From the NCBI GenBank assembly GCA_026005055.1, contig BPKI01000001.1, positions 806,001-870,000 on the forward strand: 64,000 nt of DNA, read 5' to 3'. The stretch is from Lysobacterales bacterium. GTDB lineage: Bacteria > Pseudomonadota > Gammaproteobacteria > Xanthomonadales > BPKI01. Under the pieces are notes generated by a model. It did no database searches. It saw only the letters and a list, made by a program, of their open reading frames with translations, and was not told the origin of the DNA. Position numbers and translations under genes: made by a program. Below are positions 1 through 64,000 of the stretch, in pieces (the stretch's first letter is position 1; each line of letters opens with the position of its first letter).

Positions 1-1
1 C

Positions 2-697
2 CCGCTGCTGATCCTCGGCCTCCTGCTCTGGCTCTTGGCCCAGCCTTTCCACGGGGCGCTCGCTTTCCTCGCGGCCATCGCCCTGCTCTTCTACGCCTGG
101 GGACCGCGAGACCTCGATCGCGAGCTCGAGGCCATCCTCGCCGCCGACGGCGAGCAGGCTCGCGAAGCGGCGCTACGGGCGCTGTTGCCCCATCCGGCCC
201 AGGGCGAGGTGACGGCGAAGCGCGAGGCGGTGCTCGCGGCGCTGGCCGCGGCGGGGCTTCGGCGCTGGTTCGCGGTGCTGTTCTGGTTTTTCGTCCTCGG
301 GCCGCTGGGAGCGCTCGGCTACCGGCTGACCCAGATCCTCGCCGAAGTGGAGCACCCCGACCGTGTACCCACCGGGGTGCGCGCCGCCGCTTCCCGCCTG
401 CTCGCCCTCCTCGATTGGCTGCCGGCGCGGCTGGTGGCTTTTTCCCTCGCCCTGGTCGGGGATTTCGATGCGGTGGTCGGGACCTTGCGCCGTCGCTTCG
501 CCGAGGCGGGTTTCCTTACCCTCGAGCGGGGCTTCCTCTGGGCGGCGATGGATGCCGCCGTGCCCCGCGAGTCCGAGGAGGAGGCGGGCGATCCCATCTC
601 GCGCGTGCTCGTCGATGGACAACGCCGCCACTGGCGGGTGCTGCTGCTCTGGTTCGCGGTGGTCGCGCTGCTCGCACTGGGCGGGGCGACCGGCTGA
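2..697 (+). CDS. ampE: AmpE-family inner-membrane protein (5' end missing)
   Basis: This is the last 231 residues of an AmpE/CobD-like membrane protein; the reading frame is open to the window edge, so the true start lies outside. AmpE in enterobacteria is linked to AmpD-AmpG cell-wall recycling and beta-lactamase induction. The sequence shows an N-terminal hydrophobic segment followed by YAWGPRDLD, a central hydrophobic stretch FWFFVLGPLGALGYRL typical of the family, and a last membrane helix before the stop. The family is usually about 280 residues, so roughly 50 are missing. It is convergent with the next gene, with 5 bp between their stop codons. The family call is good; the role in beta-lactamase control is only inferred from E. 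coli. Confidence 0.72.
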   Translation, partial: PLLILGLLLWLLAQPFHGALAFLAAIALLFYAWGPRDLDRELEAILAADGEQAREAALRALLPHPAQGEVTAKREAVLAALAAAGLRRWFAVLFWFFVLGPLGALGYRLTQILAEVEHPDRVPTGVRAAASRLLALLDWLPARLVAFSLALVGDFDAVVGTLRRRFAEAGFLTLERGFLWAAMDAAVPRESEEEAGDPISRVLVDGQRRHWRVLLLWFAVVALLALGGATG

Positions 698-702
698 GTG
701 GC

Positions 703-2586
703 TCAGGGACGCTCGCCTCGCAGTGCGCGCACCGCCGCTTCGAGGATGGGCGCACGGGCCTCGGTGCCCGGCACGGGCTCGCCCACGGCGAGGCCGATGC
801 GAGCGCGGAAGCGCCTCGGCAACCGCATTCGCCCGAGCATCCGGTCGCGTCGGCTCCACATGCTCTCCCACAGGCCGCTCAGGGCGATTGGCACCACCGG
901 CACGGGTCGACGTTCGAGGATCCGCTCGAGTCCTCGGCGGAAGGGCTGAATCTCACCGTCGGGGGTGAGCCGTCCCTCGGGGAAGATGCCGACCAGTTCC
1001 CCCGCCGCCAGCGCACGGTCCACGGCTTCGAAGGCCCGCTCGAGGCACTCGGGGTCTTCCTTGGCGGAGGCGATGGGGATGGCGCCCGCGGTGCGGAAGG
1101 CGAAGGAGAGCAGAGGGATGCGGAAGATGCGGTGGTCCATGACGAAGCGGATGGGCCGCCGGATCGTTCCCATGAGGATCAAGGCATCGACATAGCTCAC
1201 GTGGTTGCAGACGAGCAGCGCAGGCCCCTCCTTGGGGATGCGCTCGAGGCCCTCGGCTCGGATGCGGTAAAGCAGGCTCACGATCAGCCAGACCAGGAAT
1301 CGCAGCAAGAACTCGGGAACGAGCGCGAAGATGATCCCGGTCACCACCAGGTTGAGCAGAGCCATGACCAGGAACAGTTCCGGGACCGACAGGCCGACGG
1401 CGGTGAGCCCGGCGGCCAGGCCGGCGGCGGCGACGATGAAGGCGGCGTTGAGGATGTTGTTGGCGGCGATGACCCGTGCGCGTTCAGCGGCTTCGCTGCG
1501 TTGTTGGATCAGCGCATAGAGCGGAACGATGTAGAAACCGGCGAAGACCCCGATCAGCAGGAGGTCGAGGCTCAGCCACAGGCTGCCTTCGGCAGCGAGG
1601 AACGCGGAAAGCGACTGACCGAGCGCGCCGACTTCCTCGGGCCGCGCGCGGTACACGTCGAGGGCGAAGAGGGTCATGCCGGCGGCGCCGAAGGGCACCA
1701 GGCCGATCTCGATGCGCTGGCCGGAGAGCCGCTCGCAGGCGAGCGAGCCGATGGCGATGCCCACCGCGAAGAGGGCGAGCACGAACAGGGTGAGCGATTC
1801 CTCTCCGCCGAGCGCGTATTTCACCCAAGCCGGAGCTTGCGCGGTGAACACGGCGCCATACATCCAGAACCAGGAGATGCCAAGCACCGACAGCAGCACC
1901 GCCCGTTTGCCCCGGAGGATGCGCAGGCAGTCGCGAGTCGCGCGCCAGGGATCGAAGGTCAAGGAGAGACCCGGGTCGGTCGCTGGAAGGGGCGGAATCC
2001 AGCGGCTGGCGAGATAGCCGAGGAGCGCAAGGAGGAGAACGGCGATCCCGGTGACGAGCGGTCCTGCGCCCTCGATCGACATCAGTCCGCCGCCGGCGAT
2101 CAGGCCGAGGAGGATGGCGAGCGAAGTGGCGGTCTCCACCAGCCCGTTGCCGCCCGTGAGCTCGCGTTCGTCGAGCACCTGCGGCAGCAGCGAATATTTG
2201 ATCGGCCCGAACAGGGTCGATTGCAGCCCCATCAGGAACATCACGGCGAGGAGAAGGCTCGGCGAGCCGATGAGGAAGCCGAGCGCCGCGAGGCCCATGA
2301 TCGGGATCTCGGCGAGCTTGATCCACCGGATGAGCTGCGACTTCTCGTATTTGTCGGCGAGCTCCCCGGCAAGCGCCGAGAACAGGAAGAAGGGCAAGAT
2401 GAAAAGGGCGAGCGCCAGGTTGGCGTAAAAGAGTTCCTGCTCGCGCGGCAGGGCGAGCTGGTAAGCGAGGAGGAAGGCCACCCCGTTGCGAAAGACGTTG
2501 TCGTTGAGGGCGCCCGCGAGCTGGGTGAGGAAGTACGGAAGGAAGCGGCGTTCACGCAGCAGGGCGAACTGCGACTCGGCGGACAT
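703..2586 (-). CDS. MFS transporter fused to PlsC-type acyltransferase (lysophospholipid transport/acylation)
   Basis: A 627-residue two-domain protein. Residues about 10-400 form a 12-helix major facilitator domain like LplT, beginning RFLPYFLTQLAGALNDN. Residues about 440-600 form a 1-acyl-glycerophosphate acyltransferase domain with the catalytic HX4D motif (NHVSYVD, near residue 460) and FPEGR (near 533). In E. coli, LplT flips lysophospholipids inward and Aas reacylates them. Here the transporter and an acyltransferase are one chain, without the acyl-ACP synthetase part of Aas. I chose ATG at 2586 (MSAESQF), because the upstream in-frame extension has no conserved look. The gene is divergent from the TPR gene across 120 bp. 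The domain call is firm; the substrate is inferred. Confidence 0.85.
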   Translation of the reverse strand: MSAESQFALLRERRFLPYFLTQLAGALNDNVFRNGVAFLLAYQLALPREQELFYANLALALFILPFFLFSALAGELADKYEKSQLIRWIKLAEIPIMGLAALGFLIGSPSLLLAVMFLMGLQSTLFGPIKYSLLPQVLDERELTGGNGLVETATSLAILLGLIAGGGLMSIEGAGPLVTGIAVLLLALLGYLASRWIPPLPATDPGLSLTFDPWRATRDCLRILRGKRAVLLSVLGISWFWMYGAVFTAQAPAWVKYALGGEESLTLFVLALFAVGIAIGSLACERLSGQRIEIGLVPFGAAGMTLFALDVYRARPEEVGALGQSLSAFLAAEGSLWLSLDLLLIGVFAGFYIVPLYALIQQRSEAAERARVIAANNILNAAFIVAAAGLAAGLTAVGLSVPELFLVMALLNLVVTGIIFALVPEFLLRFLVWLIVSLLYRIRAEGLERIPKEGPALLVCNHVSYVDALILMGTIRRPIRFVMDHRIFRIPLLSFAFRTAGAIPIASAKEDPECLERAFEAVDRALAAGELVGIFPEGRLTPDGEIQPFRRGLERILERRPVPVVPIALSGLWESMWSRRDRMLGRMRLPRRFRARIGLAVGEPVPGTEARAPILEAAVRALRGERP

Positions 2587-2706
2587 GGCCCTCTCGATGC
2601 AGGGGCGTCGCGGACAGGTTAGCGCAAGCACGACGCCACGCTCGGCTTGCAGCGGCCGGCGTTCTTCCGGATCATGGCCGATTCCCGTGGAATCGGCGCC
2701 CGCTCC

Positions 2707-4311
2707 ATGCCCCATCCCTGGCTTGCCTCATTCCTCCTGGCCTTGGCCGTCGCTGCCCGCGCTGAGCCTTTGCTCAAGCCGCTTCCGAGGCCGGATCTCT
2801 CCACTTTGCCGCGCGAGCAGGCGGAGGAAATCGCCCGGCGCCGCGCCGAGTTCGACGAGCTTCGCGGCAAGCTGGTCGGCCCGCCGCTGGCCGCCGCCTA
2901 CGGGGCGATCGGCGCCTTTTACGCCCGCGCCGGGCTCTTCGATGCCGCCGAGGTGGCTTTTGCCAACGCCCTCGTGCTTCTGCCGAAGGACTTCGAACTG
3001 CGCTATCTCGCCGGATTGAGCGCCCTGCTCGGCGGGAGGCCGGCCGCCGCCGAACCGCATTTGCGCGAGTGCCTCGAGATAGATCCACGCTATCCGGCCA
3101 CTCGCATCCACCTGGCCGACGTTCTGCTGGCCCTGAAGCGACCGGCGGAGGCCAAGCGGCTGCTCGAGGAGGCCCTCGCACAACGCCAGAACCTCGCCGC
3201 CGCCCATCTCCGTCTCGGTCGGCTGGCACGGCAGGAGCGGCGCTTCGACGAGGCCGAGCGGCATTTCCGCGCTGCGCTCGAGCGCGAACCGGGGGCGACC
3301 GTGCTCTACCGCGAGCTCGCCGAGCTCGCCCGCGCCGCCGGGCAGGGCGAGGCGGCGGAGGCGCTTCAGAAGCTGGCGGGCGATGGACCCGTGCCGCTGG
3401 TCGATCCGCTGGCGAAGACGCTGTTCGGGCCGCCGCCGACCGCCGTCGAGCGGGCGATGCCGTTGATCATCGCCGGCGAACTCGATCCGGCCCGCGAACT
3501 GCTTCGCCAGCATCTCGGCCGCGAGAGCGGCGACGTGGCCGCCATGGCCCTGCTCGCGCGGGTCGAAGCGGGGCGCGGGGACTTCGAGGAGGCTCGCCGT
3601 TGGGCTGGCTTCGCCCTGCGGGATGCACCGGGGCGCGCCCTCGGCCATGTCGCCGCGGGCGTGGTCGAGGAACTGGCCGGCAACGAGGACAAGGCGATCG
3701 AGCACTATCAGGCGGCGGTGGAAGCGGAACCGGAGGATCTTGAGGCACGGCGGATGCTCGGAGACCTCCTGCTGCGCCGCGGCCGACCGGAGGAGGCGCT
3801 CGAGCACTATCGAGCGCTGACGGCGCAAGATGGCGAGCGGGCGCTCGGTCTGCCCCATCTCGTCGCCGCCGCTTTCCGAGCGGGCCGTTGCGACGAGGCG
3901 CTGGCGGCGGCGCGAGCGGCGCGCGCCCGCCATCCGACCGACGGCGTCCGGGCGGAAATCTGGGTGCGGGCGGCGGCCACCTGTCCGGCCGCGAGCGAGG
4001 AGGAGCGCAAGGAGGCGCTCGCGGTGGCGGAGGATCTTTACCGTCAGCACCCGGATGCGGAAAGCAGCGAAGCGCTGGCGCTGATCGTCGCCCGCCACGG
4101 GCGCTTCGCCGAAGCCCTCGATTACCAGCGGCAGAGCCTGTTCGAGCGGGCGAAGACGAACGATCGCGCTTCCATCGACCGAAGCCGGACGTGGCTTCAG
4201 CTCTTTCAGAGCGAGAAGCTGCCGGCCCTGCCCTGGCCCGAGGGCCATCCCTTGCTCGATCCGCCGCCCCTGCGCGCGGAAAAGGCGATGGCGCGGGAGA
4301 CTCGGCGGTGA
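2707..4311 (+). CDS. exported tetratricopeptide-repeat protein
   Basis: A 534-residue protein starting with a signal peptide (MPHPWLASFLLALAVAARA), so it is exported to the periplasm or outer membrane. The body is Ala/Leu/Glu-rich with repeated helix pairs of TPR type, such as A-X-H-L-R-L-G-R-L-A and Y-X-A-A-V-E-A-E-P-E-D. The repeats lie at about residues 60-250 and 260-430. TPR proteins are scaffolds, so no enzymatic role is implied. The stop codon overlaps the GTG start of the TonB-dependent receptor that follows (GTGA), so the two are probably made together. The ATG at 2707 was chosen because it gives the signal peptide directly; a longer form from 2647 would bury it. The partner substrate is unknown. 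Confidence 0.75.
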   Translation: MPHPWLASFLLALAVAARAEPLLKPLPRPDLSTLPREQAEEIARRRAEFDELRGKLVGPPLAAAYGAIGAFYARAGLFDAAEVAFANALVLLPKDFELRYLAGLSALLGGRPAAAEPHLRECLEIDPRYPATRIHLADVLLALKRPAEAKRLLEEALAQRQNLAAAHLRLGRLARQERRFDEAERHFRAALEREPGATVLYRELAELARAAGQGEAAEALQKLAGDGPVPLVDPLAKTLFGPPPTAVERAMPLIIAGELDPARELLRQHLGRESGDVAAMALLARVEAGRGDFEEARRWAGFALRDAPGRALGHVAAGVVEELAGNEDKAIEHYQAAVEAEPEDLEARRMLGDLLLRRGRPEEALEHYRALTAQDGERALGLPHLVAAAFRAGRCDEALAAARAARARHPTDGVRAEIWVRAAATCPAASEEERKEALAVAEDLYRQHPDAESSEALALIVARHGRFAEALDYQRQSLFERAKTNDRASIDRSRTWLQLFQSEKLPALPWPEGHPLLDPPPLRAEKAMARETRR

Positions 4312-6374
4312 TCGCGAGCGCTGCCTCGGCCGCTGTGCTGGCCGGGCTTCTCGCCGCGGCGGGTCCAGGGCCCTTGGCCGAGCGCCTCGACCGAATGGTG
4401 GTGACCGCCTCCCGCCGGGCTCAACCCCTGCGCGAGAGCTCCTCCCCGGTCTCGGTCGTGACCGAGGAGGAGGTGGAGGCCTCCTCGGCGCAGACGCTGG
4501 CCGAGCTCGGGCGCGGCGCGGTGGGCGCCTTCCTCCAGCAGACCACACCGGGGCAGGGCAACATCATCCTGCGCGGGCTCAAAGGTTCGGAGGTGCTGCA
4601 CCTGGTCGACGGGGTCAGGCTCAACAACGCCTTTTTCCGCAACGCTCCGAATCAGTACATCGCCTTGATCGACGCCCAGAACGTCGAGCGCCTGGAGATC
4701 CTGCGCGGGCCGGCGGGCGCGCTCTACGGCGGCGATGCGATGGGCGGGGTGATCCAGGTCTTCACGCCCGAGCCGGTCTTTTCGGGGACGGCCATGCGCT
4801 CGCGGGGCGGGCTTCGCGGGTTTTACCTGACAGCCGACGGCAGCCTGCTCCTGCGCGGGCGGCACGAGATCGGTCGCGAGGGTTTCGGGATGTCGCTCGG
4901 TCTCACCGATCAGACGGTCCGCGAGCGGCGAATCGGCGGTGGCATCGAGCTTCCGTTCACCGCCTTCCGCGCCGAGGCCGTCGACTTCCGTCTGCGCCTG
5001 GGCGAGCCGCAGCTCGGGGAATGGCTCCTCGCCTACGACCGGCTCATCCAGCCTTCGACCCCGAGGCACGATGCGATGGTGCCCGGCTTCGGCCAGAGCC
5101 AGCCGGAAAACGCCGAGTTCTTCTTCGAGCCCAACAGCCGCGAACTCGCCCGCCTGCGCTTCCGCCGGGAATTCGGGTTGCCGTGGTTGGCGCGGTTCAC
5201 CGTGCAGCTCGCCCGGCAGCAGATCGTCGATGATCGGCGCAGCCGGGCTTTCGGTTCAGCGATCGAGGAGCGCGAGCACAACGAGAGCCGGCTCGATTCG
5301 CTCAGCCTCACCGTCGAATCCGAGCGGGTCGGAGGACTCGCTCTGGTCTATGGCGCCGAGCTCCTTCGCGATCGCATCGCTTCCGAGCGCTTCCGCCGCG
5401 ACCTGCTCCGCGGCACGGGGCCTGCCCGCGCGAGCTCGCGCTTTCCCGACGGCTCGCGCATGGCCAGCGAATCCTTCTTCGCCGGTGCCGACTGGTCGCT
5501 GGATGAGGCCACCCGCTTGCAAGGCGGGCTTCGCTTAAGCCGCCATCGGGTCGAGCTGCCTCCCGCCGATCGCGGTGTCGGGGTGCGGCTACGCTTCACC
5601 GAGGCCACGGGTGACCTCGGGCTGCTGAAGCAACTAAGCGAGGGTTTTGAGCTCGTGGCGCGCATCGCCCAGGGTTTTCGCCCGCCCAACGTCTTCGACC
5701 TGGGCACTTTGGGGCCGCGTCCGGGCAATCGTTTCAACTTGCCCAACCCGGAACTCGGTCCCGAGCGCATCCTCTCGGCCGATCTCGGGCTGCGCTTCGG
5801 CGATGATGCGCTGAGCGGGGAGCTGTTCCTCTATCGCGCCCGCTACGAGGACAAGATCGTCTCGGTGCTCACCGGCGGGCGTGATGCGCAGGGACGGCTC
5901 CTCGTTCGCAATGAGAATCTCCTGCGCCAGGATCTGAGGGGGATCGAAGCCGGGTTTCGCTATCGCCTGGGCGAGCGCCTCGCGTTGAAGGGAAGCCTGC
6001 TCCATACCCGCGGCGATGAACGCACGCCCGAGCGCCTCGATCCCGCCGACCGCATCCCCCCGCTTTCCGGACAGCTCGCCGTGACTGCGCGGTTCGGCGC
6101 TGGCGAGCTTGAGCTCTTCAGCCGTTTCGCGCGCCGCCAGGATCGGCTCTCTCCGCGAGATCGCACCGACCCGCGCATCGACCCGCGCGGCACGGCGGGC
6201 TTTGCAGTTTTCGATCTGCAATGGTCGCAGCCGCTCTCGGATCGAGCGAGCTTGCGGCTGTGTTTGGACAATGTCTTCGACAAACGCTACCGGGAGCACG
6301 GCTCGGGGCTCGATGCCGCAGGGCGTTCCTTGGGGCTCGTGCTCGACATCGGCTACGGCGAGCCGCGGCTCTAG
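4308..6374 (+). CDS. TonB-dependent outer-membrane receptor
   Basis: A 688-residue receptor starting at GTG 4308, overlapping the TPR stop by 4 bp. A hydrophobic N-terminal export segment ([17 protein letters not shown]) is followed by a TonB-box-like MVVTASRR. Next comes a plug domain at about residues 45-160 with [31 protein letters not shown] and VIQVF signatures. The remainder is a beta-barrel ending in a typical C-terminal strand ([12 protein letters not shown]). The plug resembles the BtuB/haem/siderophore receptor group, but nothing fixes the ligand. Coupling to an exported TPR protein suggests a dedicated uptake pair. The longer frame upstream of 4308 overlaps the TPR gene in another frame and is not used. 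Confidence 0.85.
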
Positions 6375-6486
6375 GCCCGAGCCACCGTGGACAAAAGCGG
6401 CCCCGTCGGGCAAACTCGGCGACCCTGAGTCATGCGCGCATACGGCGCATTGGCTGCATGATCGCGGCAGATTCCGGAACGTTCCC

Positions 6487-6954
6487 GTGGCCCGCATCCT
6501 CGTCCTCAACGGTCCCAATCTCGCCCGACTCGGCGAACGCGAGCCCGAGCTCTACGGGTTGCGCGATCTCGCCTCGATCGAGGCGGAGCTTCGGATGCTG
6601 GCCGCGTCCCGAGGTCACGAACTCTTCGCCTTTCAGAGCGAGGAAGAGGCCGCGCTGGTCGGAGAAGTGTGGAAGGCCAAGCGCGCCGGCACGGGCCTCA
6701 TCCTGCTCAATCCGGCCGCCTTCACCCACACCAGCATCGCCCTGCGCGATGCCTTGGCCGGGTCGAGGCTTCCTTTCATCGAGGTGCATCTCAGCAATCC
6801 CCATCGTCGCGAGCCTTTCCGCCGCCGCTCCCTGTTCAGCGACCTCGCCCTCGGGGTGGTGGCGGGTTTCGGGCCCGCCAGCTATCGCTTGGCGCTCGAG
6901 GCCGGCTGTGCCTGGCTCGAGGACGAACGGACCCCATCCCGGCTGCATCGCTGA
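6487..6954 (+). CDS. aroQ: 3-dehydroquinate dehydratase, type II
   Basis: A 155-residue enzyme converting 3-dehydroquinate to 3-dehydroshikimate in the shikimate pathway, in the cytoplasm. Visible family motifs are [12 protein letters not shown], the catalytic-Tyr segment [23 protein letters not shown] and [11 protein letters not shown] with the catalytic His. The length is right for the dodecameric type II family. GTG at 6487 begins [11 protein letters not shown], the normal N terminus; the longer open frame from 6109 runs through the receptor gene and is ignored. It stands 22 bp before accB, the usual aroQ-accB-accC order in gammaproteobacteria. Confidence 0.95.
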
Positions 6955-6976
6955 TCCGGCCGGCGGAGGACACATC

Positions 6977-7432
6977 GTGGACCTGCGCAAGATCAAGAAA
7001 CTCATCGAGCTGCTCGAGGAATCCAACCTCGCCGAGATCGAGATTCGGGTCGGCGAGGAATCGGTCAGGTTGTCGCGCTTTCCCCAGGGAGCGGCCGTGT
7101 CGCTCCCGCAGGTGGTCCTCCCGCAGCCCGCGTCCAGCCCATCTCCGGCGACGGTCGCCGCCGCGCCTCAGGCAGAGGAGCTCAAGTCTTTGCCGGAGGG
7201 TCGCATCCAGCGTTCGCCGATGGTCGGAACCTTCTACGCGGCCTCCGCCCCCGGGGCGGCGCCGTTCGTTCAGGTCGGGCAGACCGTCAAGAAGGGGGAT
7301 ACCCTCGGCATCATCGAAGCGATGAAGATGTTCAATCCGATCGCGGCGGAGTTCGACGGCACGATAGTGGCGATCCTGGTGGAGAACGGCCAGCCCGTCG
7401 AGTACGACCAGCCGCTGTTCGTGATCCGTTGA
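6977..7432 (+). CDS. accB: biotin carboxyl carrier protein of acetyl-CoA carboxylase
   Basis: A 151-residue carrier subunit of acetyl-CoA carboxylase, the first committed step of fatty-acid synthesis. The N terminus ([16 protein letters not shown]) is the family start helix, followed by a Pro/Ala-rich linker at about residues 45-75. A biotinyl domain contains EAMKM, with the biotin-accepting Lys at residue 117. GTG 6977 has GGAGGA about 6 bases upstream (in cggcggagga). Three bases separate it from accC, so the pair is co-translated as in E. coli. Confidence 0.96.
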
Positions 7433-7435
7433 TCC

Positions 7436-8797
7436 ATGCTGGACAAGGTCGTCATCGCCAATCGCGGCGAGATCGCGCTGCGCATCTTGAGGGCCTGCCA
7501 CAGCCTCGGGATCAAGACGGTCGCGGTGCATTCCACCGTGGACCGCAACCTCAAGCACGTGGGCATGGCCGACGAGTCGGTGTGCATCGGGCCGGCCCCG
7601 CCCTTGGAAAGCTACCTCAACATCCCGGCGATCATCGCCGCGGCCGAGGTCACCGATGCCCAGGCGATCCATCCCGGCTACGGCTTCCTCAGCGAGAACG
7701 CGGATTTCGCCGAACGGGTGGAGCGTTCCGGCTTCATCTTCATCGGTCCGCGTCCGGAGACGATCCGGCTGATGGGCGACAAGGTGAGCGCGATCGCGGC
7801 GATGCGGGCCGCCGGCGTGCCCTGCGTGCCCGGCTCCGGCAAGGCGCTCGGGCAGGATGCGGCGGAGAACGCCGAGATCGCCCGGCGGCTCGGCTATCCG
7901 ATCCTGATCAAGGCCGCCGGCGGTGGTGGCGGACGCGGCATGCGGGTCGTGCACACCGAGGCGGCCTTGCACAACGCCATTCACCTCACCCGCCAGGAGG
8001 CGCGCGCTGCCTTCGGCAACGATCAGGTGTACATGGAAAAGTACCTCGAGCGCCCGCGCCACATCGAGATCCAGGTTCTCGCCGACGGTCAGGGCAACGC
8101 GGTGCATCTGGGGGAGCGCGATTGCTCCATGCAGCGGCGGCACCAGAAGGTGCTCGAGGAGTGCCCCGCCCCGTTCATCACCCCGGAACAGCGAGAGGCG
8201 ATCGGACGCGTCTGCGTCAAGGCCTGCCTCGACATTGGCTATCGCGGCGCCGGCACTTTCGAGTTCCTCTACCAGGACGGGGCGTTCTATTTCATCGAGA
8301 TGAACACCCGCATCCAGGTCGAGCACCCCGTGACCGAGATGGTCACGGGCATCGACATCGTCTATCACCAGCTGCGCATCGCCGCCGGCAAGCCGCTCAA
8401 GCTCCGCCAGGAGGACATCGAGTGGCGGGGGCACGCGATCGAGTGCCGGATCAATGCCGAGGACCCGGATAGCTTCATCCCGAGCCCGGGCATCGTGCGC
8501 CGTTTCCACGGGCCAGGCGGACCCGGCATTCGCTTGGACTCACATCTCTACGATGGCTACCGGATCCCGCCGCACTACGATTCGCTGATCGGCAAGCTCA
8601 TCGCCCATGGCCCCGATCGGGAATCCGCGATCGCCCGCATGCGCGTCGCGCTCAATGAGCTGGTCATCGAAGGGGTGAAGACCAACGTGCCGCTCCACCA
8701 GCGCATCCTCGCCGATCCGGGCTTTCGCGAGGGCGGCACGAGCATCCACTATCTGGAGCAGCGTCTGGCGGAACGGCGCGCGGAGCGGGGTGCTTGA
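7436..8797 (+). CDS. accC: biotin carboxylase subunit of acetyl-CoA carboxylase
   Basis: A 453-residue ATP-grasp enzyme that carboxylates the biotin on AccB. The sequence starts [20 protein letters not shown], then shows [10 protein letters not shown], the Gly-rich ATP loop [42 protein letters not shown] and the C-terminal biotin-carboxylase domain. The length matches the E. coli protein (449). The stop lies 2 bp before the GTG chosen for prmA. Confidence 0.97.
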
Positions 8798-8799
8798 GG

Positions 8800-9693
8800 G
8801 TGGCCGAGGATTGGCTGCAGATATCGCTGGTGGTGGAGGGTGCCGACACGATGGCCATGGTCGAGGCGGTGTTCGAGCGCTTCGGCGCGCAGGCGATCTG
8901 CCTCGATGAGCCCGGCGAGGACCTGTTCGAGCCTCTTCCGGGCGCGATGCCGCTGGCCGCGAGCATGCGCGTGAGCGCTTTGTTCCCGGCCGGCCTCGAC
9001 TTCGATTCGCTCGCCCGGGCGATCGCGAAGGAGATACCGGGCGTTGGACCGCCCTCGGTGGAGACGGTCGGAGAGGGCTGGAGAGCGGCCCTCGCCGAGC
9101 GTCCGGTGCCGCTGCGCTTCGGGCGTCTCGAGATCCTCCCCGCTCTGGAGGCGACCGCGGTGCCTCGGGCGGGGGAGACGGCGCGCGTCGTGCTCACCCC
9201 CGGCCTCGGCTTCGGCAGTGGCCGGCATCCGAGCACCGCGCTTTGCCTCGAGGCGCTCGCCCGGCATCGGCTCGAAGGGAAGCGGGTGCTCGACTACGGC
9301 TGCGGTTCGGGGATTCTCGCCATCGCCGCCCTCAAGCTCGGTGCCGCGCGCGCGGTCGCCGTGGATCACGATCCCCAGGCGCTCCTCGCCGCCGCCGACA
9401 ATGCCCGCCGTAACCGGGTGAAGAGCCGCATCTCGGTCCTCTCGCCCGAGCGTCTTCGGGCGCGACCCCTCTTCGATCTGGTCATCGCCAACATCCTCGC
9501 GGGGACCCTGATCGATCTCGCGCCGCGACTCTCGGCCTCCCTGGCTCCTTCCGGGCGCTTGATCCTCTCGGGCATTCTGGCGGGACAAGAAGAGGAGGTC
9601 GCGCGCGCCTACGCGCCGGCTCTGAGCCTGCGAGCGCGGCATGAGCGGGACGGCTGGGTCAGCCTCGAGCTCGGCGCGGGAATGGGCCGATGA
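8800..9693 (+). CDS. prmA: ribosomal protein L11 methyltransferase
   Basis: A 297-residue SAM-dependent methyltransferase that trimethylates ribosomal protein L11. The N-terminal domain (EDWLQISLVVEGAD) is the L11-recognition part. The catalytic half carries TPGLGFGSGRHPSTALCL, the SAM loop VLDYGCGSGILAIAA and the substrate motif VIANILAG (NxxA/NPPY-like position). GTG 8800 has GGGG 9 bases upstream. A TTG at 8794 in the same frame would overlap the accC stop and cannot be excluded. accC-prmA linkage is common in gammaproteobacteria. Confidence 0.94.
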   Translation: MAEDWLQISLVVEGADTMAMVEAVFERFGAQAICLDEPGEDLFEPLPGAMPLAASMRVSALFPAGLDFDSLARAIAKEIPGVGPPSVETVGEGWRAALAERPVPLRFGRLEILPALEATAVPRAGETARVVLTPGLGFGSGRHPSTALCLEALARHRLEGKRVLDYGCGSGILAIAALKLGAARAVAVDHDPQALLAAADNARRNRVKSRISVLSPERLRARPLFDLVIANILAGTLIDLAPRLSASLAPSGRLILSGILAGQEEEVARAYAPALSLRARHERDGWVSLELGAGMGR

Positions 9694-10241
9694 GTTCCGA
9701 GCTTCCCCACCAGCCCGATCTCTTCGAGGCCGTGCACCGCCCCTCCTTCCTGGCAGGGAGCGGGCGCCGCCGCGCCTCGGAGCGCACGACGGCGATTCTC
9801 ATTCCGGTCGCGCTGCTCGCGCTCCTCGCGCAACTGTTTCTCGCCTGGCACCGCGGGGTTCTCCTCGATCCGCGGATGGATGCCTTCATGCTCGCGGTCT
9901 GCGCCCGGATCGGTTGCGTGCCGCCTCCGCGACCCGCGCCGGAGGCGTTCAATCTCCTCGCCCGCGACGTGCGGCGCCATCCCGACGTGGACGACGCCTT
10001 GCTCATCACCCTGACCCTGGCCAACCGCGCCGACTACGCCGCCATGCCGCCGGTGATCGAGGTGAAACTGACCGATCTGTCCGATCGCCCGATCGCCCTG
10101 CGCCGTTTCCGTCCGGAGGAATACCTCTCCGATCGGGAGCTCTTACGTCACGGGGTGGCACCAGGATCGCTGCTGCCGGTGGCCATCGAAGTCGAGGATC
10201 CGGGACGCGGCGCGCTGGCGTTCCAGTTCGCCTTCCACTGA
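9690..10241 (+). CDS. DUF3426 membrane-anchored protein
   Basis: A 183-residue protein with one membrane helix at about residues 34-53 (TAILIPVALLALLAQLFLAW). A periplasmic DUF3426-type beta domain follows: VDDALLITLTLANRADY, PPVIEVKLTDL, RRFRPEEYL. Relatives often carry an N-terminal zinc-ribbon (MJ0042 type); none is visible here, so this is a short form. The ATG overlaps the prmA stop (ATGA). The function is not established; the position between prmA and fis is recurrent in Xanthomonas-like genomes. Confidence 0.75.
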   Translation: MSSELPHQPDLFEAVHRPSFLAGSGRRRASERTTAILIPVALLALLAQLFLAWHRGVLLDPRMDAFMLAVCARIGCVPPPRPAPEAFNLLARDVRRHPDVDDALLITLTLANRADYAAMPPVIEVKLTDLSDRPIALRRFRPEEYLSDRELLRHGVAPGSLLPVAIEVEDPGRGALAFQFAFH

Positions 10242-10334
10242 TCGCCGAGAGTTGGTCCCTCCCGCCCGCTTCGCGCTAAACTCGTAGTCCTTTTCCCTGC
10301 ACGATGCGCGCGGAACTGCGCCGCCCGCCTCTCC

Positions 10335-10625
10335 GTGGACAAGCGCCCTGCAAGTGAATCGGATCCGGCATCCGCGGCGGATGCGACCTCTCGCCATCGA
10401 CTGCGCGAGTCGGTGCGCATCGCCACCGAGCGCTACTTGCGCGCGCTCGGCGAGGAGCCCCCGGGCGATCTCTATCGCTTGCTCCTGGCGGAGGTCGAGC
10501 CCCCCTTGATCGAGGCGGTCTTGCGCCACTACCGCGGCAACCAGACCCGCGCCGCACAGGCGCTCGGCATCTCGCGGGTGACGCTGCGCAAGAAGCTCAA
10601 GCAATTCAACGGCGACGGCCGATGA
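10335..10625 (+). CDS. fis: Fis-family nucleoid-associated regulator
   Basis: A 96-residue Fis protein, a DNA-bending factor. The C-terminal helix-turn-helix reads HYRGNQTRAAQALGISRVTLRKKLKQF, split as the recognition part GNQTRAAQALGISRVTLRKK and its end KLKQF; this is essentially the canonical Fis sequence. GTG 10335 gives a length close to E. coli Fis (98). The stop overlaps the purH ATG by 4 bp, so Fis and purine synthesis are translationally coupled. The 93 bp upstream contain no obvious strong promoter that I can defend. Confidence 0.93.
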   Translation: MDKRPASESDPASAADATSRHRLRESVRIATERYLRALGEEPPGDLYRLLLAEVEPPLIEAVLRHYRGNQTRAAQALGISRVTLRKKLKQFNGDGR

Positions 10626-12172
10626 GCCTCGACCTGATCGCACCGCGCCGTGCCCTGCTCTCGGTGGCCGACAAGGAGGGTCTGCCGGAGCTCGCCCGCG
10701 CCCTCTGTGAGCGGGGTGTGGAGCTGGTCTCGACCGGAGGCACGGCCCGGGTGCTCGCCGAGGCCGGACTGCCGGTGCGCCAGGTGAGCGAGCTCACCGG
10801 CTTTCCCGAAATCCTCGACGGCCGGGTGAAGACCTTGCATCCGGCGATCCATGCCGCTCTGCTCGCCCGCGCCGGGCAGGACGAGGAGGTCCTCACCGCT
10901 CACGGCATCGAGCCCATCGACCTCGTCGTGGCCAATCTCTATCCCTTCGAGCGTTGCATCGCGCGCCCTGGGGTGAGCGAGGCGGAGGCCGTAGAGGAGA
11001 TCGACATCGGCGGGCCGGCGATGCTGAGGGCGGCCGCCAAGAACTTCGAGCGCGTGGCGGTGCTGTGCGATCCGCAGCAGTACCCGCTTCTGCTCGAGAG
11101 CTTGGCCGAATGCGGGGGAACCCGCCTTGCGCTGCGCCGCCGTCTCGCGGAGGCGGTCTTCCGCCGCACCGCCGCCTACGACGCGGCGATCGCCGGCTGG
11201 TTCGGTTCCGACGGAGGAGAGGAATGGCCGGCGCGGCTGATGCTTCTCCTCGAACGGGTGGCCCGCTTGCGCTACGGGGAGAATCCGCACCAAAGCGCGG
11301 CCCTCTATCGCGAGCCCGGGCGCGGGGAGGGGCTTGCGGGTTTACGCCAGGTAGCCGGCATCGAGCCGAGCTACAACAACCTGCTCGACGCCGAATCCGC
11401 CTGGCGGGCCGTGGCGCTCTTTCAGGCCCCGGCCTGCGTCATCGTCAAGCACGCGAGCCCCTGCGGGATCGCGCTCGGCGAGGATCCGCTCGCGGCTTAT
11501 GAGCGGGCCCATGCCGCCGATCCGCTCTCGGCCTATGGCGGCGTGATCGCCTTCAACCGCCCGCTCGACGGGCGGACGATCGAACGCATCCTCGAGCGCC
11601 AGTTCGCGGAGGCGCTGCTCGCCCCCGCTTTCTCGGAGGAGGCGCTCGCGGTCTTGGCGCGAAAACCGAAACTGAGGGCCTTCGCGGTTCCTCCCGATCC
11701 CGTGGGGACTCGAGAGTGGCGCTCGCTGGCTGGATTCTGGCTCGGGCAGCAGGCCGACCCCGGCGGAGCCCCCGGGGAGGCGACGAGGGTGGTCACGAAG
11801 CGCGAACCCGAAGCCGCGGAATGGGAAGATCTTCGCTTCGCCTGGTGCTGCGTGCAGCCGGTGCGCTCCAATGCCATCGTCATCGCCCGCGATGGGCAGA
11901 CGCTGGGCATCGGCGGTGGACAGCCGAGCCGGGTGTGGAGCGTGCGCATTGCCATCATGAAGGCACGCGAGGCCGGTTTCGATCTTCAGGGCGCGGTGAT
12001 GGCCTCCGATGCCTTCCTGCCTTTCCGCGACGGTCTGGAGGAGGCGGCGCAGGTCGGCGTCCGGGCGGTGATTCAGCCCGGAGGCTCGGTGCGCGATGCC
12101 GAGCTCATCGCGGCCGCGGACGCGCACGGGATGGCGATGGTCTTCACCGGAAGGCGTCATTTCCGGCACTGA
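10622..12172 (+). CDS. purH: bifunctional AICAR formyltransferase / IMP cyclohydrolase
   Basis: A 516-residue enzyme for the last two steps of IMP synthesis. The N-terminal cyclohydrolase domain shows RALLSVADKEGL, LVSTGGTARVL, GFPEILDGRVKTLHP and VVANLYPFE. The transformylase domain shows RYGENPHQSAALY, VKHASPCGIALG and the C-terminal GGSVRD and GMAMVFTGRRHFRH. The length is normal. It is coupled to fis by an ATGA overlap and is 11 bp from purD. Confidence 0.97.
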   Translation: MSLDLIAPRRALLSVADKEGLPELARALCERGVELVSTGGTARVLAEAGLPVRQVSELTGFPEILDGRVKTLHPAIHAALLARAGQDEEVLTAHGIEPIDLVVANLYPFERCIARPGVSEAEAVEEIDIGGPAMLRAAAKNFERVAVLCDPQQYPLLLESLAECGGTRLALRRRLAEAVFRRTAAYDAAIAGWFGSDGGEEWPARLMLLLERVARLRYGENPHQSAALYREPGRGEGLAGLRQVAGIEPSYNNLLDAESAWRAVALFQAPACVIVKHASPCGIALGEDPLAAYERAHAADPLSAYGGVIAFNRPLDGRTIERILERQFAEALLAPAFSEEALAVLARKPKLRAFAVPPDPVGTREWRSLAGFWLGQQADPGGAPGEATRVVTKREPEAAEWEDLRFAWCCVQPVRSNAIVIARDGQTLGIGGGQPSRVWSVRIAIMKAREAGFDLQGAVMASDAFLPFRDGLEEAAQVGVRAVIQPGGSVRDAELIAAADAHGMAMVFTGRRHFRH

Positions 12173-12183
12173 GACGAACGGTG

Positions 12184-13515
12184 ATGAATGCAGCTGATGC
12201 ACTAAAGGTGCTCGTGATCGGCGGCGGCGGCCGCGAGCACGCCATCGCCTGGAAGCTCGCCGCCAGCCCCCGCGTGGCCGAGGTGTTCTTGGCTCCGGGC
12301 AATGCGGGCACCGCCTCGGAACCCAAGTGCCGAAACCTCCCGATCGCGGCCGAGGATCTGGATGCGCTTCTCGATTTCGCGGAGGAGCAGGATGTGGATC
12401 TCACCGTGGTCGGCCCCGAGGCGCCGCTCGCGCTCGGCATCGCCGACATGTTCGAGGCCGCGGGCCGGCGCATCGTCGGACCGCGCCGGCGCGCGGCGGA
12501 AATCGAAAGCTCCAAGGTCTATGCCAAGACCTTCATGGAGCGGCACCGCATCCCCACGGCGCGCTTCGAGATCGCCTCGAGCGAGGAGCGGGCGCTGTCG
12601 GTGCTGGCCGCCTGGCAAGGCGCTCCGATCGTGATCAAGGCCGATGGTCTGGCCGCGGGCAAGGGGGTGATCATCGCCCACGATCGCGCCGAGGCCGAGA
12701 TGGCGGTGCGACACCTGTTCGGCGGGGGGCTCGGCGTGCCGGTGCAGCGCGTGGTGATCGAAGAGTTCCTCGAAGGGGAGGAGGCCAGCGTGATCGTCCT
12801 CGCTGCCGAGGAGCGGTTTCTCGTGCTGCCGAGCAGCCAGGATCACAAGCGGCGCGACGAGGCCGATCACGGCCCCAACACCGGCGGGATGGGGGCTTAC
12901 TCGCCAGCGCCGGTGATCACGCCCGAAATCGAGGCCAAGATCCGCGAGCGGATCATCGCCCCGACCCTCGCGGGGTTGAACGCGGGCCGTCGTCGCTTCC
13001 GCGGGTTTCTCTACGCCGGGCTGATGATCACCCCAAGTGGCGAGCCCTACGTGCTCGAGTTCAACGCAAGACTCGGCGATCCCGAGGCGCAGGCGCTGAT
13101 GCTGCGTTTGAAGAGCGATCTCGCCGAGGCGCTGCTCGCGCTTTGCGACGATCGACTGGAGGGGCTCGAGCTGGCCTGGGACGAGCGGGCGAGCGTGGCC
13201 GTCGTCCTCGCCGCCCAAGGGTATCCTGGCACGCCGCGCAAGGGCGATGCGATCGAGGGCCTCGAAGGCGTCGAAGAGGAAGGTCTCAAGATTTTCCATG
13301 CCGGTACGATCCGCAGCGAGGACGGGCGGGTGCTCAGCAATGGCGGCCGCATCCTGAGCGTGGCTGCGCTTGGCGAGAACATCACCGCGGCGCGCGAGCG
13401 CGCTTACCGGCGGCTTGCCCAGATCCGCTGCGAGGGCGCCTTCTATCGCCGCGACATCGGCTGGCGCGCGCTCGTGCGCGAGACCGCCGTGCCGTTGGCC
13501 GGGAGCGCCGAGTGA
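12184..13515 (+). CDS. purD: phosphoribosylamine-glycine ligase
   Basis: A 443-residue ATP-grasp enzyme making glycinamide ribonucleotide in purine synthesis. Motifs: VLVIGGGGREHAIAWKL at the N terminus, VVGPEAPLALGI, the ATP-grasp stretch IVIKADGLAAGKGVIIA, SSQDHKRRDEADHGPNTGGM and EFNARLGDPEAQ. ATG 12184 is preceded directly by an in-frame GTG (12181) that could also serve. The stop overlaps the GTG of the downstream lipoprotein gene. Confidence 0.97.
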   Translation: MNAADALKVLVIGGGGREHAIAWKLAASPRVAEVFLAPGNAGTASEPKCRNLPIAAEDLDALLDFAEEQDVDLTVVGPEAPLALGIADMFEAAGRRIVGPRRRAAEIESSKVYAKTFMERHRIPTARFEIASSEERALSVLAAWQGAPIVIKADGLAAGKGVIIAHDRAEAEMAVRHLFGGGLGVPVQRVVIEEFLEGEEASVIVLAAEERFLVLPSSQDHKRRDEADHGPNTGGMGAYSPAPVITPEIEAKIRERIIAPTLAGLNAGRRRFRGFLYAGLMITPSGEPYVLEFNARLGDPEAQALMLRLKSDLAEALLALCDDRLEGLELAWDERASVAVVLAAQGYPGTPRKGDAIEGLEGVEEEGLKIFHAGTIRSEDGRVLSNGGRILSVAALGENITAARERAYRRLAQIRCEGAFYRRDIGWRALVRETAVPLAGSAE

Positions 13516-14294
13516 GGGCGGTGCTCATCGCGCTCGCGGCGCTCGGCGTGGCGGCCTGCGCGGCCCGGCCGCCATCGGTCGCCCCCGAGCCCGTTCCCTA
13601 TGAAATCCTCCGTCACCAAGAGGAGCACAAGCTCGGCGACGGCGTCGAGCGCATCCTCATCGACAATCCCTACGGCGAGATCCAGGTGCGGCAGACGCGA
13701 GCCGCCGCCATCGCGATGAGCGCCGTCGAGCAGCGGATCGGCAAGAAGCCGCGCGCGGCGCGGATCGAGTGGTTCCAGGAGGGCAAGCAGCAAGGGCTGC
13801 GCATCCGCTATCCCGGCCTCGACCCGCGGCGGCCTGCGGATCCGCGGCGAGGACGGGTCGATCTCGTCGTCTTCGTACCCGCAGGACCGAAGCTCGAGCT
13901 AATCGGCGGCTTCGGGGACATCGTGGTGCGACGCGTGGCCAACGAGGTGCTGGCGATGAGCGAGAGCGGACGGATCACCATCGCCGCGCGCGGGGGGATT
14001 AGGGCACGCTCGAAGCGGGGGGCGATTCGCATCTTCCCGATGGAGGTTCGCGCCGAGGCCCGCTACGAGATCATCACCGGCGGCGAGATTTACGCCGAAC
14101 TTCCGGTCTATGCGCCGCTTGCGCTCGAGGTCGAGGCGCGTTCGGCGCCGATCTTCGCCGATCTTTCCTTTTCCGAGCGGCAGCGTGCGGGGCGGGGCGA
14201 GCGGGCCACGCTGCGTTTGGGAAGCGGCGAGGTATCGTTCCGGCTGCGCGGAAGCAAGGTGGCGCTCGTCCCGGTGCAGGCGGCGGTGCCGTGA
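13512..14294 (+). CDS. putative lipoprotein with DUF4097-like beta repeats
   Basis: A 260-residue exported protein. The N terminus VRAVLIALAALGVAACAARPP contains a lipobox-like VAAC at about residue 16, predicting a lipid-anchored protein. The rest is beta-rich with IDNPYGEIQVRQT, GGFGDIVVRRVANEV and ARGGIRARSKRGAIRI. This short alternating pattern recalls DUF4097 adhesin-like beta-helices. GTG 13512 overlaps the purD stop, so it sits at the end of the purine operon. No catalytic residues are evident and its function is unknown. Confidence 0.6.
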   Translation: MRAVLIALAALGVAACAARPPSVAPEPVPYEILRHQEEHKLGDGVERILIDNPYGEIQVRQTRAAAIAMSAVEQRIGKKPRAARIEWFQEGKQQGLRIRYPGLDPRRPADPRRGRVDLVVFVPAGPKLELIGGFGDIVVRRVANEVLAMSESGRITIAARGGIRARSKRGAIRIFPMEVRAEARYEIITGGEIYAELPVYAPLALEVEARSAPIFADLSFSERQRAGRGERATLRLGSGEVSFRLRGSKVALVPVQAAVP

Positions 14295-14379
14295 TGCCGC
14301 GATGCAGCATGCGCGAAGGCGCAGGCATGACATAACATCATTCGATCACGTTTCTTGAACTCGTGCTCGGGGAATCCAA

Positions 14380-17316
14380 ATGTTCAAAAGCGCTTCGCGG
14401 GGCGCGAAAGTTGTCGCGGCCTTGAGTGTTCTGTTTTCGTTCTCCATCGCGGCGAGCGAGACGGAGGATCCGAAATCGGTCGCCCTCAGCACGGAGACCT
14501 GGGGCATCGCCTACCCGAGGCTCGTCACCTTCGAGATCCGCAACGACACCGGGCCGCTGTGGCAGCCGGGCGATCCGATCCGCGAGATCCCGCGCCAGCA
14601 CTGGAACGATCCAACGCTGTTCAAGCCGGTGCCGCCGCCGGTCAATGCGCCGCGGCCGGATTGGCTTGCAGAGTTGCAGCAAAGCTTCGACCGGATGGCC
14701 GGCCGGGCGCCCAGCAACTTCACCACCCCGATCCGGAACTACGAAGGTCCGCCGGGCACGACCTTTCCGCCGGATCCCACCCTCGATGTCGGGCCCAACC
14801 ACGTGGTGGTGGCGATCAATGCCTCCGGCGGCAGCCGGATCGTGATCTACGACAAGGCGGGCACCCAGCTCGCGAGCTTCGTGCTCGCCCCCACCCTCAG
14901 CGGCCCGAGCCCCTGCAACCAAGGCTTGGGTGACCCCATCGTCATTTACGATCAGCTCGCCGATCGCTGGTTGCTCACCGAGTTCTCGCCGCAGTCGGGC
15001 CGGGCGCTTTGCATCTATGTGAGCCCGGGTAACGACCCCACGGTCGCGACCTGGTACGAATACGCCTTCGTCATGCCCACCTTCCCCGACTACCCGAAGT
15101 ACGGGGTGTGGTCGGATGCCTACTACGTCGCCGCCAACGAAAACACCAACCCGAACCGGCCGGTGTATGCCCTCGAGCGGCAGCAGATGCTCGCCGGCAA
15201 CCCGGCCCGCTTCGTGCGCTTGCTCCTGCCCAAGCGCGCCGGCTTCGGCTTCGACCTCTTGACCCCGGTGCATTTGCTCGGCGACCAGCCGCCGCCTGCG
15301 GGCGCACCCGGGATCTTCATGCGCCATTTCGACGACGAGGCGCATGCCCCCAGCAGCAATAACCCCGCCCAGGACTTTTTGCAGCTGTGGCAGCTCACCA
15401 TGGATTGGTCGCAGACGCCCAATCCCGGCGCGAACCTGAGCTCGATGGTGAGCATCCCGATCACCGAGTTCAACTCGAGCATGAACGGGCTGACCGCCTT
15501 CAACGCTTTCCCGCAGCCGAGCGGCCAGCGCCTCGACCCGCTGCGGGAGCCGATCATGAACCAGCTCGTTTACCGCAACTTCGGCACGCATGAATCCATC
15601 TTCGGCAACTTCGTGACCAATCTGCTCTCCGACGTGCCGCAGGGCACGGTGCATGGGGCGATCCGCTGGTTCGAGCTCAGGCGCACGGGCGGGCCGAGCA
15701 ACCCGTGGCAGCTTCACATGGAGGGCACCTACGCCCCGACCGATCCGGGCGGGGTCATCCACCGCTGGATGGGCGCGAGCGCCATCGACCGCGTGGGCAA
15801 CGCCGCGCTCGCCTTCTCCGTCACCCGAGAGACCCCGCCCGTGCACCCCGGCCTTCGCTACGTGGGGCGGCTTGAGAGCGATCCGGCCGGCGTCATGAGC
15901 ACCGCGGAAACCGAGATCGTGGCCGGCACGCGGAGCAAAGCGAATGAGCGCTGGGGCGACTATTTCCACATGGCCGTGGATCCCGCCGATGACTGCACCT
16001 TTTGGTTCTTCGGCGAGTACATGGGCCCTGGAAGCTCGGCGAGCAACACCCGGGTCGCGAGCTTCGCCCACGACGCCTGCTTCGATCCGAGCTTCTCGCT
16101 CTCGCTGCCGCAGACCAACATCACCGTCTGCGCGGCCAATCCGCCGGTCACCCTGCCCACCCAGACCCTGACCGTGGGCAGCATCAACGGCTACACGACG
16201 CCGGTGAACCTCGGCTTCAATCCGGCGCCGCCCGTGGGTTTCACGGTGAACCTGAGCCCGACCACCGTCACCCCGCCCGGCACCGCCAGCTACGACGTGA
16301 CCATCGGTGCCGGCGTCAGCGCCGGTTTGAACACGGTGGTGATCGAGGGCGTCTCGGGCACGATCACCAAGACCCGAAGCGTCGATTACCAGGTCTTCAC
16401 CCAGATTCCGCCGGCGACCACCCTCGTCTCACCGGCCGACAACGCCACCGGCCAGCCGGTGCAGCCGACCCTGTCGTGGAATGCCGCCACCCAGGCGCAG
16501 AGCTATGTGGTCGAGGTGGCCACGGATGCGGCCTTCAGCACCATCGTCTGGAGCGGGACTGCGAATAACGCGACCAGCATCCAGGTGGGCATCCCGCTCA
16601 ATACCTCGACCTGGTACTGGTGGCGGGTGCGTCCGGCCAACGTCTGCGGCACGGGCGCGAACTCCCCTGCCTTCCGTTTCCGCACCCAGGTCGCGCCTGG
16701 CGATTGCGACGCCGATCTCGGGCTGTCGCCGGTCAACATCTTCCAGGAGAACTTCACCGGCGGCCCTGGCGGCTTCACGACCGACACGCCGAGCGGCACG
16801 CCCTGGACCCTTTCCACCGCGCGGCCGAGTCCGCTTTCGGGCGGAAACGCTTTCTTCGCCCCGAGCCAGGCCACGGTTTCGGACAAGCGGCTGGTCTCGC
16901 CGGCGATCAGCCTGCCGGTGGGCCAGAATCCGCTCACGCTCAAGTACCAGAATTGGCGGCACCTCGAGCAGAACGGCGCATCCGGCTGCTACGACGGCGC
17001 GATTCTCGAGCTCGCGGTCGGAAGTGGCCCCTTCACCCAGCTCACCGGCGCCGCCCTGCTCAACGATCCTTATCGCGGACCGGTTTCCACCTCCTACAGC
17101 AATCCGATCGGCGGCCAGCCGGCGTGGTGCGATGATCCTGCCCGAAACTACGCCGATACCCTGGTCGATCTCACACCCTACGCCGGCCAGACGGTGCGTC
17201 TGCGCTGGCGGCTGGCCACGGATAGCTCGGTGACCCGAGAGGGCTGGTACGTGGATGACATCCGCATCCAGGGCTGTAGCGCGACGATCTTCAGCAACGG
17301 CTTCGAGGGGCCCTGA
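14380..17316 (+). CDS. large secreted multidomain protein (Fn3 plus anchor-type beta domain)
   Basis: A 978-residue secreted protein with an N-terminal signal (VVAALSVLFSFSIAAS). Residues about 120-560 form a Trp/Tyr-rich region of propeller-like character (TFPPDPTLDVGPNHVVVAIN, WLLTEFSPQSG, RWGDYFHMAVDPADDCTFWF). An Ig-like segment follows at about 570-670, then an Fn3-like segment at 677-772 (TLSWNAATQAQSYVVEVATD, WWRVRPANVCG). The C-terminal domain at about 785-965 resembles choice-of-anchor J domains. The protein ends IFSNGFEGP, a short tail I associate with secreted proteins of Xanthomonadales-like bacteria and suspect to be a sorting signal. A strong terminator follows. No protease or glycosidase motif is visible. 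Confidence 0.7.
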   Translation: MFKSASRGAKVVAALSVLFSFSIAASETEDPKSVALSTETWGIAYPRLVTFEIRNDTGPLWQPGDPIREIPRQHWNDPTLFKPVPPPVNAPRPDWLAELQQSFDRMAGRAPSNFTTPIRNYEGPPGTTFPPDPTLDVGPNHVVVAINASGGSRIVIYDKAGTQLASFVLAPTLSGPSPCNQGLGDPIVIYDQLADRWLLTEFSPQSGRALCIYVSPGNDPTVATWYEYAFVMPTFPDYPKYGVWSDAYYVAANENTNPNRPVYALERQQMLAGNPARFVRLLLPKRAGFGFDLLTPVHLLGDQPPPAGAPGIFMRHFDDEAHAPSSNNPAQDFLQLWQLTMDWSQTPNPGANLSSMVSIPITEFNSSMNGLTAFNAFPQPSGQRLDPLREPIMNQLVYRNFGTHESIFGNFVTNLLSDVPQGTVHGAIRWFELRRTGGPSNPWQLHMEGTYAPTDPGGVIHRWMGASAIDRVGNAALAFSVTRETPPVHPGLRYVGRLESDPAGVMSTAETEIVAGTRSKANERWGDYFHMAVDPADDCTFWFFGEYMGPGSSASNTRVASFAHDACFDPSFSLSLPQTNITVCAANPPVTLPTQTLTVGSINGYTTPVNLGFNPAPPVGFTVNLSPTTVTPPGTASYDVTIGAGVSAGLNTVVIEGVSGTITKTRSVDYQVFTQIPPATTLVSPADNATGQPVQPTLSWNAATQAQSYVVEVATDAAFSTIVWSGTANNATSIQVGIPLNTSTWYWWRVRPANVCGTGANSPAFRFRTQVAPGDCDADLGLSPVNIFQENFTGGPGGFTTDTPSGTPWTLSTARPSPLSGGNAFFAPSQATVSDKRLVSPAISLPVGQNPLTLKYQNWRHLEQNGASGCYDGAILELAVGSGPFTQLTGAALLNDPYRGPVSTSYSNPIGGQPAWCDDPARNYADTLVDLTPYAGQTVRLRWRLATDSSVTREGWYVDDIRIQGCSATIFSNGFEGP

Positions 17317-17340
17317 GGGTGCAAGCCGCGCGCACGATGC

Positions 17341-17370
17341 GAGGGGCGCTTCGGGCGCCCCTCGTTTTTT
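17341..17370 (+). terminator. rho-independent terminator of the secreted-protein gene
   Basis: A perfect 9-bp stem GAGGGGCGC / GCGCCCCTC (extended to 10 bp by the flanking C and G) surrounds a TTCGG loop and is followed at once by six T residues. It begins 24 bp after the stop codon at 17316. Read on the minus strand it lacks a T tract, so it serves the plus-strand gene and insulates it from the convergent ABC exporter. Confidence 0.93.
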
Positions 17371-17389
17371 CCAGGGTGCACAGCCCGTC

Positions 17390-18106
17390 TCAGGGCGCCG
17401 GATGGTGCGGCGCGGCGCTGCGATCGGCGAGGATCCATCCGTCCACGAGCTCGATGATCCGGTCGGTGCGGGCGGCGAGCCTGGGATCGTGCGTCACCAC
17501 GAGCACGGTGAGGCCGCGCTCCTCGTTGAAGCGGCGAAACAGGGCGAATACCTGATCGGCGGTTTGGGTATCGAGGTTGCCGGTGGGCTCATCGGCGAGC
17601 AGCAGCACCGGCCGGTGAAACAACGCGCGGGCGATCGCCACCCGCTGCTGCTGCCCTCCCGAAAGCTCGGCGGGCTTGCGCCGCCATTGCTCGGGCTTGA
17701 GCCCGACGGAAGCGAGCAGGGCCTCGGCCTCGACGCGAAGCGTCGGCGTCAGGCGCCCCCCGTTACGGGCGAGGCTCGGCAGCAGCACGTTCTCGAGGGC
17801 GCTGAAGGCGGCGAGGAGGTGATGGAACTGGAACACGAAGCCGAGCGCCTCGCCGCGAAGCCGCGTGCGCTCGGCCTCCTCCATCTCGCTCGTCGGCCGC
17901 TCGAGCAGGAACACTTCGCCGGCGCTTGGCCGATCGAGCAGCCCGAGCAGGTTGAGGAGGGTGCTCTTGCCCGAGCCGGAAGGCCCGATCAGCGCGGCGA
18001 ACTCCCCGCGCGCGAGGGTGAGATCGATACCATGCAGCACCTCCTGAGCCACCGCGCCCTGGCCGTAGGTCTTGCGTACGCCCTGAAGCCGAATGACCGC
18101 GCTCAT
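17390..18106 (-). CDS. ABC transporter ATP-binding protein, MacB/LolD type
   Basis: A 238-residue ATPase. Walker A is GPSGSGKST, the signature is [15 protein letters not shown], Walker B is [12 protein letters not shown], and the switch His lies in VVTHD. The spacing and the GNLD ending are typical of MacB/LolD/FtsE-like exporters that pair with one FtsX-type permease. ATG 18106 overlaps the permease stop by 4 bp. With the two upstream genes it forms a complete adaptor-permease-ATPase operon read right to left. The substrate is unknown. Confidence 0.92.
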
Positions 18107-19320
18107 GCGCGAAGCGCCTCCACCGGATCGAGCCGGGCGGCGCGCCGCGCCGGAAAGGCGGCGGCGAGCATCCCCACCAGCGTGGCGAGGAGGATGGCGG
18201 CAAGGAAAAGCTCGGTTGAAACATAAAGCTCGAAAGCCCCGCGCGCCGAGCGGTTCATCCCCGCACCTTGCCAGAGGGCGATCAAGGCGCCGGCCAATGC
18301 CGAGCCGAGCAGCGAACCCAAAAGCCCCACGAGTGCCCCCATCAGCAGGAACACCCGCCGCACTTGGGCGCGGCTCACCCCCACCGCGCGCAGGATGCCG
18401 ATCTCGCGCGTCTTCTGCACCACGCTCACGGCGAGCACGCTCGCGATCCCGAAGGCCGCGGAGATGGCGACGAAAAAGGAGATCAGCCGGGTGGAGCTCG
18501 ATTGGGCGGCGAGGGCATCGAGCAGGTTGCGGTTGGTCTGCATCCACGATTCGGCCTGCACCCCGAGCGCCGCCTGAAGCCGACGGGCGATCCGCTCGGC
18601 GGCGAAAATCTCCTGCACCTTGAGATCGATGCCGGTGATGCCGGCGGGCAGATCGAGCAGGCTTTGCGCCGGCTTCAGGCCGAGGTACACGAGACGCTGG
18701 TCGAGATCGCGCACCCCGAGCTCGAAGATGCCGGCCACGGTCACCGTGCGCGCGCGCTCGCCGCTCGTTTCCAGGCGCAAACGTTCGCCCGGCTTGGCCC
18801 CGAGATCGGCAGCGAGCAGGCTGCCGATCAGCACCTGATCGCCGCTGAGATCGAAGCGACCGGCTTGCAGCTTTTCGTGGGTGGGCACGATGCGAAGGTA
18901 GCTCTCCGGCTCGATCCCGAGCAGCGCCACCGCCCGGCTCGCCGCCCCGCGCCGCGCGAGCGCCGGACCCGACACGATCGGCGCAGCGGCGAGAATATCG
19001 CGGTCTTGGCGTAGCGCCGCCAGCAGCGCCGGCCAGTTGCCGATGCTACGAAGCCGCTGCGCTCGCTGCTCGATGGCGATGGCCTCGGCCTCGCCGGCGG
19101 CAAGGGCGCGAAGCGCCCGCTCTTCGGGCGGGACGATCTTGATGTGCGCCTGAGTGCCGAGGGTGCGCTCGATGATGCTCGCCTGAAGGCCGGCGATGAG
19201 CGCGGTGACGAAGACGATCACCGCCACGCCCACGGCGATGCCCGCGAGGATCAGCCAAGTCTGAACGCGGCCCTCGCGAAGCAGCCTGAGCGCGAGCAGA
19301 GCCTCGAAACGAAGCGGCAT
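18103..19320 (-). CDS. ABC transporter permease, MacB/FtsX type
   Basis: A 405-residue permease with an N-terminal membrane helix ([20 protein letters not shown]), a periplasmic domain of about 220 residues, and three C-terminal helices ([58 protein letters not shown]). [19 protein letters not shown] is the classical FtsX coupling-helix region. The length and topology fit LolC/MacB-type mechanotransmission exporters. It overlaps the adaptor stop and the ATPase start. Confidence 0.9.
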
Positions 19321-20471
19321 CAGCGCCCCTCGCGCAGCCGCACCCGTTGCCCGGGCGGCGGCGCCTCGGCATAGACGAGCACGCGCTCGCCGGAGCTCAG
19401 CGGGCCTGCGATCGCGCTGCGCTCGAGACCGCGTGCCAAGACCTCGACCGTAAGCTCCTCCACTCGCCCCTCGCGCACCACGCGGATTCGCCGTCCATCA
19501 GGCCCGCCCAAGGCCTCGTTGGGCACCACCAGCGCTTGCTCCAAGCGCGCCGTCTCCACCTCCACGGAGACGGTCATGTCTTGGCGCAGCGCCGCCGGCG
19601 GATCGAGCAGGCGAAAGCGGAGCTCGATCGCGCCCGTGGTCGGATCCACGGCTGGGGCGATGAAGCTGAGCACCGCCTCGGCGCGAAGCTCAGGCAGCGC
19701 ATCGGGCACCACCCAGGCCGGCTGAGCGAGCGAAAGCCTCGCCAGTTGCCGCTCCTCCGCTTGGCAGATCGCCTCCACCGGCCCATCGGCCGCGATCTCG
19801 AGGAGCGCCCGCCCCGGCTGGGCCACATCCCCAGGCTCGATGAAGCGCCGCAATACAGTGCCCGCGACCTGGCTACGCACGAGATAGCGCTCGCGCTCGG
19901 CCCTGAGCGTCTCGAGCCGAGCGCGCAGCAGGCGCTCTTCCGGGCCATCGGGGGCATAAGCGCGGGCGAGCGTCGCCAACCGCCGCTCCTGCGCTTGCGC
20001 GACCGCGAGCGCCTCCTCGGCGCGTTCGCTTTCGCTTTCCGGGATCAGCCCCCCGCGGGCGAGCTCTCGCGCCCGACGCGCGTCGCGCTCGGCCTGCCGC
20101 CTCCGCGCCACGGCCTCGCTCAGGCTCGCCTCCGTCTCCGGCCGCAGGCGCTCGCGCAGTTGCAGAAGCTGCGCCTCGACTTCCTCCATCCTGGCGCGAA
20201 GCGGCGCATCATCGAGCACGAGAAGCACCTGCCCGGGTTCCACCCGGTCCCCCTCGCTGACCCGCCGCTCCCTCACCGTGGCCAAGACTTCCGAGGCCAC
20301 CAACACCCGCGAGGGCGTTGCGATCCGCCCCGACACCACCACCGTCGCGACGAAGGGCTGCGCCTGCACCGGAAAACCTTGCACCGCGGGCGGCGAGAGG
20401 AGCGAACGGAGAAGCAAGGGGAGGGCGATCAGCAGGACGATCCCGCCGAACAAGAGACGGCTTCTGCGCAT
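19320..20471 (-). CDS. periplasmic adaptor (HlyD/MacA-like) of the ABC exporter
   Basis: A 383-residue membrane-fusion protein: an N-terminal anchor (LLFGGIVLLIALPLLLRSL), a first lipoyl-like half (GRIATPSRVLVASEVLATVR, GDRVEPGQVLLVLDD), a long coiled-coil hairpin at about residues 80-190 rich in Glu/Arg/Ala, then the second lipoyl half (VAGTVLRRFIEPGDVAQPG) and beta-barrel. This is the MacA architecture and bridges the inner-membrane transporter to an outer-membrane channel, which is not encoded nearby. The stop shares bases with the permease ATG. Confidence 0.88.
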   Translation of the reverse strand: MRRSRLLFGGIVLLIALPLLLRSLLSPPAVQGFPVQAQPFVATVVVSGRIATPSRVLVASEVLATVRERRVSEGDRVEPGQVLLVLDDAPLRARMEEVEAQLLQLRERLRPETEASLSEAVARRRQAERDARRARELARGGLIPESESERAEEALAVAQAQERRLATLARAYAPDGPEERLLRARLETLRAERERYLVRSQVAGTVLRRFIEPGDVAQPGRALLEIAADGPVEAICQAEERQLARLSLAQPAWVVPDALPELRAEAVLSFIAPAVDPTTGAIELRFRLLDPPAALRQDMTVSVEVETARLEQALVVPNEALGGPDGRRIRVVREGRVEELTVEVLARGLERSAIAGPLSSGERVLVYAEAPPPGQRVRLREGR

Positions 20472-20507
20472 GAAGGCTCACCATGAACTCATGTTGATTG
20501 TCGCAAG

Positions 20508-22034
20508 ATGGCGTGGATGAGGAGCGAAGACATCCACCGCCCTAGCGAAGCCGCTGCATTCGGAGGCCGCTGGCTCAACCGCTTCGCGCGGCTGCCGGAG
20601 GGCTTTCTGGAACGGCGAAGCGCCGTCCCCGTCGCGGCGCCGGCGCTGGTGATGCTGAACGAGCCTTTGGCGCATTTTCTCGGCCTCGATCCCGAGGCGA
20701 TGCGAAGCCGCGAGGGGGTCGAGGCCCTTGCCGGAAACCGGCCGATCGCGGGCAGCGAGCCGCTGGCCATGGCCTACGCCGGGCACCAGTTCGGGGTGTT
20801 CGTGCCCTCGCTCGGCGATGGCCGCGCCCTATGGCTCGGCGAAGTGGAAGCTCGCGATGGACTGGGTTACGAGCTCCATGCCAAGGGCACGGGCCCGACG
20901 CGCTTCGCCCGCGGCGGGGATGGGCGGGCCTCGCTCGGGCCGATGGTGCGGGAGTACCTCGGCTGCGAGGCGATGGCGGCGCTCGGGATACCGAGCACCC
21001 GGGCGCTGGCCGTGCTTCAGACCGGCGAGGCAGTCAGGCGCATGCGCGGCTTCGAGGCGGGCGGCATCCTCATCCGCGTCGCGCGCTCGCATCTTCGCAT
21101 CGGAAGCTTCGAGTATTTCGCCTACCGCGGCGATGAGCGGGCGTTGGCCGTTCTCCTCGAGCATGCGCTGGCCTGTTTGGATCCCGATCTCATCGAGGCG
21201 CCGGACCGCGCACTGCGCTTCTTCGAGCGCGTGATGGAACGGACCGCGGCCTTGGTGGCGCAGTGGATGGCCGTGGGCTTCATCCATGGGGTGATGAACA
21301 CCGACAACACCGCGCTTTCCGGGGAGACGATCGACTTCGGGCCTTTCGGCTGGCTCGAGGCCTACGATCCGGCGACCTGCTACAGCTCGATCGACCAGCA
21401 TGGGCGCTATGCCTACGGCATGCAGCCCACGATCGCGCAGTGGAACCTCGCCCGCCTAGGGGAATGCCTGCTGCCGCTGCTCTCGCCGATTCCGGAGGCG
21501 GCGGTCGAGCGCGCCAATGCGGTGATTGCTGCCTTTCCCGAGCGCTATCGGCAGCACTGGCGGGAGCGCTTGTGCGCCAAGATCGGCCTTCCGCCCGATC
21601 CGACGCATGAAGCGCTGGGCGAGCGGCTGCTTGCCGTGCTCCGCGCGCAGGAAGTGGACTTCACTCTCGCCTTTCGGCGCCTGAGCCGCTTGGGCCGAGA
21701 GGCGAGCGAGGCCGATGCCGCCTGGCTGGCTTTGTTTCGCGAGCAGGAGGCGGCCTTCGCGTGGCTTTGCGACTGGCGGCAGCGGCTTTCGGCGATCGAA
21801 AGCGCCGATCCGCCGCGGCAGATGGCGATGCTTGCGGTCAATCCTGCTTTCGTGCTGCGCAATCACCTGGCCGAGCGGGCGGCGCGGGAGGCGGCCGAGC
21901 AGCTCGAGTTTGGCTTCTTCGAGCGCCTTTTGCGCGTGCTCGCCAGACCCTACGAAGAGCTTCCCGGCGAAGAAGACCTCTACCGGCCCGCCGCTCCTCA
22001 GGAGCGGGTCACGGTGACCTTCTGCGGGACCTGA
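20508..22034 (+). CDS. selO: protein adenylyltransferase SelO (YdiU family)
   Basis: A 508-residue pseudokinase-fold AMP transferase that AMPylates redox proteins in E. coli. Motifs: AYAGHQFGVFVPSLGDGRA, ELHAKGTGPTRFARGGDGR, LGPMVREYLG, HGVMNTDN, DFGPFGWLEAYDP and NPAFVLRNHLAE near the end. The chain finishes FCGT with a Cys at 506, the position where eukaryotic members carry selenocysteine. ATG 20508 is used; ATG 20517 (MRSEDIHRP) is an alternative. Only 36 bp separate it from the divergent exporter operon. Confidence 0.94.
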   Translation: MAWMRSEDIHRPSEAAAFGGRWLNRFARLPEGFLERRSAVPVAAPALVMLNEPLAHFLGLDPEAMRSREGVEALAGNRPIAGSEPLAMAYAGHQFGVFVPSLGDGRALWLGEVEARDGLGYELHAKGTGPTRFARGGDGRASLGPMVREYLGCEAMAALGIPSTRALAVLQTGEAVRRMRGFEAGGILIRVARSHLRIGSFEYFAYRGDERALAVLLEHALACLDPDLIEAPDRALRFFERVMERTAALVAQWMAVGFIHGVMNTDNTALSGETIDFGPFGWLEAYDPATCYSSIDQHGRYAYGMQPTIAQWNLARLGECLLPLLSPIPEAAVERANAVIAAFPERYRQHWRERLCAKIGLPPDPTHEALGERLLAVLRAQEVDFTLAFRRLSRLGREASEADAAWLALFREQEAAFAWLCDWRQRLSAIESADPPRQMAMLAVNPAFVLRNHLAERAAREAAEQLEFGFFERLLRVLARPYEELPGEEDLYRPAAPQERVTVTFCGT

Positions 22035-22280
22035 GGACAAGGGCCGGGCCCTTGTCCGAGGCGTGGGCGGGGCCGGCCGGACCGGTGCGGCGCGAGGGGG
22101 TGCATTCGCGGCTTCCGCTCTTCGCCCGCCTGCCGGATGCGCGAGGCGGGACCGGTGCGGCGCGCGGGCCGCGCTCAGCGCAAGGCCGGATCGAGACCAA
22201 GTGGCAAGCCGCAGCGGGCGGTGCCGGCGAGGCCTGAGCGCGGCGCTACACTGCGCCATCGCCCTCGCCCGGAGCTTGCG

Positions 22281-22739
22281 ATGATTTTCATCACCCTGCT
22301 GCTTCCGACCTTCCTCGTCGCCTTGCTCACGAGCTTCATCGTCGCCAGGCTGTTTAATCGCCCCGTCGGCGTCGTGCTTCAGCGCCTCGTCGGCGATCCC
22401 CTGCACCTGGCCTGGCAACGCTACGTGATCTTCGCGATCTTCGTCGTGGGCCTCTCAAGCGGCGTCGAGCTTCACAAGATCGAGGCCTATCTACAGCCGA
22501 TCGCACCCGCGGCCGAAGCCCCGCCGCTTCCGCCGCTCAATGCCGATCGAATCGCGCTCGAGATCTACCGCACGGTGATCGCGACGGTGCAAGGCATCGC
22601 CTGGATGCTGCTGCTCGTGTTCTTGGTGCTGCTCATCGCTTATGCGATCGTGCGTAGCTCCGAGCTCAAGGCGGCGGCGATGCGGCCGCGCGAGAGCTCG
22701 AGCGAGACCGCGGCGGGAGAGCGGCCGCCCGCAGCCTGA
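22281..22739 (+). CDS. small membrane protein of unknown function
   Basis: A 152-residue protein with an N-terminal helix (IFITLLLPTFLVALLTSFIVARLF), a second hydrophobic segment at about residues 50-68 (YVIFAIFVVGLSSGVEL), an extracytoplasmic loop, a third helix at about 112-132 (GIAWMLLLVFLVLLIAYAIV) and a Ser/Ala/Pro-rich tail. I do not recognise a family. ATG 22281 begins at the first helix; the frame extends further upstream through Arg-rich low-complexity sequence that I reject. The neighbours (selO upstream, MarR regulator convergent) do not suggest a role. Confidence 0.55.
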   Translation: MIFITLLLPTFLVALLTSFIVARLFNRPVGVVLQRLVGDPLHLAWQRYVIFAIFVVGLSSGVELHKIEAYLQPIAPAAEAPPLPPLNADRIALEIYRTVIATVQGIAWMLLLVFLVLLIAYAIVRSSELKAAAMRPRESSSETAAGERPPAA

Positions 22740-22754
22740 GTCTGCCGGGCTTTG

Positions 22755-23390
22755 CTAGGTCGCTCCGGTTTCGGCTGTGGGCGGAGACGCCTTGGGCGCG
22801 CCTGGGGATGATCCGGCTGCGGGCGAGGAGCGAGACGAGGCGGAGGGATCCGTCCACTCGCGGCAGAGCTTTTCGCTGTCCGCTAGAGAAAGCGCATCGC
22901 CGGTCAGCCCGCAGCGCCCCGCGCCCTCGCCGATCGGCTGAAAGTGAGCGCAGCTTCGGCAAATGCCGAAGGCCTGATGCCTGTTGAGCTGCTGCATCTC
23001 GGCGAGCAAGAGCGCAAGGCCCTGTTCGAGTGCGGCGGCCTGAGGCAGCCCTTGAAGCGCCATGCTCAGGCGCGCAAGCCAGCTCTCCCTCAGAAGCTCG
23101 CGCGCGGGGTCGCGGAGGCGGATGTGCTGGATGCGGCCGTCCTTGGCATCGGGCTCGCGTTCGATGAGCCCTTTCGCTTCGAGCACCGCAAGGCTTTGGG
23201 AAAGGGGGCCGCGGGTGATGCCGAGGTATTCGGCGATGGCGATCGGGATGTCGCTATAGCGGTTCGCCCGCTCGAGGTAGGCCAGGATCAGCAGGTGCAC
23301 CGGCTGAAGGCCGTGCTGCCCGGCGCTTTCCCTGAGCCCCTGCTGGATGAGGGCGGCGAGCCTTTCGAGAAGCAGAAGCAGCCGCGTCAT
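22755..23390 (-). CDS. MarR-family regulator with Cys-rich C-terminal extension
   Basis: A 211-residue winged-helix repressor. The DNA-binding part matches MarR (LILAYLERANRYSDIPIAIA, YLGITRGPLSQSLAVLEAKG, IERE-DAKDGRIQHIRL). After the MarR core (about residue 130) comes an unusual tail with ICRSC, then C and C about 20 and 36 residues later, arranged like a small metal or redox site. A low-complexity Ser/Pro end follows. The gene is divergent from a cytochrome P460 gene across 91 bp containing repeats, suggesting that it controls that gene and itself. The ligand is unknown; a redox or metal ligand is plausible because of the cysteines. Confidence 0.82.
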   Translation of the reverse strand: MTRLLLLLERLAALIQQGLRESAGQHGLQPVHLLILAYLERANRYSDIPIAIAEYLGITRGPLSQSLAVLEAKGLIEREPDAKDGRIQHIRLRDPARELLRESWLARLSMALQGLPQAAALEQGLALLLAEMQQLNRHQAFGICRSCAHFQPIGEGAGRCGLTGDALSLADSEKLCREWTDPSASSRSSPAAGSSPGAPKASPPTAETGAT

Positions 23391-23393
23391 GAC

Positions 23394-23450
23394 GCATTGC
23401 CTCGAAACAAACTCTGCGCTACTGTAAAGAAGGCATCGCCTCGATACAGT
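23394..23450. promoter_or_regulatory. repeats in the MarR / cytochrome P460 divergent promoter
   Basis: Two 16-base direct repeats, GCATTGCCTCGAAACA (23394-23409) and GCATCGCCTCGATACA (23433-23448), match at 14 of 16 positions and start 39 bp apart. An inverted repeat ACTGTA (23421-23426) / TACAGT (23445-23450) lies across the second copy. This is the arrangement expected of a divergently acting operator, probably for the MarR protein, but binding is inferred. Confidence 0.55.
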
Positions 23451-23481
23451 TTTCTCGGAGCCAACGACTGGGAGGTGTGCA

Positions 23482-23979
23482 ATGGGCCGCTCACGTTCAG
23501 TTCTCGTCTTCGCGGTGGCAACGGCCCTTGCCGGCGTCTCGATGGGGGGCGTCGGGAGGAGTGCGGAGCCGCTGGCCTTCCCCGAAGGTTATCGCAACTG
23601 GTACCACGTCAAGAGCCTGCTGCTCGAAGAGGGGCATCCCCTTTATGCCTCGTTTGGGGGTTTGCACCACGTCTACGCCAACGAGAAGGCGGTAGAGGGC
23701 TATCGCGCCGGCAAGTTTCCCGATGGATCGATGATCGTCTTCGATCTCTTCGAGGTGAAGCGCGAAGGCGGCGCGGTCGCCGAGAGCGAGCGCAAAGTGC
23801 TCGCGATCATGGTCAAGGACAGCCAGCGCTTCGCCGAGACCGGCGGCTGGGGCTTCGAGGGCTTCGCCAAAGGTGATCCCGAGCAGCGGGTGGTGGGCGC
23901 GAATGCCAAAGAGGCATGCTTCGCCTGCCACGCCAGCGAAGCCGCGCACGATTACGTGTTCAGCCGGATGCGGCCTTGA
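23482..23979 (+). CDS. periplasmic cytochrome P460-family c-type haem protein
   Basis: A 165-residue exported protein with signal peptide (SVLFAVATALAGVSMGG-like, within residues 6-25). The body has family motifs FPEGYRNWYHVKSLLL, FGGLHHVYANEKAV, FPDGSMIVFDLFEVK and MVKDSQRFAETGGWGFEGF. A single haem c site CFACH lies at residues 146-150. P460 proteins oxidise hydroxylamine or nitric oxide-type substrates, or act as c'-beta cytochromes that bind NO; which applies cannot be told from sequence. GGAGG lies about 9 bases before the ATG. It is divergent from the MarR gene. Confidence 0.85.
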   Translation: MGRSRSVLVFAVATALAGVSMGGVGRSAEPLAFPEGYRNWYHVKSLLLEEGHPLYASFGGLHHVYANEKAVEGYRAGKFPDGSMIVFDLFEVKREGGAVAESERKVLAIMVKDSQRFAETGGWGFEGFAKGDPEQRVVGANAKEACFACHASEAAHDYVFSRMRP

Positions 23980-24239
23980 GCGCAGGCGGGGTACGAGCCC
24001 TGCCGCAGCGCTATCGTGGGGCGTCGCCGCGCGGGCGTCGCCGACTCCTCAAGGGCGAAGGGAATGCGGCATTCGCGGCACCGACGCGGCGAGACGAACG
24101 AGCGCGCGCGGCGCCATGCTTGCGATCCCTGCTTGCGCGGCGCCGCGAGCGCGCGGGCGTCTTGGCTTCGGATCGCGATGAGCAGCGCGCCTTGCCTCCC
24201 GCCACGAGCCCTAAGGAAGCGCTTAGCTCATGGCCCGGC

Positions 24240-26717
24240 TCAGGCGGCGTTGCGTAGCCGGTGCCGCTCGCGATAGCGCGCTGCCGACTCGAGATCGGCC
24301 GGATCGAGCTCGTCCACGGCGATCGCCTCGGCGGTGAGCCGGCGCGCCTTGGCCAAAAGCTTCCGCTCGGCCTCGTCGAGCACGCCCTTGGCCACGGCCT
24401 CGGCAAGCTGCTCCTCCGGATCGAGGGCGCGAATCTCGCCGCTCTTGAGCGCCTTCTGAAACTTGCGCTCTACCGGCTCGGCGGCGATCACGTCGGCGAG
24501 CATGGCGTGGATCCGCCCGCCGGGGTTGTTCTCGCTCGGGGTGAGGAAAGCGCCGGCGATCAGCCGGTCGCGGGCCTCCGAGGGGCTGAGCAGCAGGTTG
24601 GCGACGCGCTGAACGAGGCGATCGGAAGGCGGACGCAGGCGGCGGCCGAGGGGGAAGACCAGCACGCGAAGCAACCACGCCAGCGGCCGCGGCCGGAAGT
24701 TCATGAGAAACCCATCGAGCGCCTCCCGCATGCGATGGAGGCTGCGGGCAAGGGTGAACTGCACGAAGGGCCGGTCGGCTGCCGGATAACCCTCGTCGTG
24801 GTAGCGCTTGAGCACAGCCGAGGCGATATAGAGCTCGCTTAGCACATCGCCGAGCCTGGCCGAGAGCGATTCCTTCTGCTTCAGGCGGCCGCCGAGGACG
24901 AGCATGGCGGTGTCGGCGCAAAGCGCGAGCGCGGCGCTCATGCGATCGAGCTGCGCGACCAGCCGCCGCAGCCAGGGCTCGCCCGGCCGATTGAGGAGAA
25001 GGGCGCCGCCGAGGCCGAGGAGAGAAGCGCGCGCGGCATTGCTGATCGCGAAACCGATGTGGGCGAAAAGGAGCCGGTCGAAGACCTTTAGCCGCTCCTC
25101 CCGGTCCTCGATCTCGAGCGCCTGCATCTCCTTGAGCACGAAGGGATGGCAGCGGATCGCGCCCTGGCCGAAGATCATCATGCTGCGGGTGAGGATGTTG
25201 GCGCCCTCGACGGTGATCGTGATCGGCACCACCTGCCAACCGCGGCCGAGGAAGTTCTTGGGCCCGAGGATGATGCCCTTGCCGCCGGCCACGTCCATCG
25301 CGTCGGCGGAGGTCTCGCGTCCCATCTCGGTAACGTGGTACTTGGCGATCGCCGAGGGCACCGAGGGCTTCTCGCCGAGGTCCACGGCTGCGGCGGTCAT
25401 GCGCGAGACCGCGCCCGAGGCGTAGGCGTTGCCGGCGATGCGGGCGAGCGCTTCCTGAACGCCCTCGAAGCGCCCGATCGGCAGGCCGAACTGCTTGCGG
25501 ATGCGGGCATAAGCCCCGACGGCAGCAGCCGCCATCTTCATCGCGCCGGTGGTGCTCGAGGGCAGGGAAATGGCGCGCCCGACCGAGAGGCATTCGATCA
25601 GCATCCGCCAGCCCTGGCCGGCCATCGTCGGCCCGCCGATGATCGCATCGATCGGCACGAAGACGTCCTTGCCGCGGATCGGGCCGTTCTGGAAGGGGAT
25701 GTTGAGCGGGAAGTGGCGGCGCCCGATCTCGATGCCAGGGGTGTTGCGGGGCACGAGAGCGAGGGTGATGCCGAGATCCTCCTCGCCGCCGAGCAGCCGC
25801 TCGGGGTCATAGAGACGGAAGGCCAGGCCGATGACCGTGGCCACGGGTGCCAGGGTGATGTACCGCTTGTCGAAGCTGAGCCGGATACCGACCACCTCGC
25901 GGCCGTCGACCACCCGCTTGCAGACGATCCCGTAATCGGGGATCGAAGTGGCATCCGAGCCGGCGTAGGGGCCGGTCAGGGCGAAGCAGGGGATCTCCTC
26001 GCCCACCGCCAGCCGCGGCAGGTAGTGGTTCTTCTGCTCCTCGGTGCCGTAGTGGAGAAGAAGCTCGGCAGGCCCGAGCGAGTTGGGCACGGCCACGGTC
26101 GAGGAGACCGTCGGCGAGATGCTCGCGATCTTTTGAAGCACCGCCGAATGCGCCTGGGCGGAGAAACCAAGGCCGCCGTACTTCTTCGGGATGATCATTC
26201 CGAAGAAGCGCTCTTTCTTGAGGAACTCCCAGATCTCCGGGGTGAGGTCGGCGTAGTGATGGGTGATCTCGAAGTCCTCGATCATCCGGCACAGCGTCTC
26301 GCACGGGCCATCGAGGAAGGCCTTTTCCTCGACCGAGAGCTCGGGGAATTCCGCCTTGAGCAGCCGCCGCCAATCGGGCTTGCCCGAGAAGAGCTCGCCC
26401 TCGAAGCCGACCGTGCCCGCCTCGAGGGCGATGCGCTCGGTCGCCGAGAGCTGCGGCCGGATGCGCTCGTAAAGCCGAAGCAACGGCGCGGTGAGGTAGC
26501 GTCGGCGAATCGGCAGGTGATTGAGCGGGATGGCGATAGCCAGAAAGATCAGCCACGCGAGCAGCGATGCCGCCCAGTGCGCGCCGGAGAACAGGGTGGT
26601 GGTCATCAGCACCAAGCCGACAACGACCGTTCCTGGCACGAGCGCCATGCGGAAGAAAGCCGCGAGCATCAGCGCGGCGAGAGGAGCGAGGAAGGGGAGC
26701 AGGTTGATCATGACCAT
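24240..26717 (-). CDS. fadE: FadE-type acyl-CoA dehydrogenase
   Basis: An 825-residue membrane-associated acyl-CoA dehydrogenase, first step of fatty-acid beta-oxidation. The N-terminal 80 residues contain two hydrophobic helices (INLLPFLAPLAALMLAAFF; GTVVVGLVLMTTTLFSG), as in E. coli FadE (814 residues). The dehydrogenase core shows FGMIIPKKYGGLGFSAQAHS, FALTGPYAGSDATSIPD, ATVIGLAFRLYDP and AGGKGIILGPKNFLGRGWQ. A long C-terminal domain of about 250 residues is FadE-specific. ATG 26717 or ATG 26711 are possible starts. It lies 5 bp downstream of the hydrolase gene, so the pair forms an operon. Confidence 0.95.
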   Translation of the reverse strand: MVMINLLPFLAPLAALMLAAFFRMALVPGTVVVGLVLMTTTLFSGAHWAASLLAWLIFLAIAIPLNHLPIRRRYLTAPLLRLYERIRPQLSATERIALEAGTVGFEGELFSGKPDWRRLLKAEFPELSVEEKAFLDGPCETLCRMIEDFEITHHYADLTPEIWEFLKKERFFGMIIPKKYGGLGFSAQAHSAVLQKIASISPTVSSTVAVPNSLGPAELLLHYGTEEQKNHYLPRLAVGEEIPCFALTGPYAGSDATSIPDYGIVCKRVVDGREVVGIRLSFDKRYITLAPVATVIGLAFRLYDPERLLGGEEDLGITLALVPRNTPGIEIGRRHFPLNIPFQNGPIRGKDVFVPIDAIIGGPTMAGQGWRMLIECLSVGRAISLPSSTTGAMKMAAAAVGAYARIRKQFGLPIGRFEGVQEALARIAGNAYASGAVSRMTAAAVDLGEKPSVPSAIAKYHVTEMGRETSADAMDVAGGKGIILGPKNFLGRGWQVVPITITVEGANILTRSMMIFGQGAIRCHPFVLKEMQALEIEDREERLKVFDRLLFAHIGFAISNAARASLLGLGGALLLNRPGEPWLRRLVAQLDRMSAALALCADTAMLVLGGRLKQKESLSARLGDVLSELYIASAVLKRYHDEGYPAADRPFVQFTLARSLHRMREALDGFLMNFRPRPLAWLLRVLVFPLGRRLRPPSDRLVQRVANLLLSPSEARDRLIAGAFLTPSENNPGGRIHAMLADVIAAEPVERKFQKALKSGEIRALDPEEQLAEAVAKGVLDEAERKLLAKARRLTAEAIAVDELDPADLESAARYRERHRLRNAA

Positions 26718-26722
26718 GGGTC

Positions 26723-27595
26723 TCAGGCAGCGCGTCGCCGAGCGACGCGGGAGAGGAAATCGAGCACCGCCTCGGCGAAGGCGTCGTTGGCATCGCCCGC
26801 GACGAGATGGGTGGCCTCGGGGATTTGCACGTGCTCGGCGTGCGGCACCAGGGCGCGGAAATCGGCGATGCCATCCGCGGAGAGCACATCGGAGCGCCCG
26901 CCCGAGACCAGCAGCGTGGGAATGCGAATGCGGCGTGCGGCCTCGCAAAGCCACGGGCGATAGGCCGCCTGGTCGCGGGGAAGCTCGCTCAAAAGCCGAG
27001 GATCCCAGTGCCAGCGCCAGCGGCCGTCGGCATGCTCGCGCAAGAGCGGGCGCAGCCGCTCGGGGTCCCTGTCAGCCTGGCGGTGCGGAAGGTAGCGCGC
27101 GATCGCCTGCTGCGCTTCGGTGAGGGAGGCGAAGCCCTCGGGATGGGCGGCCATGAAGGCGAGAATCCGCGCCACGCCTTGCTCTTCCCATCGCGGCGCG
27201 ATGTCCACGAGGACCAACGCCGAAAACAGGCCCTCGGGCGAGGATCCCTCGGCGAGAAGACCCAGAAGCCCGCCCATTGAGGCCCCCACCAGCGCCGGCC
27301 GACCGGGAAGCATTTGCGCGAGCGCGCGGAGATCGGCGACGAAGTCGGTCACCTGATAGGGCCGGTGCGAGGGATTACGCCCGCTGTCGCCGTGGCCGCG
27401 TCCATCGGCGGCCACCGCGAAAAAGCCGGCGCGCGCGGCGCTGAGCGCCGTGGTCTTCCAGGAATGCCGCGTCTGCCCGAAGCCGTGGGCGAACAGCACC
27501 GCCGGCGGCTTGGGGCTGCCGTAGCAGTCGGCCGCCAGGGGCAGCCCTCCGCTGCCGGCGAAGACGCGGGTCGCGACGGGCGGGGTAGTGACCAT
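26723..27595 (-). CDS. alpha/beta-fold hydrolase
   Basis: A 290-residue serine hydrolase. The fold is clear: oxyanion-loop motif LFAHGFGQTRHSW, ADGRGHGDSGR, nucleophile elbow GASMGGL (Ser at about residue 116), a late Asp in SGGRSDVLSADG, and catalytic His in EATHLVAGD. The oligopeptide after the elbow (LVDIAPRWEEQG) is frequent in esterases and haloperoxidase-like members. ATG 27595 starts MVTTPPVATRVF; the longer frame upstream is Arg-rich and unsupported. It is co-directional with fadE and 5 bp ahead of it; an acyl-ester or thioester substrate is a guess from that context. Confidence 0.85.
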   Translation of the reverse strand: MVTTPPVATRVFAGSGGLPLAADCYGSPKPPAVLFAHGFGQTRHSWKTTALSAARAGFFAVAADGRGHGDSGRNPSHRPYQVTDFVADLRALAQMLPGRPALVGASMGGLLGLLAEGSSPEGLFSALVLVDIAPRWEEQGVARILAFMAAHPEGFASLTEAQQAIARYLPHRQADRDPERLRPLLREHADGRWRWHWDPRLLSELPRDQAAYRPWLCEAARRIRIPTLLVSGGRSDVLSADGIADFRALVPHAEHVQIPEATHLVAGDANDAFAEAVLDFLSRVARRRAA

Positions 27596-28678
27596 ACGGT
27601 GGAGTATGGAACCGGCGCAGTCGGGGGTCAAGCGCTGCCGCAGGTGGGGGAATGGACGGCGAAGTCGCATGGGCAACGGGCCGTGCACTCCGGCGACCCA
27701 CCGCCCCAGGCCTTCGCGGGAAGAGGGAGACCGTCTTCGGCAGAACCAGCAGGCGGAAAAGCGCTGCTAGCGAGCGGGGAAATGGCGCGTGCTCGGTTGG
27801 CCCGGCTTCCTTCGACCGATGTCGAGGACTCGCCTCGGCGTGACCCGAAATCGAGGCGAGGGCGCTTTCGGCGAAGCTTGGCCCTAAGGGACTGGACTCA
27901 TCGCACACGCACCTTCATCCGCCTGCAAAGGGTGGATCGGGTCGCTAGCCACGCGCGAGCGCGCCTCGGATTGCGCTGAGCCTCAGAACAAGGGGATTCG
28001 GATTTCGCCCGCATTGGGCGCACGGCTAAGCCCCTGCACGCATCGAAGCGCTGGGAAGCGCTCCACAGCGAGGGGTGCGGCGCCCCCCAACACGGTGCCT
28101 TGAGGCGATCAACCCGAAGCGCGCCGGCTTCCTCGCGCGCAAGCGCTGCGCGAACGAAGTCCCGAGATGCGCCAATTTCCGCACCGACCTGAGTGGCTCC
28201 TCAGCGGCGCGGATGAGCGAGACGAGCAATATCCTGCGGGGTTGCGCCGTGGAACTCTTTCGCAACACCTCAAGGGTTCGTCTGGAGATGGGGGCTTAAC
28301 GTCGCTGGTGACGGTCTAAACTCGAGGAACCTTGGTTCCTACCGCTCGTCGTCGTGAACAAAAAGCGCATGCGCCCGGCGTGGCGGGCATCGTCTTCGGG
28401 ATCGCTGAAGCAGTCCACACTTCGCCGGCGGTTCAGTGGGCATGCCTCGTGATGCTCGAGCCTCGATAAGTGTCCGCCGAAGTTTCGGTGTGGGCGCTTA
28501 TGGCAGAAAAAAACAGCTCCCCGGCCGATGGCGAGCGTAAAGGATGGCGGAATCGAAAAGCCCAGCGGCCGTTGATGGGTTGCCGCTGGGCTTGGAGCTG
28601 GCGCATGCCGACCAACGATCGGCGCTTTTAGGACCCTTCACGCGCCTCGGCGGGCGTTTCCGGGTGCGGCGTTTTTCC
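27596..28678. other. gene-poor stretch, no supported gene
   Basis: About 1.1 kb between the hydrolase start and the orphan 223-residue gene. Short open frames exist on both strands but none has recognisable motifs, a good ribosome-binding site, or neighbouring operon logic. The only structures I can support are the palindrome CCGAAGTTTCGG near 28474 and the long hairpin at 28558-28593. Confidence 0.5.
28554..28593 (-). terminator. hairpin terminator candidate for the orphan 223-residue gene
   Basis: A perfect 12-bp inverted repeat (AAGCCCAGCGGC at 28558-28569 and GCCGCTGGGCTT at 28582-28593) has a 12-base loop. Read on the minus strand the stem ends in CTT and continues TTCGATT, giving a short TTTT tract, 86 bp after the stop of the minus-strand gene at 28679. 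The T tract is short, so terminator strength is uncertain. Confidence 0.6.
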
Positions 28679-29350
28679 TCACTTGCCGAGTCTCGCAAAG
28701 TAATCGTGCAGCCGTTTCAGGGCCTCGCAAAGCGCATCGCGCATCTCCGCGTAAGGCACCTCGTTAGGCACGCCCTGCTTCTTCAACTGAGCAAGAATGA
28801 AGGCTTGGAGCATGTCGAACCAAGGTTTGACGCGCTGCTCGAGAGCCCACCGCGCCTCTTCTTCGGCCAAGAAGACAGCCCGCGCCTTGAGGTAGTTCTC
28901 TAGACCCAAGGACGCGACTCGCGCTTCGATGCAGCGCCAGCGTAGATGAAAATAGGGCTCGGCATCGGGCGGCGGCTGCAGGTGGGGCATCGGCAGGTCG
29001 CGCCCGGTCAGGATTCGAAGCAATTCCCAGGCCTCCAGTTTGCGTTCCTGCTCCGCGTACAGAGCACGCAGCAGGCTGTCCGCCTTGGCTCTTTCATCTT
29101 CAGAGAGCTCGTGATCGAGCTCGCGAAGCCATTTCTGGGCCTCTGCCGAGCACCTCCTGAGCTCTTCATCCACGGCCCGCCAGCTCGCCTCGGGATCACC
29201 GAGGTCCTCGATCCCGTAGCTCCTGACGATCGCACGGTAGACCTCGAAAATCGGGTGTCCCGGTCCCAGTCGCTCATGCGACGAGCCCCGATGACCGTGC
29301 CCGTTGGCCGTGGCACCCTTCCGGTCGTTGTCGAGATGCTTTGCATTCAT
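28679..29350 (-). CDS. orphan hypothetical protein, mostly helical
   Basis: A 223-residue soluble protein rich in Glu, Arg, Leu and Ala, with no signal peptide or membrane helix. The N terminus is polar and His/Gly-rich (KHLDNDRKGATANGHGHRG). From residue about 40 it appears all-helical (EELRRCSAEAQKWLRELDHE; RAKADSLLRALYAEQERKLE; LKRLHDYFARLGK). I recognise no family. ATG 29350 has a strong AGGAGGGAG ribosome-binding site 3-11 bases upstream. ATG 29365 in the same frame lies before that site and is less likely. A perfect inverted repeat lies just 5' of the ribosome-binding site. The base composition around it is AT-richer than the flanks, hinting at transfer. Confidence 0.65.
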   Translation of the reverse strand: MNAKHLDNDRKGATANGHGHRGSSHERLGPGHPIFEVYRAIVRSYGIEDLGDPEASWRAVDEELRRCSAEAQKWLRELDHELSEDERAKADSLLRALYAEQERKLEAWELLRILTGRDLPMPHLQPPPDAEPYFHLRWRCIEARVASLGLENYLKARAVFLAEEEARWALEQRVKPWFDMLQAFILAQLKKQGVPNEVPYAEMRDALCEALKRLHDYFARLGK

Positions 29351-29363
29351 GACTCCCTCCTTC

Positions 29364-29378
29364 ATGGTCTTTGACCAT
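29364..29378 (-). promoter_or_regulatory. inverted repeat just upstream of the orphan gene's ribosome-binding site
   Basis: ATGGTC-TTT-GACCAT is a perfect 6-bp inverted repeat with a 3-base loop, immediately 5' of the AGGAGGGAG sequence for the gene starting at 29350. It could be an operator or an mRNA hairpin that shapes translation; the sequence alone does not decide. Confidence 0.45.
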
Positions 29379-29724
29379 CATTCTCCAGGATCAGCTGTCG
29401 CGATCCTTCCATCGAAGCCTTGACACCCCCCGATTCGAGTTTCTCGGCGCCACGCCGGGCATGAACCCTCGCCAAAAGCGTCGTGCGTCCCAGAAATTCT
29501 TTTGTCATCAGCGGGGTCGTAGCAGGGTGATGGACGTGGGGCGCTTTTACCGCCGCCCATCCACCTCGAGCAAATCCACGATCAAACGAACCGACCTCGA
29601 TCGCGGGGAAGCGAAGTCTGTTCGAAATCCAACCTCCTTATAGACTGCTGTCCGGCCGCGCACAGGACGGGGACGTTCTGTGGCCAGACAGTTCTTTGCA
29701 CGCGGCTTTTCGCGATGGATCTTC
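29379..29724. other. AT-richer intergenic stretch with imperfect inverted repeat
   Basis: No gene is supported here. An imperfect inverted repeat CTGTCCGGCC (29648-29657) / GGCCAGACAG (29682-29691) matches at 9 of 10 positions with a 24-base spacer. It lies 34-77 bp beyond the stop of the minus-strand orphan gene at 29725 and might end its transcript. Base composition is visibly lower in GC than the flanking housekeeping regions. Confidence 0.4.
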
Positions 29725-29976
29725 TCAACCGTCCTGAACGCCTGCCTCCGGACGACGACTGTCGAGGGCTTCCTGTAACCGCTTCAGCCTGCGATCGCGC
29801 GCTGCACGCCGCTTCGGAGCGACCGCACGACGACCGTCGAGCTTCACGAGGACTTCGCGAAGCTCTTCAACCGTGCCATGAAAGAGCGCCCATTCCATTT
29901 CTTCGGTGAGGGCACGGCGTTCGGCCATGAGGTCGTAGAAGTTGACCTTCTCGCGGCTTCGTGTCGTTTTGGCCAT
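29725..29976 (-). CDS. small orphan hypothetical protein, charged
   Basis: An 83-residue protein, strongly charged: MAKTTRSREKVNFYDLMAER at the start, then EEMEWALFHGTVEELREVLV, and a basic end (PKRRAARDRRLKRLQEALDS). It is predicted helical, cytoplasmic, possibly nucleic-acid-associated because of the Arg-rich C terminus; I recognise no family. ATG 29976 is chosen because the upstream extension overlaps the likely promoter. A -10-like TATCAT (30009-30004 on the minus strand) and a perfect palindrome lie just upstream. The small size and operator-like palindrome recall antitoxins or phage regulators, but no partner gene follows. Confidence 0.5.
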   Translation of the reverse strand: MAKTTRSREKVNFYDLMAERRALTEEMEWALFHGTVEELREVLVKLDGRRAVAPKRRAARDRRLKRLQEALDSRRPEAGVQDG

Positions 29977-30449
29977 CAAAAGCTCCGACAAGGTTCCCAC
30001 AATATGATACCACACGCGGACCACGCTGTTGCGAAAACGCAACAAAAAGATCGCGGTGCAGGAGGTGGGCTACGGCTCCGGGGATCGCAAGCATCGCCTG
30101 CGCATGCTCAAGGGCGAGCCGGTGGATGAGAACCGCGCTGGCTCTCAGAGAGAGGCAAGGCGCTCGTCGGGCGCGAGCGGACCGCGGGGCATGAGCGGCT
30201 TGGTGACGAGGGCTTCCCCTGCGCCCATCGCTACCGTGCGATTGCCAGTGGGCCCGCGAAGCTTCACACCGCCTTGCACGAGCGGGGCATCTGGACCAGC
30301 GGGAGAATCAGAGCTTGCATGCGCGGCGCTAATCGCAGCGCTGCGATGGGGCCGCGGCATGGCGAGCAAGCATCGCTCCTTTGAAAGCGGGTCTCAGGCG
30401 CACCGTCTTTCCCCTAAGATAAGCCGAGGATCCCCCCGCGGACGGAACG
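29977..30449. other. intergenic region with promoter elements, possible gene remnant
   Basis: This stretch holds the promoter of the small minus-strand orphan gene at its left end. To the right, plus-strand 30050-30140 encodes VQEVGYGSGDRKHRLRMLKG-like sequence in an open frame. It looks weakly like the LarC-type GYGxGxRD...LR.L.GE segment, but only about 30 residues match and no complete gene follows. I see no supported gene between 30140 and 30449. Confidence 0.35.
30004..30043 (-). promoter_or_regulatory. promoter and palindromic operator for the 83-residue gene
   Basis: A -10-like TATCAT on the minus strand (30009-30004) is preceded by the perfect palindrome GTTGCGAAAACGCAAC (30028-30043, 6-bp arms, AAAA centre), which covers the expected -35 position. 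Such placement is typical of autorepressed small genes. The regulator is not known. Confidence 0.5.
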
Positions 30450-31583
30450 ATGACCCTGACCTCCTGCCTTCATCTTCTGCTGAGCGCTGTTCTCGCTGCC
30501 GATCCTGGCGCAAGCGAGGCGGCCAAGATTTACCCCTATCCCGATGGCGTCATCCAGAACATCTGGCACTTCAATCCGGAGCCTGGCTGGTGGGTGCTCA
30601 AGGACCGTCCGGGCACCGGTTTCGCGCTCGAGCGGCAGGGCAGCGACACGGTATCGGACACCTATTTCCTGGCGATGTTCACCTACGATCCGGATGGGCG
30701 TCCGACCTTCTACACGATGACCGGGCGTTACGACTATGCGACCAAGCGTCTCACGGGCACCTTCGATCGCGCAGAGGGGGGGGAGGTGTTCGGCTCGGGG
30801 GTGTACCGTCCGCCGACGGTGACGGTCGAAGCGGGCGGGCGTGCCGAGTTCGAGTTCATCAATGAGAAGGAGGGCATCTGGCACAGCCCGCGCGGGCCCA
30901 TCCCGATCGAGCGTTTCGATTTTGCCTTTGGCCGGAGAACGGCGAAGACCTTTCTCGGGCGCTGGCTGATCATCAACGTCCAGAAAAGCCCGATCGGCAT
31001 TCGCACCTACATCGTGGACTTCACGGAGATCGATTCCGATAACGGAGGCGCGCCGCCCGAAGACCCGGGTATCGCAATGGGCCGCATCGCGCCCGTTTTC
31101 CACGGTGCCCTGCCGGGCGCGCAGCAGGCGCTGTTCGCTGGATGGAACACAAAAGAGATTTTCTACGGCGAGAACAATCCGTATCGTGTCTTCGATTACG
31201 CCATCGAAATCTTCGACCCCATGGCAGAAGCTGAAGGTTATGGGATTCATGACTGTAGGCTGCATCGCGGCCTCCATCTCGCGGTCGGAATGCTTAGGAT
31301 GGTTCGTCAGAACAGCAACTTTTATGTTCCCGGCAACTGCATCGCAATCCGCTTGATGACCCTGGAGGAGCTTCGGGTCTATGGGCAGCCGCCGAGTCCG
31401 CAGGGAATGCTCGCCGGTTTGGGCAAGCTGCTGGCGGCGGGCCGCGAGCTTGCCTCGCTGCCGGTGTCGGGGTCTCCTCTGCCGGAAGAGGTCCGCGAGG
31501 TAAGCCCACAGGAGATCGCCGCACGCGAGCGCATGATCGCCAAAGCCATCGCTTGGGCGCAGGAGCGGGGCTTCTGGAAGTGA
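30450..31583 (+). CDS. exported protein with WY/GxG-type beta domain
   Basis: A 377-residue protein with a short signal peptide (LTSCLHLLLSAVLAADPG). The first 120 residues contain HFNPEPGWWVLKDRPGTGFA, YFLAMFTYDPDGRPTFYTMT and GRYDYATKRLTGT. This pattern of tryptophans and Tyr-Asp turns resembles the domain in the secreted protein at 57132 (GAWYNPAWNGQGFFIDV, GWYAWGDNSQYLWLTAQGEF). The middle is beta-rich and the C-terminal 80 residues are helical. No catalytic motif is visible. It is convergent with the nitrilase-like gene and opens the accessory cluster. Confidence 0.6.
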   Translation: MTLTSCLHLLLSAVLAADPGASEAAKIYPYPDGVIQNIWHFNPEPGWWVLKDRPGTGFALERQGSDTVSDTYFLAMFTYDPDGRPTFYTMTGRYDYATKRLTGTFDRAEGGEVFGSGVYRPPTVTVEAGGRAEFEFINEKEGIWHSPRGPIPIERFDFAFGRRTAKTFLGRWLIINVQKSPIGIRTYIVDFTEIDSDNGGAPPEDPGIAMGRIAPVFHGALPGAQQALFAGWNTKEIFYGENNPYRVFDYAIEIFDPMAEAEGYGIHDCRLHRGLHLAVGMLRMVRQNSNFYVPGNCIAIRLMTLEELRVYGQPPSPQGMLAGLGKLLAAGRELASLPVSGSPLPEEVREVSPQEIAARERMIAKAIAWAQERGFWK

Positions 31584-31758
31584 GCTTGCGTTGAAGAGGG
31601 GTTGGTGGACTGCGGCGGTCGGGGAGCTGCGTTGGCGGAGAAAGCGCTAGGGCGCCGTGGCGCGGCTTCCCGGGTGCACGCGGTCGAGGGGCGGTCGCCG
31701 CATCGCGTCCTCGGGAGGTCGACTCCCGCGATCGCGTCGAGATCTAGCCCGCTATCGC

Positions 31759-32895
31759 TCAACGCCAACGGGATTTGTCGCGGAGGTAGCGGGCGGCGTC
31801 CTGGAGGTCGGTCGGGAGGTAGGCGCTGAACAGGTTCGGGCCGAACTGGTTCCGGTAGGCGTTGAAGACCGGCAGGTAAAGCTCCATGTGCACGACCGGC
31901 TGGCGGTGGCGCTGGCGGAACTCGGCGATCGGGATCCGGGCGGTGATGAGCTGCTCGAAAGCGCTTCTCGCTTCGGCGATCGGCCGCCCATCAGGGCCGT
32001 AGATCGCCGAGCCGCCGCTTCCCGCGTCGTCGAAGAAGCCAGGGTTGTCAGGGCTGACGGCGTTGTTGCAGATGGCCGTATAGACCTGGTTGTAGAGGCT
32101 GGTGGCGGCGATGTCCATGGGCGTGAAGCCGCCGGAGGCGGTGCGGAGGATGATCTCCGCGCCCTTGATCGCCATCGCCCGGAAAAGCTCGGGTTCGCGC
32201 TGGATCGAGCTCGTGGCGATGTTGCCGAGGGGGGTGCGGGTGATAGGGATCACGGCATCGAGCCCGTACATCTCGATGTAGCGGTCGAGCACGTCATAGA
32301 TGGTGGTGGTAAAGAGCTCGAAGCCCGGGAAAACGCCTTTGATGTTCCGCGCCTTCCAGTGCTTGTCCACGATCTCGCCCTTGTCGTTCATGATCGTGGT
32401 GATGCTGAGCACGTGATTGGGCCAATCGCGGTCGCGGGCGTAAGCGCCGAAGACGATCCAGCAGCCGTATTCGCGCGCTTTCTTGGCGATGGCCTCGGTC
32501 TCCTCGCCCGGGATCTCGATGCAGAAGCGCAGCACTTGCTCGCGCGTCCACGGCGCCCAGCCGGTCAGCGGAAACTCGTGGAAGAAGAGCAGATCCGGCC
32601 GCGGCCCGTAATAGAAGGCGTTGTCGATGAGCTCGAGCATGTGCGCGAGGTTCGCGGCGAGGTCCTTCTTCCAACGCTCGACCCGCAAGGCGCGCACCCG
32701 CGATTGCACGACGCCGAGCGTGATGCTCGGTTTGGCGAGCTCCACCACCGGATAGGTGCCATCGTCACGCATTTGGTGCGTATCAGGGCCTTTGCCCATG
32801 GCCGCGTTGGCCGTGCGCGAGGCAGGCAGCGCGCCGAGCGCACCGAGGGCGGCGAGCAAGGAGGCGGAGCGAAGGAAGTCGCGGCGATCGGTCAT
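31759..32895 (-). CDS. Tat-exported nitrilase-superfamily protein lacking the catalytic Cys
   Basis: A 378-residue carbon-nitrogen hydrolase fold. The N terminus TDRRDFLRSASLLAALGALG is a twin-arginine signal, so the protein goes folded to the periplasm, which is unusual for this superfamily. The catalytic Glu is present (FFHEFPLTG, Glu107) and a Lys aligns with the family Lys (DKHW, Lys178). The nucleophile motif, normally G-x-x-I-C-[YWD]..., reads GNIATSSIQREPELFRAMAI. By two independent alignments counting back from PEL and from KGAE, the Cys position holds Ser229. GAGGAG precedes the ATG. It stands with a methyltransferase, a TonB receptor and a flavin oxidase. Activity, if any, is unknown. 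Confidence 0.8.
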   Translation of the reverse strand: MTDRRDFLRSASLLAALGALGALPASRTANAAMGKGPDTHQMRDDGTYPVVELAKPSITLGVVQSRVRALRVERWKKDLAANLAHMLELIDNAFYYGPRPDLLFFHEFPLTGWAPWTREQVLRFCIEIPGEETEAIAKKAREYGCWIVFGAYARDRDWPNHVLSITTIMNDKGEIVDKHWKARNIKGVFPGFELFTTTIYDVLDRYIEMYGLDAVIPITRTPLGNIATSSIQREPELFRAMAIKGAEIILRTASGGFTPMDIAATSLYNQVYTAICNNAVSPDNPGFFDDAGSGGSAIYGPDGRPIAEARSAFEQLITARIPIAEFRQRHRQPVVHMELYLPVFNAYRNQFGPNLFSAYLPTDLQDAARYLRDKSRWR

Positions 32896-33007
32896 GGTGG
32901 GGATCTCCTCGGCGGGGGTGGGACGGCCTGCTGCGCGGCGTGCCTGCGGGCGAGGCGCATGAAGAATGGTAGGGCGATGAGGTGCGTTTGCCGCTCGCCG
33001 CAGGCGC

Positions 33008-33370
33008 TCACGGGCCTGAACCCTCGGCGAGCTCCTTCATGATCCGCTCGATCGATTCGGCCGGCGTGCGTTCCCGCTGAGCGTCCTGCAGGAAAATGCG
33101 AAGCAGCCGGATTTGGAATTCGCGCAGCATGAGCTGCCGCTCGCGTTCGGCTTCGGGGGAGGGGGCGAAGCCTTCGATCGCCTCCCGCGGCAAAAGGGCG
33201 CGGGCCTCGAGCAGCCGTTCGAGCGCATCCAGGCGCTGCCGGGTGACGGCGAGCTCCATGGCAAGGGCCATGACCACGTTGAGCAGCCGTTCGACGTCGG
33301 GGTCGGAGAAGAACCACGGGCGCTTGCCCTTGGCGGGCGCGGCGCCGAGAAGGAGAGGGTCGAGATCCAT
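33008..33370 (-). CDS. hypothetical helical protein
   Basis: A 120-residue cytoplasmic protein of unknown family: FFSDPDVERLLNVVMALAME, LAVTRQRLDALERLLEARAL, and a helical Glu/Arg-rich C terminus. It resembles small coiled-coil accessory subunits but has no motif I can name. It begins 3 bp after the methyltransferase stop on the same strand, so the two are co-transcribed; the nitrilase-like gene follows 112 bp downstream. A role with the methyltransferase is inferred from this coupling only. Confidence 0.6.
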   Translation of the reverse strand: MDLDPLLLGAAPAKGKRPWFFSDPDVERLLNVVMALAMELAVTRQRLDALERLLEARALLPREAIEGFAPSPEAERERQLMLREFQIRLLRIFLQDAQRERTPAESIERIMKELAEGSGP

Positions 33371-33373
33371 CGC

Positions 33374-34585
33374 TCAGCCTCGCTTCCAGGCGCCGAAGGC
33401 GATCCACATCGGGGTTCGGCCATAGTCCTCCTGGCCTTGTCCGGCCTCGGGGAAGAGCTCGCGATCCACCAGAGCGCGGATCGTGGTCTCGAAGTAGTCC
33501 TCGCCGCGGAAGCCCGCTTCGAGTAGCATCCGCTTGAGATCGAGCTCGTGCATCACGCTCCAGAAGGGCTCGTTGTTGTAGTACGCATCCCAATCCCGCA
33601 TCGCCTGCTCGAACAGCGGCATCTCCGGCGTGTACTGAGGCTGCTCGAGATGCAGGGTGAGCCCGCCCGGGGCGAGCACCCGGCCGATTTCCTTGAGAAT
33701 CCGCGGAAGCGCCTTGGCCGAGGTCTCGTGCCAGAACATGGCGCTCGTCACCAGATCGAAATACTGATCCGGGAAAGGCAGCGCTTCCGCATTCGCTTGC
33801 ATGAAGGTGAGGTTGTGGACGCCGAGCGAGCGCGCGCGGGCATGGCCATAACGCAGCACGGGCGCGGCGGTGTCCACCGCGATCACCTCGGCCTCCGGGA
33901 AAGCCTGGGCCAGGGGAACCACGTTGTGCCCGATCGTGCATCCCACATCGAGGATCCGCCGCGGCCGGAAGTCGGGATATTCGCGCTTGAGCCAGGCGGC
34001 GACGGCGCGCCCGCCGCCGTCGGAAAAGCGCCCGAGCATGCCGGCGGTGGTCGCGAACAGCCCGCTGTCGTAGTTGGCGCCGGCCGAAACATCATCCGGC
34101 ACGAGCTCGGCGTGGTAGCCGCCCGGCATGCAGTGGATGTCCACGGCGCTTGCATAGCGCGGCTGCTCGATCGTGGGATCGAGCTTGAGGGTGGATGCGC
34201 CTTCGTTGTAGGCGTGCGCCTTGGCGATGAGTTCGGGCAGCTGCTTGAGGACCAGGGTGCGGCCGGTCTGCTGGCGCATCTCCATGGAACAGCGCCGAAG
34301 GGCGCTGAAGGTCTGCCACAGGCGCTCGCCCTTGAGCGCTTCGTGCGCCTCGCGCCGATCGCGGGGCGGGTGACCGTGTGCCTCAGTGTAGGCTGGCACC
34401 GCCCGCCGCTCGTAGGCGTCCCGGACACGCGGCAGCACCTCGCTTGCGAGCAGCGAGTTCAGATTAGCGAGAAAATCGAAGCGCGCCGTATCATCATGGC
34501 CGGCGGCGGGAAACACGCCGTGACGCCCGACATGGCGCCAACTCGGGGGTGGAGGGGGGATGCTCACCGATGAAAGATCGCTCAT
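33374..34585 (-). CDS. class I SAM-dependent methyltransferase with long N-terminal domain
   Basis: A 403-residue protein. Residues about 1-195 form an unrecognised N-terminal domain (WRHVGRHGVFPAAGHDDTAR; LVLKQLPELIAKAHAYNEGA). The C-terminal part is a Methyltransf_11/25-type Rossmann domain with RRILDVGCTIGHNVVPLAQA, the acidic loop EVIAVDTAAPVL, ANAEALPFPDQYFDLVTS and ILKEIGRVLAPGGLTLHLEQ. ATG 34585 (MSDLSS) and ATG 34600 are both in frame. It is divergent from the TonB receptor across about 230 bp. The target could be a small molecule handled by the cluster; nothing in the sequence fixes it. Confidence 0.8.
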   Translation of the reverse strand: MSDLSSVSIPPPPPSWRHVGRHGVFPAAGHDDTARFDFLANLNSLLASEVLPRVRDAYERRAVPAYTEAHGHPPRDRREAHEALKGERLWQTFSALRRCSMEMRQQTGRTLVLKQLPELIAKAHAYNEGASTLKLDPTIEQPRYASAVDIHCMPGGYHAELVPDDVSAGANYDSGLFATTAGMLGRFSDGGGRAVAAWLKREYPDFRPRRILDVGCTIGHNVVPLAQAFPEAEVIAVDTAAPVLRYGHARARSLGVHNLTFMQANAEALPFPDQYFDLVTSAMFWHETSAKALPRILKEIGRVLAPGGLTLHLEQPQYTPEMPLFEQAMRDWDAYYNNEPFWSVMHELDLKRMLLEAGFRGEDYFETTIRALVDRELFPEAGQGQEDYGRTPMWIAFGAWKRG

Positions 34586-34818
34586 ATTGCGTCGCAGCAT
34601 GACACGCTCGCGCCAACGATGCTAAAAGTCCGGACAAATGATCGCGCGGAAAGCCGGCGTGGTCAACTTGGAGAGCCTGCTCAGGACCGCATGAGAAGCC
34701 TCGTCGCCGATGGCGGGCGCCGGAGATGGCGGATACGCCATGGTGCAGGGCGTGGAGCTGCGGTCGGGCGGGAGGGGGAAAGATCCTTGAAGTCTAACGA
34801 TCGACCTGGGGAAGTCTC

Positions 34819-37224
34819 ATGAAGCCACTGAAGCCCAATTTCCTAGCAATCGCCATCGCCGTCGCGCTGATCCAAGGCGCGCCCGCGCTCGCGCAGCAGC
34901 AGCAGGGAGCGTCCGAGGAAAGCGACGCTGCCGAACTCGACAAGGTCACGGTGACCGCCCGCCGCGTTCGCGAAGCGGAGCAAGAGGTGCCGCTTTCGAT
35001 CACGGCCATCACCGAGCAGCAGATCGAGCAGCGCGGCATGTTCGACGTTCGCGACGTGGCGCGCTATTCCGCTGCTTTTTCCTTCCGCTCGGCCTTCGGC
35101 CGCATCGGTGACCGGCCGGTCATCCGCGGCATGTCGAACATCCAGGGCCAGCCGAATGCCTCCTTCTTCATCGACGGCATCTTCGTGCCGGGCTCGATCA
35201 GCGGCTACAACCTCGACAACCTCGAGCGGGTCGAGGTGATCCGCGGCCCGCAGTCGGCGCTCTTTGGTCGCCGCACCTTCTCCGGTGCGGTGAATTTCGT
35301 CACGCGCGCACCGACCGACGAGTTCCGCTCGAAAGTTTCGGTGAGCGGTGGCAACGATAACTACGGCGAGGTGCGCAGCTACATCTCCGGTCCGCTCGTC
35401 GAGGGACTGCTCGGCGCGGAGGTCAACGCCAGCCACCGCGAGATCGGGAGCCGCTTCTACAACAACCAGACCCAGCGCCGCGACGTCGGCGGGGAAAAGA
35501 CGACGACCGTGGGCGGCGTTCTCGCTTTGCGGACCGACACGGTGGACGCACGGCTGCGCTATCACTATCTGCGCAACAACGACGAGCATGCCGCGATCTT
35601 CCGCCAGGGCTCGGACCTCAACAACTGCTTCCTGCCGACCCTCACCGGCCAGAACATCGGGCCGTTCCCGGCCGCCGACAGCCGCCGCCGCGGCTACTTC
35701 TGCGGGGTGGCGCGCCTGCGCCCCGAGCGCTTCGCGATCAATACCGATCAGTTCGCGCTGGCCGGCGTTCCGGCGGGGCTGTTCCGCGAAGCCAGCCGAG
35801 CGAGTCTGTCCTTCGACTGGACGCTGCCCAACAACTGGCTGTTCAGTTCGATCAGCGCCTACAACGACACCGAGCTTTATAGCGCCATCGACCAGGACTA
35901 CAGCGGTATTCGCGGCTTCAACGGCGCCTTCGAGACCTTCGACAAGACCCGCACCTACGATCTCTCGCAGGAGTTTCGGATCACCACGGACACGGCCCGG
36001 GACGTCTATGCGATGCTCGGGGTTTACTACTACCGCGAGACGCAGGGTCCGGGGTACACGGGTTCGCTGTCGGGCTTCAACATCCCGCCGGCGAACAACC
36101 GCACCCCGCCGATCGCCAACCCCACTCGCCCGGACGACAAGACGGAGAACTACGCCCTTTTCGGGCTGCTCGAGTGGCGCTTCAGCCCGCAGTGGCGGGC
36201 GACTTTCGAGGCGCGTTATGCCGAGGACAAAATCCTGACGGCGGGCACCCGCTCGACCGTGCTCACGGTGGGTGGTCAGCCGCGCACCTTCACCCGCACT
36301 TACCGCCTCTCCGAGACCTTCACCAACTTCCTGCCGCGCGTCACGCTCTCCTATTTCCCGAGCGATGAGTGGATGTGGTACGGGCTCGTCTCCAAGGGCA
36401 ACAAGCCGGGCGGCTTCAACCTCGACGTGCAGAATCCGGTGCTCACCGAGCAGGCGCGCAATGAGCTGATCGCCGCCGGTTTCGAGAGCTTCGACGAAGA
36501 GGAGGCCTGGAACTACGAAATCGGCTTCAAGTCGGACTGGCCGGATCAGCGTTTGCGCTTCAATACGGCGCTGTTCTACATCGACTGGACGAACCAGCAG
36601 CTCACCGAAACCCGGCCGGTCTCGCGGGTGGATGGACAGCTGTTCATCACCAGCTTCACCACCAATCTGGGTAAGTCGCGGGTGCAGGGTCTTGAGTTCG
36701 AGACCATCTGGTTGCCCTGGGAAGGCTGGCGGATCAACGCCAACTACGCCTACCTCGACGCCAAGATCAAGCGCTATTTCAGCCAGGACCAGGCGGATCT
36801 CTTCGGCGATCCCTCGGCGGCGGGCAATCGCTTGCCGCGCGTGCCGCGCCATGCCTTCAACGTGGGTGCGCTCTACGAGGGCATCTTCGGTGGCGGCTGG
36901 AGCTGGTTCGCGGGCGCGGATGTGTTTTACGAGAGCTCGCGCTACGACCAGATCCACAACCTCGCGGAGACGGGAAGCTCGACGCGCTTGGATCTGCGCA
37001 TCGGTCTGAGGCCCAACGATCGGCTCTCGCTCACCGCATGGGTGCGCAACGCCACCGACGATGACACGGTGGAGGACATCCTGCGTTACGTGGATCCGGC
37101 CCGGTTCATCAACGTGCCGGGCATCCCGGGAGGTCCCGCGCGTCAGGTCACCAACGTCCGCGACTTCGCGCTCACTGCGCCCGAGCCGAGGAGTTACGGG
37201 CTCACCGTGACCTGGCAATACTGA
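34819..37224 (+). CDS. TonB-dependent outer-membrane receptor
   Basis: An 801-residue receptor with signal peptide (LAIAIAVALIQGAPALAQQQ), TonB-box-like DKVTVTARR, and a plug at about residues 50-160: VPLSITAITEQQIEQRG, RPVIRGMSNIQGQPNASFFI, DGIFVPGS, RVEVIRGPQSALFGRRTFSG. It ends as a beta-barrel in YGLTVTWQY. The sequence style (FxxWxYNxE, LGLYYYRE-like barrel strands) fits the large family common in Xanthomonas, Caulobacter and Sphingomonas that takes up oligosaccharides or other organics; the ligand is unknown. GGGGAAG lies about 7 bases upstream. A terminator follows directly, between it and the oxidase. Confidence 0.88.
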   Translation: MKPLKPNFLAIAIAVALIQGAPALAQQQQGASEESDAAELDKVTVTARRVREAEQEVPLSITAITEQQIEQRGMFDVRDVARYSAAFSFRSAFGRIGDRPVIRGMSNIQGQPNASFFIDGIFVPGSISGYNLDNLERVEVIRGPQSALFGRRTFSGAVNFVTRAPTDEFRSKVSVSGGNDNYGEVRSYISGPLVEGLLGAEVNASHREIGSRFYNNQTQRRDVGGEKTTTVGGVLALRTDTVDARLRYHYLRNNDEHAAIFRQGSDLNNCFLPTLTGQNIGPFPAADSRRRGYFCGVARLRPERFAINTDQFALAGVPAGLFREASRASLSFDWTLPNNWLFSSISAYNDTELYSAIDQDYSGIRGFNGAFETFDKTRTYDLSQEFRITTDTARDVYAMLGVYYYRETQGPGYTGSLSGFNIPPANNRTPPIANPTRPDDKTENYALFGLLEWRFSPQWRATFEARYAEDKILTAGTRSTVLTVGGQPRTFTRTYRLSETFTNFLPRVTLSYFPSDEWMWYGLVSKGNKPGGFNLDVQNPVLTEQARNELIAAGFESFDEEEAWNYEIGFKSDWPDQRLRFNTALFYIDWTNQQLTETRPVSRVDGQLFITSFTTNLGKSRVQGLEFETIWLPWEGWRINANYAYLDAKIKRYFSQDQADLFGDPSAAGNRLPRVPRHAFNVGALYEGIFGGGWSWFAGADVFYESSRYDQIHNLAETGSSTRLDLRIGLRPNDRLSLTAWVRNATDDDTVEDILRYVDPARFINVPGIPGGPARQVTNVRDFALTAPEPRSYGLTVTWQY

Positions 37225-37232
37225 GGCGCGTC

Positions 37233-37264
37233 GCCGCCTCGGCGCCCTGGCGGGGCGGCTTTTT
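37233..37264 (+). terminator. rho-independent terminator after the TonB receptor
   Basis: GCCGCC (37233-37238) pairs with GGCGGC (37254-37259), followed by TTTTT (37260-37264). It sits 9 bp after the receptor stop and ends only 5 bp before the oxidase ATG at 37270, so the oxidase has very little leader of its own. Partial read-through may link the two genes. Confidence 0.72.
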
Positions 37265-37269
37265 CGAAT

Positions 37270-38670
37270 ATGGAAGTGACCGATCCACGCCGGCGGCTTT
37301 TCCTCAAAGCCGCCGGCTTTTTCTTGCTCGCCCCCCGCGGCCTGCACGCGCGGCCTCCGCTCGAGGTCGCGGTGGTGGGTGCCGGCCTGGCCGGGCTCCA
37401 GGCGGCGCTCGATCTCGAGGCGGCGGGGGCGCGAGTGCAGCTTTTCGAGGCCGGAACTCGAGTCGGCGGACGCCTGATGACGATCGAGCGCGGGGGCTTG
37501 CGCTTCGAAGTCGGGGGAGTCGAGATCGGCGCGGGCTACCGCCGGGTGCGCGGCTTGGCCGAGCGCTTCGGCCTCTCGCTCGAGCCGCTTCCGCGCCAGG
37601 CGACGGACGCGCTGCTCGTCCTCTCGGATCGACAACTGCTCGCCTCTGCCTGGCCAGGAACCGCGGCTTTGAGCGGCAGTCCCCTCGAGCGAGTGCCGCC
37701 GCCACAGCTCCTCGCCCGCGCGCTCGCAAGCGAAGAGAGCCTACCTCGGGCGGCCGATTGGCTCGATCCGAAGCATGCGGCGTTGGATCGGCCCCTCGCC
37801 GAGCACTTGATCGAGCGCGGCATCCCCGACTGCGTGCTCTCGTGGTTGGAAGTGGGCGCCAACTACAACAGCCTGCGCCGAGTCTCGACCCTCGATGTGC
37901 TGCGGCGCGAGCGGCTGCGCCGGGAGACCGATCCCGAGGTCCTCAGGCTCGTGGGCGGGAACGGCCTTCTGCCCGAGGCGATGGCGGGGGCGCTGCGCGA
38001 GCCGGTGCGCTTCGGCCACCGCTTGCTCGAGGTGCGGCAGGAGAAAGGCCTCGTGGAGCTGATTTTCGCTCGCGGCGAAAGGGTGCGGGCCAAGCGGGCG
38101 GTGCTAGCGCTGCCGCCCTCCGCCTTGGCAGGCCTTCGTTTTTCGCCCCCGCTGCCGGCGCCGCTCGCCGAGGCGATCGCCTGGCGCGAGATGACGGCGA
38201 TCACCACGGTTCACTTCCGCCCGCTCGAGGCCTTTTGGGAGAAAGATGGTCTTCCGCCCTCGATGTGGGTGGAGGGACCTCTGGAGCGCGTCTTCGCGGT
38301 GGCAGGGGAGGGTCCAGGCGGCATCGAGCGGCTCATCGTGTGGATCAACGGCGAGGCCGCGCGGCGAGCGGATCGGCTCGAAGAGGAGGCCATCGGCCGT
38401 TGGGCAGAACTCGAGCTCGCGCGCCTGCGCCCCGCCTCGCGCGGCGCCTTGCGTCTGCTCGCGGTTCGCAGCTGGGCTCGCGATCCCTTCTTTGGCGGTG
38501 CCTACGCCGAGATCCGCGCCGGCGGCTGCGCAGCGGTGGCCGAGGCGGCGGCCACGCCCCATGGCCTCGTCCATTTCGCCGGCGAGCACACCGAGTTTAT
38601 GCACCTCGGCATGGAGGCCGCGCTCGCCTCGGGTGAACGTGCGGCCAAGGAAGTTCTCGCGGCGATGTGA
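37270..38670 (+). CDS. Tat-exported flavin amine oxidase-family protein
   Basis: A 466-residue FAD-dependent oxidoreductase. The N terminus DPRRRLFLKAAGFFLLA is a twin-arginine signal (RRxFL). The FAD-binding Rossmann motif VAVVGAGLAGLQAALDLEAA is followed by FEAGTRVGGRL. The C terminus has the flavin-closing motif VHFAGEHTEFMHLGMEAALA (amine oxidase/phytoene-desaturase type). Members oxidise primary amines or related substrates to aldehyde, ammonia and peroxide. Location in the periplasm beside a TonB receptor and a Tat-exported nitrilase-like protein fits catabolism of an imported nitrogen compound, which is inference. ATG 37270 lies just after a terminator T tract; GTG 37276 is an alternative start. 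Confidence 0.82.
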   Translation: MEVTDPRRRLFLKAAGFFLLAPRGLHARPPLEVAVVGAGLAGLQAALDLEAAGARVQLFEAGTRVGGRLMTIERGGLRFEVGGVEIGAGYRRVRGLAERFGLSLEPLPRQATDALLVLSDRQLLASAWPGTAALSGSPLERVPPPQLLARALASEESLPRAADWLDPKHAALDRPLAEHLIERGIPDCVLSWLEVGANYNSLRRVSTLDVLRRERLRRETDPEVLRLVGGNGLLPEAMAGALREPVRFGHRLLEVRQEKGLVELIFARGERVRAKRAVLALPPSALAGLRFSPPLPAPLAEAIAWREMTAITTVHFRPLEAFWEKDGLPPSMWVEGPLERVFAVAGEGPGGIERLIVWINGEAARRADRLEEEAIGRWAELELARLRPASRGALRLLAVRSWARDPFFGGAYAEIRAGGCAAVAEAAATPHGLVHFAGEHTEFMHLGMEAALASGERAAKEVLAAM

Positions 38671-38671
38671 T

Positions 38672-39079
38672 TCAGCCGAGGGCCGGGTCGCCGCCGGATG
38701 GCGCGGCCTCACTCGCTTCGTGACGGTGAGCGAGAAGGATCGGCAACGGAATGACCGCCAATGCGTGGACGTGTGTCGCCTCGAGGATCACCGGCGGCGC
38801 TACCCCGGCGTGATACGCCTCCAGCCAGCGGGGCGCGCATAAGCACCAGCGATCGCCGGGTTTGAGGCCCGGGAAGTCGAACTCGGGGCGAGGTGTGATC
38901 AGATCGTTCCCCTGGGCGCGGCTGAACTCGAGGAACTCCCGCGTGACCACGGCGCAGACCCAGTGCATGCCGCGATCGGAAGGGTCGCTGCGGCAACAGC
39001 CGTCGCGAAACCAGCCCGTCCGCGGGGCGAGGCTGCAAGGCTTGAGAACACCGCCGAGGACGTGGAGCGCTTCGCTCAC
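38672..39079 (-). CDS. DUF2237 family protein
   Basis: A 135-residue protein of DUF2237, recognised from VLGGVLKPCSLAPRTGWFRD, GCCRSDPSDRGMHWVCAVVT, FLEFSRAQGNDLITPRPEFD and FPGLKPGDRWCLCAPRW. The six cysteines are family-conserved and suggest metal or redox chemistry, but no function is established. GTG 39079 overlaps the stop of the BigR-type regulator (GTGA), so both are made from one transcript. It is convergent with the amine oxidase gene, whose stop lies 1 bp away. Confidence 0.85.
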   Translation of the reverse strand: MSEALHVLGGVLKPCSLAPRTGWFRDGCCRSDPSDRGMHWVCAVVTREFLEFSRAQGNDLITPRPEFDFPGLKPGDRWCLCAPRWLEAYHAGVAPPVILEATHVHALAVIPLPILLAHRHEASEAAPSGGDPALG

Positions 39080-39447
39080 CGATCGTGCAGTTCGGGGTCG
39101 GGATGAGGCTCGTTCGCCGCCTGAGGGGGGTGCGTCGCCCCGCAAAAGATGCCATGCAGCGTCTGAATGATCCGATGCACGGGTCCTTCACGGAGGCGAT
39201 AGAAGATCAGCTGCCCGTCGCGGCGCGTACTCACCAACTGATTGCGCCTGAGCACCGCGAGATGCTGCGAGAGCGCCGACTGGCTGATCGGGATGCGCTC
39301 GTTGATCTCGCCGACGCTGAGCTCTCCCTCGGTGAGGACGCAGAGGATCATCAGACGCTTCTCGTTGGCGATCGCCTTGAGCAGGCGCGCCGCCGCGCCC
39401 GCATGGGCACGCATTTCCTCGGCCTGGATGGTCTGGATCTCGGTCAT
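39076..39447 (-). CDS. bigR: BigR/SqrR/YgaV-type ArsR regulator (persulfide sensor)
   Basis: A 123-residue winged-helix repressor. LLKAIANEKRLMILCVLTEG and ELSVGEINERIPISQSALSQ are closely parallel to BigR and SqrR, with the recognition helix QSALSQHLAVLR. Cys36 (in LMILC) and Cys102 (in GIFC) sit at the two positions that form the persulfide-responsive tetrasulfide or disulfide in that family, 66 residues apart as in Xylella BigR (42/108). It lacks the metal-site residues of ArsR/SmtB proper. ATG 39447 starts MTEIQTIQ. It is divergent from DUF2892-RND-OsmC-TrxC and coupled to DUF2237, so it likely represses both directions until sulfide or persulfide inactivates it. Confidence 0.85.
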   Translation of the reverse strand: MTEIQTIQAEEMRAHAGAAARLLKAIANEKRLMILCVLTEGELSVGEINERIPISQSALSQHLAVLRRNQLVSTRRDGQLIFYRLREGPVHRIIQTLHGIFCGATHPPQAANEPHPDPELHDR

Positions 39448-39470
39448 GGGATCGGGACCGGGCACGAAGC

Positions 39471-39558
39471 CACTAGTGTAACACCGCCGCCGATCGCCTC
39501 CGTCGGATCCGCTCCGGCACATACACTTGTGTTTTGTTTCAGTTGTCACTAATATTAG
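39471..39558. promoter_or_regulatory. divergent promoter and palindromes between bigR-like gene and DUF2892 operon
   Basis: For the plus strand a -35-like TTGTGT (39527-39532) and a -10 TAATAT (39550-39555) are 17 bp apart. The perfect palindrome CTAATATTAG (39549-39558) covers that -10, as expected for repression. Two further dyads, CACTAGTG (39471-39478) and ACACTTGTGT (39523-39532), lie nearby; the second overlaps the -35. These are the candidate operators for the regulator encoded next door. No site has been tested. Confidence 0.6.
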
Positions 39559-39614
39559 CAAAGCCTGAGATTCGATCCCATCCACTCCTCTTCGACCGTT
39601 TCGGGAGATCCGCC

Positions 39615-39818
39615 ATGAACATCGACCGCATCGTCTTGGCCTTCGCTGGCACTTTCGTGTTGCTCGGCGTCTTGCTCGCGCACCTCGTCTCGCCGTGGTG
39701 GCTGCTGCTGCCGGCCTTCGTCGGGCTGAACATGCTTCAGTCCGCCTTCACCGGCTTCTGTCCGCTGGCGATCATCCTCAAGCGCCTCGGTGTAGCCCCC
39801 GGCTGCGCCTTCTGCTGA
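39615..39818 (+). CDS. DUF2892 small membrane protein
   Basis: A 67-residue protein with two membrane helices ([40 protein letters not shown]) followed by [12 protein letters not shown] and a C-terminal CAFC. This is the DUF2892 unit found alone or fused to rhodanese domains, for example in YgaP, and often placed in BigR- or YgaV-controlled operons. Three cysteines near the membrane exit fit sulfur handling. ATG 39615 is right before the first helix. The RND adaptor starts 12 bp downstream. Confidence 0.85.
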
Positions 39819-39830
39819 CCGTCGCGCATC

Positions 39831-40901
39831 ATGGAGACTTTCTCATCCCTGCGCCGGCTGGCGCCGGCGCTGATCATGGCCTTCGTCGCCGGCTGCAGCG
39901 GGGCAGATCCAGGCCCCGCCGCGAGCGGCCCCACGCCGCCGTCTCTGCCCACGCTCCTCATCGAGCGCGAACGCTCACCGCGCGAGCGGGTCTGGGATGG
40001 GGTGGTGGAGGCGGTCAATCAGGCGACGCTCTCCGCGCAGACCGCCGGCCGGGTGGTCGAGCTGCCCTTCGATGTGGACGACTACGTGCCCGCTGGCGCG
40101 GTGGTGGTGCGTTTCACCGATACCGAGCAGCAGGCGGCGGTGCGCCGCGCCCGAGCCCAGGTCGAGGCGGCGCAGGCGCAAGCCGCCGAGGCCGAGGCCG
40201 AGTTCGAACGGGTGCGCGGGATCTTCGAGCGCGGGTTGGTGGCAAGAAGCCAGTTCGATCAGGCCACGGCTCGGCGTGACGCCGCCCGCGCCCAGCTCGC
40301 GGCGGCGCAGGCGCAGCTGCGCGAGGCCGAGCAACAGCTCGAGTACACGGTGGTGCGTGCGCCTTATTCCGGCATCGTCACCCGCCGCCACGTCGAGATC
40401 GGAGAATCGGTCAGGCCCGGTCAGCCGCTCATTTCGGGGCTTTCGTTGGGTCGCCTGCGGGTGCAGGTGAGCGTGCCGCAATCGGAGGTCTTCGCCATCC
40501 GCGAGCACCGCAAGGCGCGCGTGCTCCTGCCCGATGCTCGGGCGATCGACGCGGAGTCGGTCACCGTGTTTCCTTACGCCGATCCAGAAACCCACGCCTT
40601 CCGGGTGCGAGTCGAGCTGCCGGAAGAGGAGACGGGACTCCATCCGGGCATGACGGTCAAGGTGGCCTTCACGGTGGGCGAGGGCGAGCGCATCCTCGTG
40701 CCCGAATCGGCTCTCGTCCGGCGCAGCGAGATGCAGGGCGTCTTCGTGCGCCGCGGCGATCGCATTGCGCTGCGTCAACTGCGGCTCGGGCATCGTTTCG
40801 GTGATCGGTATGAAGTGCTCGCCGGGCTTGCCGAGGGCGAGGAGATCGTGCTCGACCCGATTGCGGCGGCGGCTTGGCTACGCAACCGGGGACGCTCATG
40901 A
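39831..40901 (+). CDS. RND efflux periplasmic adaptor lipoprotein
   Basis: A 356-residue membrane-fusion protein. The signal ends in a lipobox (AFVAGCSG), so it is probably lipid-anchored, as AcrA is. The first lipoyl half (RVWDGVVEAVNQATLSAQTA, DVDDYVPAGAVVVRF), a coiled-coil hairpin at about residues 90-165, the second lipoyl half (RAPYSGIVTRRHVEIGESVR), a beta-barrel and a membrane-proximal domain are all visible. Its stop overlaps the pump ATG (ATGA). No outer-membrane channel gene is nearby, so a shared TolC-like protein would be needed. Confidence 0.92.
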   Translation: METFSSLRRLAPALIMAFVAGCSGADPGPAASGPTPPSLPTLLIERERSPRERVWDGVVEAVNQATLSAQTAGRVVELPFDVDDYVPAGAVVVRFTDTEQQAAVRRARAQVEAAQAQAAEAEAEFERVRGIFERGLVARSQFDQATARRDAARAQLAAAQAQLREAEQQLEYTVVRAPYSGIVTRRHVEIGESVRPGQPLISGLSLGRLRVQVSVPQSEVFAIREHRKARVLLPDARAIDAESVTVFPYADPETHAFRVRVELPEEETGLHPGMTVKVAFTVGEGERILVPESALVRRSEMQGVFVRRGDRIALRQLRLGHRFGDRYEVLAGLAEGEEIVLDPIAAAAWLRNRGRS

Positions 40902-43900
40902 ACGAGGAGCGGTTGGGCTTTTCCGGGCGCATCGCCCGCGCCTTTCAAGCCTCCGAACTCACCCCACTGCTCATGCTCGCCGGCCTGCTCGCCGGCCTGG
41001 CGGCGGTCCTGATCACCCCGCGCGAGGAGGAGCCGCAGATCGAGGTGACCTTCGCCAACGTGTTCGTGCCCTTCCCGGGGGCGCCGGTGGCGGATGTGGA
41101 AAACCTCGTGGTCGTGCCCCTGAGCCAAAGCCTGCTCGAGCTCGAGGGGGTCAAGCACGTCTACGCGATGGCCCGCCCCGGGATGGCGGTGATCACCGTC
41201 GAGTTCGAGGTCGGTGAGCCGCGCCGGGACGTCATCGTCCGCCTCTACAACCAGGTCTATTCGCGCCAGGATTGGGTGCCGCCGGGACTGGGCGTCGGCC
41301 CGCCGCTGATCCGGCCGATGGGCATCGACGACGTGCCGGTGATGGCCTTGACCCTCTGGACCGAAGACCCGGCACGCGGGGCGACCGAGCTCGCCGAGGT
41401 GGCGCGCATGCTCGAGGCCGAGCTCAAGCGCGTGCCCGGCACTCGCGATGTCTATACCATCGGCGCACCGCGCCGGGCGGTGGTGCTCGAGCTCGATGCG
41501 GCGAGGCTCGCGGCCTATGGGCTGACGGTGAGCGACCTCGTCGGAGCGCTGAAGGCGGCCAACATCGCCCGCCAGGTGGGCGAGATGGTCGGCGGCGATC
41601 GGGCCATTCCCCTTACCGCCGGCACGCTGCTCGCCGATGCCGATGAGGTCGCGAGTTTGGTCATCGGCTTGTCGCGCGGCGAGCCGGTGTACCTCTCCGA
41701 CGTCGCCCGCATCGTACGGGGCGCCGATCTGCCCGAGAGCTACGTCTGGCATGGGGTGCCGGCGCATCGCGACGGCCCCCGCTACGCGCCTGCCGTCACC
41801 ATCGCGATCGCCAAGCAGCCGGGAACCAATGCCGCCGACATCACCCGCGAGATCACGCGCCGCCTGGAGCAGATGCGGGAGCGGCTGATCCCCGAGGGGG
41901 TCGAGCTCACCGTCACCCGCGACTACGGCCACACCGCCACCGATAAAGCCCTCACCCTGATCCAAAAGCTGCTTTTCGCCACCTTTTCGGTGGTGCTGCT
42001 CGTGCTTTTCACCCTGGGTCGGCGGGAAGCGATCGTGGTCGGCACGGCAGTGGTGGTGACGCTGGCGCTGACCCTGTTCGCTTCCTGGCTGATCGGCTTC
42101 ACCCTCAACCGCGTCTCGCTGTTTGCCCTGATCTTCTCGATCGGCATCCTCGTGGACGATGCGATCGTGGTGGTGGAGAACATCCATCGCCACATGCGCT
42201 TGAGCGGCGAATCGCTGCTTCGGGTGATCCCGCGGGCGGTGGATGAAGTCGGTGCGCCGACGATCCTGGCGACCTTCACCGTGATCGCGGCCTTGTTGCC
42301 GATGGCCTTCGTCACCGGCCTGATGGGGCCTTATATGCGGCCGATTCCGATCAATGCCTCGGTGGGGATGCTGCTTTCGCTCGCCGTGGCCTTGATCGCC
42401 ACACCCTGGCTCTCGCTCAAGCTCCTCAGGCGGCATCAGGATCATGGCCATGCCGAGGGCGGAAGCTCGCTTCGGCCCTTGTTCGACCGCCTGATGAGGC
42501 CCTTCCTGAGCGGCGCCCGCGCCGCCCGCGCTCGGCTCGCCCTCTTCGGCGCGATGGCCCTGCTCGTCTTGGCCGCGTCGGCGATGGTGCTCGTCGAGCT
42601 GGTGGTGCTCAAGATGCTGCCCTTCGACAACAAGAGCGAGTTCCAGGTCGTGGTGGACATGCCCGAGGGCACGTCGCTCGAGCGCACCGCCGCCCTGCTC
42701 GAAGAGCTCGCCGCCGCCCTCGATGAAGTCCCCGAGGTGGCGCACTATCAGGCCTATGCCGGCACTTCCGCGCCGGTCAACTTCAACGGCTTGGTGCGGC
42801 AGTACTACCTCCGCCGCGGTCCGCATCTCGGGGATCTGCAGGTGAATCTGGTCGATCGCCGCGAGCGCAGCCGCAAGAGCCACGACATCGCGCTCGCGCT
42901 GAGGCCCCGGCTTGCCGAGATCGCCGAGCGTCATGGCGCGGCGCTCAAGCTGGTCGAGGTGCCGCCGGGGCCGCCGGTGCTCGCCCCGCTCGTGGCCGAG
43001 GTCTATGGGCCGGACTACGACGAGGTGCGGCGGATCGCCAGGGGCCTCGCCGCTCGCTTCAGAAAGCACCCCGACTTGGTCGACGTGGATACCACGGTCG
43101 AGGACGAGAACGCGCGCGCCCGTTGGCTGATCGTGGATCGCGACCGCGCCGCGCGGCTCGGCGTCACCCAGGCGGCGGTGGTCGAGGCGGTGCAGGCGGC
43201 GGTGGGCGGCTTCGATGCCACCTATCTCTTCGATGGTGCCTCGAAATACGCCTACCCGGTGCGCTTGCGCCTGCCCGCGGGCGATCAAGCGAGCGTAGAG
43301 CTCCTCTCGAGCCTGCGCGTGCGCGGTGCAGGCGGAAACCTGGTGCCCCTATCGGAGATCGCCCGCTTCGAGGAGCGGGGGCTCGAGCAGCTCATCGTGC
43401 ACAAGGACCTCCAGCCGGTGGCCTTCGTCATGGCCGATGCGGTGGGCCGCACCGACAGCCCGCTCTATGGCATGTTCTCCATGGCCTTCGCGCTCAAGGA
43501 GGAGGAGATCGCGGGCCATCGCCTCGAGCAGCGTTTCGTCTCGCCCCCCGATGGCTCGGAAGGCTTCGCCATCCTCTGGGATGGGGAATGGCGCATCACC
43601 TACGAAACCTTCCGCGACATGGGCATCGCCTACGCGGTCGGCTTGGTGCTGATCTATCTCCTGGTCGTCGGCCAGTTCAAGAGCTACCTCGTGCCTTTGA
43701 TCATCATGGCGCCGATCCCGCTCACCGTGATCGGGGTCATGCCCGGCCACGCGCTGCTCGGCGCCCAGTTCACCGCGACCAGCATGATCGGGATGATCGC
43801 GCTTGCGGGGATCATCGTGCGCAACTCGATCCTGCTCGTCGATTTCATCAACGACGCCCTCGCTCGCGGGGCGGCGCTCGAGGAGGCGATCGTCGAATCG

Positions 43901-44131
43901 GCGGCGGTGCGGGCCAAGCCGATCGCGCTCACCGCGCTGGCGGCGATGCTCGGGGCGATGTTCATCCTCGATGATCCGATCTTCAACGGGCTTGCGATTT
44001 CCCTGATCTTCGGAATCTTCGTCTCCACCGTGCTCACCCTGCTCGTCATCCCCTTGCTCTACTACGTCTGGCTCAAGCGGCGCGCCCACCCCGCCCGCGC
44101 GGCCAAAGGGGAGGAGCAGGGTTCCGCTTGA
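40898..44131 (+). CDS. RND-family efflux pump inner-membrane transporter
   Basis: A 1077-residue proton-driven pump of the AcrB/HAE group. The first helix (LLMLAGLLAGLAAVLIT) leads into a porter domain with FPGAPVADVENLVVVPLSQS. The TM4 proton-relay motif is GILVDDAIVVVENIHRH with the two Asp residues. The second half repeats the layout, with MVLVELVVLKMLPFDNKSEF, IGMIALAGIIVRNSILLVDF and LTLLVIPLLYYVWLKRRAHP. It is not a CzcA-type metal pump by these motifs. Co-transcription with a persulfide-type regulon suggests an exported sulfur or thiol compound, or an antibiotic whose export is induced by sulfur stress; the substrate is inferred. Confidence 0.93.
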   Translation: MNEERLGFSGRIARAFQASELTPLLMLAGLLAGLAAVLITPREEEPQIEVTFANVFVPFPGAPVADVENLVVVPLSQSLLELEGVKHVYAMARPGMAVITVEFEVGEPRRDVIVRLYNQVYSRQDWVPPGLGVGPPLIRPMGIDDVPVMALTLWTEDPARGATELAEVARMLEAELKRVPGTRDVYTIGAPRRAVVLELDAARLAAYGLTVSDLVGALKAANIARQVGEMVGGDRAIPLTAGTLLADADEVASLVIGLSRGEPVYLSDVARIVRGADLPESYVWHGVPAHRDGPRYAPAVTIAIAKQPGTNAADITREITRRLEQMRERLIPEGVELTVTRDYGHTATDKALTLIQKLLFATFSVVLLVLFTLGRREAIVVGTAVVVTLALTLFASWLIGFTLNRVSLFALIFSIGILVDDAIVVVENIHRHMRLSGESLLRVIPRAVDEVGAPTILATFTVIAALLPMAFVTGLMGPYMRPIPINASVGMLLSLAVALIATPWLSLKLLRRHQDHGHAEGGSSLRPLFDRLMRPFLSGARAARARLALFGAMALLVLAASAMVLVELVVLKMLPFDNKSEFQVVVDMPEGTSLERTAALLEELAAALDEVPEVAHYQAYAGTSAPVNFNGLVRQYYLRRGPHLGDLQVNLVDRRERSRKSHDIALALRPRLAEIAERHGAALKLVEVPPGPPVLAPLVAEVYGPDYDEVRRIARGLAARFRKHPDLVDVDTTVEDENARARWLIVDRDRAARLGVTQAAVVEAVQAAVGGFDATYLFDGASKYAYPVRLRLPAGDQASVELLSSLRVRGAGGNLVPLSEIARFEERGLEQLIVHKDLQPVAFVMADAVGRTDSPLYGMFSMAFALKEEEIAGHRLEQRFVSPPDGSEGFAILWDGEWRITYETFRDMGIAYAVGLVLIYLLVVGQFKSYLVPLIIMAPIPLTVIGVMPGHALLGAQFTATSMIGMIALAGIIVRNSILLVDFINDALARGAALEEAIVESAAVRAKPIALTALAAMLGAMFILDDPIFNGLAISLIFGIFVSTVLTLLVIPLLYYVWLKRRAHPARAAKGEEQGSA

Positions 44132-44142
44132 GGGTCTCGGCC

Positions 44143-44622
44143 ATGAGTGAATCCGAATCCATCGCCCTCGAACTTAAGCACCTCGGCGGCTACGAGTTCC
44201 GCTTGCGTTTCCTCAAGCCGCCCGCCGGGGAAATGCTCAGCGATGAGCCTTCGCCGCTCGGGCGGGGCGCGGGGCCCAACCCCGCCCAGCTCCTTGCCGG
44301 AGCGGTGGGCAATTGCCTCGCGTCGAGCCTGCTCTTCGCCCTGCGCAAGTTCAAGAACGAGCCAGGGCCGCTCTGGGCCGAGGTCAAGGCCGAGAGGGTG
44401 CGCAACAGCGAGGGGCGCTGGCGCATCGGCCGGATCCAGGTGCAACTGAGGCTCAATGAGCGCGGCGAGGCGATCGCCCAGCGCGAGCGCATCCTCGAGC
44501 AGTTCGAGCGATTCTGCATCGTCACCGAGAGCGTGCGCTCGGGGATTCCGGTCGAGGTCGAGGTGCGCGATGCCGAGGGCATGCTGCTCCATCGCTCGCA
44601 GGCAGGAGGCAGACATGAATGA
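44143..44622 (+). CDS. OsmC-family peroxiredoxin-like protein
   Basis: A 159-residue OsmC/YhfA-like protein. The two redox cysteines of the family are in place: Cys58 in AVGNCLASSL and Cys125 in FERFCIVTESVRSGI. OsmC and Ohr proteins reduce organic hydroperoxides, and some members handle persulfides. ATG 44143 (MSESES) is used; a TTG at 44128 overlapping the pump stop is possible but less likely. The stop overlaps the trxC ATG. Its place between an RND pump and thioredoxin 2 fits a thiol-oxidant defence operon. Confidence 0.88.
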   Translation: MSESESIALELKHLGGYEFRLRFLKPPAGEMLSDEPSPLGRGAGPNPAQLLAGAVGNCLASSLLFALRKFKNEPGPLWAEVKAERVRNSEGRWRIGRIQVQLRLNERGEAIAQRERILEQFERFCIVTESVRSGIPVEVEVRDAEGMLLHRSQAGGRHE

Positions 44623-45064
44623 GCGAAGCCTGATCATCGCCTGCCCGCATTGCCTGACCCTCAATCGCGTGCCGCGCGCGCGGCTCGGCGACAAGCCCTC
44701 CTGCGGCTACTGTCACCGGCCGCTGTTCACCGGCGAGCCGCTCGAACTGGACGAAGAAGGCTTTCGCCGCCATGTGCTCGAATCCGAGCTCCCGGTGCTC
44801 GTGGATTTCTGGGCGCCCTGGTGCGGCCCCTGCCGGATGATGGCGCCGGCCTTCGCCGCTGCCGCACCCCTGCTCGAACCGCGGCTGCGCCTGGCCAAGA
44901 TCGACACCGAGGCCGAGCCCGGGCTCGCCCAGCGCTGGGGTATCCGCGCCGTACCCACGCTCATCCTCTTCGCCCAAGGCCGCGAGCTCGCGCGCACGAG
45001 CGGCGCGCAAAGCACGGCGAGGATCGTGGAGTTCGCCGAACGCGGGCTTGCGCAGGCGTTTTGA
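44615..45064 (+). CDS. trxC: thioredoxin 2 with N-terminal zinc ribbon
   Basis: A 149-residue thioredoxin 2. The N-terminal zinc finger has CPHC (10-13) and CGYC (30-33). The thioredoxin domain has VLVDFWAPWCGPCRMMAPAF with the redox pair Cys70/Cys73, and GIRAVPTLILFAQG with the cis-Pro. TrxC is an oxidative-stress thioredoxin in E. coli. AGGAGG lies about 5 bases before ATG 44615, which overlaps the osmC stop. The likely electron recipient here is the OsmC protein or the sulfur chemistry sensed by the operon's regulator. The stop codon overlaps the first NtrC-like palindrome of the glnA promoter. Confidence 0.94.
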   Translation: MNERSLIIACPHCLTLNRVPRARLGDKPSCGYCHRPLFTGEPLELDEEGFRRHVLESELPVLVDFWAPWCGPCRMMAPAFAAAAPLLEPRLRLAKIDTEAEPGLAQRWGIRAVPTLILFAQGRELARTSGAQSTARIVEFAERGLAQAF

Positions 45065-45111
45065 ACCATCTTGGTTCAGATCTGGGCGATGCGTTGCCCA
45101 TTTCTGGTGCA
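45062..45111 (+). promoter_or_regulatory. two NtrC-type enhancer sites of glnA
   Basis: TGAACC-N5-GGTTCA (45062-45078) is a perfect inverted repeat. TGCCCA-N5-GGTGCA (45095-45111) keeps the TGC half and the full GGTGCA half of the NtrC consensus TGCACC-N5-GGTGCA. They start 33 bp apart (three helical turns) and are centred near -131 and -98 from the predicted start of transcription. This is very like the paired NtrC sites of E. coli glnA. The first deviates from consensus at one base of each half and overlaps the trxC stop codon, so its assignment is less sure. Confidence 0.65.
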
Positions 45112-45175
45112 ACCGGTCACCGCACGGCGTCTCGATATTCCTTCAAAGCCCTGAATCAACAGGAAAATCGAGTTT

Positions 45176-45190
45176 TGGCATGGTCTCTGC
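45176..45190 (+). promoter_or_regulatory. sigma-54 promoter of glnA
   Basis: TGGCATGGTCTCTGC matches the -24/-12 consensus TGGCACG-N4-TTGC: TGGCA, the G two bases on, and TGC are kept, and GG and GC are at the exact 12-base spacing. Transcription would start near 45201, giving a leader of about 29 bases before the GGAG ribosome-binding site and ATG 45230. Confidence 0.8.
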
Positions 45191-45229
45191 CAAAAGAGCG
45201 GCGTCTTCACCCGACCCGGAGTCAGCCCG

Positions 45230-46639
45230 ATGAATGCCGAGACCCTGCTCAAGCGCATCCGCGACGAGTCGATCGAGTTCGTGGACCTTCGCTTCGTGGA
45301 CGTGCTGGGCAAGCAGCACCATACGACCTTCCCAGCCGAGCGCGTCGAGGAGAGCTTTTTCGAGGACGGCAAGATGTTCGACGGCTCCTCGATCGCCGGC
45401 TGGAAGGGGATCAACGAGTCGGACATGATCCTCATGCCCGATCCGACCACCGCCTTTCTCGATCCCTTCAGCGAGCATCGCACCCTGGTGCTCTATTGCG
45501 ACGTGCTCGAGCCTTCCACGCTACAGCCTTACACCCGCTGTCCGCGGGGAGTGGCGCGGCGTGCCGAGGCGTATTTGAAGGCGAGCGGGATCGCTGACGA
45601 GGCCTTCTTCGGTCCCGAGCCGGAGTTCTTCGTCTTCGATGGGGTGCGCTATGAAGTCTCGATGGGCAAGACCTTTTTCGAGATCGACTCGATCGAGGCG
45701 CCTTGGAGCTCGGGAAGGCGCTTCGAAGGCGGCAACCCCGGTCATCGCGGCGGGGTGAAAGGGGGCTACTTCCCGGTCCCGCCCGTGGATACCCTCGCCG
45801 ATCTGCGCGGCGAGATCTGCAAGGTGCTCGCCTCGATCGGTCTGATCGTCGAGGTGCACCACCATGAAGTCGCTGGGGCCGGTCAGTGCGAGGTGGGGAC
45901 GCGCTTCAACACCCTGCTGCGCAAGGCGGATGAGCTGATCACGCTCAAATACGTGGTCAAGAACGTCGCCCACCGCAACGGCCATACCGCGACCTTCATG
46001 CCCAAGCCGATCGTGGGCGACAACGGCTCGGGCATGCACGTCCACCAGTCCCTCGCGAAGGGGGGCGAGAACCTGTTCGCGGGCGATGGCTATGGCGGGT
46101 TGTCGCAGCTCGCGCTTTGGTACATCGGCGGCATCTTCAAGCACGCGAAGGCGATCAACGCCTTCGCCAACTCGACCACGAACAGCTACAAGCGCCTCGT
46201 GCCCGGCTTCGAAGCGCCGATCATGCTCGCCTATTCGGCGCGCAACCGTTCGGCCTCCTGCCGTATTCCGTGGGTCGCCAGCCCGAAGGCCCGTCGCATC
46301 GAGATCCGCTTCCCCGATCCGGTCAACAGCGGCTACCTCGTCTTCTCCGCGCTGCTCATGGCCGGACTCGACGGAATCCGCAACCGGATCGATCCCGGCC
46401 CGCCCATGGACAAGGATCTTTACGACCTCCCGCCGGAGGAAGAGCGCAACCTCCCCAAAGTTGCCGCGAGTCTGGACGAGGCCCTTGCCGCCCTCGACGC
46501 CGACCGCGAGTTCCTGAAGGCGGGCGGGGTTTTCTCCGACGATTTCATCGACGGCTACATCGCGCTCAAGGAAAAGGAGGTGCAGGCCTACCGCGCCGCC
46601 ACGCATCCGATCGAGTACCAGATGTACTACGCGATCTAA
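45230..46639 (+). CDS. glnA: glutamine synthetase, type I
   Basis: A 469-residue enzyme joining ammonia to glutamate with ATP. It shows the beta-grasp start [37 protein letters not shown], the metal-site motif [47 protein letters not shown] and [20 protein letters not shown]. The adenylylation site is Tyr398 in [10 protein letters not shown], so activity should be controlled by GlnE. The length equals E. coli GlnA. GGAG at 45218-45221 precedes the ATG. Its promoter region carries sigma-54 and NtrC-type sites. Confidence 0.98.
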
Positions 46640-46656
46640 GCCCCTCAGGCGCTCGT

Positions 46657-46673
46657 TGCACTAGGATGGTGCA
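46657..46673. promoter_or_regulatory. consensus NtrC-binding site at the ntrB start
   Basis: TGCACTAGGATGGTGCA is a perfect match to the NtrC consensus TGCACY-N5-GGTGCA, with complete symmetry of TGCAC and GTGCA arms. In E. coli an equivalent site lies at the glnL (ntrB) promoter and mediates repression by phosphorylated NtrC. Here an upstream ATG (46666) falls within the site and the ribosome-binding AGGA (46663-46666) is part of it. Confidence 0.8.
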
Positions 46674-46674
46674 G

Positions 46675-47685
46675 ATGTCGATCAAGGATGCGCCTCGCTG
46701 TGGGCCGGTGGTCTGGATGCAGGCCTCCACGGGGTTTTTGTTGCTCGATGCCGAGCTTCTCCCGTGTGAGGCCAGCCCCGCCGTCGCCGACGGCTTTGCC
46801 GATCTCTTGCGGCAATGGATGGAGGGCGGATTGCAGGCGCTGGGCGATGAGGCGCTGGCCTTCGCCGCTCGCCAGGCGCGGGACGAAGGGCGCACGACGC
46901 ATCTGCGCGACTGGCGTCCCCCGGGGCGGGCGGAGCGCTTCGATCTCGCCGTGGGGCCGATCGGCGACTTGCCCGGGCGCGCCGTGCTCCTCGAGTTCTG
47001 GCCTCTGCCGGCCTTCGCGCTCGGGGCGGGTGCAGACGAGCTCAAGGTCCTGCTCCATGAGTTGCGCAACCCGCTCGCGGGGCTGCGGGGTGCGGCTCAG
47101 CTCCTGGCCCGCATGACGCTGGCGCCCGAGGCGCGCGAACTCGCCGAGCTGGTGATCGGCGAGGCCGATCGGATGGCCGAGTTGCTGCAATCGCGGACCC
47201 GTCCGGCGCGGGCGCTGAGGGCACACAATCCGCACGAGCTGCTCGAGCGTCTCTGCGTCCTGCTGTCCGCGGAGGCGCCGGGGGTCAGGGTCGAACGCGA
47301 CTACGACCCGAGCCTTCCTGCCGGGCTCGCGGACGGCGAGGCGCTTTTCGCGGCGCTCCTCAACCTCGGCCGCAACGCGATCGCGGCCGGCGCCCGCCTG
47401 ATCGTGCTTCGCTCGCGTGCGGAGGCTGGCCGCGTGCTCGCCGGACGCCGGCATCGCCTGGTCCTGCGGATCGACGTGGAGGACGATGGCGAAGGCATTC
47501 CGCCGGAGCTCGGCGAGCGGATCTTCGAGCCGATGGTCAGCGGCCGGCCGGGAGGGTCGGGCCTCGGCCTCGCCGTGGTGCGGGAGACGGTATGCGCGCA
47601 CGGCGGTGAGATCGGCTTTCGCTCCAAGCCGGGTGCGACCTGCTTCTCGCTGCTCCTCCCCTGGGAGGCGAAGCCAGATGGATGA
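46675..47685 (+). CDS. ntrB: nitrogen-regulation sensor kinase NtrB
   Basis: A 336-residue PII-controlled kinase/phosphatase for NtrC. An N-terminal PAS-like region (FLLLDAELLPCEASPAVADG) leads to the H-box KVLLHELRNPLAGLRGAAQL with His128. The catalytic part has N-box NLGRNAIAA, G1 VEDDGEGIPPE and G2 GGSGLGLAVVRE. The protein is a little shorter than E. coli NtrB (349). ATG 46675 is chosen because AGGA lies 8 bases upstream; ATG 46666 is inside the NtrC site and would have no ribosome-binding site. It overlaps ntrC by 8 bp. Confidence 0.93.
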   Translation: MSIKDAPRCGPVVWMQASTGFLLLDAELLPCEASPAVADGFADLLRQWMEGGLQALGDEALAFAARQARDEGRTTHLRDWRPPGRAERFDLAVGPIGDLPGRAVLLEFWPLPAFALGAGADELKVLLHELRNPLAGLRGAAQLLARMTLAPEARELAELVIGEADRMAELLQSRTRPARALRAHNPHELLERLCVLLSAEAPGVRVERDYDPSLPAGLADGEALFAALLNLGRNAIAAGARLIVLRSRAEAGRVLAGRRHRLVLRIDVEDDGEGIPPELGERIFEPMVSGRPGGSGLGLAVVRETVCAHGGEIGFRSKPGATCFSLLLPWEAKPDG

Positions 47686-49054
47686 GTTGTGGCTGGTCGA
47701 AGACGAGGCCGCGCTCTCCCGGGTGCTCGCGCGTGCGCTCGGCGAGGCGGGTTTTCGGGTTCGCCACTTCTCGCGCGCCGAGGAAGCGCTCGAGGCCTTG
47801 TCCGCCCGCGTGCCCGGACTTCTCCTCACCGACATCCGCCTCCCCGGTCGGGACGGGCTCTCGCTGCTCGTAGAGGCCCGGCGCAGAGCGCCCTCGCTGC
47901 CGGTGATCGTGATGAGCGCCTACGCGGATCTTCCGGAGACCGTTCGCGCCTTCGAGGCGGGGGCTTTCGAGGTCTTGCCCAAGCCCTTCGATCTCGATCG
48001 CGCGGTCGAGCTCGCACGACGCGCGCTGACATCGGAGCGGGGCTCGGCGGCGCCGCAGCCGGTCGGTGAGCTTCGGGAAGGCTTGATCGGGGAGTCGGCC
48101 GCGATGCGGGAGGTTTTCCGGATCATCGGCCGGGTGGCACCCACCGATCTCACCGTCCTGCTGACCGGCGAGACCGGGACGGGTAAGGAGCTCGCCGCGC
48201 GCGCGCTGCACCGCCATAGTCGGCGTGCCGCCGGCCCCTTCGTCGCCCTCAATGCCGCCGCGATTCCCGCCGATCTGCTCGAGTCGGAACTCTTCGGGCA
48301 CGAGGCCGGCGCCTTCACCGGGGCGCGGGGCCGACATCTCGGCCGCTTCGAACAGGCCCACGGCGGGACCCTGTTCCTCGACGAGATCGGCGACATGCCG
48401 CCGCCGCTGCAGACCCGGCTGCTGCGGGTGCTGGCCGAGGGCGAGTTCTATCGGGTCGGCGGGCGCGAGCTGATCAAGGTCGACGTGCGTCTGATCGCGG
48501 CCACGCACCAAGACCTCGACCGCCTGGTGGCGGAAGGCCGCTTCCGCGCCGACCTGCTGCATCGCTTGGCGGTGGTGCGCATTCACCTGCCACCGCTGCG
48601 CGAGCGCCTCGGTGACCTGCCGCGACTGGCCGGCCATCTGCTGGCTCGCGCCGCCCGCGAGCTCCGCCTCGAACCCAAGCGCTTCAGCGCCGAGGCCTTG
48701 GCCGCGCTCGCCGCTTACCACTGGCCGGGCAACGTGCGCGAGCTCGACAATCTTTGCCGACGCCTCGCAGTGCTCGCACCGGGAGCCGTGATCGAGGCGG
48801 CGGATCTCGCTCTACCCCGGTCGGAGCGCGGGCAAACGGCGTCCTGGGAGCAGGACCTGGCGTTTTGGGCGAGGCGTCGGCTTGCCGAGGGCGTAGACGG
48901 GGTCTACCGCGAGGCGCGCGAGACCCTCGATCGCGTACTCTTCGAGGAGGCGCTCGGCCGAGCCGGGGGATGCCGCAGCCGTGCGGCCAAGTTGCTCGGG
49001 CTCGGCCGCAACACCCTCGGTCGCAAGCTCGGCCCACGCCGCCTCCGCCGCTGA
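47678..49054 (+). CDS. ntrC: nitrogen-regulation response regulator NtrC
   Basis: A 458-residue sigma-54 activator. The receiver domain has Asp52 in LLLTDIRLPGRDG and Lys near VLPKPF. The AAA+ domain has Walker A GETGTGKE, the sigma-54 contact GAFTGA (EAGAFTGARG), LFLDEIGDMP and RFRADLLHRL. The C-terminal Fis-like helix-turn-helix is CRSRAAKLLGLGRNTLGRKL. GGGAGG lies 10 bases before ATG 47678. It acts with NtrB on the sites described at glnA and ntrB. The stop is convergent with hemY, 67 bp away. Confidence 0.95.
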   Translation: MDELWLVEDEAALSRVLARALGEAGFRVRHFSRAEEALEALSARVPGLLLTDIRLPGRDGLSLLVEARRRAPSLPVIVMSAYADLPETVRAFEAGAFEVLPKPFDLDRAVELARRALTSERGSAAPQPVGELREGLIGESAAMREVFRIIGRVAPTDLTVLLTGETGTGKELAARALHRHSRRAAGPFVALNAAAIPADLLESELFGHEAGAFTGARGRHLGRFEQAHGGTLFLDEIGDMPPPLQTRLLRVLAEGEFYRVGGRELIKVDVRLIAATHQDLDRLVAEGRFRADLLHRLAVVRIHLPPLRERLGDLPRLAGHLLARAARELRLEPKRFSAEALAALAAYHWPGNVRELDNLCRRLAVLAPGAVIEAADLALPRSERGQTASWEQDLAFWARRRLAEGVDGVYREARETLDRVLFEEALGRAGGCRSRAAKLLGLGRNTLGRKLGPRRLRR

Positions 49055-49121
49055 GGGTCCGCGCATCCAGGGAAGACTTCGCGTCGCCGCGAGCCTGCCG
49101 TGCTCGCGGCAACCGGCTCGC

Positions 49122-50366
49122 TCAGCGCGGTTCAGAGGGAATCTCCGGCATGCCGAAGGCGGTGCGCTTCTCGAGGTCGGGAGCCGGGGTGGGCGGCCGC
49201 CTGAGGCGGGCGACGGCCGCGAGATCCTGCCCATGGCGGAGCAGGACGATGGCGTTGCGGAAGCAGTTGATGGCCCCTTCCCGGTCCTCCAGGCCGAGGT
49301 GCAGCTCGGCGAGCTCGATCCAGGCATCCGCTCCCGCGCCGGCGGCGATGGCTCGCCGAAGATAATCCTCGCTCTTGCCCCAGAGTGAGGCCTCGCGGCA
49401 AAGGCGGCCCAAGGCGAGCAGCAGGCGCGGGCGCTCGGGGTGCTCGGCATGCCAAGCCTCGGCGAGACGCAGACGCCGTTCGAGCGGCACATCGGGGATC
49501 GCCGCATGGATCTCGGCGAGCATCTCGTCCCAGTCGCTTTGCAGCCGCGACTCGATCAACCGCGCCGCCTCGGAGCCGGCACCGAGGGCCAGCAATCGCC
49601 GCGTGTATGCGCGCAGCACCGCGGGATCGTTTCTCGCCGCAGCCGGCAGTCCATCCCAGGCGCGTGACAGTTCGTTGCGCTCGGCGGCACCGGCGAGGAG
49701 CGCTTCCGCGAGGCGACGACGCAGGGCCTCCAGCCGCGCCTGTGGGAGGGACTTCGCAAGTCCGGGCAGGAGTTTCAACGACTCGGCTGGCGCACCCGAG
49801 GCGGCCAGCGCCAGGGCGAGCAGCCGCCGCGTTGCCGGCGAAGCGGGCGGGCGTCCATCGGCCCTAAGTATCGCCACCGCCTCCTCCGCCCGCCCCGCTC
49901 GAATGAGGAAAGCCGCTCGTTCCGCGCTCGCCAGTTCGGCTCCGCCGGGCAGGCGCTTGGCGCGTTCGAGCAGAGCCTCGGCCCGCTCCCGGAGGCCGGC
50001 GGCGGCAGCGCTGCGCGCAGCGCCGACGTAGGCGGCGAGAGCCAGGGGAGAAGAGGGCGGGATGCGAGCAAGCATCCGCGTCGCCTCGCGGTGACGCTCC
50101 TCGAGCATGGCGCGGGCACCTGCGGCCGCCCGCTTCAGCGCGAGGCGGCGAGCCAAGGCGCGCGGCGCCCGCAAGAAGGCCCACAGCAGATGAGAGAGCA
50201 CGATCGCGAGAACGATGAGGATCGCGGCGGTCACCGCGCTCATCTCGACCCGCCAGCCGCGCAGGAGGATGCGTACCGAGCCAGGATCCTCGATCAACCA
50301 TTGACCGATGAAGGCGCCGAGGGCGCCCAGGGCGAGAAGCAGCAGCAGGGCGAGGAAGGCCTTCAA
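49122..50366 (-). CDS. hemY: HemY-type protein of haem biosynthesis operon
   Basis: A 414-residue inner-membrane protein with two N-terminal helices (FLALLLLLALGALGAFIGQW; AVTAAILIVLAIVLSHLLWA) and a TPR-like helical body with Asn, Leu and Ala repeats (RPRLLLALGRLCREASLWGK; GADAWIELAELHLGLEDREG). HemY of gammaproteobacteria has this layout; it is not a protoporphyrinogen oxidase. The start is TTG 50366, overlapping the hemX stop, because no ATG would keep the first helix. The function is unresolved; it is probably a scaffold for haem synthesis. Confidence 0.88.
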   Translation of the reverse strand: MKAFLALLLLLALGALGAFIGQWLIEDPGSVRILLRGWRVEMSAVTAAILIVLAIVLSHLLWAFLRAPRALARRLALKRAAAGARAMLEERHREATRMLARIPPSSPLALAAYVGAARSAAAAGLRERAEALLERAKRLPGGAELASAERAAFLIRAGRAEEAVAILRADGRPPASPATRRLLALALAASGAPAESLKLLPGLAKSLPQARLEALRRRLAEALLAGAAERNELSRAWDGLPAAARNDPAVLRAYTRRLLALGAGSEAARLIESRLQSDWDEMLAEIHAAIPDVPLERRLRLAEAWHAEHPERPRLLLALGRLCREASLWGKSEDYLRRAIAAGAGADAWIELAELHLGLEDREGAINCFRNAIVLLRHGQDLAAVARLRRPPTPAPDLEKRTAFGMPEIPSEPR

Positions 50367-51415
50367 GGTGCCGATTCCCCTTCGGATGCGGGTGCCGGCG
50401 CGGCTGGTTCGGCGAGCAGGGAACGGACACGGGTGCGGGCGCGTTCCGGGAAGCTCGAAGCGGGCAGGAGACGCACCTCGGCGAGCTCGGCCAGGATGGC
50501 GAGCGCCCTGTCGCGCTCGGGACCGACGAACTGGCCGGTGAGCAGTTCGCTGAGGCGGCGCCGAGCCCGTTCGAAGCCTTCGGGGTCGGGCATGGACGCG
50601 GCGAGCTCAAGGAGGCGCAGTTCGAATGCGAACATCATCCGAGCCACCGGCTCGGGCAGCAGGGGCAGGGTCGGTTCGCCGATCCGCTCGATGCGGATCA
50701 GCCGCTCCAGCCCAGCCCGGCGTGCGCTGGCAGGCCTCGCGTCGTCGCGGTCACGCGCGATCAGCGCAGGCGTCAGCTCGGCGAGTTCGGACAGCCGCCG
50801 GAGAAGCGCTTCGCGCGCCGGATCCGGGTCATGGCGCTCGAGCCAGACGAGATCGGCCGCGATCGCTCGCTCGAGCTCGGCGAAGATCGGCTCTGGGCGC
50901 TCGCGGGCGAACTCGCGTGCCGCGCGCAAGAGGGCGAGCGCGCCTCGCCGGTCGAGCAGCAGACGATCGCGCAGTTCGGCGGCCGCGAGCAGATGATCCA
51001 GTTCGGCGAGGGCCGCTTGCGCGGCGCTGCTCCGCTGGCGTTCGAGCAGGGACTCGAGGCTCCGATCCAGCGCGTCGATCCGCTCCCTCAGCGCGAGCAG
51101 CTCCTCGCGCAGCCCACGATGGACCCGCTCGAGGTCGGCGAGGCGGTCTTCACGCCGTCGCGCCGCCGCCTCCCACTCGGCCGCCTGGGCCTCGATCCTC
51201 TCGATGCGCCGCCGTAGCCGCTCGCCGAGCGCATCCTCGACCGTCGCAGCGCGCTCCTCTTTCCGGCTGCCGCCGAGGAACCACCAGCCGCCGAGCAGCA
51301 ACGCCGCGCAGGCGAGGATCGTCATCGCGGCGAGCCGGAGGCCGCGATGGCTGGAGGGAGCGATTCCGGAGGGCTCGGGGGCGCTCATGCCAGATGGCAC
51401 GGGGAAAGCAAGCAT
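50363..51415 (-). CDS. hemX: HemX-type membrane protein
   Basis: A 350-residue protein with one membrane helix near residues 30-47 (MTILACAALLLGGWWFLGG), a long coiled coil at about 55-145 (ERLRRRIERIEAQAAEWEAA; LREELLALRERIDALDRSLE) and a globular C-terminal domain. This matches HemX of the hemCDXY operon. Some annotations call it uroporphyrinogen-III methyltransferase, but no SUMT motif is visible. ATG 51415 follows the hemD stop by 1 bp; ATG 51388 (MSAPEPSG) is an alternative. Confidence 0.85.
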   Translation of the reverse strand: MLAFPVPSGMSAPEPSGIAPSSHRGLRLAAMTILACAALLLGGWWFLGGSRKEERAATVEDALGERLRRRIERIEAQAAEWEAAARRREDRLADLERVHRGLREELLALRERIDALDRSLESLLERQRSSAAQAALAELDHLLAAAELRDRLLLDRRGALALLRAAREFARERPEPIFAELERAIAADLVWLERHDPDPAREALLRRLSELAELTPALIARDRDDARPASARRAGLERLIRIERIGEPTLPLLPEPVARMMFAFELRLLELAASMPDPEGFERARRRLSELLTGQFVGPERDRALAILAELAEVRLLPASSFPERARTRVRSLLAEPAAPAPASEGESAP

Positions 51416-51416
51416 G

Positions 51417-52169
51417 TTAGCGCGGCGGGCTTGCCGGCCGGAGCACCTCGAGGAAATCGGCGGCGGCGGGACCGCGTGCCAAGGTCACCGCCGCGAAGCC
51501 GCACCCCCGGGCGAGGCGCGCGAGGCGGTCGCTGCTCACGACGGCGGTGCCGGCGAGGAGCCGAGCCCGTTCCGGACCGGCGAGGTCGAGCAGGGCGCGA
51601 AGGGCTTGTTCGCTCGACAGAAGGACCCACGGCCGCTCGAGCAGTGCCAGACGCTGCCGATGGCGCCGATCCCAGCGCGCGGGCTCGCGGCGGTAGACGG
51701 CGAGCAGCTCGACCTCGGCGCCACGGGCCTTCAGCGTATCCGCGAGCAGCATCCGCCCACCCGGGGCGCCGAGCAGACCGATCCTCAAGCCTTGCACTGC
51801 CACCAGCGCCGGCGCGGCAAGCAGACCCTCGCTCGTCGGCGTGAGCCCATGCTCGACCGGGCGTCCGCTCCAGCGCCTGAGGGCGGCCGCGCTCGCCGCG
51901 CCGATGGCATAAAGCCGAAGCCCCTTCGGGAGTGAGGGCTCGGGCAGGAGCGCACGGGCGAAGCGGACGCTCGCCGGGCTGAGGGCGATGAGGGCGTGCA
52001 GGGCGGCGATGCGCTTTGCGAGCGCCCGCGGCTCAAGCCCGGGCATCGGGCGCAGGGCCAGGGCGGGCAAGCGGATCGGCTCCATGCCGAGCCGCCGCAG
52101 GGAGCGCACGAGGCCCCGGCTCTCGCCCGAGGGACGAGTGATGACCACCTGATGGGGTCGAGGCGCCAC
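51417..52169 (-). CDS. hemD: uroporphyrinogen-III synthase
   Basis: A 250-residue enzyme closing hydroxymethylbilane to uroporphyrinogen III. The sequence is weakly conserved, as usual for HemD: QVVITRPSGESRGLVRSLRR, ALHALIALSPASVRFARALL, LYAIGAASAAALRRW, LGAPGGRMLLADTLKARGAE and VLLSSEQALRALL. GTG 52169 gives the normal length. hemC, the usual partner, is not in this window. The gene is first in the hemD-hemX-hemY set and divergent from the thioesterase gene. Confidence 0.9.
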   Translation of the reverse strand: MAPRPHQVVITRPSGESRGLVRSLRRLGMEPIRLPALALRPMPGLEPRALAKRIAALHALIALSPASVRFARALLPEPSLPKGLRLYAIGAASAAALRRWSGRPVEHGLTPTSEGLLAAPALVAVQGLRIGLLGAPGGRMLLADTLKARGAEVELLAVYRREPARWDRRHRQRLALLERPWVLLSSEQALRALLDLAGPERARLLAGTAVVSSDRLARLARGCGFAAVTLARGPAAADFLEVLRPASPPR

Positions 52170-52229
52170 GTGCGCAGTGTAGCGAGAGGCGCTTTCGCGT
52201 AGACTCGCCTCCCTCGAGCGATCGCAGCC

Positions 52230-52697
52230 ATGAGCAAAGAGCGTGAACTGAGCGAGCGGATCCGGCGGCACATCCCGCTCGCGGAGACGATGCAGATCGC
52301 GGTGGAGCGCCTGGCACCGACCGAAGTGGTGCTCAGCGCGCCCTTGGCGCCGAACGTGAACGACAAGGGCTGTGCGTTCGGCGGGAGCATCGTCTCGCTG
52401 CTCACCCTCGCCGGATGGGCGCTGCTCAGGGAAGCGGTGGCCGGCGGCGAAGACGCCGAGATCTACGTGGTCGACAGCCGCATCGAGTATCTGCGACCGG
52501 TGTACGAGACCCTGCGTGCGCACGCCCGTTTCCCGGCGGAGCTCGATGGGGCGGCCGCCGCGCGTCGCTTCCGCGAGCAGGGACGGGTGAAGCTTTCGGT
52601 GCTGGCCGAGCTTCGCCTCGCCGATGGCACGACCGCCTGTCGCCTCGAGGGGCGCTTCGCCGCATTCGGCGCGGAGCGAGACCGTGGGCCGCGCTGA
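52230..52697 (+). CDS. YiiD C-terminal-type thioesterase
   Basis: A 155-residue hotdog-fold protein of the YiiD_C thioesterase family: HIPLAETMQIAVERLAPTEV, LAPNVNDKGCAFGGSIVSLL, DSRIEYLRPVYETLRAHARF. The conserved VNDKGxxFGGS motif is the family mark. It is likely a cytoplasmic acyl-CoA thioesterase; the substrate is unknown. It overlaps the next gene's start by 14 bp. Confidence 0.85.
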   Translation: MSKERELSERIRRHIPLAETMQIAVERLAPTEVVLSAPLAPNVNDKGCAFGGSIVSLLTLAGWALLREAVAGGEDAEIYVVDSRIEYLRPVYETLRAHARFPAELDGAAAARRFREQGRVKLSVLAELRLADGTTACRLEGRFAAFGAERDRGPR

Positions 52698-53103
52698 AAG
52701 CCGTTGGCTCTGCTTGCTCGTGGTGCTCCTCGCCTCGGCTTGCGGCGGGCAGCGGCGGGAGGGCGATCTGCTCGCGGAAACCCTCGAGCGCTACGGCCAT
52801 GCCATTCGCTGGTATGGCTTCGAGCGGGCTGTGGACTTCCTCGACGAGGAGCGCCGTCGCGAGCTCGCCGAGCGCCCCCTCGTACTCGAGCGCCTGCGCC
52901 AATACCAGGTGGCGGGCTATCGCCTGCGCCAGCCGCCGGTGCTCGAAGGAGGGCGGGCAATTCAAGTGGTCGAGATCGATCTCATCCACCGCCACACCCA
53001 GACCCTGAGCCAGATTCTCGACCGCCAGGAATGGCGGTTCGATGCCGAGCAGAAGCGCTGGTTGCGCAGTAATCCGCTGCCGGAGCCGCGTCCCGTACCC
53101 TGA
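52684..53103 (+). CDS. putative lipoprotein
   Basis: A 139-residue protein with signal WLCLLVVLLASACGG and a lipobox ASAC, so it is a predicted lipoprotein. The body (AETLERYGHAIRWYGFERAV, LERLRQYQVAGYRLRQPPVL, VEIDLIHRHTQTLSQILDRQ) is small and alpha/beta with two aromatic clusters; I recognise no family with certainty. GTG 52684 is used; it overlaps the thioesterase stop, which implies coupling. The protein ends PEPRPVP. Confidence 0.6.
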   Translation: MGRAESRWLCLLVVLLASACGGQRREGDLLAETLERYGHAIRWYGFERAVDFLDEERRRELAERPLVLERLRQYQVAGYRLRQPPVLEGGRAIQVVEIDLIHRHTQTLSQILDRQEWRFDAEQKRWLRSNPLPEPRPVP

Positions 53104-53118
53104 TCGGCATCTTGGGCG

Positions 53119-54875
53119 ATGAGCCTCAAGGCGAAATTCATCACCGTTCTGCGCGAGGGTCATCCCTTTGCGGATTTCAGGCGCGATGCGGTGGCGGGGC
53201 TGAGCATGGCCATCGTCGCCCAGCCGATTGCGATGGCGCTCGCGATCGCGAGAGGCACGACGCCGGAACAGGGCCTCTCCACCGCGATCGTCGCCGAGTT
53301 TCTCGTTCCCGCTCTCGGCGGCTCGCGTTCAGATCGGCGGGCCCACCGCCGCCTTCATCCCGGTCGTATTCAACGTCATCCAGCAGCACGGCGACGAGGG
53401 GCTGCTGATCGCCACGCTGATGGCGGCGGTGATGCTGGTGGCGGCGGGCCTTCTGCGCTTGGGCGCGCTCGTGCGCTGTATGCCCGAACCGGTGGTCACC
53501 GGCTTCACCGCCGGCATCGCGATCAGCATCGCCCTCAGCCAGGTCCGGGAGGCTCTGGGCCTGCGCATGGAGCGCCTGCCAGGCGAGTTCGCAGAGCGCA
53601 TGGTGGCCTACGCCGAACACCCCCACACCTGGGATGGCGCGACCACCGCGCTCACGCTGATTTCCATCCTCGCCATCGCCCTGTTGCGGCGCTGGCGTCC
53701 GGGCTGGCCAGCCTTTTCTGCTCGTGGTGGCGATCGCGAGCCTTGTGACGGCGTGGTTTCAGCTGCCGGTGGCGACCTTCGGCAGCCGTTTCGGAGGGCT
53801 TTCGAGCAGCCTGCCTGAGCTCGCCGTGCCGGCGATGACCTGGGACAAGGTGCTGGCATGGCTCTCCCCAGCATTCGCCATCCCCTTTCTCGCGGGCGTG
53901 GAGTCGCTGCTCTCGGCGACCGTGGCCGATGGCATGATCGGCCCGCGGCACTGCTCGAACGCGGAGCTCATCGCTTGAGGGGTGGCGAATGCTGCTTCCG
54001 CGCTCACCGGCGGGTTGTCGGCGACGGGGGCGATCGCGCGCACCGCGACCAACGCGCGCGCGGGGGCGCGCCCGCCCGTGGCGGTCATGCTGCATGCGGT
54101 CTCCGTGCTCGCCATGCTGCTCTTCGCGCCTTGGGCGGCGGCCGTGCCGCTGGCGGCTTTGTCGGCGGTGTTGCTCGTGGTCGCTTGGAACATGAGCGAG
54201 TTCGAGCGCCTGAAGCCGCTTTGGCGCTTGCCGCGCGGCGACCGGGCAGTGCTCTTGATCACCCTCGTCCTCATCGTCGTGGTCGATCTCACGGTGGCGA
54301 TGGAGGTCGGGGTGGTGCTCGCCGCCTTCCTGTTCATGGTCCGGATGTCGGGGGTCGTGGAGCTCGAAAGCGGGCTTCATGTGCTCGATGAGGACGAGCT
54401 GCCGGAAGAGAGCGGGGATCAGCGCCGTGCGCCGACGGCAGGCGTGGAGGCGTTTCGGGTTTCGGGGCCGCTCTTCTTCGCCGTGGCCAACCGCCTCGAA
54501 GACGCGTTTAGGCAGTATCCCGAGCCGCCCAAGGTCTGCATCCTTCGCATGCGCCGGGTGCCGCTCATCGATGCAAGCGGCACGGCGGTGATCGAACGGG
54601 CGCACGCCTGGCGTGCCCGCCACGGCGGGCAGCTCGTCATCTCGGGTCTCGGTACGCAGCCGCGCCGCGTGCTCGAGCGCTCCGGTCTACTCGCCAAGCC
54701 AGGAGTGCACGTGGCGCCGGATGACCCCGGGCGCGATCGCGCTTGCGGCGCGCCTGCTTCGCGAGCCGGGCCAGGCGGCGGGACGAGGCCTCGCCAGGCG
54801 GGGCCTGTGCCCTCAGCCTTCGAGAGCGGCCGATCTGGCCCCCGCGATCCATCTTCCCGCTCTGCGCTGCCGTGA
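53119..54875 (+). pseudogene. broken SulP/STAS anion transporter gene
   Basis: The whole SulP transporter can be read only by changing frame. Frame 1 from ATG 53119 gives KFITVLREGHPFADFRRDAV and AIVAEFLVPALGGS. A 2-bp loss in the CG run near 53324-53327 moves to frame 2 (RVQIGGPTAAFIPVV). One extra T in TTTT at 53714-53717 moves to frame 3 (FLLVVAIASLVTAWFQLPVA). A TGA at 53976-53978 replaces the residue in ELIA-x-GVANAASALTGG. Thereafter the frame runs on through the last helices and the STAS domain (CILRMRRVPLIDASGTAVIE). A possible further shift near 54725 would restore an ALAARLLRE-type ending. The lesions could be real decay or assembly errors; the translated remainder is well conserved. 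Confidence 0.78.
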
Positions 54876-55020
54876 TCGCCCCGAGCTCCCCCGCTCCGCG
54901 CGGGCGGTGATCCGATGGCTGGGGCCGGTTCCCCCTGCCGAGCCGAGGCATGGTCGCTGCCTTGGCGCGGCAAGGCCGAGAGCGGATAATCCCGCGCGAC
55001 TTCCTGCTTTCCTGCCACGC

Positions 55021-55458
55021 ATGTCGGCCGAGCTGCTCGGCGAATTCATCGCCGCCCATCCCGTGCTCACGCTCATCTTCGCCGCGCTCACCGCGGCCTT
55101 GATCGCGAGTTTCCTCGCCCCGCTTTTCCGCGGTTACGCGGAGATCAGCCCGCAGCAGGCCGTGCAGCTCATCAATCGCGAGCAAGCTCAGGTGATTGAC
55201 CTTTCTCCACCGGCCGATTTCGAGCGCGGCCACATCCTCGGCGCCCGGCACGTGCTGCCTTCGCAGCTCGATCCGACGGCGAAAGACTTCGCCAAGCTGG
55301 CCGAAAAACCGCTGATCCTCGTTTGCCGGACGGGGGTGAGCGCCGGACCCGTGGCGAAGCGGCTGGTGAAGGCGGGTTTCAAGCGCGTGCACGTGCTCGC
55401 GGGGGGGATGCAGAGCTGGCTCCAGGCCGAGCTGCCCGTGGTGCGGGCGCGGCGTTAG
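55021..55458 (+). CDS. membrane-anchored rhodanese-like protein
   Basis: A 145-residue single-domain rhodanese with an N-terminal membrane helix (TLIFAALTAALIASFLAPLF). The domain shows AEISPQQAVQLINREQAQVI, DLSPPADFERGHILGARHVL and the active-site loop LVCRTGVSAG with Cys102. Such proteins transfer sulfane sulfur. ATG 55021 begins MSAELLGEFIAAH; the longer frame to the left is the tail of the SulP locus. secB follows 62 bp downstream, an arrangement seen in many gammaproteobacteria (rhodanese-grxC-secB-gpsA, here without grxC). Confidence 0.9.
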   Translation: MSAELLGEFIAAHPVLTLIFAALTAALIASFLAPLFRGYAEISPQQAVQLINREQAQVIDLSPPADFERGHILGARHVLPSQLDPTAKDFAKLAEKPLILVCRTGVSAGPVAKRLVKAGFKRVHVLAGGMQSWLQAELPVVRARR

Positions 55459-55520
55459 GCTGCGACGCGGCGCGTGCCGTGGGATAATCGTTTTTTCGTT
55501 TCCGCGCAAGCGAGGCTTCC

Positions 55521-56024
55521 ATGTCCGAAATGCCCAGCAACGGGACGGCGCAGGTCGCCGGCCCCCAGCTCTTCCTGCAGAAGATTTACGTCAAGGATGC
55601 CTCTTTCGAGGCCCCTCATGCCCCGCAGATCTTCACCGAGCAGGGTCAGCCTCAGGTCGAGCTCAACATCGGCCAGCGGGTCAACCGTCTCGCCGAGACC
55701 GTCTTCGAAGTGGTGCTCACCGCCACCGTGACCTGCACCCTCAATGGCCGCAACGCGTATCTCACCGAAGTCCAGCAAGCCGGTGTCTTCGCTGCGCAGG
55801 GTTTTGCTCCGGAGCAGCTCGATGCGGTGCTCGGCTCGTACTGCCCGCACGTGCTCTTTCCCTACCTTCGGCAGGTGATCGATGCGCTGGTGCAAAGCGG
55901 TGGATTCCCGCCGCTGCTGCTACAACCGATCAACTTCGAGCAGGTCTATGCCGAGGCCCTGCGCCGCCGCGCGGCGGAGGCGGGTGCCGGGGCAGCGCTG
56001 TCGCAGGGCCGGCCGGAGGCCTGA
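55521..56024 (+). CDS. secB: protein-export chaperone SecB
   Basis: A 167-residue tetrameric chaperone that delivers unfolded preproteins to SecA. Motifs: LFLQKIYVKDASFEAPHAPQ, EVVLTATVTCTLNGRNAYLT, EVQQAGVFAAQGF and CPHVLFPYLRQVIDALVQ, SGGFPPLLLQPINFEQVYAE. The length is near E. coli SecB (155), with an Ala/Gly tail extension. gpsA starts 9 bp downstream. Confidence 0.96.
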   Translation: MSEMPSNGTAQVAGPQLFLQKIYVKDASFEAPHAPQIFTEQGQPQVELNIGQRVNRLAETVFEVVLTATVTCTLNGRNAYLTEVQQAGVFAAQGFAPEQLDAVLGSYCPHVLFPYLRQVIDALVQSGGFPPLLLQPINFEQVYAEALRRRAAEAGAGAALSQGRPEA

Positions 56025-56033
56025 GGAGAGGGG

Positions 56034-57047
56034 ATGCCGGCCCAACGCCGGCCGCGGATCGCGGTTCTGGGCGCGGGCTCCTGGGGAACCGCGCTCGCCG
56101 TGCTCCTGGCCCGTCGCGAGGCCGATGTCGTTCTCTGGGGGCGGGATGCCGCACTGATCGCAGAGATCGAGCGGGTGCGGGAAAACCCGCGCTACCTGCC
56201 GGGAGTCGCGCTCCCTCCGGTAATCGCGGTCGGCAGCGCGATCGCGAATGCGGTCCGAGAAGCCGACCTGGTCGTGGTGGTGGTGCCCTCTCACGCCTTC
56301 CGCGCGGTGCTTAAGGAGCTCGCCGAGCACCTTCCGGCCTCCTGCGGAGTGGCATGGGCGACCAAGGGCTTCGATCCGGAGAGCGGACGGCTGCTGCATG
56401 AGGTGGCTCGGGAAATCCTGCCGGGCGGAACGCCGATCGCGGCGATCACCGGTCCCTCCTTCGCACGCGAGGTGGCGGAAGGCAAACCGGGTGCGGTCAC
56501 GGTCCATTCCCCGGATCCTGCTTTCGCCGAGCGGGTGGCGGCACTGCTGCACACCGGATGGTTCCGCGCCTACACCGGCAGCGATTTGATCGGTGCCGGT
56601 CTGGGCGGGGCGATGAAGAACGTGCTCGCGGTAGCCACCGGGGTCTGCGATGGCATGGGGCTCGGGGCGAACGCCCGCGCCGGGCTGATCACCCGCGGCA
56701 TGGCGGAGATGCTCAAGCTCAACGCCGCCCTCGGCGGCAGGCCCGAGACTCTGATGGGGCTGGCTGGCCTCGGCGATCTCGTGCTCACCTGCACGGGCGA
56801 TCTCTCGCGCAATCGCCGCCTGGGGATTCTCCTCGGTCAGGGTGTGCCGCTTGCGGAGGCTTTGGCGCGCATCGGGCAGGTGGTCGAGGGCGTGCAAACG
56901 GCGCGGATCATCGTCCGGCACGTCGAGCGCGCGGGACTCGACTTGCCGATCACCGAGCACGTCCACCGGGTCCTGCAGGGCGAGCTGACCGCGGAGGAGG
57001 GGATGCGCCGATTGCTCGCGCGCGAGATGCGGGCGGAGTTCGACTGA
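56034..57047 (+). CDS. gpsA: glycerol-3-phosphate dehydrogenase [NAD(P)+]
   Basis: A 337-residue enzyme that makes sn-glycerol-3-phosphate for phospholipids. The Rossmann start [20 protein letters not shown] is followed by [73 protein letters not shown] with the catalytic Lys, and [31 protein letters not shown] precedes the ATG. Confidence 0.97.
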
Positions 57048-57131
57048 GACCCGAGGGGTCCTGTCCTCTCGGCGCACGCGTCTGCGTAGTCCGACATCGA
57101 GCTTGGATTCCACCGCCGAGGTTGCCGCACC

Positions 57132-58064
57132 ATGACGCTTCCCCGAATCTTTGGCCTTCTCGGACTCCTTTCGCCGACCTTGGCCATTTCGGCCAATCTG
57201 CTCGTCAATCCCGATTTCCGCACCGACTTGCGCGGCTGGCGCGACGATTTCAGCCGCCCCGCCATCTGGGTCGCGGAGGATGCGGGGGGCAACCCGGCCT
57301 CGGGCGCGATCCGCCTGACCCACGACGGGACTGGCAACAACGCCTACCGCTCCGCTCGCTCGCAATGCCTGTCGATGCCTGCAGGGCGCGAGCTTCTGGT
57401 GCGCGCCACGATGCGCGTTCCTGCCGGTCAGCCGGCGGGGACCCGGGCCGCCGTGGTTCTGGTCAGCCACGAGGGCGAGACCTGCGGCGGCGGGGGCGGC
57501 GTGATCGCGGTGATCGACACCGAGAGCGCCAGCTGGCAGACCGTCTCGGCCAGCGCCACCACCCTGCCCGGCACCCGCTCGCTGCACGTGATGCTCTCCG
57601 TGCATAAGGCGACCGGTGTCACCGATCCGGGATCGGCCTTGATCGACGATGTGTTCCTCGGACACAGCAATCCTTCCTTCACGCTGCGCCATCAGCTCTC
57701 CGGGGCCTGGTACAACCCGGCCTGGAACGGGCAGGGCTTCTTCATCGATGTCTCGCCCACGATCGATGTCTTCTTCGCAGGCTGGTACGCCTGGGGCGAC
57801 AATTCGCAGTACCTTTGGCTCACTGCGCAAGGTGAGTTCGACGGCGACATCGCCAACGTCCTGCTCTTCCAGACCAGCGGTGGACGCATCTACGACCCGC
57901 AAGGGGTGCAGACCGTGCCGATCGGCACCGCTGCCTTCCGCTTCCGCAATTGCACCGAGGGCGAAGTGATCATCTCCCGCGACGGGCAGCCTCGTCGTGC
58001 CTTCCCGTTGGTGCGGCTCACCCCTCCGCCGCCGGACTGCGTGTTGCCGGTCGCCGGGGAATGA
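57132..58064 (+). CDS. secreted protein with CBM-like and WY/GxG-type domains
   Basis: A 310-residue exported protein with signal peptide (IFGLLGLLSPTLAISA). Residues about 22-185 resemble a carbohydrate-binding jelly roll: NLLVNPDFRTDLRGWRDDFS at the start and WQTVSASATTLPGTRSLHVM in the middle. Residues about 190-300 carry HQLSGAWYNPAWNGQGFFID, AGWYAWGDNSQYLWLTAQGE, a short domain I also see in altered form in the protein at 30450. It ends in a Pro/Cys-rich tail (PPPPDCVLPVAGE). No enzyme motif is visible. An 18-base palindrome follows the stop. Confidence 0.62.
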   Translation: MTLPRIFGLLGLLSPTLAISANLLVNPDFRTDLRGWRDDFSRPAIWVAEDAGGNPASGAIRLTHDGTGNNAYRSARSQCLSMPAGRELLVRATMRVPAGQPAGTRAAVVLVSHEGETCGGGGGVIAVIDTESASWQTVSASATTLPGTRSLHVMLSVHKATGVTDPGSALIDDVFLGHSNPSFTLRHQLSGAWYNPAWNGQGFFIDVSPTIDVFFAGWYAWGDNSQYLWLTAQGEFDGDIANVLLFQTSGGRIYDPQGVQTVPIGTAAFRFRNCTEGEVIISRDGQPRRAFPLVRLTPPPPDCVLPVAGE

Positions 58065-58084
58065 AACGAAATCGGCGGAGGGCA

Positions 58085-58102
58085 CCGCGCGCCGGCGCGC
58101 GG
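58085..58102. repeat. 18-base perfect palindrome in convergent intergenic gap
   Basis: CCGCGCGCCGGCGCGCGG is self-complementary over its full length and lies between the stop codons of the secreted protein (58064) and the HPt-receiver gene (58136). It may act as a bidirectional terminator without T tract, but GC-rich runs also arise by chance in this genome. Confidence 0.45.
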
Positions 58103-58135
58103 CGCCCCTCGCTGCTCTCGGGTGCTCCTCAGACC

Positions 58136-58894
58136 TCAGCCATCGGCGAGGATGCCCTCGAGCCACGCGCAGATCGCGGCTGCGAGCTGGGAGGCGCTCT
58201 GCACCTTGCTCATCACCTCATCGCAGCCGGCGGCCAGGGCATCCAGCCGCACCCGGTCGCCGATGTCGGAGGTGAGGCAGAGCAAGGGCAGGCGCTCGCA
58301 GCCGGCGGTGGATCGGATCGCCCGCGCCAGATCCGCTCCGGTTTCGGCGCCCAGCCAATAGTCGAGCAGAATCGCGTCGGGCCGGTGCTGGGTCAGGCGA
58401 TCGAAAAGGGCCTCGCCGTCCCGCAGCGGCGTGCTGCGGATCCCCAGCCGCTCGAGATTGAGGCCGAGGATGCGCGCCTGCTCGAGATCGTCCTCGATAT
58501 GGAAGACCTCGCGCGCTTGCCCGGCGGCTTCGAGAGGGCCGTCGGCCGGCGTCGATGCTCCGCTTTCGGCGAAGGCATCGAGCAGCGCGGCGAAAGGGGC
58601 GGAGAGATCGGCGATCAGGCAAGCCTGCGGAGGTCTCAGCGCCGGGGCTGTGAAGAGCCAGGCCTTGAGCCGCTGATCCACCTCCCGCGCAGCCGCGCTC
58701 AGCCGGTCGAAACCGAAGGCGCCGGCCGATCCCGCGAGGCGATGCACCTGCAGCCGAAGCTCGGCGCAGACCCCGGCGCTCTCGTCGTCCTCGGGCAGTC
58801 GCTTCCACAAGGCGGCGAGCGCCCGTCGCCGCCGCGGGAGCTTCTCCCGATATTCGGCGAAGAGCGCCTCGAGAGGATCGGATGCTTCGCTCAC
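58136..58894 (-). CDS. HPt-receiver signalling protein
   Basis: A 252-residue protein. The N-terminal Hpt four-helix domain has the phosphoryl-accepting His in LQVHRLAGSAGAFGFDRLSA (about residue 51). A linker leads to a receiver domain at about 130-250: EVFHIEDDLEQARIL, phosphoacceptor Asp in AILLDYWLGAETGADL, LLCLTSDIGDRVRLDAL and Lys in VMSKVQSAS. There is no output domain and no kinase next to it. It would relay phosphate from an unlinked hybrid kinase. GTG 58894 has GAGAG 8 bases upstream; TTG 58900 is also possible. Confidence 0.82.
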   Translation of the reverse strand: MSEASDPLEALFAEYREKLPRRRRALAALWKRLPEDDESAGVCAELRLQVHRLAGSAGAFGFDRLSAAAREVDQRLKAWLFTAPALRPPQACLIADLSAPFAALLDAFAESGASTPADGPLEAAGQAREVFHIEDDLEQARILGLNLERLGIRSTPLRDGEALFDRLTQHRPDAILLDYWLGAETGADLARAIRSTAGCERLPLLCLTSDIGDRVRLDALAAGCDEVMSKVQSASQLAAAICAWLEGILADG

Positions 58895-58916
58895 CGCCAA
58901 CTCTCGCCGAGAGCGG

Positions 58917-58989
58917 TGCTGGCGCCCGGACTCGAACCGAGGACCCTCTGCTTACAAGGCAGATGCTCTACCAACTGAGCTACGCCAGC
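58917..58989 (-). tRNA. tRNA-Thr (anticodon TGT)
   Basis: On the minus strand the acceptor GCTGGCG pairs with CGCCAGC. The D-arm is GCTC-AGTTGGTA-GAGC. The anticodon arm is TCTGC-CTTGTAA-GCAGA with anticodon TGT, which reads ACA threonine. The T-arm is CTCGG-TTCGAGT-CCGGG with one T-G pair. The discriminator base is A and the next bases are CCG, so CCA is not encoded and must be added by nucleotidyltransferase. It is located between the SPOR-domain gene and the HPt-receiver gene on the same strand. Confidence 0.95.
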
Positions 58990-59006
58990 CGGACCGCCGC
59001 CCCATT

Positions 59007-59705
59007 CTAACCCCCGACGCCGGCTCGTTCCGGACAGGCGAGGGGCTGCGCCGATCGTTTGAGCGCCGGCGAGACGAGGACTCGCCAGTCGACCGGGGCG
59101 CTCGGATCCTCGATCAGGTCGAGGAAATAGACGCGCGTCTGCTCGATGCGCTCGCGGACCAGCGGCGAGAAGCCGAGCGCCTCGAGCTGCCGGCTTCGCC
59201 GCTCGGCGGCCTCCGGGTCGCGGAAAAGACCGAGGGAAATCGTGTTCTCCTGTTCTCCGCTGGTCACCACGTAATAGTCCCGGATGCCTTGCTCGGCGAG
59301 GCGGCGTGCGGCGGCGAGCGCCTCGGCGCGCGAGGGGAATGCGGGCAGAAAGACCGCATGACCGCGCGTCTCGGTGCGGAGACGTTCGCGCACCTGGAGA
59401 TCGGCGACCAGCGGGGAGAGAAGTTCGGCGATGCGCCGAAGCTCGGCCTGGGAGCCGATCGGACCGATCGTGAAACAGCGTGCCGGGGGGAATGCAGCGA
59501 GCGGTTCCGGCGGCGAGGCGAGCTCTGCGGCGGGTTGCTCGGGAGCCGGTGGAGGGGCTTCCCGCTGCCGCTCGGAGAGCAGCTTGAGGGCGGGAATGCC
59601 TGCCTCGGAGGGCGGCGGGGGAGGCCGAGTCGGCGCCCAGATCAGCCAGGCGGAGAGCGCCAGATTGGCCCCCAGGAGGACGAGCAAGAGCAGACGCCAG
59701 AACAA
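59007..59705 (-). CDS. SPOR-domain membrane protein
   Basis: A 232-residue protein with an N-terminal membrane helix (WRLLLLVLLGANLALSAWLI), a Pro/Ala/Glu-rich linker and a C-terminal SPOR-like domain at about residues 75-205: CFTIGPIGSQAELRRIAELL, AVFLPAFPSRAEALAAARRL, DYYVVTSGEQENTISLGLFR. SPOR domains bind denuded septal peptidoglycan, so a division-site role is likely. No ATG fits; TTG 59705 starts LFWRLLLL and is the only start that keeps the helix. The tRNA lies 17 bp downstream. Confidence 0.75.
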   Translation of the reverse strand: MFWRLLLLVLLGANLALSAWLIWAPTRPPPPPSEAGIPALKLLSERQREAPPPAPEQPAAELASPPEPLAAFPPARCFTIGPIGSQAELRRIAELLSPLVADLQVRERLRTETRGHAVFLPAFPSRAEALAAARRLAEQGIRDYYVVTSGEQENTISLGLFRDPEAAERRSRQLEALGFSPLVRERIEQTRVYFLDLIEDPSAPVDWRVLVSPALKRSAQPLACPERAGVGG

Positions 59706-59787
59706 GGCCGGTCGGGAATCGCGCGAATCGCTCCCATTCTAGGCGCTGGCGACGGGCATCCCGGTGGACGGCCCGCTTTGCCGCGGC

Positions 59788-60990
59788 TTAGAGCCCAGCG
59801 TCGGCGCGAAGGGCCTCCGCCCGGTCGGTACGCTCCCAGCTGAACGCCACCGCCTCGCGCTCGACTCCCTGTGCGTCGCGGTAGCGGAAGGATTCCGGTT
59901 GGCGACCGAAGTGACCATAGGCCGCAGTCCGCCGGTACATCGGATGCAGTAGATCGAGCATCCGGATGATGCCGTAGGGACGAAGATCGAAGTGGCGGCG
60001 GATCAGCGCCTCGATCCGCTCGTCGGGGATGCGCCCGGTGCCGAAGGTGGTGACGGAGATCGAGGTCGGCTCGGCCACGCCGATCGCGTAGGAGAGCTGA
60101 ATCTCGCAGCGCTCGGCGAGGCCGGCCGCCACGATGTTCTTGGCCACGTAGCGCGCGGCGTATGCCGCCGAGCGATCCACCTTGGAGGGGTCCTTGCCGG
60201 AGAAGGCGCCGCCGCCATGGCGGGCCCAGCCGCCGTAGGTATCGACGATGATCTTGCGCCCGGTGAGGCCACAATCCCCCATCGGTCCCCCGATCACGAA
60301 CTTGCCGGTGGGGTTGATGTGGTAGCGGGTCTTGGCGCTCACCCACTCGCGCGGCAGGACGGGGTCGATGATGTGGCAGCGCACCGCCTCGACCAGGTCC
60401 TCGTAGCGGACGTCCGGATCGTGCTGGGTGGAAAGGACCACCGCCTCGACGCCGGCGACCTTGCCGTCCTGGTAGCGCAGCGTGACCTGGCTCTTGGCAT
60501 CGGGCCTGAGCCACGGAAGCACCTTCTCCTTGCGCATCTTGGCCTGCTGCTCGACCAGGCGGTGGGCGAGGTGGATGGCCGCCGGCATGAGCGTCGGCGT
60601 CTCCGCGGTGGCGTAGCCGAACATCAGCCCCTGGTCGCCTGCGCCCTGATCTTCGGGATTGCCGCGATCCACGCCTTGCGCGATGTCCGGCGACTGCTTG
60701 CCGATCATGTTGATCACCGCGCAGGTGGCGCCGTCGAAGCCGAGCTTGGAGGAGTCATAGCCGATGTCGAGGATCACCCGCCGCACGAGCTCCTCGAGAT
60801 CCACCCAGGCGCTCGTGGTCACCTCGCCGGCGATGATCGCCACCCCGGTCTTGACCAGCGTCTCGCAGGCGACGCGGGCCTTGGGATCCTGGGCGAGGAT
60901 GGCATCGAGCACCGCATCGGAGATCTGGTCGGCGATCTTGTCGGGGTGGCCTTCGCTCACCGACTCGGAGGTGAAGAGGAAATTGCTCAT
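59788..60990 (-). CDS. metK: S-adenosylmethionine synthase
   Basis: A 400-residue enzyme making SAM from methionine and ATP. Motifs: [36 protein letters not shown] with the loop [42 protein letters not shown] and [20 protein letters not shown]. The ATG 60990 start ([15 protein letters not shown]) is standard; the longer frame to the right runs through the pyrophosphatase gene. I do not see a SAM-binding riboswitch in the 122 bp upstream, only the terminator hairpin of the preceding gene. Confidence 0.97.
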
Positions 60991-61065
60991 CGGGATCGAA
61001 TCCTGACTCGGGGCCGCACCAGGAAAGGCGAGGATGATACCCGGCTCAGTGCGGCGGAGAAAGCA

Positions 61066-61092
61066 TGAGGGGCGGTGTCGGCACCGCCCCTC
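61066..61092 (-). terminator. terminator hairpin of the pyrophosphatase gene
   Basis: An 11-bp perfect stem (GAGGGGCGGTG at 61067-61077 with CACCGCCCCTC at 61082-61092) encloses a TCGG tetraloop, 20 bp after the hppA stop at 61113. The minus-strand sequence that follows (ATGCTTTCTCC) is only moderately T-rich, so termination may be partial. It separates hppA from metK. Confidence 0.65.
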
Positions 61093-61112
61093 GGCCGCCG
61101 GGCCTGGCGCGC

Positions 61113-63164
<2,052 letters not shown>

Positions 63165-63266
63165 CGCGTCAAACCCCGGAGGAGACAAGTCGAGAGGAAC
63201 AGGCACCGCCGCCGGCGATGCAAAGCGCCCAAGTATAACCGCCACGTCGTGAGGACGCTTGGCGAC

Positions 63267-64000
63267 TCAGGTGCGGGCGAGGATCCGGCGAATCCCGAGC
63301 AGCGCGGCGAGCAGGCCGATGCCGAGCAGGGTGGCGAGGGCGAGGGCAAGCTCCGCCCAGCTCATCTGCCGCCAGTAGGCGCCTTCGAGGGCGAGCACCG
63401 TCCACTTGACCGGGCTCACGTGCGAGAGGGTGGCGAGCCAGGCGGGAAGCAGGAATAGCGGCACCATCGCACCGCCGACCATGGCCAGCGGCAGCATCAC
63501 CGCCCAGGTGGTGCCGTGCACGGCCTGCATCGAATCACCGGCCGAGGCGAAGAGCAGAGTGAGGCCGGTGAAGGCGAGCGATGCGGCCGCGGCGGCGGCG
63601 AGGAGCTTGAGCGGATCCGCGGGACGGATGCCGAGCAGGAGGGCGAGCAGGGCGAGCAGACCCAGCGCCAGCAGCATCAACAGCCAGGTGGAGAAGGCGC
63701 TGCTGAGCAGGATCTCGCCGGGCGAGGCCGGCGAGGCGCGCAGCCGCTCGAAGGTGCCGGTCATCCTCTCGCGCACCATTTCACTCAGCATGCTCATCAT
63801 GGCGCCGAGCAGCGCCCAGAACATGGCCTGGATGAAACTCACCGCGAAGCTGCTCGGCGGGCGCATGCTGGTTCCGGCGATGGCCTCGGCGGCGAGTGGC
63901 GGGGTCGGGGCGAAGGACGCTGGCGTGCGCGACGCGGCGTCGCTGCGCGCGATCTCGGCGCGGAATGCGGCCAGCGCTTCGAGGAAGCGTTCGAAGGCGG
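63267..64000 (-). CDS. ABC-2 type transporter permease (5' end missing)
   Basis: The C-terminal part (over 240 residues) of an ABC-2 permease. The coding frame is open to the window edge with no stop; the visible N-terminal stretch is periplasmic (FERFLEALAAFRAEIARSDA). A membrane domain follows with FIQAMFWALLGAMMSMLSEM, VRERMTGTFERLRASPASPG (the cytoplasmic coupling segment of this family) and several helices, then MVGGAMVPLFLLPAWLATLS. It ends in a helix and RRILART. An ATPase partner would lie beyond the edge. The substrate is not inferable. Confidence 0.8.
   Translation of the reverse strand, partial: AFERFLEALAAFRAEIARSDAASRTPASFAPTPPLAAEAIAGTSMRPPSSFAVSFIQAMFWALLGAMMSMLSEMVRERMTGTFERLRASPASPGEILLSSAFSTWLLMLLALGLLALLALLLGIRPADPLKLLAAAAAASLAFTGLTLLFASAGDSMQAVHGTTWAVMLPLAMVGGAMVPLFLLPAWLATLSHVSPVKWTVLALEGAYWRQMSWAELALALATLLGIGLLAALLGIRRILART

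Follow-up and report, generated by a model that had tools for sequence, protein, structure and literature searches.

The window analyzed here is a 64,000-nucleotide stretch (G000:C1:806001-870000) of the genome of a Lysobacterales bacterium, which consists of a single contig of 2.44 Mb. It carries a gene for a Tat-signal-bearing protein that resembles nitrilases and lacks their catalytic cysteine; this protein and its relatives are called family A below. The gene lies downstream of genes for a 120-aa protein and a methyltransferase on the same strand, and the methyltransferase gene is likely the first of the operon. Scanning contigs with the family A alignment gave 387 pattern matches and 339 relatives, from which 80 loci were kept. 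Residue counts refer to 90 distinct members, namely the window protein, 81 proteins from the 80 loci and 8 divergent ones from the order. Neighbor families are BLAST groups made in this analysis, and their counts are lower bounds because contig ends interrupt many of the stretches. The features of the locus are as follows.

31759-32895, minus strand: family A gene, predicted nitrilase fold without the cysteine (378 aa, ATG start; profile matches and fold model)
32800-32895, minus strand: putative Tat signal peptide, approximately residues 1-32 (DRRDFLR, hydrophobic stretch, ANA-A; TIGR01409 match, N terminus of low confidence in the model)
32575-32577, minus strand: codon of Glu107, retained triad glutamate (E in 89/90 members)
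32353-32355, minus strand: codon of Lys181, retained triad lysine (K in 90/90)
32338-32340, minus strand: codon of Lys186, the residue opposite the second catalytic glutamate of aliphatic amidases (two alignments with AmiE-type sequences)
32209-32211, minus strand: codon of Ser229 (AGC), at the cysteine position when anchored on Pro235 (alignments)
32191-32223, minus strand: NIATSSIQREP (residues 225-235, including N225 and E234), forming the shortened strand and loop of the nucleophile (alignments and model)
33008-33370, minus strand: small protein of 120 aa, no known family, 112 bases upstream of the family A gene (near 10/80 relatives)
33374-34600, minus strand: class I methyltransferase-domain protein (family near 11/80 relatives)
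34819-37224, plus strand: TonB-dependent receptor, divergent neighbor (family near 37/80 relatives)
37270-38670, plus strand: flavin amine-oxidase-family protein with an RR-type N terminus (family near 22/80 relatives)

On the other side, a 377-aa open reading frame with a signal-peptide-like N terminus and no Pfam match (30450-31583, plus strand) converges with the family A gene.

Residues 67 to 328 of the 378-aa protein match the Pfam CN_hydrolase profile (E = 7.7e-23; score 81.6 bits, cut-off 23.2). An AlphaFold2 model from 71 aligned rows reached a pLDDT of 91.1 and a pTM of 0.88 and shows the full nitrilase fold with no cysteine at the site. In the VIA comparison, with which Foldseek concurs, the model matched the aliphatic amidases 4lf0, 2plq and 2uxy at Z 30.1 and 2.5 Å over 274 to 275 aligned residues. 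The closest solved sequences are likewise aliphatic amidases and formamidases. The protein thus combines the alpha-beta-beta-alpha fold, as modeled, with the CN_hydrolase profile, both characteristic of the nitrilase superfamily. With the fold present and the cysteine absent, it is a homolog by fold and not a member as a cysteine hydrolase.

The first-pass annotation had remarked on a Tat signal as unusual for this superfamily. The protein has an RR motif and scores above the cut-off of the NCBIfam Tat domain TIGR01409 (18.6 bits versus 16.7) and below that of Pfam TAT_signal (16.3 versus 22.7), a pattern consistent with a Tat substrate; cleavage would fall near residue 32. An RR motif followed by a hydrophobic stretch is present in 73 of the 90 members. 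The 17 without a recognizable RR signal include actinobacterial, Steroidobacteraceae and divergent members and some whose starts are truncated, and by eye the divergent members G423_C53, G558 and G400_C125 have the look of Sec or lipoprotein export.

A Cys-Glu-Lys triad is taken as the hallmark of nitrilase superfamily proteins, and a CN_hydrolase match is enough for automatic annotation to label a protein a hydrolase. At position 229, no family A member has cysteine: Ser in 74 and Thr in 13 give a hydroxyl residue in 87/90, and the other three, two with Gly and one with Leu, still have the glutamate and the lysine. The nucleophile motif reads IATSSIQREPEL, as first reported, and Ser229 had been placed at the cysteine position. 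That placement holds when the alignment is anchored on Pro235 (Ser229 being P-6) and in two of the three usable profile alignments, those against a cysteine-bearing GSYPE family and against family B (see below). It fails against the CYDW family, where Ile231 faces the cysteine, as it does when the preceding Gly is the anchor. The gap shifts in this way because the Gly224-Pro235 stretch is two residues shorter: the distance from the strand glycine to the helix proline is 11 residues in family A and at least 13 in all cysteine-bearing relatives compared, so the stretch is truly shortened. A fourth alignment, with the AmiE profile, was left out of the register comparison because the nucleophile stretch itself was misaligned. 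In the model, the strand spans residues 224 to 229 and the helix starts at 235, leaving five loop residues, as many as in C-Y-D-x-x-F-P. Ser229 is taken to be the likelier occupant of the cysteine position, though not proven, and neither register puts a cysteine there. Other cysteines were considered as the nucleophile and rejected. C125 (kept in 7/90), C145 (63/90) and C276 (18/90) all lie outside the motif, and C227, found in 19/90, is off the nucleophile position in both registers. The sequences exclude classical cysteine acyl-enzyme chemistry at this site.

Glu107 is retained in 89 of the 90 members, as had been proposed. The lysine had been misassigned to Lys178, a position that holds K in 49, R in 37, T in 2 and S in 1 of 89 rows, 7 of them from family B. 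The retained lysine is instead Lys181, in a W-K-A-R-N context aligned with the R-K of amidases. W180, W158, G224 and N225 are invariant, position 234 is E or D in 90/90, and E107, K181, N184, W180, N225 and H106 are near-invariant. A second glutamate near the triad has been described in several nitrilase branches (PMC6946656, PMC6930498). In family A, the second catalytic glutamate of the amidase C-E-E-K set appears to have no counterpart; Lys186 aligns there, and the position is K in 73/90 members and Glu in none. As far as can be read from the alignments, what was first noted as a change of one residue is a remodeled nucleophile strand together with the loss of the second glutamate. One sphingomonad locus (L119, 3789-4916, minus strand) carries a second, divergent family A copy with Ala at the Glu107 position.

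Family A differs in these respects from the enzymes it resembles. With the aliphatic amidase AmiE (2plq from Geobacillus pallidus, 2uxy; NF009802) it shares the whole fold, 22 to 23% identity and the Glu and Lys positions, but it lacks the cysteine, has Lys at the second Glu and a loop at least 2 residues shorter, and carries a Tat signal. With the formamidase AmiF (2dyu, 5g3o; NF009803) it shares the fold (Z 29), Glu and Lys, but again not the cysteine. The NCBIfam equivalog cut-offs of both enzymes lie far above the scores of the window protein (53.5 versus 427 for aliphatic amidase, 36.5 versus 406 for formamidase). By their entry titles, the Cys-to-Ser and Cys-to-Ala mutants 5h8l, 4hgd and 6ypa also keep the fold without the thiol and bind ligand; those are engineered single changes, whereas family A is a natural family. 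A search of the open-licence literature for natural cysteine-less nitrilase families found none.

Family A is under purifying selection, with a median dN/dS of 0.117 (range, 0.01 to 0.27) over the 68 usable of 71 pairs above 80% identity. The Ser229 codons are AGY in 43 members and TCN in 31, and a tree built without column 229 has 13 codon-class changes versus 6 residue changes. Both serine codon classes with few residue changes suggest that a hydroxyl at 229 is actively kept. By comparison, Ser230 is TCN in 78/79, and other conserved serine columns show variation of both kinds, so that a codon switch by itself is no proof of selection for the hydroxyl. To judge from its sequences, family A is a conserved enzyme homolog without an essential catalytic residue, one mark of a pseudoenzyme.

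The family is widespread. Among 398 genomes of the phylum, 48 have some match at E ≤ 0.001, and one close ortholog (68%) was found besides the window's own. In the order, 11 of 299 genomes carry family A at E ≤ 6e-76. The 80 loci comprise 66 from Pseudomonadota, 5 from Acidobacteriota, 5 from Actinomycetota and 4 cyanobacterial records, which may be misbinned. Cultured strains of Stenotrophomonas and Sphingobium have the gene. A phage link was considered and dropped, as none of 34 viral pattern matches proved to be a relative. On plasmids, 48 records match, all below 60% identity, and most of the 30 matches listed are annotated as aliphatic amidase. In the tree, families C, D and F stand near family A on long branches, with an unsure branching order.

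A second cysteine-less family, family B, forms one clade (starred in the tree) separate from family A, to which its members are related at 25 to 30% identity. Its motif is A-S-E-E-I-L-[YF]-P-E. The loop is of canonical length with Ser exactly at the cysteine, the glutamate is kept, and Arg stands at the catalytic lysine in 25 of 25 rows; the serine is partly a matter of definition because the rows were gathered by the string SEEIL. Family A, in contrast, has the short loop and keeps the lysine; the two are alike in their nitrilase homology, the missing catalytic cysteine, the genomes they occupy and some of their neighbors. The window's own genome carries a family B gene (C1:223614-224636; L154) approximately 0.61 Mb away, with the motif ASEEILYPE; further members are L091, L096, L105, L111, L132, L143 and L076. 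A structure model of family B from 7 rows (pLDDT 48) was too poor for use.

The two families occur together. At E ≤ 1e-60, family B is present in 17 of 299 genomes of the order, including 10 of the 11 with family A (Fisher p = 1.5e-13; 8 of 9 when counted by genus, p = 8e-9; both uncorrected for phylogeny or genome size). Among 60 genomes from a separate taxonomic family of the phylum, A is found in 5, B in 13 and both in 4 (p = 0.006, likewise uncorrected), and B lies within the same stretch at 7 of the 80 family A loci. Other homologs show further states of the site. Two (L046 and L050) have Ala at the cysteine position (MANEGSYPE) with Glu and Lys kept and are close to a cysteine-bearing relative (L044, CMEGSYPE). 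At two other loci (L160, 7460-8980, and L164), a cysteine-bearing homolog (CFDQAHPE; 507-aa open frame) adjoins flavin oxidase and TonB receptor genes, with DUF1838 also present at L160; both genomes carry families A and B, and this homolog is possibly an active partner.

Along with the four neighbor families counted above, DUF1330 (22), DUF1838 (21), ADH (20), CpeT (14), three glyoxalase groups (10 to 14), alpha/beta hydrolase (14), PuuE-like proteins (13) and cytochrome c (10) recur near the 80 family A loci. Near 10 family B loci, glyoxalase (VOC335; 6), DUF1330 (5), U243 (5), alpha/beta hydrolase (5) and PuuE-like proteins (3) were found. Around six other nitrilase-homolog loci of the order (L157, L161, L165, L169, L170 and L171), in stretches of 7 to 13 kb versus 6 to 20 kb for family B, one such family appeared, once. 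The 120-aa protein travels with the methyltransferase beside family A elsewhere (L107, L081 and L137) and lies near family B in L156. The PuuE-like neighbors score at best 129.9 bits with TIGR03212, below its cut-off of 424.6. Together with allantoinase-like amidohydrolase neighbors they hint at cyclic amides, which lends indirect support, at some loci, to the earlier suggestion of a receptor for a nitrile or amide. The FAD, cytochrome c, glyoxalase and methyltransferase neighbors give no such hint. A cyclic-imide pathway was considered as well; the open-licence literature offered nothing usable on it, and for DUF1838 it offered one paper, on an antibiotic gene cluster.

A widespread, conserved family shares the cysteine loss, and the window protein is therefore probably not an ordinary amidase but a protein repurposed within an uptake-and-breakdown pathway. 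We give about an even chance to the reading that family A proteins, with a nitrilase fold but no thiol, bind a ligand as part of a catabolic pathway linked to the TonB receptor. The Tat system would carry the folded protein across the inner membrane, where the old active-site pocket may bind an amide- or carboxylate-type ligand noncovalently. Glu107 and Lys181 would grip the polar group of the ligand, and the hydroxyl of Ser/Thr229 would act as a hydrogen-bond donor and not as a nucleophile. The protein would then have a binding or accessory role in a pathway whose other recurrent members may include oxidoreductases, DUF1838, DUF1330, CpeT-like and PuuE-like proteins and the second cysteine-less nitrilase homolog. 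The ligand-bound Cys-to-Ser structures (5h8l and 4hgd, by their PDB titles) indicate that loss of the thiol need not prevent such a pocket from binding. Neither finding that the first-pass annotation had named as refuting its observation turned up: the model shows a full nitrilase fold with no real cysteine at the site, and none of the 90 members has Cys at 229. Of the functions first suggested, a pseudoenzyme that would bind its ligand remains the likeliest. Counting against it, the near-invariant Glu and Lys and the hydroxyl in 87/90 members seem more than a mere binder needs, most neighbors are enzymes, and export is not universal, given the 17 members without an RR signal.

Possibly, though we would not favor it, A and B are co-evolved thiol-free enzymes of one unrecognized catabolic pathway, with chemistry novel for the fold through a Ser/Thr nucleophile or the Glu/Lys pair. 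Somewhat less probable is a noncovalent acid-base enzyme, such as a lyase, an isomerase or a direct hydrolase, in which Glu107 and Lys181 do the chemistry and residue 229 merely shapes the pocket: its six near-invariant residues hold even though 229 may be Gly or Leu, and the gene sits among enzyme genes, but this analysis turned up no enzyme of the fold that works in such a way. It is unlikely that Ser229 or Thr is the covalent nucleophile of an active hydrolase, with Glu107 as base and Lys181 steadying the tetrahedral state. The retained hydroxyl, Glu and Lys, the codon pattern at 229 and two of the three profile alignments speak for this version, which the first-pass annotation had also raised. 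It is weakened by the Gly and Leu members that keep Glu and Lys, the loop two residues short, the Lys in place of the second Glu and the alignment that gives Ile231. Nitrilase Cys-to-Ser mutants are generally inactive. That an ancestral cysteine is really there, obscured by sequencing error, or that the gene is a dying pseudogene is highly improbable: only the odd residue itself speaks for it, a base-call error is ruled out by the lack of Cys in all 90 distinct members, which come from many assemblies, and the gene has an open frame, a GC3 of 0.88 and the low median omega given above.

On sequence and model, family A is a real, conserved, thiol-free nitrilase-fold family. With family B, it makes two natural families in which the cysteine is gone and the remaining pocket largely held. 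Whether a nitrilase fold can work without its thiol can be tested directly with them, one of the two being present in tractable Stenotrophomonas and Sphingobium strains, and they are good handles on a putative TonB-linked pathway.
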